A stretch of 20,988 nt of DNA from a virus: positions 1-20,988 of IMG/VR virus record IMGVR_UViG_3300034200_000820, one strand, 5' to 3'. The notes under the pieces were generated by a model. It made no database searches. It had not been told where the DNA came from and was given only the letters and a program-made list of their open reading frames with translations. Positions 1-20,988 of this stretch are shown one piece after another (positions within the stretch are counted from its first letter, which is position 1; each line of letters starts with the position of its first letter). A program made the position numbers and the translations under genes.

Positions 1-1735
1 AGCAGATGACCGCGCCCGGCGTGGATGTCATACGCATCAGGGGCGAGCCGAATCCTGCCAGAAGGCCAAGCGCATGAAGCTCAAGGCTCGGGATGTTGAA
101 CGCGTTAGCCGACTCCTGCCACTTCTCTAGCGTGCCGGTGGGACGGAAGAGCTTAGACACGTTCTTGACCAACGGCGATGTCGCCGCCGTACGTTCTTCG
201 CCGTCCCGCTGTATCTCCAAGGTGCCCGTTATGAACGCCTCGTGGTTTTCTGTCCAACCCATTTGCATACGTATGATCTCCGCTGACTTGATGTTCTGTA
301 AAAATTCGTTCCACTTACGCAGGTACTCCGAGACAAACTTGGACATCTCGGGTGGGAAGTTGATGCTGTTAGACGACAGTATCTCCTTCATCTTGTCGTA
401 TGCGTATGCATACTTCATCGGGAACAAGAACTCCTTTGTGGGGTCCTTGGGCATGATGTAACGCAGCAGCATGCTCTCGCCATCAGTCGGACTGTGCATC
501 CGCTTGATGGGGAAGAAGTCATTTGCAATCAACTGAAAGGGACGCGGCTGTTCGACGTTCCCCTCTTCGTCTACTTCGGCCTTTGGCTTGTACCAAACTC
601 CTCCGTTGGCTCCTCGTACATAGGGACTGATCGAGACAGGAAATAGCGGAACTTCTTCGGGATTCTCAGCGATCCGAACTGCGTCCTCTTCACTAATCGT
701 CTCGGTTGACGGGGCTTCCTTGAGCTGTCGTCCAAGCTGGATGGGTCCGGACTTGCCGAACTTGCCTTTGAATACGCATCCGTTGCATCCTGCAGGGTTG
801 AGTTCTTCAAACTTGCTGCATCCGTAGGCCCACTCTGCGTTAAGGGTTTCATTAGCCTTAGCCTCTGTTGCTGCCGGGGTGTACCCCGGATGTTTTTGTG
901 ACATCAAATGGATGGCTTCCTTGCCATCCACACAACGCACCGCGACGGACAGCCCTGCCCGCCACAACGGTTCTTCCAACGTGGCCTGATTGGTCACGAT
1001 GTTATTGATTTGGCCACATCCCTGCCCCGTCAAACTCTTGACGACGATATCGTTAAAGACATACTCGAAGTTGTCGGGCTTGGCGGGCAGGTCAGGTTCA
1101 ATCGACGCAAGGATCTCCTCGATAGACGGGGGGATCACGCCCAAGAACTCTTGAATCTGATGAAAGCTGTACTGCCCAAACTCACTGTCAAGCAGCTTCG
1201 TTTCACGCGGCAAGTCGGTCTTGTAGTTCAGGGTCTCGGGGCAGCGAAGGACACGTGCGGCGTCCGCCGTGACCGCCATGTCGATCTTGATGTGGTCGGC
1301 GCAAAACTTCTTGAACTTATCTGCGTACCGCTTCCACTCATCAATCGGGATGTCTTGGTCAAGCAACCAATATGCATGGATGCCGCCGCCCGAATCCACA
1401 CGGACAGGCGGGGCAAACTTAGATATCGTAATGAAGTCATCCAATGCAGCAAGAGCAACCTCTTTGCTGTTGTACTTCTTCGGATTGTCCGGATCCACAT
1501 CAAGGTCGATGAACAAAGACCTTGAGTACAGTGCGTTGTCCGCTTTGCGGCTGAAGTTCTTGAACGTACTCATCGCAACGAATACGTTCTGCTCCTGCGA
1601 CTTCAGCTCATCAACGATCTCTAACAGCTCTTCGAGCGTTTCAGCAAACCGGTTCTGAGCGCGGCCCTCTTTGATGCCGGTTGCACAGTAAACGCCCTGC
1701 GATGGCAATGCCTTTCTGTAAAATTGTTCTAACAT
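1..1735 (-). CDS. Primase-helicase: AEP-type primase with DUF927 region (partial)
   Basis: The reading frame is open from ATG at 1735 to the window edge, giving 578 codons and no stop; the C-terminus lies outside. It probably makes primers and unwinds DNA at the phage fork. The first 200 residues show archaeo-eukaryotic primase signatures: LFIDLDVD (residues 74-81, metal aspartates D77 and D79), SGGGIHAYW (115-123, H120), and a basic RVLRCPETLNYK stretch around 161-172. A cysteine cluster at 306, 317 and 320 may bind zinc. From about residue 455 the sequence resembles DUF927 (MGWTENHEAFITG, then FGSPLM), which in other proteins precedes a helicase ATPase; that ATPase would lie beyond the edge. 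The start has only a weak GAGA-like ribosome site and sits 18 bp past a strong terminator. The primase assignment is from motifs; the helicase part is inferred from DUF927. Confidence 0.85.
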   Translation of the reverse strand, partial: MLEQFYRKALPSQGVYCATGIKEGRAQNRFAETLEELLEIVDELKSQEQNVFVAMSTFKNFSRKADNALYSRSLFIDLDVDPDNPKKYNSKEVALAALDDFITISKFAPPVRVDSGGGIHAYWLLDQDIPIDEWKRYADKFKKFCADHIKIDMAVTADAARVLRCPETLNYKTDLPRETKLLDSEFGQYSFHQIQEFLGVIPPSIEEILASIEPDLPAKPDNFEYVFNDIVVKSLTGQGCGQINNIVTNQATLEEPLWRAGLSVAVRCVDGKEAIHLMSQKHPGYTPAATEAKANETLNAEWAYGCSKFEELNPAGCNGCVFKGKFGKSGPIQLGRQLKEAPSTETISEEDAVRIAENPEEVPLFPVSISPYVRGANGGVWYKPKAEVDEEGNVEQPRPFQLIANDFFPIKRMHSPTDGESMLLRYIMPKDPTKEFLFPMKYAYAYDKMKEILSSNSINFPPEMSKFVSEYLRKWNEFLQNIKSAEIIRMQMGWTENHEAFITGTLEIQRDGEERTAATSPLVKNVSKLFRPTGTLEKWQESANAFNIPSLELHALGLLAGFGSPLMRMTSTPGAVIC

Positions 1736-1753
1736 TTCAAATCTCGCAGAGAC

Positions 1754-1781
1754 AAAAAAGGCGGGGGGCGGACCCCCCGCC
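1754..1781 (-). terminator. Rho-independent terminator after the HTH gene
   Basis: Read on the minus strand, a 9-bp perfect GC stem (GGCGGGGGG with CCCCCCGCC, 1760-1781) closes a TCCG tetraloop and is followed directly by six T (1754-1759). It lies 17 bp after the stop of the HTH gene and 18 bp before the primase start, so it would end the long operon and make primase expression depend on read-through or on a separate signal. Confidence 0.92.
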
Positions 1782-1798
1782 AAATCACAAGACTCAAA

Positions 1799-2110
1799 TC
1801 AAATCTTTACCCCTATCATGCTTTCTATGTACGCCTTGGCGTCGATGACAGTTTGAGCGGGCAAGTAACCTGACTTCATGTCTTGTCGTACTAGATCCAT
1901 GAATACCTCAATGGTCTTACGCTTGCCCTCGCGTATGCCACCCCCTCGGAACCAGTTGTATACGCTGATACGTGAAGTCTCCAACGCTTTAGCAACATAG
2001 GCCGCCGGAAGGTTAGCCTCCACACAGAGTCTGCCAAGCTGCACACCCAACATCGTCGGGTCTGCCTTCTGCAGATTTAGTAGGAATTTTTGACTGTATG
2101 GACGAGCCAC
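1799..2110 (-). CDS. Helix-turn-helix DNA-binding protein
   Basis: A 103-residue protein starting at GTG 2110, with GAGG nine bases upstream. Residues 37-56 (AAYVAKALETSRISVYNWF) read as a helix-turn-helix of the XRE/Cro type: an alanine-rich first helix, a short turn, and a recognition helix ending in the YNWF pattern typical of phage repressors. The rest is charged and helical, with no other domain visible. It is the last gene before the strong terminator at 1754-1781 and just upstream of the primase, a position suited to a regulator of the replication genes. Its targets are unknown; the repeated elements at the operon heads near 15.4, 17.6 and 20.3 kb are candidates. Confidence is high that it binds DNA and low for its specific role. 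Confidence 0.8.
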   Translation of the reverse strand: MARPYSQKFLLNLQKADPTMLGVQLGRLCVEANLPAAYVAKALETSRISVYNWFRGGGIREGKRKTIEVFMDLVRQDMKSGYLPAQTVIDAKAYIESMIGVKI

Positions 2111-2118
2111 GGGCTACC

Positions 2119-2973
2119 TCACTTCTTGGTCCATTCCTTGAGGACATCCGACACGTCAGCCGTAGCCGCCGCCGGGGCCTTCTTCCTGACCACTACGGGT
2201 TCAGCCGGAGCCTGTGCCGCAGCCTGTGACGGGGCCTGCGCCGGAGCATCGCCCTCGTCCGACTGATACACCGTGAGCTTCACCGCGTTCTCAGCAGCAG
2301 GCTTCTTGCCCTGTTCCTGCACGATAGCAATCACTCCGGGCGGCACTGCTGATGCAGGCGAGAACAGAACGCGTGGAGCCGTAGCCTTCGTGTCGAATTG
2401 CATGCGGCTGACCACGTTACCGAGGCTGATGTTGTGGTTGCCCAACATACGACCATATGCCTTGAAGGGCCAACGACCGTTCTCTTCCTCGCCAAACGCC
2501 GACGTAGCAGGCAGGACAAGCTGCATCACATCGCCGCTCGGATCTTGCGGCAGGACAACAGCGGTGCGCCACGACAACCGACAAGCCGCGCCCGTGCCAC
2601 TCTGTCCCGAGCCTTTCACGGACCACTGACAGGTCTCGCACTTGGACGACTGCGGGTTCTTGACCTCCGGGCTAGGGATCTTGCTGTCGCTCGACCAACA
2701 GGTCGGGCTGATCTTCTCGCCTTCCTTGTATGCGCCGGTATAGTAAGTGCGGCTCGGGGTCTCGGACCACTTCACGAAGATCACGTTCATGTGACGGTCT
2801 TCAATGGCCCCAATCTCCTTACCGCCCACCATCTTGCGGAACACGCCACCTTTGATCGAGATGCGTTTGTTGGTGTTGCCGCTGCCGCCCATCAAGGCAC
2901 GGGTTGCGTCATCTACTCCAAGCTGAATGCCCGCGAGTTCGGTCTTGATATTGTTGATAATATCGTTGCTCAT
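2119..2973 (-). CDS. Putative single-stranded DNA-binding protein
   Basis: A 284-residue protein starting at ATG 2973, with AGGAG nine bases upstream. The first 230 residues form a mixed, probably beta-rich domain with four cysteines (C92, C112, C115, C131) spaced as a possible zinc site. Residues 240-270 are a low-complexity Ala/Pro/Gln linker, and the protein ends in a short charged tail (SDVLKEWTKK). A globular core, a flexible linker and a short terminal peptide is the architecture of replication SSBs, and the gene sits between the primase and the helicase genes. No OB-fold signature can be confirmed by eye, and the tail is not as acidic as in E. coli SSB or T7 gp2.5. The SSB role is therefore inferred from architecture and position. 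It could instead be a recombination mediator or another replisome accessory protein. Confidence 0.55.
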   Translation of the reverse strand: MSNDIINNIKTELAGIQLGVDDATRALMGGSGNTNKRISIKGGVFRKMVGGKEIGAIEDRHMNVIFVKWSETPSRTYYTGAYKEGEKISPTCWSSDSKIPSPEVKNPQSSKCETCQWSVKGSGQSGTGAACRLSWRTAVVLPQDPSGDVMQLVLPATSAFGEEENGRWPFKAYGRMLGNHNISLGNVVSRMQFDTKATAPRVLFSPASAVPPGVIAIVQEQGKKPAAENAVKLTVYQSDEGDAPAQAPSQAAAQAPAEPVVVRKKAPAAATADVSDVLKEWTKK

Positions 2974-2984
2974 AAAACTAACTC

Positions 2985-3386
2985 CTAGTTACTGGCCTTT
3001 CTGACTGTGATGCCGTACTCGCGCATCACGCTAACACCGGGCGGCAGACCATCGCTTTCATTGTCAGCCATGAACTGCTTAAAGTTGCCCTGATGAATCC
3101 GTTTCTCAAGAAGTTCAAGTGCCTCGTTATCGAACACGAACTTCCTGAAGTTATCCCAATCTTGGCAGAAGTACCGCTCGTTAAGCTTCCGCATGACGGT
3201 CCCGTTCGTTGTACGGATGCTGTCTGCGCTGATGGTATTGCACACGTCGAGCAACACCGCCTCAAGCTTGGCCAAGTCCTCCTTCAGCTTCGCGTCTTTG
3301 GCTTCGTACTCACGCAAGATCTTGTCTCGCTCCGTACGAATCGCCAAGTAAGCGTTGACTACCTCTTCTGTATTGACGTTACTCAT
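2985..3386 (-). CDS. Conserved phage protein with N-terminal coiled coil
   Basis: A 133-residue protein. ATG 3386 is preferred because it overlaps the helicase stop by 8 bases (TATGAGTAA) and has GGAG upstream; an earlier start at 3419 would run deeper into the helicase gene. Residues 10-50 are a charged heptad-like helix (RDKILREYEAKDAKLKEDL). The C-terminal half is compact, with aromatic residues (RYFCQDWDNFRKFV) and a Gly-Pro turn motif (GLPPGVSVMREYGITVRK) of a type I associate with uncharacterised phage proteins near SSB and helicase genes. The function is unknown. The position between the SSB-like and helicase genes suggests a replication or recombination accessory role, perhaps one that regulates a host nuclease, but nothing in the sequence proves it. 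Confidence 0.75.
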   Translation of the reverse strand: MSNVNTEEVVNAYLAIRTERDKILREYEAKDAKLKEDLAKLEAVLLDVCNTISADSIRTTNGTVMRKLNERYFCQDWDNFRKFVFDNEALELLEKRIHQGNFKQFMADNESDGLPPGVSVMREYGITVRKASN

Positions 3387-4968
3387 AAGCTTCATCCAAC
3401 TCCTGTTTGTACAGATCAACTAGTTTTTGATGGTTATCGACTTTGCCCTGAAGCATCCGGTACATCTTCCGTTCTACTTCCGAGCCTTGCAAATGCACGA
3501 CGGTCATGTTGTTCTTCTGTCCAACACGGTCGATGCGTGCGATGCACTGCAGGTACGTCTCTACACTCATTACGGGGGACCAAAAGACTACCGTGTCCGC
3601 TGCCGTCAGCGTGATGCCGTGTGCAGCCGATTGCGGTTGAACAACCAAGACGCGGGGGGACTCTTGTGTCTGGAACCGGTCGATGATCTGCGACCGTTCA
3701 CGAGCGGAGACTGAACCTTGTATGACTTCACAACTGATATGCTCACTGTTTAGGAACTTGGTAACTACACCGATAGTGTGCAGGTACGACACGAATACTA
3801 CAACCTTGTTTAACGTTTCGTCTAGTGCTTCCTTCAAGGCATTCAGCCGAGGGGATACGTCGAGCTCCAAGGTCTGCCCGCCGTCCGTGTACACGGCACC
3901 GCCGCTGATCTGAAGCAGCTTGTTGAGGGCAGAGGCTGCATTGACCGCGCTGATCTGCTCGCCTGCGGTCTCGATCAATAGCTGTGATTTCAAATGCTTA
4001 TAGAGCGCCTGCACCTGTGGCGTGAGGGCAACGTCACGTGTCTGATATACGACAGGCGGCAGGTCAAGGCAGTCTTTTTTGGTGTAGCGGATGGCAGGCT
4101 GCAGCGCCTCATGCACAACTTCCTGTGCTCGTAGTCTAGGGAGCCAACGAAACCGGCTAGCCTGATACATCACGCGGTCCCGCCATGCGCCCGTGAATTT
4201 TGGGACCCGCTGCGGGCTGACCAATTTAGCTAGTCCAAACGCATCCACAGGGGACTGCGCCGCAGGGGTGCCGGTCATCATCCACAGCCGGGTGCTCGGT
4301 TGAAGCAGCTTGGCTAGCGTTTTCCAACGCTTGGTCGTTGCAGACTTGTATGCGTTGGCCTCGTCCACGATGATCAAGTCGAACTTGCCGTGCAGTTCGT
4401 TTGCAACCGTGCTCACGCCATCGAAGTTGATGGCGACAAAATCGTAGTCGTTGTTGATCACCTTGACGCGCTTCGACACGGAGCCGTGAGCGATACCGCA
4501 CGTTCTATGCATCGCAGTTTTGAAGATGTCGTCCTGCCAAGCCGAGTACATGATCGACAAAGGGCAGATGACAAGCACACGCTTGATAAGGCCGATCTCC
4601 ATCAAGTAATCCGCAGCCCAAATGGCGGCAGAAGTCTTGCCTGTGCCTGCCTCGTTAAAGCAGAACGCCCGTTGCCTGAGCGACAGGAACGACGCCGTAT
4701 CTCGTTGGTGCTCGAAAGGCTTGTGTATACCGGGCCACGTGTAGTCACGCAGCATCGGAGATGGCACGCTAGGTACGTCTAACTTCGGACCCTCTGCATC
4801 GAGGAACGCCGCGAGCGTTGCCGCTTCGTTATACCCCCAGTACAGTAGGATGTCTTTCCAATCGCCGCGACTTTCGACGAGCTGACTCTTCTCAACTACG
4901 CCAAGCGTCATATCGGCCACCCTTGCGGGGAGCATGGCACGAATCGCTGTGTTGTCTATCACTTGCAT
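3379..4968 (-). CDS. SNF2-type superfamily 2 DNA helicase/translocase
   Basis: This 529-residue protein has a complete set of SF2/SNF2 motifs: a Q-like FEHQRD (85-90), Walker A NEAGTGKT (105-112), motif II DEAN (202-205), motif III TGTP (232-235), and in the second lobe VVVFVSY, QPQSAAHGITLTAAD and the arginine-finger motif QCIARIDRVGQ (474-484). The length is normal for small phage SNF2-like helicases, which lack extra targeting domains. It probably moves on duplex DNA using ATP, helping replication, recombination or removal of bound proteins. It starts at ATG 4968 after a 171-bp structured gap and overlaps the next gene by 8 bp. The second acid of the DEAx box is present, so it should be catalytically active. 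The family call is secure; the cellular substrate is not. Confidence 0.93.
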   Translation of the reverse strand: MQVIDNTAIRAMLPARVADMTLGVVEKSQLVESRGDWKDILLYWGYNEAATLAAFLDAEGPKLDVPSVPSPMLRDYTWPGIHKPFEHQRDTASFLSLRQRAFCFNEAGTGKTSAAIWAADYLMEIGLIKRVLVICPLSIMYSAWQDDIFKTAMHRTCGIAHGSVSKRVKVINNDYDFVAINFDGVSTVANELHGKFDLIIVDEANAYKSATTKRWKTLAKLLQPSTRLWMMTGTPAAQSPVDAFGLAKLVSPQRVPKFTGAWRDRVMYQASRFRWLPRLRAQEVVHEALQPAIRYTKKDCLDLPPVVYQTRDVALTPQVQALYKHLKSQLLIETAGEQISAVNAASALNKLLQISGGAVYTDGGQTLELDVSPRLNALKEALDETLNKVVVFVSYLHTIGVVTKFLNSEHISCEVIQGSVSARERSQIIDRFQTQESPRVLVVQPQSAAHGITLTAADTVVFWSPVMSVETYLQCIARIDRVGQKNNMTVVHLQGSEVERKMYRMLQGKVDNHQKLVDLYKQELDEAYE

Positions 4969-5139
4969 AACTGGTTCTCACTATGTAAGGCCCGTCTCGT
5001 GGGCTAGACGGCGTAGGCTCAGCCGGAGAAAACGAGGTGTTTAGGCCGCCCTACGCTGACATGGTTAGTGCTTCTATCATTCAGCACGGGGAGGAGGTAA
5101 AAGCCCCCTATCCTGTACACTCATGCCTTGTACGGATCA
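4969..5139 (-). other. Structured 171-bp intergenic leader upstream of the helicase
   Basis: This is the largest gap inside the long operon, where most other junctions overlap. It contains several dyads on the transcribed strand: a 6-bp stem CCGTCT/AGACGG (4992-5011), a 7-bp long-range stem GCGTAGG/CCTACGC (5011-5056), a 5-bp stem GTGCT/AGCAC near 5070-5090, and AGGGGG/CCTCCT near 5095-5115. None is followed by a T tract, so they are not ordinary terminators. The only ORF I see is 15 codons and not convincing. It may be a regulatory leader or RNA processing site. Confidence 0.45.
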
Positions 5140-5796
5140 TCATCTTTCCTTGTAAAACTCGCAGCTGTTTACCGGGCACCATCCGCAGAGCGGCGTAGCC
5201 CGAGCAGGCCAAGAGTCATTGATGAACGACAGCTCAAGCCGCTTCAGTGTCGGAGCAAATGCTTGCCACAGTTTCGGGATGTCCTCTCGTTCATACTCTT
5301 CAGACACGAATGAATTGTGTGCGACGAACAGCAGCCCCGCCTTAATGTGCTCTACTTCGGGGAAGTGCATGAACGTCATCAACCCCATCAGCTTCAACTG
5401 CTTCGGGTCCGGGTACCGGTTGCTCCCGGTCTTGTAGTCCACGATATATGCCTGCGTGCCGTCAACCACAAGCAAGTCCACGATGCCCCGAACCCAATAG
5501 TCCGGCGCGTCAAACTCACACGGCACCTTCTCTGCAGTCAGCGCCATCTTGTATTCAGGGTACTGAGTGCCCGGCGTCTCGCGCAGCACGTCAAGCATAG
5601 GCTTGAACCGTTCGTAGTTCTTCGCAAGCGGCGTGCCGTCCTTGACGTAATCCTCGCAAGCTTTGTGGACAGCCGTGCCGTACAGCATCTGCTCCGTAAC
5701 TTTCTTCACAAAGTTCCGCCGGATCTTGACTTCATAGTACTGCCTAGGGCAGTTGTCAAAGTCTTTAAGACCACTGAATGACCACTTGATCGTCAT
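5140..5796 (-). CDS. Cas4/RecB-like PD-(D/E)XK exonuclease with Fe-S cysteines
   Basis: A 218-residue nuclease whose ATG (5796) overlaps the upstream stop as ATGA. It has the layout of Cas4/AddB-type nucleases: CPRQYY at the N-terminus (C16), GTAVH with H44, GIVD with D107, VDYKTG with D120 and K122, and a following QL helix (Q133). Three more cysteines at the C-terminus (C204, C207, C212 in CGWCPVNSC) complete a four-cysteine set expected to hold a [4Fe-4S] cluster. All catalytic positions are present, so it should be active. It probably degrades or trims DNA ends during replication-recombination or host genome breakdown. It lies directly after another PD-(D/E)XK protein. There are no cas1 or cas2 genes or CRISPR arrays here, so a CRISPR role is unlikely. 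Confidence 0.9.
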   Translation of the reverse strand: MTIKWSFSGLKDFDNCPRQYYEVKIRRNFVKKVTEQMLYGTAVHKACEDYVKDGTPLAKNYERFKPMLDVLRETPGTQYPEYKMALTAEKVPCEFDAPDYWVRGIVDLLVVDGTQAYIVDYKTGSNRYPDPKQLKLMGLMTFMHFPEVEHIKAGLLFVAHNSFVSEEYEREDIPKLWQAFAPTLKRLELSFINDSWPARATPLCGWCPVNSCEFYKER

Positions 5797-6221
5797 AGTT
5801 TTACCTCTGTGAACTCGCTGATAGGTATGTGCATCACCGGCTCGAAGTCACCGTTCTGCCCGCGAGAGTTGCCTCCCATATGCAGATCAAGCGGTAACTG
5901 CACAGGATACTTGACCTTGTGATACCACAATCCGTCCGGCCACTCCACGATGAGAAAGCAAGGCAAGCCCGTAGTGCGGTTCAGCTCTAGTAGTTGGATG
6001 TACTTCGCCGCCGCGATCAACAGCGGGTCGATCTTCTTGCTGCGGCGTTTGAATTCTGCGAATGCTTTGGGCTTCCCGTCACGATAGAACACCCAATCAA
6101 CCCGATACAATGTCGGAGACAGCTTGCAGACTTGCGTATCCCACGCTTGGCACAGCCGCTCGGCAGCCGATTGCTCAGCTGCTAAGTCTTCCGGCGTCTC
6201 GTTCATCGGGCGAAATCCCAT
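5793..6221 (-). CDS. Small PD-(D/E)XK nuclease-like protein
   Basis: A 142-residue protein. The pattern RVDWVFYRDG followed by AFAEFKRR gives D42, E56 and K58, the spacing of a minimal PD-(D/E)XK core with E-x-K in place of D-x-K. A following helix (SKKIDPLLIAAAKYIQLLEL) and a final beta-rich part fit a small restriction-like fold of Holliday-junction resolvase size. ATG 6221 overlaps the DNA polymerase stop by one base (TGATG); an internal ATG at 6206 is a possible alternative. Its neighbours are the polymerase and a Cas4-like exonuclease, which argues for a role in processing replication or recombination intermediates. The substrate is unknown. The nuclease fold is a motif call by eye. Confidence 0.78.
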   Translation of the reverse strand: MGFRPMNETPEDLAAEQSAAERLCQAWDTQVCKLSPTLYRVDWVFYRDGKPKAFAEFKRRSKKIDPLLIAAAKYIQLLELNRTTGLPCFLIVEWPDGLWYHKVKYPVQLPLDLHMGGNSRGQNGDFEPVMHIPISEFTEVKL

Positions 6222-8074
6222 CAGCAGTCCCCGTACGATCTACCATACTTCGCTTCGCACGCTACAGGCAGGCCCGGTGCCCACTCAGGAGGTGAAGACA
6301 TGACCCCGATCATCAACTTCATCGCTTGTTCCAACTCGTCCTGCGGGGTTACAACCACAGCCGCGTCATGCACGGTCAGTACCGGACGCAGCCCTTGCTT
6401 CGCCAACTCTATCATTTGTTGACCGACAATGATCCGGGCAAGTGCTTGCACTACGTTCTCAACAACTGCGCCGCCCCACAGGGACTGAACCCCCTTACGC
6501 GAGGTGTAGATAAAGCCCTTCTCGCCCCGCTGCAGTTTTGGATACTTGATGTACAGACCATTCGGTAGACGGAGACCGTTCGGTGTGACCCATACAGCCT
6601 CATGCTGTCCCAAGGAGTATTCACGGGTACCCGGTGGCCACGACATCAGGTGGTTAAGTGCTAACTCACACTCGCGCCACAGCTCAGGGACCTTGTCGTT
6701 CTCCTGCCGGTAAAGATCGACAATGCGTTTGCATTCGTCCTCGCTCAGGTCAGCGCCGGGGGGCTGAGTCTTGAGGGTATGCTGCAGCTTCTTCGCCCCG
6801 GTGCCGTATCCGAGGCTGAGCGTTGCGACTTTTCCGATATGGCGCTGAACCGGGTGCGCTTTAGAAACTTCAAAGCCAAACACCTTGCTTGCAAAGATCG
6901 AGTACACATCCTCGCCGTTGGCGAACTGCTTGACCACATCATCCTGTCCGGCAAGCCACGCCAAGACACGCGCCTCAATCTGGCTGCTGTCGCAGTTGAT
7001 GATGTAGTGCCCCGGCGGTGCAAGCAGCGCGTTCTTGAGCGCCTTCTTGTTCTTGTCCCGGCTCGGCAGGTTCTGAAGGTTCACGGAGTCCTGCCCTGAC
7101 CAACGGCCTGTGTGTGCCCCGTAATACTTTAGCGGGATGGGCAGTCGCCCCCGGTTTCGTGACCCGATGCCGATGAACCGCTCGATACGCGACTCCTCGA
7201 TGGTGGACTTGGTGCCAAGCCTCACCGCGCATAGTTGCTGCACGATGGGATCTTCATGTTCTTGGAGAGCGATGAACGCCTCGTCGTTCTTGGCAAGAGC
7301 AAACGTCTCCTTGCCTGTCGTCGGGCTTACCTTCTTGGGCGGGGTGATACCGTGCCGCTCAAGTTCAGCGGCGAACTGAGGGTTGCTTGCCAGACATGCC
7401 CGGACTTCCTCAACGGTCGTGACCTTCATCGCGTCCATCAGGCCACTGAGTAATTCCTTCTTCTGCGCCCTGACCTGCTCCAGTCGGTCAACCAAGAGAG
7501 CATCGTCCACGTGGAGTATGGGTTGGGTATACATCCGCAGCGTCATGTCGATCAGCTTAAGTTCATCGTTCGGGAAGTAGCCCGACAACAGGGAGCCAAA
7601 CAACTTGAAGGTAAGGTCTACGTCATTGATACAGTAACGCCCGTAGGCTGCGAGTTGTTCAGGAGTGAAGTCTGCCTGTCGCTTGCCCAAAGCATCGACC
7701 ACCTCGGTACCCTTCACGCCTAGGTTGTACCGCCCAGCCAAAGCCTTGAGTGAGCCACCTGCATCAACGCCATGAATCGCCCGTGCCATGCACAGCGTGT
7801 CGTAATACATCGCCGGAACAATCCCGTACTTCCACGCAAGGATCGCGCCATCGAACATCATGTTGTGACAGAGAAGGGCTGAGTTGCCCCAGTCAAGCAT
7901 GGCGAGTTCGTCTGCGATGTTCTCCGTGACCCACTTGGTCGGGTTGTCATCGACCTTGATGCCAACACCAATCACCTCAAAGCGCGGGTCGTTCAGGTAC
8001 TCCTCGTTGGTCTGAGTACGAAACCCAAGGTCGTTGGCATAGTACGTCTCGAAATCAAGCGTGATAAAACTCAT
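6221..8074 (-). CDS. Family A DNA polymerase with 3'-5' exonuclease domain
   Basis: A 617-residue replicative polymerase. ATG 8074 is chosen over a start 42 bp upstream because it overlaps the preceding stop as ATGA and has AGAGG nine bases upstream. The N-terminus is a DEDDy exonuclease: DFET (D7, E9), CHNMMFD (D75), and Y147 with D151 in YCIND. The polymerase domain shows motif A CDSSQIEAR (D362), motif B RHIGKVATLSLGYG (R411, K415, Y423), and motif C TVHDA (H569, D570). There is no 5'-nuclease domain, as in T7-like enzymes. Two points stand out. The residue equivalent to E. coli Pol I Phe762 is leucine (L419), and the usual acid after motif C aspartate is alanine (A571). Both catalytic aspartates remain, so activity is expected. 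It replicates the phage genome together with the helicase and primase in this cluster. Confidence 0.96.
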   Translation of the reverse strand: MSFITLDFETYYANDLGFRTQTNEEYLNDPRFEVIGVGIKVDDNPTKWVTENIADELAMLDWGNSALLCHNMMFDGAILAWKYGIVPAMYYDTLCMARAIHGVDAGGSLKALAGRYNLGVKGTEVVDALGKRQADFTPEQLAAYGRYCINDVDLTFKLFGSLLSGYFPNDELKLIDMTLRMYTQPILHVDDALLVDRLEQVRAQKKELLSGLMDAMKVTTVEEVRACLASNPQFAAELERHGITPPKKVSPTTGKETFALAKNDEAFIALQEHEDPIVQQLCAVRLGTKSTIEESRIERFIGIGSRNRGRLPIPLKYYGAHTGRWSGQDSVNLQNLPSRDKNKKALKNALLAPPGHYIINCDSSQIEARVLAWLAGQDDVVKQFANGEDVYSIFASKVFGFEVSKAHPVQRHIGKVATLSLGYGTGAKKLQHTLKTQPPGADLSEDECKRIVDLYRQENDKVPELWRECELALNHLMSWPPGTREYSLGQHEAVWVTPNGLRLPNGLYIKYPKLQRGEKGFIYTSRKGVQSLWGGAVVENVVQALARIIVGQQMIELAKQGLRPVLTVHDAAVVVTPQDELEQAMKLMIGVMSSPPEWAPGLPVACEAKYGRSYGDC

Positions 8075-8622
8075 GGCAATGCCTCTACAGAATAAGATTG
8101 CGAGGGCGACTTCCATCCCTTCGGCACTTCGTTACTTATCCAAGACGGGTCAGTCCACAGCAATCTGTTGTTTGGGTATGCGATCCAGTGCCCACTGTCT
8201 AGCGCGATGATGTGATGGTCCTTGCTTTGGTCGCTGACTTCTGACCAACCGCCGTTAGCCCAGAACGCTGTAAACAGGTACACGCCGGGGCGCTGTATGC
8301 CATCACGCCCAATCGCTTTGACACGATGGTTACGCAAAAACTGGACCTCGCGTACTTCGCAAAACCTGCTGAACGAATCCCACCAACACGCGATCCTCAA
8401 GTCCATGGCATCGCAAGGTTTGCTGCACAGCGCATGTATAGGAATACGCGCCCATTGAGCACCGGATGAAGTCATAAGCTGGAACATAGGTACACGCATA
8501 GGCTCTGCACGAAAGCCAAACACGGTCACTTCAGTGAAGTCTCCCTGACCACTCTGCTTGTCATACAAGAATTCATCACGGACATACGCCGATGTGTACG
8601 GCGTGTCTACCCAGAAACTCAT
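8071..8622 (-). CDS. Hypothetical protein upstream of the polymerase
   Basis: A 183-residue protein. ATG 8622 overlaps the zinc-finger gene's stop as ATGA, so the longer frame beginning 36 bp earlier is rejected. It is rich in tryptophan and aromatics (FWVDTPYTSAYVRDEF, ACWWDSFSRF, FTAFWANGGWSEV, SGHWIAYPNNRLLW), which suggests a compact beta-rich domain. There is no signal peptide, membrane segment or motif I can assign. It ends in an ATGA overlap with the DNA polymerase, so the two are probably translationally coupled and made in linked amounts. A link to the polymerase is plausible but unproven. I do not recognise the family. Confidence 0.75.
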   Translation of the reverse strand: MSFWVDTPYTSAYVRDEFLYDKQSGQGDFTEVTVFGFRAEPMRVPMFQLMTSSGAQWARIPIHALCSKPCDAMDLRIACWWDSFSRFCEVREVQFLRNHRVKAIGRDGIQRPGVYLFTAFWANGGWSEVSDQSKDHHIIALDSGHWIAYPNNRLLWTDPSWISNEVPKGWKSPSQSYSVEALP

Positions 8623-8804
8623 GCTTGCACCTTCGGTTTGTTCATGCTGTGCAGCCATCCCTTTGGGGTCAGCGTATACCCTGCGGCTTCCAACTCTTCT
8701 TCAGTGCGGCACCGACCACCTATCAGACGATGCAGCCTTATGGACTCAGGACTGGCAAACAAATGCCAGCACTCGTTACACCTTCTTTCGCGTTTTTGTT
8801 TCAC
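8619..8804 (-). CDS. Small C2HC-type zinc-finger protein
   Basis: A 61-residue protein starting at GTG 8804. It has CNEC (C9, C12), then SPESIRLHRLIGGRC with a histidine and a third cysteine, and ends in the pattern GYTLTPKGWL. The order CxxC, HR, C, then a Gly-rich tail ending in GW is a small phage zinc-finger family I recognise from many tailed phages, of unknown function. It probably binds nucleic acid or a host protein. The start overlaps the preceding gene by 29 bases, and the stop overlaps the next start as ATGA. The zinc-binding call is solid; the role is not. Confidence 0.82.
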   Translation of the reverse strand: MKQKRERRCNECWHLFASPESIRLHRLIGGRCRTEEELEAAGYTLTPKGWLHSMNKPKVQA

Positions 8805-8967
8805 TCTTCAACCTCTGGTTCTCTGCACGTAGCCGCTTGATCTCGTCATGGCACGCCCAGAGCACGCTGCCTACGGTCAAGAACTTGAACTCGGTCGTGG
8901 TCCCGGAGTTGTTGATCTCACCCGGTAACTCACGGATCAAGTCAAGGATGTCTTCTTCAGTACCCAC
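8776..8967 (-). CDS. Small protein with C-terminal coiled coil (GTG start proposed)
   Basis: I place the start at GTG 8967, which gives 63 residues. AGGAGG lies a few bases upstream, and this avoids the 59-bp overlap with the GNAT gene that an ATG at 9051 would need. The N-terminus is an acidic helix (GTEEDILDLIREL), the middle has a hydrophobic strand (EFKFLTVGSVLWACHDEI), and the end is a basic, heptad-like helix (KRLRAENQRLKSETKTRKK) that may dimerise or bind nucleic acid. It overlaps the zinc-finger gene by 29 bp. The function is unknown. Confidence 0.65.
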   Translation of the reverse strand: MGTEEDILDLIRELPGEINNSGTTTEFKFLTVGSVLWACHDEIKRLRAENQRLKSETKTRKKV

Positions 8968-8992
8968 CTCTTCCTCCTGCTTTGAAAAACAT

Positions 8993-9418
8993 CTACAACT
9001 TTTTCCTCCAGTACAATGTTCTGGCAAAAGAGTATTGCACCTCGGGGACATAAAGCCTGAATCCGCACGAGATCAGGTTATTCGCACTTGGTATGTTGTC
9101 TGTCGTGTCTGATACGGCCCAGTTGTATCCGTGCCGCTTTGCCCAAGCCACGCGCAGACGGATCATTTGACGTTGTATCCCGCGCCCCCGGTACGCAGGA
9201 AGAACCCCGCACCTGCCCAAATACACCCCATCGACCAATTGCTTGGACGGGGTGACGCACGAGAAGCCCACAGGCGTTTTCTGACGATACGCCATCCACC
9301 ACACACCGTCGTTGGGGAGATACAACTTGTCGTCGGGTAAGCACGCTTTCTGTAGCACCATCAAACGGCGCTTGATACCGCGATCCCCAAGACTGACCTG
9401 TTGATAGACGATCCCCAT
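8993..9418 (-). CDS. GNAT-family N-acetyltransferase
   Basis: A 141-residue enzyme with the GNAT fold. A beta-4 strand leads into motif A (GVLPAYRGRGIQRQMIRL), whose R-G-R-G-I segment holds the acetyl-CoA pyrophosphate. Later comes the SANNLISCGF motif typical of the C-terminal half. ATG 9418 is preferred over TTG 9427. Its substrate cannot be read from the sequence; phage GNATs may acetylate host proteins, small molecules or modified bases. A TATAAT hexamer lies at 9427-9432 immediately upstream in a 56-bp gap, so transcription may start very close to the ATG, but I see no matching -35. The enzyme is an accessory inside the replication operon rather than a core replication gene. Confidence 0.85.
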   Translation of the reverse strand: MGIVYQQVSLGDRGIKRRLMVLQKACLPDDKLYLPNDGVWWMAYRQKTPVGFSCVTPSKQLVDGVYLGRCGVLPAYRGRGIQRQMIRLRVAWAKRHGYNWAVSDTTDNIPSANNLISCGFRLYVPEVQYSFARTLYWRKKL

Positions 9419-9426
9419 AGCACCCA

Positions 9427-9432
9427 ATTATA
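9427..9432 (-). promoter_or_regulatory. Isolated TATAAT hexamer upstream of the GNAT gene
   Basis: A perfect -10 hexamer on the minus strand lies nine bases before ATG 9418. No -35 match is found at 16-18 bp spacing; the nearest TTGAAA is 25 bp away. If it works, the transcript would be almost leaderless. Confidence 0.25.
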
Positions 9433-9474
9433 GGCAACCAAGATGAAGCTAATATTGTTTCAAACATGAACCAA

Positions 9475-9714
9475 TTATTCCTCGCCTATCACAAAGATCG
9501 GCGTGTACTCACCGACATATGAGCCGACCACGTTGTACTCCATCCACTCGATAGCCTCTTCGTGCGTCATCTCTTGATCATGGATAAGTATCTCCACGCA
9601 CTTTTTGTAGTCGTACACGGCGATCAGTTTGGTGTGCTGCCACCCAAGACCGATCAATGCGTCCTCAAACCCGTCAGCGTACAGCGTGTTCGGGTCAAGT
9701 GGTTCTTCGGTCAC
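9475..9714 (-). CDS. Conserved phage hypothetical protein (DGFEDALIGLGW family)
   Basis: A 79-residue protein. GTG 9714 is chosen because it forms a GTGA overlap with the upstream gene and has GGGGG at a suitable distance. The body reads DGFEDALIGLGWQHTKLIAVYDYKKCVEIL, then HEEAIEWMEYNVVGSYVGEYTPIFV. I recognise this as a widespread phage and plasmid protein whose function is not known. It looks like a small alpha/beta fold. Its conservation across unrelated phages suggests it acts on a common host target. It is the last gene of a tightly overlapped block (11114 to 9475) before a 56-bp gap. Confidence 0.82.
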   Translation of the reverse strand: MTEEPLDPNTLYADGFEDALIGLGWQHTKLIAVYDYKKCVEILIHDQEMTHEEAIEWMEYNVVGSYVGEYTPIFVIGEE

Positions 9715-9926
9715 TTCGTCCCCCTCGCACGGATTTTGGCAGCGCACCGCTGCGCGATGCCTTCGATGCTAGCCTCCGCGTCGCAGATTTCCGCACACGC
9801 CTCCCGCTCGTCATCCATTCCGTAAGAGTACGCAAGTGCAATTAGCGTAGGAATCAATTCTTCACCTCCTTCAAGGAAAAGCAATTTTGCTTCTTCCCAC
9901 ACACGCTCAATGAAATCCTCGTTCAC
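9711..9926 (-). CDS. Small protein of the EREACAxI...IRARG family, copy 1
   Basis: A 71-residue protein starting at GTG 9926 with a GTGA overlap. The first part is helical (FIERVWEEAKLLFL). The C-terminal half, DDEREACAEICDAEAS followed by AAKIRARGTK, is a module common in phage small proteins of unknown function. The next gene upstream shares this tail and is clearly related; the two also share an 18-bp DNA identity at their EREAC segments. It is probably a helical protein, and no catalytic motif is visible. Confidence 0.75.
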   Translation of the reverse strand: MNEDFIERVWEEAKLLFLEGGEELIPTLIALAYSYGMDDEREACAEICDAEASIEGIAQRCAAKIRARGTK

Positions 9927-10186
9927 TTGCTCCCCCTCGCACGGATGGCGTTAGCGATGTCCCATGCTGCGGCAGATTTGCCGGGGTTGACCAACAAGAT
10001 GGCGGTGTTGTTTATCTGGCTGTCGGCAATCTTCGCACACGCCTCCCGCTCTGCCTCTGCGACGAGGGCGGCGAAGCGAACATTAAAGACTTCCAACCAT
10101 CCGGGGTGATACTCGCCTTTAGCGTAGATGGTATCAACATAATCCTCCGCTTCCCGCGCCATCCTGATGATGTCCTCGCGTGTCAC
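9923..10186 (-). CDS. Small protein of the EREACAxI...IRARG family, copy 2
   Basis: An 87-residue protein starting at GTG 10186 and overlapping both neighbours by four bases. After an N-terminal helix (TREDIIRMAREAEDYVDTIYAKGEYHPGWLEVFNVRF on either side of residue 25) it carries EREACAKIADS and ends in IANAIRARGSK, the same tail as its downstream neighbour. The insert between the two halves is longer here. The pair probably arose by tandem duplication with divergence of the N-terminus. The function is unknown. Confidence 0.78.
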   Translation of the reverse strand: MTREDIIRMAREAEDYVDTIYAKGEYHPGWLEVFNVRFAALVAEAEREACAKIADSQINNTAILLVNPGKSAAAWDIANAIRARGSK

Positions 10187-10422
10187 GGCTTCACCTCCCG
10201 CGCCGTCAACATCGCGTCGGCGTGGATATACCGCGCCTCATATCGTGTAATGTTCTGCGCCCCGTGCGGCGGGTTCTGAATCGCTGCGATGTCAGCGTCG
10301 GTCGCGTGAGTAGCGAACCAGTCACGCAGGGTCATGCCTTGCTCTTCGGCTGCGTTCTTGTCGTCGGGAAAATATTGAATCGTGCTTGGAAACGCCGGGC
10401 CACCGTCGTTAATCTTGCTCAT
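10183..10422 (-). CDS. Conserved phage protein (GGPAFP / GMTLRDWFA family)
   Basis: A 79-residue protein starting at ATG 10422 with an ATGA overlap. It holds the two hallmarks of a very common phage hypothetical family: DGGPAFPST near the N-terminus and EQGMTLRDWFATHA in the middle, followed by a helical tail with YEARYIHADAMLTAR. The family occurs in phages of many proteobacteria, usually in early or accessory regions, and no function has been assigned. It lies in the chain of small coupled genes between the glycosyltransferase block and the polymerase. Confidence 0.85.
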   Translation of the reverse strand: MSKINDGGPAFPSTIQYFPDDKNAAEEQGMTLRDWFATHATDADIAAIQNPPHGAQNITRYEARYIHADAMLTAREVKP

Positions 10423-10610
10423 CGCTGTCTCTCCATCCGTTCCATCTCGCTGCTCAGGGCTTCCAAGTCAGCGCGAAGTCCTTCCAACTCCTTGGCGTAC
10501 TTGTAGCACCGCTCACGCAGTTGCCGAATCTCGGCGCGGTACTCTGTTGGAGTGTGCGCCATCTTGTCCCATTCATCATCGAACATGTCGGGTTGGTATT
10601 GCGTGGTCAT
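10419..10610 (-). CDS. Small coiled-coil protein
   Basis: A 63-residue protein starting at ATG 10610. The N-terminus is polar and acidic (QPDMFDDEWDKM). Residues 20-63 form one long charged helix with heptad spacing (TEYRAEIRQLRERCYKYAK, then ELEGLRADLEALSSEMERM), which should make a coiled coil. There is no membrane segment or enzyme motif. Its stop overlaps the next start as ATGA. It may be a partner of another small protein in this block, perhaps of the membrane coiled-coil protein encoded just upstream, but this is speculation from adjacency. Confidence 0.72.
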   Translation of the reverse strand: MTTQYQPDMFDDEWDKMAHTPTEYRAEIRQLRERCYKYAKELEGLRADLEALSSEMERMERQR

Positions 10611-10612
10611 GG

Positions 10613-10858
10613 CTACGCTCCTGATGCCAATTTGACTGCGTACAGCGCAAAGACGATGAACGCCACGAGGATAATGCCCATCGTGATGCTCAAGAAGTTA
10701 CTCATCTTGTCTGCGTCTGCTAACTCACGGCGCAGTTGGTTTAACTCGTAGTCCTTACGAAAGAGCGAATCTTTGAGGTGGCCGTTCTCTTGCACAAGGT
10801 CCCGTATCTGTTTGTTGAGCCGGTCCTTGCTGTACTCACTCTTTACTTCGGTATCCAT
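10613..10858 (-). CDS. Coiled-coil protein with C-terminal membrane anchor
   Basis: An 81-residue protein starting at ATG 10858 with an excellent AGGAGGTG ribosome site. Residues 8-50 are a charged coiled-coil helix (KDRLNKQIRDLVQENGHL and following). Residues 55-76 are a single hydrophobic segment (FLSITMGIILVAFIVFALYA) ending a few residues before the stop, so it is tail-anchored with the coil probably in the cytoplasm. Possible roles are tethering replication complexes to the membrane, superinfection exclusion, or a lysis accessory; no sequence feature decides. It overlaps the preceding gene by 23 bp and is the only clear membrane protein in the window. Confidence 0.75.
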   Translation of the reverse strand: MDTEVKSEYSKDRLNKQIRDLVQENGHLKDSLFRKDYELNQLRRELADADKMSNFLSITMGIILVAFIVFALYAVKLASGA

Positions 10859-11114
10859 GTTCCACCTCCTTCTTCACTTGTTCGCGGACAAGCACGAGCA
10901 GCTTACACAGTACATGCGTCTGCGGTTTGTCTTTACCTGCACGCAAGAGCGAGTCGAACTCAGTCGCGTACATATCAACGATGTCCCACCGCAGCACCTC
11001 CAACTGACCATCGTCACCGATCTTGGCCCACACCGTCTCGGGGTTCGCTATAACCTTTGTATGTTCCTGCGGGATGATGAGATACGCATCATCGTCATCT
11101 TTGATCTCACTCAT
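10836..11114 (-). CDS. Hypothetical acidic protein
   Basis: A 92-residue protein starting at ATG 11114, overlapping the glycosyltransferase stop by 8 bases (TATGAGTGA). The N-terminus is strongly acidic (SEIKDDDDAYLI). The centre looks like alternating strands (KVIANPETVWAKIGDDGQLEVLRWDIV), and the C-terminus is helical and basic (CKLLVLVREQVKKEVEHGY). Its 3' end overlaps the next gene by 23 bp, across that gene's ribosome site. I do not recognise the family. The operon position and coupled overlaps support it as a real gene. Confidence 0.72.
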   Translation of the reverse strand: MSEIKDDDDAYLIIPQEHTKVIANPETVWAKIGDDGQLEVLRWDIVDMYATEFDSLLRAGKDKPQTHVLCKLLVLVREQVKKEVEHGYRSKE

Positions 11115-11784
11115 AGGTCACCTCTTTGGCTACGTTCATCCACTCTTTACCGTATTCAACTTCAGTCCAGTCCTTGAACCACGGTCCACCTCGCGTGAAG
11201 TGCACCGCTTGCGGGTTCGGGCAGTCATCCTTGGTGTGCCACCCTTCCAAATAGTTATATGCAACCGGCAACTCACCGATGCATGCGTCCCACAAGAACC
11301 TGAACTGATGTAAGTACATACCGGACTCACGGTTCACGACCTCGGGGGTCAGCGCCTTCACGTGCAGGTGCTCACAGTTCCACAGAATCATGCTCGACCA
11401 ATTCTTGCGCGGATACTGGTGCTGAAACTTGCCATCCATCTTGGTGGCTTCTTTCGGCTTGTAGTCATGCTTGACTACAACTGCACCATAGTACGGGTTC
11501 ATGTAGTCCTGCAGCGCAGCGACATCACCTCGCCACAAGAAGTCGCAGTCCATGAACACCGCCCACCCTTTGTACCCTGCAAGATGCGGCACCAAGAAGC
11601 GTGTGAAGGAGAACTCCGTGGACGAAAGCGGGTCATGCTCACGCCAGTACAAGTTCTTCTCACGCATCTCCTGCTGCTTGATGGGTTGGATGTCGAGCGG
11701 CACAGACGTGTGCTTCTCCAACGACCGCTTGCATACTTGATACGCGATGTCCTCGCGGCTATCCCAACCGATAAAGATTTTCAT
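11107..11784 (-). CDS. GT-A fold glycosyltransferase (GT8-like)
   Basis: A 225-residue protein. ATG 11784 is taken rather than the GTG one codon earlier because it makes a TGATG junction with the fusion glycosyltransferase and has GAGGTG upstream. It begins with a strand (MKIFIGWDSRE) typical of nucleotide-sugar binding. FMDCDFLWRGD gives the DxD metal motif (D79, D81), and near the end AVHFTRGGPWF supplies the usual C-terminal metal-binding histidine. It has the size of a single catalytic domain and no membrane segment. The donor and acceptor sugars cannot be told. It follows directly after a gene with two more glycosyltransferase domains, so the enzymes may build one glycan in sequence, on host lipopolysaccharide or on a phage product such as modified DNA. 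Confidence 0.86.
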   Translation of the reverse strand: MKIFIGWDSREDIAYQVCKRSLEKHTSVPLDIQPIKQQEMREKNLYWREHDPLSSTEFSFTRFLVPHLAGYKGWAVFMDCDFLWRGDVAALQDYMNPYYGAVVVKHDYKPKEATKMDGKFQHQYPRKNWSSMILWNCEHLHVKALTPEVVNRESGMYLHQFRFLWDACIGELPVAYNYLEGWHTKDDCPNPQAVHFTRGGPWFKDWTEVEYGKEWMNVAKEVTYE

Positions 11785-13652
11785 CACGACACCTCAAACA
11801 ACTGCTTACGCGCTGCGCCCTTGTAGTGCAGTATCTTCGCATCGTCGGTCTTGTGCTCGGGCAGACATCCGTAGATGGACTCAGGGAACGTCGCCACTTC
11901 GTTCGACTCAGCGTAGACACGCAGAGCCTCTTGGTCGCCGTACCACTTGCGGTACTTCGGGTCGAGCGTATCGTAAACAGCTAACAAGTCCTCCCAGAAC
12001 TTCGGGCCATCAGTCACCAAAGCACAGAAGACATACGGATACACTTGATCCATCGTCTTTCCCTTGTGCTCGTCAAAGACCAACCCGCGCAACTCTGTGT
12101 TGAACCCGCCGTCACAGTTGAACGACCTACGACAAACGGCAACCTCGGCATCGGCAAGCATCATCGCGGGGTCTATCTCGCCCTGCACAAGCATGTCCGT
12201 GTCCAAGAATATCGCCGGACCTTCCATCGCCAATCTAGCGTAAGCCTTGATCCGACCGTGGATTAGCTCGTCCCGGTCTATCTCAATCTCAAACCTGTCC
12301 GACACCCCCATGACATCCGGTGTATCTGTATCTGTACACATGACGATGTACGCGTTGGGGTTGTATCGCAGGACAGACTTGACCATCTTCTGCGGATGAG
12401 AGATGTCATCACCCACATGGAAGAACACAACGACCGGCGGGTCTAGGTAGCCTCGACGGTGCATCACATACTCTAGTGCCTCCTTGACCTGCTTCAACTG
12501 CAAGTCCCACGGCGCGTTCATGTTCTCGCGCTGATATATCCGTACGCCGGGGTACCACAAACTCTGATTACCCGCACGGTTGTTCCAATACCACAGTTTG
12601 TTGGCATCAAGCAGCAAGACCTCCTTGCCCATCGCCCCTGCCAGATGCACCGTGGCGCAAGATGGCGAGATGATGACGTTACATATCTCCATGAGCGCAG
12701 CGACGTTCTCCAAGTCAAAGAACGTGTCGATATGTGTGGTGATGAGGCTCGGGTGAAAGTCCCGCCCTTCCTCTTGCGCCTGACCGTACTGCAGGTTGAT
12801 GAACTTAACCCCCGGCTCATCGAGGATGTGCTTGAAGTCAGCCAAGGGGACAGACTTGTGTGGCCCGATGACAGGAGCGGTGCTCGTCCAAGACAGTCCA
12901 ACAACGACATCGTCTTCTTTTAACCCGTACTCTTTACGCAACCTCGCCACGCGCTCAGGGTCGGCCTTGACGTAGGAATGCCCCCATGTGTAAGTCGAGA
13001 TATCCCCGACTGAGTTAATGAAGTATTTACCCAGTGAGGCTATGGGGATGTGCGAGTCATGCTCGGACATCTTTACACGAGAGTTGTGCGTCAAGAACTT
13101 GACGTTGTCGGCTTTGCACCCCCGCTGCAACAGGTTCGTCAGGCGCAGGTCTACCATGACCGTGACCTCATCCACTTCCTTGGCAAGAGCCTCGATGAGC
13201 GATGCATAGAGCAGTTGATCCCCGATGCCTTGTTCACACCAGATGAGCGGTCGCTTCAAGCCCTTGCCACGCTCCCACTGCGGGTGCTTGGTGTGCAGCT
13301 TCGGAGACTTGAACGTCTTGCTCTGCCACCGCCGCTCGTAGCCCTGCCAACCCTTCTTGAAGTCACCCATCTGCAGCGAGAGCAGACCCATCGTCCACGC
13401 CGCATCTGCATTGTTCGGCTCAAGGTTGACGGCGATCTCAAAGTGCTGCCGTGCCGACTGCCAACGGTGCATCTCCCAGTGGCAACGACCGATCTGTAAC
13501 TCAGCCGCTGTAAGAACTGGAAGTACATTGTGGATGTTACTAAGCAGCCCGATGGCCTCGTCATACCGACCTGTGTTGGCGGCATCGAGTCCTCGCTTGT
13601 AGATGTCCTGAGCGAACTCAGGCAGCGTGCGTTGTTTCGTTTCTTCGCTCAC
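11784..13652 (-). CDS. Three-domain glycosyltransferase: TPR, GT-B and GT-A fused
   Basis: A 622-residue protein. GTG 13652 is chosen because it overlaps the stop of the small upstream gene as GTGA and has a G-rich ribosome site; a TTG 45 bp upstream is less likely. Residues 10-110 hold helical TPR-like repeats (YKRGLDAANTGRYDEAIGLL; WTMGLLSLQMGDFKKGWQGY). Residues 134-400 resemble a GT-B domain of the heptosyltransferase/GT41 kind (PLIWCEQGIGDQLLYASL; ISPSCATVHLAGAMGKEVLLL). Residues 405-622 form a separate GT-A domain with DTD (484-486), GDQEALRVYAE and a terminal HYKG (H609) as in GT8 enzymes. TPR plus GT-B is known in bacterial and phage enzymes; the added GT-A domain makes it a likely bifunctional enzyme adding two sugars. 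The target may be a host surface glycan or phage DNA. Domain calls are by eye. Confidence 0.85.
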   Translation of the reverse strand: MSEETKQRTLPEFAQDIYKRGLDAANTGRYDEAIGLLSNIHNVLPVLTAAELQIGRCHWEMHRWQSARQHFEIAVNLEPNNADAAWTMGLLSLQMGDFKKGWQGYERRWQSKTFKSPKLHTKHPQWERGKGLKRPLIWCEQGIGDQLLYASLIEALAKEVDEVTVMVDLRLTNLLQRGCKADNVKFLTHNSRVKMSEHDSHIPIASLGKYFINSVGDISTYTWGHSYVKADPERVARLRKEYGLKEDDVVVGLSWTSTAPVIGPHKSVPLADFKHILDEPGVKFINLQYGQAQEEGRDFHPSLITTHIDTFFDLENVAALMEICNVIISPSCATVHLAGAMGKEVLLLDANKLWYWNNRAGNQSLWYPGVRIYQRENMNAPWDLQLKQVKEALEYVMHRRGYLDPPVVVFFHVGDDISHPQKMVKSVLRYNPNAYIVMCTDTDTPDVMGVSDRFEIEIDRDELIHGRIKAYARLAMEGPAIFLDTDMLVQGEIDPAMMLADAEVAVCRRSFNCDGGFNTELRGLVFDEHKGKTMDQVYPYVFCALVTDGPKFWEDLLAVYDTLDPKYRKWYGDQEALRVYAESNEVATFPESIYGCLPEHKTDDAKILHYKGAARKQLFEVS

Positions 13653-13777
13653 CAGTAGTTCCCCCCTCGTCCGATACTGCCCCGACTGCACCGCCAATTA
13701 GGTGGCGGCACCCGGCTCCATGCGTAGTGAGCCTCGTACTCACGACGCTTCCACCAGTTGATCAATGCACGGATCAT
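13649..13777 (-). CDS. Small 42-residue basic protein
   Basis: This short gene fills what looks like a gap between the methyltransferase and the fusion glycosyltransferase. It starts at ATG 13777, overlapping the methyltransferase stop as ATGA, with a perfect AGGAGG four bases before the start. It stops at 13649, overlapping the next GTG start as GTGA. The protein is basic and tryptophan-rich (LINWWKRREYEAHYAWSRVP, then PPNW and a Gly/Arg/Ser tail). It has no known domain. Two exact overlaps and a perfect ribosome site make it convincing; it may simply couple translation of the two enzymes. Confidence 0.72.
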   Translation of the reverse strand: MIRALINWWKRREYEAHYAWSRVPPPNWRCSRGSIGRGGNYW

Positions 13778-14430
13778 ACGGCCTCCTGTGCTACGACTTG
13801 TAGCAGGGACAACGGGATGGACATAGCAGTCTTCCCGCCATGATGGCGCGGATAGATGAGCACACGCCCCGGTGACTCCAACATCATCGCGTTGGCGACA
13901 CCCTTCTCTATACCCTCAAAGTCATCAAGCACAAAGACCGTGTGCGGAGCCAAGATTTTGTTGAGCGGCTCTTCATCCTGCTGACTCAAGCGACCGTCGA
14001 GATAGACCAGATCAGCCTTCAATCCTTCCTCTGCCATGTCAGCAAACATTTCATGAGAAGGTGTGTGAAAATACTGCTCAATCAGTTTGGCTTGTTCTGG
14101 ATACAGAGCAAGATCAATCCTATTTGATACGTCACACGTGCGAATCTGCGCGGTAGTTCCTGTCGCCAAATCCATCACCAAAGTAGATACACCAATGAAT
14201 GTACCTACCTCGGCAATGACCTCGGGCTTGAAGAACTTGACTATCTTGTACAAGTCCCCCGCATCGTTCTCACCCAACGACCCTGTGTTGTAGTCGGCCT
14301 GTTCCCTGAGATGTTGCTGCTTCTGTACGATGTCTTGGATTTTGCTCCAATCCATCTCGACCTTCTCGTCGATGATTTGCCAGACTATCTCGCTCAAGCG
14401 ACGGCGACTTAACTGGATGGGGCGTATCAT
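13774..14430 (-). CDS. Class I SAM-dependent methyltransferase
   Basis: A 218-residue enzyme. ATG 14430 overlaps the preceding stop as ATGA, so the frame's longer start is not used. It has a Rossmann SAM site: motif I IAEVGTFIGVS (E74, G76, G80), an acidic residue ending strand 2 (TCD, D100), LVYLDGRLS (D145), and VFVLDDFEG (D169, D170), the layout of small-molecule or sugar O-methyltransferases (Methyltransf_24 or TylF-like). There is no target-recognition domain of the kind DNA methyltransferases carry and no DPPY or PCQ motif, so DNA base methylation is unlikely. It lies two genes before the glycosyltransferases and may methylate the sugar they transfer. The fold is confident; the substrate is inferred from neighbours. 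Confidence 0.83.
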   Translation of the reverse strand: MIRPIQLSRRRLSEIVWQIIDEKVEMDWSKIQDIVQKQQHLREQADYNTGSLGENDAGDLYKIVKFFKPEVIAEVGTFIGVSTLVMDLATGTTAQIRTCDVSNRIDLALYPEQAKLIEQYFHTPSHEMFADMAEEGLKADLVYLDGRLSQQDEEPLNKILAPHTVFVLDDFEGIEKGVANAMMLESPGRVLIYPRHHGGKTAMSIPLSLLQVVAQEAV

Positions 14431-14849
14431 GCGCCCTTCCTCGCGTCGATCTCGCGCTTCAAGTACCACGCAGCCTTCTCCAAGTCCTGCACGGGATCGG
14501 AGTCCTTCTTACCTGCGCGGCTGATGTACTTCACGACATTGCCCAAGCGGTAGTTCAAATCTTTGGACTCGATGAAGTCGATGGTCTCGATGCCACCGGC
14601 CTTGTAGTGCTCGGGGTGATTCACGAGGTCGGTCTTGGGACGGTCGAACAGCGCGATGATTTCATCGTCGGTCAGCAACGCTTCTCTCTTCAACTCGGTC
14701 GGCTTCGCCTTCTTAGGCGTGCCCGTCTTCTTCGCGTCCTTCCAACGCACCGTGTAGACACGGTTCTTGCTGATGCCAAGTTGCTTGGCGATGTACTCGG
14801 GACTCGCGCCGTTTGCCAAAAAACGGCGAATCTTTGCACTGATAGTCAT
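14427..14849 (-). CDS. HTH protein fused to DUF3310
   Basis: A 140-residue, two-part protein starting at ATG 14849 with an ATGA overlap to the VRR-NUC gene. Residues 1-36 form a helix-turn-helix (NGASPEYIAKQLGISKNRVY). A basic linker (KKTGTPKKAKPTELKRE) leads to residues 76-135, a clear DUF3310 domain: VNHPEHYKAGGIETIDFIE, GNVVKYISRAGKK, DLEKAAWYLKREI. DUF3310 is the conserved core of phage proteins related to T7 gp1.7, described as a nucleotide kinase, so this half may act in nucleotide metabolism. The HTH half could tie that activity to DNA or to regulation. The domain identification is strong; joint function is inferred. Confidence 0.88.
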   Translation of the reverse strand: MTISAKIRRFLANGASPEYIAKQLGISKNRVYTVRWKDAKKTGTPKKAKPTELKREALLTDDEIIALFDRPKTDLVNHPEHYKAGGIETIDFIESKDLNYRLGNVVKYISRAGKKDSDPVQDLEKAAWYLKREIDARKGA

Positions 14850-15127
14850 GTCTCTAACTCCTTGCGTAGGGTCTCTACGGTTGTTTCATCAATCAACAAT
14901 GCGATGCCACCTGCTTTGCGGATGTCATCGAGATGCTTCAACTGAAGCGCGGTGGGCTTTCCACCGTTTGCCTTACACTCCACCGCCACGAACTTGCCGT
15001 GGTGACAGATCAGAAAATCCGGTACGCCGCTCGAACCATACCCGCCGGTCGCAGGCATGGCGTAGTACGCACCGATGTCGTTAAGAATTCTCTTGACCTT
15101 AGCTTTGACCTTTGCTTCGGGGGTCAT
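14846..15127 (-). CDS. VRR-NUC domain nuclease
   Basis: A 93-residue protein that is essentially one VRR-NUC domain of the PD-(D/E)XK superfamily. The core is SGVPDFLICHHGKFVAVECKA, cut at its natural turn, with P36 and D37 then E50 and K52. A later Q62 in the QLKHL helix and the final strand (GGIALLIDE) complete the minimal fold. In phages, stand-alone VRR-NUC proteins of this size act as structure-specific nucleases, for example on Holliday-type junctions. All catalytic positions are present. ATG 15127 overlaps the preceding stop as ATGA. It is the third nuclease in this operon. Confidence 0.92.
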   Translation of the reverse strand: MTPEAKVKAKVKRILNDIGAYYAMPATGGYGSSGVPDFLICHHGKFVAVECKANGGKPTALQLKHLDDIRKAGGIALLIDETTVETLRKELET

Positions 15128-15387
15128 TGATCGAAATGTCGCAGCGCGTTGCTCTCTTTGACGATGGCTAATGCCTTGTCATAAATGGCGTGGTTCGCAT
15201 CAAACGGTAGCAGAACCGGCGTGTCGAGTTCGCAAAACCCTGCCGGAGCCTTTTCAGTTTTCGGCGTCCACACGGCAAGCAGAAAAACCTGCTCGATGTC
15301 AACCTCCTCGCCACCTCGTTCGCACTCTGCGCCAACCTCAACCTTGATGCCCGACAGCATCGTTTCAAAAACCGTGTCGTAAGACAT
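15124..15387 (-). CDS. Hypothetical protein, first gene of the long operon
   Basis: An 87-residue acidic protein starting at ATG 15387, with AGGAGG eight to nine bases upstream and a near-consensus promoter right before it. It is mostly beta and loop (FETMLSGIKVEVGAECERG, then EQVFLLAVWTPKTEKAPAG), ending in a helix (IYDKALAIVKESN). No domain is recognised. As the first gene of a long transcript it should be strongly expressed early. Its stop overlaps VRR-NUC as ATGA. Confidence 0.78.
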   Translation of the reverse strand: MSYDTVFETMLSGIKVEVGAECERGGEEVDIEQVFLLAVWTPKTEKAPAGFCELDTPVLLPFDANHAIYDKALAIVKESNALRHFDQ

Positions 15388-15407
15388 TTCTGTATCCTCC
15401 TGTTTAC

Positions 15408-15436
15408 ATATAACAATGTTTCTTTACACTTGTCAA
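15408..15436 (-). promoter_or_regulatory. Sigma70-type promoter of the long operon
   Basis: On the minus strand a perfect -35 TTGACA (15431-15436) is followed by a 17-base spacer and a -10 TTATAT (15408-15413). Transcription should begin near 15401, leaving a leader of about 14 bases that is mostly the AGGAGG ribosome site before ATG 15387. The spacer contains TGTAAAGAAACATTG (15414-15428), which recurs exactly upstream of the next operon at 17601-17615. An early promoter read by host RNA polymerase is the likely use. Confidence 0.82.
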
Positions 15437-15442
15437 GCACCG

Positions 15443-15679
15443 TCAGAACGGCGCGTAGGGGCGGGGTTGCTTCGGCTCGTCGAGCTGCAATTCAAGCTGT
15501 CGGGTCAACTGTTGTGGTCGCACCCACCACTCACGCAGCTCGTACAACTCGCGCTCGTAGTCGAATACCTGTTGGCGAATCCACGCCTCGTCGCTGTCAA
15601 TGGGAACCCACCAATCTTTCGGGATCTCGTTCGTCTCGTTCGTCTCGTTCGTCTCGTTCGTCTCGTTCGGTTCGTTCAT
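15443..15679 (-). CDS. Small protein with N-terminal Asn-Glu-Thr repeats
   Basis: A 78-residue protein starting at ATG 15679 with an ATGA overlap. It opens with NEP and then four NET triplets, encoded by a 9-bp tandem repeat. The rest is tryptophan- and acid-rich (WWVPIDSDEAWIRQQVF, DYERELYELREWWVRP) and ends in a Gln/Leu/Pro tail. No domain is recognised. The repeat could change length by slippage without breaking the frame, and looks like a flexible leader. It is the last gene of its operon, just before the promoter at 15408-15436. Confidence 0.72.
   Translation of the reverse strand: MNEPNETNETNETNETNEIPKDWWVPIDSDEAWIRQQVFDYERELYELREWWVRPQQLTRQLELQLDEPKQPRPYAPF
15626..15668. repeat. 9-bp tandem repeat (GTCTCGTTC) inside a CDS
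   Basis: About four and a half copies of GTCTCGTTC on the plus strand, followed by a variant (GGTTCGTTC). On the coding strand this gives in-frame Asn-Glu-Thr triplets. The unit is a multiple of three, so gain or loss of copies keeps the protein in frame. Confidence 0.88.
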
Positions 15680-15792
15680 CGCTGTAGCTCCATTAAAATT
15701 TGTAACTGCTCCTCCATCGCACGGATGATGTTGGCCTGTGCTGCAATCACCGCTTGCAACGCGGCTATGTAGTCAAGATCGGAATTGTTCAT
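15676..15792 (-). CDS. Small 38-residue helical protein
   Basis: A short gene linking its neighbours by ATGA overlaps at both ends (15789-15792 and 15676-15679). The protein is one amphipathic helix (SDLDYIAALQAVIAAQANII, then RAMEEQLQILMELQR), likely a small coiled coil. It carries no recognisable function. The double overlap and the absence of any other frame in this 117-bp stretch support it. Confidence 0.7.
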   Translation of the reverse strand: MNNSDLDYIAALQAVIAAQANIIRAMEEQLQILMELQR

Positions 15793-15989
15793 GCTTGCAT
15801 CCTCAACTCTTTCAACTCTTTCAATGCGCGTTTCTTGCACCGTTCAACCTCAAGCTCGGTCATGCCGACCGAAAGCCGTTCTGCGAGTTCTGTAACCACC
15901 ATCGAATGCGCGTCTGATGGAGCCGTGATCGCAAGCATTAGCGCAAGCACCAAAGCGTCGTGCGGGGTTTTCGGCGGGGGCGCGTTCAT
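15789..15989 (-). CDS. Small helical protein, possible DNA-binding
   Basis: A 66-residue protein. ATG 15989 is chosen because it overlaps the stop of the HTH gene upstream as ATGA; a TTG 15 bp earlier is unlikely. It is almost all helix (HDALVLALMLAITAPSDAHS, then VVTELAERLSVGMTELEVERC, cut at natural breaks) with a basic C-terminus (KKRALKELKELR). The pattern from ELAERLSVGMTELEVERCKK is compatible with a helix-turn-helix. It follows a small HTH protein and may work with it. The function is not known. Confidence 0.7.
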   Translation of the reverse strand: MNAPPPKTPHDALVLALMLAITAPSDAHSMVVTELAERLSVGMTELEVERCKKRALKELKELRMQA

Positions 15990-16126
15990 GCGTTGTCCTG
16001 CCAATCAAATGCGGCTAGCACCTCATAGACCACGAACAGCGACAGTTTCAGGGAGTCGGCTATCTCCCGCTCCTTCATGCCGTCCTTGTAGTACATCGTC
16101 AGAATCTGTAGGTCTGCGTCGTTCAT
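15986..16126 (-). CDS. Small 46-residue HTH protein
   Basis: A short gene with ATGA overlaps at both ends (16123-16126 and 15986-15989). Residues 4-40 read ADLQILTMYYKDGMKEREIA then DSLKLSLFVVYEVLAAF, the pattern of a sigma region 4 or MarR/Rok-like helix-turn-helix (a helix, the DGMKEREIADSL turn, a recognition helix). It contains nothing else, so it is a minimal DNA-binding protein, perhaps acting as a dimer. It may regulate the repeat-rich intergenic regions nearby. HTH assignment is by eye. Confidence 0.75.
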   Translation of the reverse strand: MNDADLQILTMYYKDGMKEREIADSLKLSLFVVYEVLAAFDWQDNA

Positions 16127-16515
16127 ACCTTGTGCTCCAATATTTCTTTTTTAGCTTTGGCGATAGCGGCACGGTAACGGTCAAAGTCCATCACATACAA
16201 GTCACCGTCCGCGTCTAACACTTCCGTCAGGCATAAAAGCAATTCAGGAGCAACAGCGACGGCGCGGCGCAACTGCTTGTTCTCCTCACGCAACTGCTCA
16301 ATCTCGGCGGTCAACTCTGCGGGGGTACAGTCCCATCCGTGGTATGTGTCCACCTCGTCTTCTAAGTTGTCCTCCTCATCAAAACTAGACGAGTCACCGT
16401 CAGCGTAGGCCAACGCCTCAGCAATGTAGCCATGCGCCTCGCTGCCTTCTTCGACTAACTCATACGCCGCACGCAAAGCGATAGCGATGCGGTTGAGCCG
16501 TTCTTGTTCGTTCAT
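16123..16515 (-). CDS. Acidic protein with central coiled coil
   Basis: A 130-residue protein starting at ATG 16515 with an ATGA overlap. The first part is helical (LNRIAIALRAAYELVEEG). The middle is strongly acidic (DGDSSSFDEEDNLEDEVD), followed by a heptad-like helix (PAELTAEIEQLREENKQL). The end is helical and basic (RYRAAIAKAKKEILEH). The acidic run might mimic DNA, as in some phage inhibitors, but this is only a possibility. No known domain is visible. Confidence 0.75.
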   Translation of the reverse strand: MNEQERLNRIAIALRAAYELVEEGSEAHGYIAEALAYADGDSSSFDEEDNLEDEVDTYHGWDCTPAELTAEIEQLREENKQLRRAVAVAPELLLCLTEVLDADGDLYVMDFDRYRAAIAKAKKEILEHKV

Positions 16516-16838
16516 GCCGCGTCCTCCTCTGCTTTCGATCCCTTTGCGTACTCTGCCCTGAGCATCGCCGTGGCTTTGGGACGAAGTTCACCAAACAACG
16601 AACTAACTCCTGTCGGTGGAAGGTTCTCAGCCTCATCAAAAAAATCAAGCCCGTCTGCGGCAAAGCAGATGACCGAATCCCATACACTTCCATCAGCCGC
16701 GTCCATACTAACCGTTAGCCGCCACTCGCTACCGTCCGGGCAAGTGACATAGATGTTCACATCGAAATAGCCGTATTTGCTGTTGTCGCAAACGCTGCTG
16801 TCAATGACGCTCGTATAGGTCTTGCTGTTGTCGGTCAT
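16512..16838 (-). CDS. Hypothetical beta-rich protein
   Basis: A 108-residue protein. ATG 16838 is preferred to a TTG six bases earlier; it lies just downstream of the preceding stop. The first 65 residues alternate short strands (YGYFDVNIYVTCPDGSEWRL; TVSMDAADGSVWDSVICF), suggesting a small beta sandwich. The end is helical (RPKATAMLRAEYAKGSKAEE). Two aspartate-glycine turns are prominent. No family is recognised. It ends in an ATGA overlap. Confidence 0.75.
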   Translation of the reverse strand: MTDNSKTYTSVIDSSVCDNSKYGYFDVNIYVTCPDGSEWRLTVSMDAADGSVWDSVICFAADGLDFFDEAENLPPTGVSSLFGELRPKATAMLRAEYAKGSKAEEDAA

Positions 16839-16840
16839 GT

Positions 16841-17011
16841 TCAACCCTTCCTCAAAAAATACTTCTCGCCATCCTCGTCCTCTACCAAATCATCTCTGTC
16901 GTACCACTCCGTGTCGTAGTCCCAAATCTCCACATCGATATTGTCCGGTGCCTCGATGACTTCGGGGATACCACCCCTGACGGTGACCACCACTCGCTTC
17001 TTCTCGTTCAT
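16841..17011 (-). CDS. Small 56-residue acidic protein
   Basis: A short gene starting at ATG 17011 with an ATGA overlap to its upstream neighbour; it stops at 16841, two bases before ATG 16838. The protein reads NEKKRVVVTVRGGIPEVIEA then PDNIDVEIWDYDTEWYDRDD, with an acidic C-terminus ending in KYFLRKG. The VTVRGGIPEV...VEIWDYD pattern matches small proteins I have seen in phages and plasmids, of unknown function. It is probably a small beta fold. Confidence 0.78.
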   Translation of the reverse strand: MNEKKRVVVTVRGGIPEVIEAPDNIDVEIWDYDTEWYDRDDLVEDEDGEKYFLRKG

Positions 17012-17370
17012 GCCTTGTCCTCCGCCTTAATATCGTCGAGCATATGCGTGGCGATCTCGTACCAGTTGACATCCTTCAGGAAGGCACGGGCGTAGTCCCC
17101 GACGAGACATTCTAACGAGCCGTCCTGAGTGACCACGCTATCGGCGTATTCTTCCAACAGTTGGCCAAGGCCGTAGGCGTCATCGTCGGCGACTTCGGTC
17201 GGGTACAAATCGCGGATGTCCAGACAGTCGAATATCTCTAGCGCAACGCGCCAAGTGGGATAGTTAGTCCAGCCGTTGTATCGGGTGTCGGTGGTCATCA
17301 GGTCGTATGCCTCCTCGTTCAACTGATCGATGTCAAGACTGATGGGGATGGTCAGTGATTGCTTGCTCAT
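17008..17370 (-). CDS. DUF7249-like conserved phage/plasmid protein
   Basis: A 120-residue protein starting at ATG 17370 with an ATGA overlap. It contains RYNGWTNYPTWRVALEIFD, the signature of a broadly distributed family found on phages and plasmids (DUF7249, from memory). The C-terminal half is acidic and helical (YGLGQLLEEYADSVV; ARAFLKDVNWYEIATHMLDD). The family has no proven function. Its presence supports a mobile-element setting. The name of the DUF is recalled, not checked. Confidence 0.82.
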   Translation of the reverse strand: MSKQSLTIPISLDIDQLNEEAYDLMTTDTRYNGWTNYPTWRVALEIFDCLDIRDLYPTEVADDDAYGLGQLLEEYADSVVTQDGSLECLVGDYARAFLKDVNWYEIATHMLDDIKAEDKA

Positions 17371-17567
17371 GTCTTGTCCTCCTGCTTTTCTTCGACATCA
17401 TTAATGAACTCTTCGGCGTGTACGCATCCGATATCTTTGAAAGCCCCGTCATCTTCTTCCCAAAGCTCTTGCGCCATGTCCGAAGCCTCGTCGCTGTCGT
17501 TGGCTTCGACCTCAATTTGATAAACCCGGTGTTCAATCCGGGCAAGTGACACCACAAACTTTTTCAT
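17367..17567 (-). CDS. Small protein, DpnD/PcfM-like
   Basis: A 66-residue protein starting at ATG 17567 with GGAGG upstream. The N-terminus is a beta strand pair (KKFVVSLARIEHRVYQIEVEA) followed by the helix DSDEASDMAQELWEED, then an acidic tail. This pattern, a strand-strand-helix with an EA-x-AxE pattern, is like the small DpnD/PcfM family common on plasmids and phages. The match is by eye. It is the first gene of its operon, 27 bp after the promoter-like element at 17594-17615. Confidence 0.72.
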   Translation of the reverse strand: MKKFVVSLARIEHRVYQIEVEANDSDEASDMAQELWEEDDGAFKDIGCVHAEEFINDVEEKQEDKT

Positions 17568-17593
17568 GCCTCGTCCTCCTCGTTTGGTTAGTC

Positions 17594-17615
17594 AGTAAGT
17601 CAATGTTTCTTTACA
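17594..17615 (-). promoter_or_regulatory. Promoter-like element shared with two other operon heads
   Basis: On the minus strand TGTAAAG, 8 bases, then ACTTACT. The same geometry is found at 20309-20330, and the first 15 bases (TGTAAAGAAACATTG) are identical to the spacer of the promoter at 15408-15436. The element precedes the operon that begins at 17567. No good -35 or -10 is present by sigma70 rules, so it may be a phage-specific promoter or an operator. Confidence 0.5.
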
Positions 17616-17685
17616 ATGGTTCGCACACTACCTAAGCGTTCGCACCCTGTCAAGTACGCCAAACTCACTTTTTTTAATCTTTTTT

Positions 17686-17702
17686 GGCGGAGCGGTCGCA
17701 CC
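17686..17702. repeat. 17-bp direct repeat, copy 1 (GGCGGAGCGGTCGCACC)
   Basis: This is identical to 17802-17818. It borders the AT tract on its left and runs into the 20-bp repeats on its right. It contains a TCGCAC iteron core. Confidence 0.9.
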
Positions 17703-17706
17703 CGCT

Positions 17707-17772
17707 AAGTCCGCTCGCACTCCGTCAAGTCCGCTCGCACCCCGTCAAGTCCGCTCGCACCCCGTCAAGTCC
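17707..17772. repeat. 20-bp tandem repeat, 3.3 copies (iteron-like)
   Basis: The unit is AAGTCCGCTCGCACCCCGTC. Copies lie at 17707-17726 (one mismatch), 17727-17746 and 17747-17766, with a partial copy at 17767-17772. Degenerate copies of the TCGCAC core continue on both sides. A 20-bp period (about two helical turns) puts each copy on the same face of the DNA, as for iterons and repressor arrays. Confidence 0.93.
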
Positions 17773-17801
17773 CTCAGATGCTCGATCTCAGGTCGCAAAA
17801 A

Positions 17802-17818
17802 GGCGGAGCGGTCGCACC
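17802..17818. repeat. 17-bp direct repeat, copy 2 (GGCGGAGCGGTCGCACC)
   Basis: This is identical to 17686-17702. It is preceded by five A, whereas copy 1 is preceded by six or more T. Confidence 0.9.
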
Positions 17819-17837
17819 GGGACTAGGCGTAGGGGCG

Positions 17838-17865
17838 AAAAAGGGGGCGGTGTCAGTCCCGCCCC
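17838..17865 (-). terminator. Rho-independent terminator of the right-hand operon
   Basis: Read on the minus strand, GGGGCGG pairs with CCGCCCC around an 8-base loop and is followed by C and five T (17838-17842). It lies 18 bp after the stop of the gene ending at 17884, so it closes the operon of six genes and separates it from the repeat region. Confidence 0.82.
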
Positions 17866-17883
17866 AAGCTTCACCGGAAACCC

Positions 17884-18144
17884 TTAACCACCCATATCCC
17901 GCTGCACCAATTCCCGGCACGGTTCCGGCAAGGCGGAAAAGGCAATGCGCCGCCCCAAGTGTCGCCCCGGCATAGCCGCGCAGTACTGCCCGAACCCTTG
18001 AGGATGAAACGGGTTTTCCGACATCCCCCGCGCACCGTACAGACCGCGCCCCTCCGGTTCAGTCATATAAACGGCGGTATATCGATCGAAAGTCTCGCCG
18101 CCGTTGTCATAGATGCGAACGGTTTTTAGCGTGTTCGTTTTCAT
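17884..18144 (-). CDS. Conserved mobile-element protein (GMSENPFHPQGFGQYC family)
   Basis: An 86-residue protein starting at ATG 18144. It begins with a strand pair (TVRIYDNGGETFDRYTAVYM) and then shows the highly recognisable block GARGMSENPFHPQGFGQYC, followed by HLGRRIAFSALPEPCRELV. This family is common on plasmids and phages of Gram-negative bacteria and has no known function. The IYDNGGETFDRYT start and the NPFHPQGFGQ block are its hallmarks. It is the last gene of the right-hand operon and is followed by a terminator. Confidence 0.85.
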   Translation of the reverse strand: MKTNTLKTVRIYDNGGETFDRYTAVYMTEPEGRGLYGARGMSENPFHPQGFGQYCAAMPGRHLGRRIAFSALPEPCRELVQRDMGG

Positions 18145-18156
18145 TGTCCGCGCCCC

Positions 18157-18777
18157 TTAGTTAAAATACCGCGACGCAAGGCCGCGCCCGAATTCGCGGA
18201 GAAAATACCGCGACGCAAGGCCGCGCCCGAATTCGCGGAGAAAGTACCGCCGGAGCCAATCGCCGCCCGAAAACCCATTATATTTTTGTTCGATTGACAC
18301 GATATTGGGCAAGTAATCGTGCGCCGCTATGGTCGCAGCTTCGATAGTGCTGTAAGACTTTTTCCCGGCGACGATATAGGCGGTGGGCGGCATGCAGTAA
18401 TCCCGCACATAATCCCATAAGGCACTAGCCGCGACTGCGGCGACGGCGCGGCGGTACTCCGTCGGGTAATACTGCCCGGTTGTGTAGTGGATGCGTACCT
18501 TGCCGTCGTCTAGCGTTTGAATGTTCAGCCGACCGGAAAAAGCCCACCTCGCAGCGTCCAACAGATTGCGCCCCGTGATGCCGTGCGCCCTTTCGATCGA
18601 ATGTAGCAGCGTACGGGCATCCTGCAAGTCTCGCGTTATGCCGCGCATCTCCGCACGGTACGCTACCGGGTCGCCGTAATTGCCGTACTCTAGGCCGGGG
18701 CGCGACCGGATGAAGGCGTGCAGAGCTTCGAGGATGTTAGTTTTGAGGAGGTCGGGGGTGCCGTATGTCGTGTCCAT
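18157..18777 (-). CDS. Hypothetical protein with duplicated C-terminal tail
   Basis: A 206-residue protein starting at ATG 18777 behind the repeated leader with CGGAG. The N-terminal two-thirds is helical (LLKTNILEALHAFIRSRPG; AEMRGITRDLQDARTLLHSI), and the middle has a strand pair (KVRIHYTTGQYYPTEYRRAV). The C-terminus ends in two exact copies of a 13-residue unit (RYFLREFGRGLAS), encoded by a perfect 39-bp tandem repeat, so the last part of the protein was recently doubled. Without the extra copy the protein would be about 193 residues. The function is not recognised. The tail is basic and amphipathic, and doubling could be harmless or could affect binding. Confidence 0.78.
   Translation of the reverse strand: MDTTYGTPDLLKTNILEALHAFIRSRPGLEYGNYGDPVAYRAEMRGITRDLQDARTLLHSIERAHGITGRNLLDAARWAFSGRLNIQTLDDGKVRIHYTTGQYYPTEYRRAVAAVAASALWDYVRDYCMPPTAYIVAGKKSYSTIEAATIAAHDYLPNIVSIEQKYNGFSGGDWLRRYFLREFGRGLASRYFLREFGRGLASRYFN
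18164..18241. repeat. Perfect 39-bp tandem duplication in a CDS
   Basis: Two identical 39-bp units, 18164-18202 and 18203-18241, with the start of a third diverged copy after them. The unit is 13 codons, so the frame is kept. The identity is perfect, which points to a recent event, or to an assembly artefact. Confidence 0.95.
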
Positions 18778-18797
18778 TTTCGTTTTCTCCGGTGTAG
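18775..18797 (-). promoter_or_regulatory. Repeated translation leader, copy 1
   Basis: On the minus strand CACCGGAGMAAACGAAMATG (M = A or C) runs into the start codon of the gene at 18777, preceded by CTA. CGGAG is the ribosome site. The same 23-bp sequence precedes the starts at 19287 (identical) and 20272 (two changes). Confidence 0.85.
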
Positions 18798-18801
18798 TGG
18801 G

Positions 18802-19287
18802 TTAGCAGGGGAAAAACTTGCCGTCTTCGGTAAAGGCGTACTCGTTTATTTCGATACTCTCATCTACCGCCTCATCCGATAATTGCCACTCCATGTCGTC
18901 GCGCCAAGCTTTAAACGCGGCATAGATAGCAGCATCAAACGCGGCGCACGGGTCGCTAGTGCGTTTCCATTCATCATAAAAAGTAGTGTATAGCGTAGCG
19001 TCAAGGTAATAACCGGTCGGCATTGCGTTCCGGTCTAACTCCGAAAGCTTCAACCCGCGAAACAATGCCGGGGGCGCGTGTAGTGTGTAGTCAATCGGGC
19101 AATACGCGCCAATGCTCCATTCCTTCAAGATTGCGCCGAATTGGTCGCAAAAATGCACGAGGGATTGCTGCGATTCACGCGACCTCCATGTGTAATCCGC
19201 CCCGTCGCGGTACCAATCCCGCGCCCGTTGCTTTGCCGCGTCCGACAATTCCGAAAAGGCGTAGACCTGAATTTCGATCGTTCTCAT
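18802..19287 (-). CDS. Conserved phage/plasmid protein (ELSDAAKQRARDWYRDG family)
   Basis: A 161-residue protein. ATG 19287 is chosen because it directly follows the conserved leader with CGGAG; the much longer open frame upstream (to 19563) runs through two hairpins and into the neighbouring gene. The N-terminus (RTIEIQVYAFSELSDAAKQR, then ARDWYRDG) is the mark of a family widespread on phages, plasmids and islands, sometimes labelled antitoxin-like without proof. The middle holds a beta-rich part (YYLDATLYTTFYDEW), and the end is acidic. The function is unknown. Confidence 0.83.
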   Translation of the reverse strand: MRTIEIQVYAFSELSDAAKQRARDWYRDGADYTWRSRESQQSLVHFCDQFGAILKEWSIGAYCPIDYTLHAPPALFRGLKLSELDRNAMPTGYYLDATLYTTFYDEWKRTSDPCAAFDAAIYAAFKAWRDDMEWQLSDEAVDESIEINEYAFTEDGKFFPC

Positions 19288-19307
19288 TTTCGTTTTCTCC
19301 GGTGTAG
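19285..19307 (-). promoter_or_regulatory. Repeated translation leader, copy 2
   Basis: This is identical to the copy at 18775-18797 over 23 bp, ending in the start codon at 19287. Confidence 0.85.
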
Positions 19308-19322
19308 GTTTAGGCTCATCAA

Positions 19323-19356
19323 GCACCGCGTCACGGTGCGACCGGCTCCCGCCGGT
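19323..19356 (-). other. Two adjacent RNA hairpins between genes
   Basis: A 6-bp stem GCACCG/CGGTGC with a 5-base loop (19323-19339) and, one base away, a 6-bp stem ACCGGC/GCCGGT with a 4-base loop (19341-19356). Both are perfect. No T tract follows on either strand, so they are not standard terminators. They lie in the 79-bp gap before the leader of the gene at 19287 and may be RNA processing or stability elements. Confidence 0.65.
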
Positions 19357-19366
19357 TTCGCCTTGT

Positions 19367-19675
19367 TTAGTCTCCGAACATGTCTCGAACATGGCGCACC
19401 AAGGCGCGGCGGTTCCTCCCATATTGCCAATCTGTGCAATCGAGATAACCCGGCATCGAATACCGCGCCGCGTAGTACCGCCCCGGCATCGCGCTAAAGG
19501 TCTCCGGGTCAGCCGTGCCGGTGCTGCATTCGCCACATCGTAGCGTCCCGTCCTGCATCGCATCGCGCCGGTCGTTATGGTCGAATGTTGCCCACTCGTG
19601 GCTATATAGCGTCGCGCCGCACCGGGCGCATTCGGCGGTGTATAACGCGCCTTTCTGGGTTACTTGCAGTTCCAC
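19367..19675 (-). CDS. Zinc-ribbon protein (RYSMPGYLDCTDW family)
   Basis: A 102-residue protein starting at GTG 19675. CARCG (C16, C19) and CGEC (C47, C50) form a four-cysteine zinc ribbon in the first half. The second half holds the conserved block RYYAARYSMPGYLDCTDWQY followed by a helix ending in RHVRDMFGD. This combination is known from many plasmids and phages, and no function has been shown. The start lies within the 18-bp junction GGAGGGCTGAACCGTGGA that also occurs at 20061-20078. Confidence 0.82.
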   Translation of the reverse strand: MELQVTQKGALYTAECARCGATLYSHEWATFDHNDRRDAMQDGTLRCGECSTGTADPETFSAMPGRYYAARYSMPGYLDCTDWQYGRNRRALVRHVRDMFGD

Positions 19676-19688
19676 GGTTCAGCCCTCC
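19671..19688 (-). repeat. Repeated gene junction, copy 1
   Basis: GGAGGGCTGAACCGTGGA spans the stop of one gene (TGA), three bases, and the GTG start of the next. The identical sequence at 20061-20078 does the same for another gene pair. GGAGGG serves as the ribosome site. Confidence 0.88.
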
Positions 19689-20065
19689 CCTGCAAGACGC
19701 GACCGACCCAATTTTAGCCGGGCGGCGGTTAGTGCCTGTTCCGCCTTTTCAAGCGCGGCTTCCGCATCGTCCAATTCCTCATAGTCGGCGGTTTCCCATT
19801 CAGTCCAGTACGAATCGCCGTCGCCGTCCCGGTATATTTTCTGCCACTCGTCGGGGGTGTAGTGCTTATGCAGACACGCGTCGGAGCAGTAATACTCACA
19901 TCCGCTGTCGACGCAGTAGCCCTCCGACATGGTCGAGCAACACTCGTCGCAGATGCGCTGCGGCTCATCTAACAGGTCTAGGATGGTCTCGTACCGGTGC
20001 ATGGCATCGTCGCGCCCACGCTGCGCCGCCTTGAATGCCGCTTCCGTTTTGCTGAGGTTGTCCAC
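19679..20065 (-). CDS. Cysteine-rich zinc-finger protein
   Basis: A 128-residue protein starting at GTG 20065. Residues 38-66 hold seven cysteines and two histidines: ICDECCSTMSEGYCVDSGCE then YYCSDACLHKHYT, consistent with one or two zinc sites like those in small phage and plasmid zinc fingers. An N-terminal helix (LSKTEAAFKAAQRGRDDAMH) and a C-terminal charged helix (DAEAALEKAEQALTAARLKL) flank it, the latter a likely coiled coil. The region between is acidic (DGDGDSYWTEWETADYEELD). No enzymatic motif is seen. It probably mediates protein or nucleic acid contacts. Confidence 0.8.
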   Translation of the reverse strand: MDNLSKTEAAFKAAQRGRDDAMHRYETILDLLDEPQRICDECCSTMSEGYCVDSGCEYYCSDACLHKHYTPDEWQKIYRDGDGDSYWTEWETADYEELDDAEAALEKAEQALTAARLKLGRSRLAGEG

Positions 20066-20078
20066 GGTTCAGCCCTCC
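20061..20078 (-). repeat. Repeated gene junction, copy 2
   Basis: This is identical over 18 bp to 19671-19688. It carries the TGA stop of the gene ending at 20069 and the GTG start at 20065. Confidence 0.88.
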
Positions 20079-20272
20079 ACGGCGACGAGTGCGCCGTTGA
20101 TGTTGACGATGTGACCCCACAATCCAAGCCGCCCGATGGCCTGTTCAATGTGCTCTTGACTGCGACGGGACGCGGCACGGTGAAGATTGGCTAACATCCG
20201 GGCGGCCATTGCAGGATTGAGGTGGGCGACGGCTTCGGCGCGGGTCGCTTCGCGGGTCTCGTTTCGGTTCAT
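20069..20272 (-). CDS. Small helical protein, first gene of the right-hand operon
   Basis: A 67-residue protein. ATG 20272 is chosen because it follows the repeated CGGAG leader; a longer frame starting at 20341 lacks such a site and would run through the promoter-like element. The sequence is helical and rich in Ala and Arg (NRNETREATRAEAVAHLNPA; MAARMLANLHRAASRRSQEH) and ends in a strand (GLWGHIVNINGALVAVEG). A DNA-binding or regulatory role would fit, but no domain is recognised. Confidence 0.75.
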   Translation of the reverse strand: MNRNETREATRAEAVAHLNPAMAARMLANLHRAASRRSQEHIEQAIGRLGLWGHIVNINGALVAVEG

Positions 20273-20292
20273 GTTCGTTTGCTCCGGTGTAG
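20270..20292 (-). promoter_or_regulatory. Repeated translation leader, copy 3
   Basis: This matches the copies at 18775-18797 and 19285-19307 at 21 of 23 positions, ending in the ATG at 20272. Only the A/C positions of the shared core differ. Confidence 0.83.
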
Positions 20293-20308
20293 GGGAAGGA
20301 ATCGACCT

Positions 20309-20330
20309 AGTAAGTATACATACCTTTACA
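20309..20330 (-). promoter_or_regulatory. Promoter-like element of the right-hand operon
   Basis: On the minus strand TGTAAAG, 8 bases, ACTTACT, the same arrangement as at 17594-17615. TATACT overlaps the second block and could be a -10, but no good -35 is found. It precedes the operon starting at 20272 by about 37 bp. Confidence 0.5.
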
Positions 20331-20384
20331 GAAGGGAACACAAGTTTTTCCGGTGCCGTAGAGCTACGCGGGGCGGGGTGCGGC

Positions 20385-20799
20385 TTGTGTCAGGCCGGTG
20401 TCCCGTTTGTGTCAGGGGGTCGGAAACGCTGACACAAAAAAAGTCTAATAAAAACAAGGGGTTACGGAAAGTTTGTGTCAGGTTTTGTGTGGGGAAAGTT
20501 TACATATGACACGGGATTTTAGGGGGTGGGGGGCGTGTAAGTTATTGATTTTTATTAGATAGTTATAGAATAAGTATATAGAAAAAAGAGAAAAAAAGAG
20601 CAAAACGGGAAAACGGACGGGCGGCAAATGTTTTAGATTGATTTTTTGCACTTGCCGCGCCCCTGCCTTGCTCCCCATTTTTGCACCACATTTCCCGCGC
20701 CCTGTTCCGTTTTTCCTGACACAGTGACACAAACCGGGTTTTTGCTTTGTAAATCAAGTACTTGCGTGTCCCGGCCAAAGAAATACGCTGACACAAGGC
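20385..20799. repeat. Dispersed iteron-like motif TTTGTGTCAGG / CCTGACACAAA
   Basis: Sites with the core TGTGTCA or TGACACA lie at 20385-20394, 20406-20416, 20429-20438 (inverted), 20472-20482, 20715-20723 and 20724-20734 (both inverted) and 20788-20799 (inverted), with weaker copies at 20484 and 20505. Left of the AT tract most point right; right of it all point left. The TGACA core resembles that of many plasmid iterons. Confidence 0.85.
20536..20604. other. AT-rich tract between the iteron-like sites
   Basis: About 69 bp of very AT-rich DNA (TAAGTTATTGATTTTTATT at its start, then an A/G-rich run) in otherwise GC-rich surroundings. This is the type of easily melted segment expected as a DNA unwinding element. 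Confidence 0.6.
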
Positions 20800-20806
20800 C
20801 GGGACA
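20767..20806. repeat. 10-bp perfect inverted repeat with an iteron in the loop
   Basis: TGTCCCGGCC (20767-20776) and GGCCGGGACA (20797-20806) are perfect inverted copies 20 bases apart. The loop carries one CTGACACAA motif. It could form a cruciform or be a dimer-binding site. Confidence 0.85.
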
Positions 20807-20847
20807 AGGTCGGAACAGGGGTGGAATCGATCGAAACCGCGCCCCGC

Positions 20848-20942
20848 CTGACCCGCTACGCCTTGCCTGACCCGCTACGCCTTGCCTGACCCGCTACGCC
20901 TTGCCTGACCCGCTACGCCTTGCCTGACCCGCTACGCCTTGC
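20848..20942. repeat. 19-bp tandem repeat, five perfect copies
   Basis: The unit CTGACCCGCTACGCCTTGC is repeated five times without a mismatch (20848-20866, 20867-20885, 20886-20904, 20905-20923, 20924-20942). It is GC-rich, with no gene over it. Short spacer-free units exclude a CRISPR array. Confidence 0.97.
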
Positions 20943-20988
20943 CGCATCCCGTCGCACCCTACCCCGCATTGCCGCGCCCGTTGCCCGG

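Follow-up and report, generated by a model that had tools for sequence, protein, structure and literature searches.

Inward-facing iteron arms around an AT-rich tract form a probable replication origin in a tailed-phage genome, with a primase-helicase as its likely reader

The stretch of DNA analyzed here (the window) is an entire IMG/VR virus record of 20,988 bp, a linear and incomplete phage fragment. All of its identified genes read leftward, and the contig represents the replication side of a phage genome. These genes encode an SSB-like protein, a SNF2 helicase, two PD-(D/E)XK nucleases, a family A DNA polymerase, and, at the left end, a primase-helicase whose gene is cut by the contig end and continues beyond it; the full-length protein of a relative (L012:15992-18865) has 958 amino acids. 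At the other end of the contig, next to the first leftward early open reading frame (ORF), which is 87 to 90% identical in the related contigs G006 and G009, lies a cluster of short repeats around an AT-rich tract. The distance from the proposed initiator gene to this cluster is about 18.6 kb, both in the window and in G006. The features are as follows.

2-1783, minus strand: proposed initiator gene, AEP primase - DUF927/MCM-like helicase - winged helix (first 594 codons)
1799-2110, minus strand: 103-aa HTH-like protein, same operon as the primase, disfavored as iteron reader
20069-20272, minus strand: first leftward early ORF, adjoining the putative origin (ATG at 20272)
20384-20394, plus strand: iteron 1, CTTGTGTCAGG
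20406-20416, plus strand: iteron 2, TTTGTGTCAGG, exact
20428-20438, minus strand: iteron 3, TTTGTGTCAGC, outward pointing (aligned copy in G054, TTTGTTCCAG)
20472-20482, plus strand: iteron 4, TTTGTGTCAGG, exact (aligned copy in G054, TTTGTTCCAGC)
20484-20494, plus strand: weak iteron, TTTGTGTGGGG
20538-20550, minus strand: IHF-consensus site WATCAANNNNTTR (AATCAATAACTTA) at the left edge of the AT tract
20538-20615: AT-rich tract, plus strand purine-rich at its right end, candidate DNA unwinding element
20715-20725, minus strand: iteron 5, ACTGTGTCAGG
20723-20733, minus strand: iteron 6, TTTGTGTCACT
20752-20764, plus strand: second IHF-consensus site (AATCAAGTACTTG) in the right arm, inverted relative to the first
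20787-20797, minus strand: iteron 7, CTTGTGTCAGC
20846-20943: 19-bp tandem array, GCCTGACCCGCTACGCCTT, 5.2 units, between the core and the terminase side, outside the conserved core

An earlier note on this DNA had described about eight motif sites that point mostly inward toward an AT-rich tract in a region with no genes, and all of these points were borne out. At up to two mismatches, TTTGTGTCAGG occurs at 10 places in the contig, of which 8 fall within 20384-20797, so the motif is not common elsewhere in the contig, as the note had expected of an origin. In the left arm four sites point right and one, at 20428, points left; all three sites of the right arm point left. The site at 20428 is thus the sole exception among eight, and the two arms together span 414 bp around the AT tract. 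All six contig copies of the exact word TTGTGTCA are in the region (0.96 were expected contig-wide, and six were reached in 0 of 100 shuffles). The top two-strand 7-mer cluster of the contig is formed by TGTGTCA, with 7 of 7 copies in the region and a score of 37.0; the maximum among 120 first-order Markov sequences was 24.7. The most AT-rich 60-mer of the contig begins at 20538 (51 of 60 positions, with 41 of 60 for the next best elsewhere), and the AT content of the tract is 72 to 90% in all cores examined. None of the ORFs overlapping the core was accepted as a gene, since the same frames of close relatives are interrupted by in-frame stops. The range given in the note, 20342-20988, contains the core but also takes in the 19-bp array, which is not part of it.

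GC-rich tandem arrays separate the origin core from the terminase genes in several relatives, and their unit differs each time (19-bp GCCTGACCCGCTACGCCTT in the window at 20846-20943, 9-bp CCTGACCCG in G009, and CGCAGTGGCG-like in Pseudomonas phage Rollin). In relatives they are located at L090 5381-5714 and around 987-1120 of L160, the Rollin record. Contigs stop or contain runs of N at these arrays. In the window's lineage, the first bases of the array unit resemble the 3' half of the iteron (CCTGAC).

A scan with the window's DNA polymerase gathered 80 relatives. In all that are long enough, the leftward block is followed by the noncoding region and then by rightward TerS, TerL, and portal genes; for the window's own repeat type, the terminase side is visible in contig G009. 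This gene order places the feature at the divergent junction between a leftward replication operon and a rightward terminase operon. A matching layout occurs at the same junction in about 20 related contigs and in the isolated phage Rollin, with arms that likewise face mainly inward around an AT-rich tract. Cluster scores are generally low, mostly below 20, in contigs that do not reach the region. Synteny in about 20 relatives therefore supports the proposal of the note that a replication origin heads a leftward early region.

The repeat words of the relatives include TGTTCCAG, TGTACGG, TTGGAATT, AGTTCACA, and TATGCAA. The window's own repeats are also present in three contigs (G006, G009, and G033), which align across the core. 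TTTGTTCCA(G) repeats are found in G005, G008, G010, G014, G020, G022, G030, and G054, TTTGTACGG repeats in G032, TTGGAATTT repeats in G025 and G026, AGTTCACA repeats in G028 and G056, AAGTTCC-like words in G023, G034, G036, and G059, and still other words in G060 and G063-G067. When the window is aligned with G054, the same two bases distinguish each pair of matching iterons (TGTGTCA versus TGTTCCA), and flanks such as AAAAAAAGTCTAATAAAA are conserved. As judged from these alignments, the iteron sequence has changed in concert between lineages. In most lineages the IHF consensus WATCAANNNNTTR is constant, marking the left edge of the AT tract and recurring in the right arm, with about 0.05 expected. 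Two copies are present in G000, G005, G006, G009, G030, and G033, and several other contigs have a single copy; the cores of G022, G025, and G026 lack it. Constant sites for a host protein together with changing sites for a phage protein are the pattern that an origin would be predicted to show.

One further contig, G070, has a few TGTGTCA sites but a different layout, a point against the main reading. Another group of phages, which shares with the window only the protein encoded at 18805-19287, has a repeat cluster of its own (ACCCAATGG; L121 5542-6053 and L122 335-873) that is possibly another origin of the same kind. A nucleotide search of the region against phage records returned zero matches.

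Rollin (OR577172) resembles the window in genome layout, in origin layout, and in the IHF-consensus element, and it encodes a homologous primase-helicase (24% identity over 86%); its iteron sequence, however, is unrelated to that of the window. TATGCAA repeats are located at 260, 282, 304, and 617 on the plus strand and at 528, 537, 546, and 673 on the minus strand, in a stretch that is free of annotated genes and precedes the late genes. One of only two IHF-consensus sites genome-wide, at 324, adjoins the left arm, and a 105-aa ORF is found where relatives have the HTH gene. The Rollin record carries no origin annotation, and a literature search on the phage name returned no paper. In and beside the putative Rollin origin are near-perfect palindromes, AAAAGGTAG-N-TTACTACCTTTT, at 1-25, 46-70, 393-417, and 473-497, which were not seen in other relatives. 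Matches to the DNA polymerase also pointed to KPP25, phiR18, and Rhizobium phages. The primase search was negative in KPP25, and neither KPP25 nor RHph_TM3_14A has a comparable two-arm cluster. In the latter, a Rhizobium phage, the product of L162 27240-30323 is annotated as a "putative integrase" and matches the N-terminal 300 residues of the primase-helicase; this annotation may be wrong.

Gene identities were compared between phages that share iterons and phages that do not. G006 and G033, which have the same iterons, are 96% identical in primase, 98% in HTH, 97% in snf2, 91% in polymerase, and 80% in VRR nuclease. G006 has different iterons from G005 and G032, and in both comparisons the primase falls to 45% identity while the polymerase stays at 90 to 91%. 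These identities indicate that the repeat type is co-inherited with the exo-snf2-ssb-HTH-primase block, about 15 to 18 kb away, and not with the polymerase gene. Plain physical linkage fails as an explanation, because the polymerase gene sits between the origin and the block. A link also exists between iteron type and terS, but it is uninformative since terS is close to the iterons.

Within the block, the primase-helicase is likely to be the iteron reader, a view based on co-inheritance and predicted fold: its gene encodes a primase fused to a helicase like those of Cch and SaPI Rep, with a C-terminal winged helix. The L012 protein matches DUF927 (PF06048; E, 5e-18), and its match to the Pfam Cch HTH is weak (E, 0.056). 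An AlphaFold2 model of the full protein has a mean pLDDT of 83. A PDB sequence search with the primase gave only weak, irrelevant matches, and the fold search succeeded: model residues 379-949 align with SCCmec Cch (5dgk; Z, 30.4 over 480 residues), the model matches SaPIbov1 Rep (8tch; Z, 26.2), and residues 14-215 match the primase (AEP) domain of cyanophage S-2L PrimPol (6zp9; Z, 18.8). The winged helix follows the helicase, at residues 840-941 in the secondary structure of the model, and the Cch alignment extends to residue 949. DUF927 was found in 16 of the 17 searched records, the exception being G009, a contig that ends before the gene. In SaPI Reps and SCCmec Cch2, iterons are read by the C-terminal domain (PMC7581432), and origin recognition has been proposed for primase-DUF927-winged-helix fusions of mobile elements (PMC5862659).

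Iteron word and winged-helix sequence, as far as the sequences compared indicate, are not in strict one-to-one step. TGTTCCA is common to distant lineages whose primase C termini are 26 to 38% identical, and G034 and G056 differ in iterons with winged helices that differ at only two residues. We therefore dropped the primase C terminus as a perfect separator of iteron types. At wing-strand position 920, a K is present in seven TGTTCCA phages and an R in two TGTGTCA phages; other lineages give no clear support for a specificity residue here, and we make no claim for it.

Alternatively, the iterons might be read by the 103-aa HTH protein or another protein of the block, which would recruit the primase-helicase to the origin. 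The HTH gene lies directly upstream of the primase gene in the operon, shares the inheritance of the block, and occurs in every primase-bearing relative (as the 105-aa ORF in Rollin). However, the HTH proteins of G034 and G056 are identical (103 of 103 residues) despite different iterons, and HTH identity is slightly lower for a pair that shares its iteron (G005 and G008, 72%) than for a pair that does not (G006 and G010, 73%). The 103-aa protein matches HTH models weakly (E, 0.04), and the primase-helicase already has a winged helix positioned as in Cch and SaPI Rep. We consider this alternative unlikely. The note had named the primase or an HTH protein as possible initiators; the former is favored by these results, with its Cch/SaPI-Rep-like helicase and winged helix, and the latter disfavored.

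The note had also considered that the region might be a packaging end rather than an internal site. The repeats would then belong to a cos or pac site and be read by the small terminase subunit, TerS. The region is indeed the closest large noncoding stretch upstream of terS, the first gene of the rightward operon; TerS diverges more than TerL between lineages; and cosB of lambda likewise contains IHF sites and repeated terminase sites. However, TerS does not follow repeat type. G056 and G028 share AGTTCAC with 80% TerS identity, G034 and G056 differ in iteron with 88%, and G010 and G020 share TGTTCCA with only 46%. Of the 58 TerS columns that are invariant in seven TGTTCCA phages, none is changed in the TGTGTCA phage. 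The distance from core to terS ranges from about 0.6 to over 2 kb, repeat type tracks the primase block about 15 to 18 kb away, and inward-facing arms around the most AT-rich tract are not characteristic of cos sites. No overlap was found between the contig ends. A packaging site is thus a very improbable reading of the region.

Even less probable is an operator, in which the repeats would regulate divergent early and late promoters. Its location between two divergent operons would suit such a role, but a scan of 19900-20988 for sigma-70-like promoters gave 0 (0.4 expected), two inward arms over 414 bp around an AT-rich tract would be unusual, and co-inheritance with the replication block favors replication. 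A turn of the GC skew in or close to the region is seen in 16 of 16 contigs, as the note had anticipated for an origin; this counts for little because the gene strand switches at the same place.

Taken together, these results make it very likely that the region is a replication origin. The best overall explanation, which we regard as probable on the basis of sequence comparison and the structural model, is that 20384-20797 is the origin of a tailed phage, that the primase-helicase reads it, and that it works in a manner similar to SaPI/SCC replicons. We infer that the C-terminal winged helix of the phage protein would read the iterons, host IHF would bend the core, and the AT tract would melt. 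Each arm would assemble one helicase ring, and the attached primase domain would start synthesis for the phage family A DNA polymerase. The two forks would leave in opposite directions, each codirectional with the transcription of one operon.

Like the SaPI replicon, in which a DUF927/MCM-like self-loading initiator helicase has an iteron-reading C-terminal domain (SaPIbov1 Rep; PMC7581432), the phage has a helicase of this kind, and as in SaPI/SCC-type replicons the origin has multiple iterons (8 sites at 20384-20797, with relatives alike). The phage system departs from that replicon in combining primase and helicase in one polypeptide, in being carried by a phage genome instead of a satellite, in having IHF-consensus sites, and in an origin about 18.6 kb from the helicase gene, whereas the SaPI origin is just downstream of it. 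SCCmec Cch is the nearest solved fold to the phage model (5dgk; Z, 30.4), winged helix included, and the C-terminal domain of Cch2 binds iterons; however, Cch has no primase domain, the hosts differ, and the putative SCC origin consists of three AAGTG direct repeats beside the gene. The phage system thus appears, from the model and these comparisons, to work like a SaPI/SCC self-loading helicase replicon, yet we did not file it as a member because its origin is not next to the helicase gene. The alpha protein of P4, a satellite phage with a different kind of primase and a different repeat sequence, also binds iterons. As in the phage protein, helicase and primase are fused in a single P4 initiator (PMC7145576).

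The note had proposed an origin of the Rep_3 type. Rep_3-type plasmids such as R6K, pSC101, and F do share iterons, an AT-rich unwinding element, and, in some, IHF (PMC4980987), but their iterons are direct repeats of 17 to 22 bp, whereas the sites here are 11 bp long and lie in two converging arms. We found no match to Rep_3 (PF01051) in 17 records, which include near-complete relatives of 54 to 61 kb and the whole Rollin record, and no DnaA box at up to one mismatch in the window core. The Rep_3 assignment is therefore not supported. Nor did the same 17 records contain a match to ParA (PF13614) or integrase (PF00589), the window itself being a fragment; controls were positive in the searches for all three proteins. 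With no Rep_3, integrase, or ParA match, the further suggestion of a phage-plasmid or temperate phage is unsupported, and the phage is apparently lytic.

More tentatively, and with somewhat less confidence than doubt, we suggest that these phages carry an undescribed and widespread type of replicon. In it, a self-loading MCM-like helicase with a fused AEP primase would fire an origin whose two inward iteron arms load a pair of rings head to head on either side of an AT tract; host IHF sites would be held constant, and iterons and initiator would change together. If this is true, otherwise similar phages would have incompatible origin types that recombine as linked modules. The SaPI/SCC type of self-loading helicase replicon, known from Gram-positive mobile islands, would extend to a group of apparently lytic phages in which one protein carries both primase and helicase. 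Replication origins are unknown for most uncultivated phages, and here comparative sequence predicts both an origin and its initiator. This single phage group supplies at least eight natural iteron words, including that of an isolated Pseudomonas aeruginosa phage, and this variety makes initiator specificity directly testable by origin swaps.

Several other features of these genomes were recorded. Inside the replication block of the window, 11107-14469 encodes a long TPR/glycosyltransferase-like protein, a second glycosyltransferase-like protein, and a methyltransferase-like protein (named from their translations only). Tandem repeats are found at 17696-17772 (20-bp unit, 3.9 copies) and 18163-18250 (39-bp unit, 2.3 copies). 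In L028, a close relative (91% identity), the DNA polymerase match at 4823-7528 covers 2.7 kb instead of 1.9 kb, and the gene is likely interrupted by an intein or intron.
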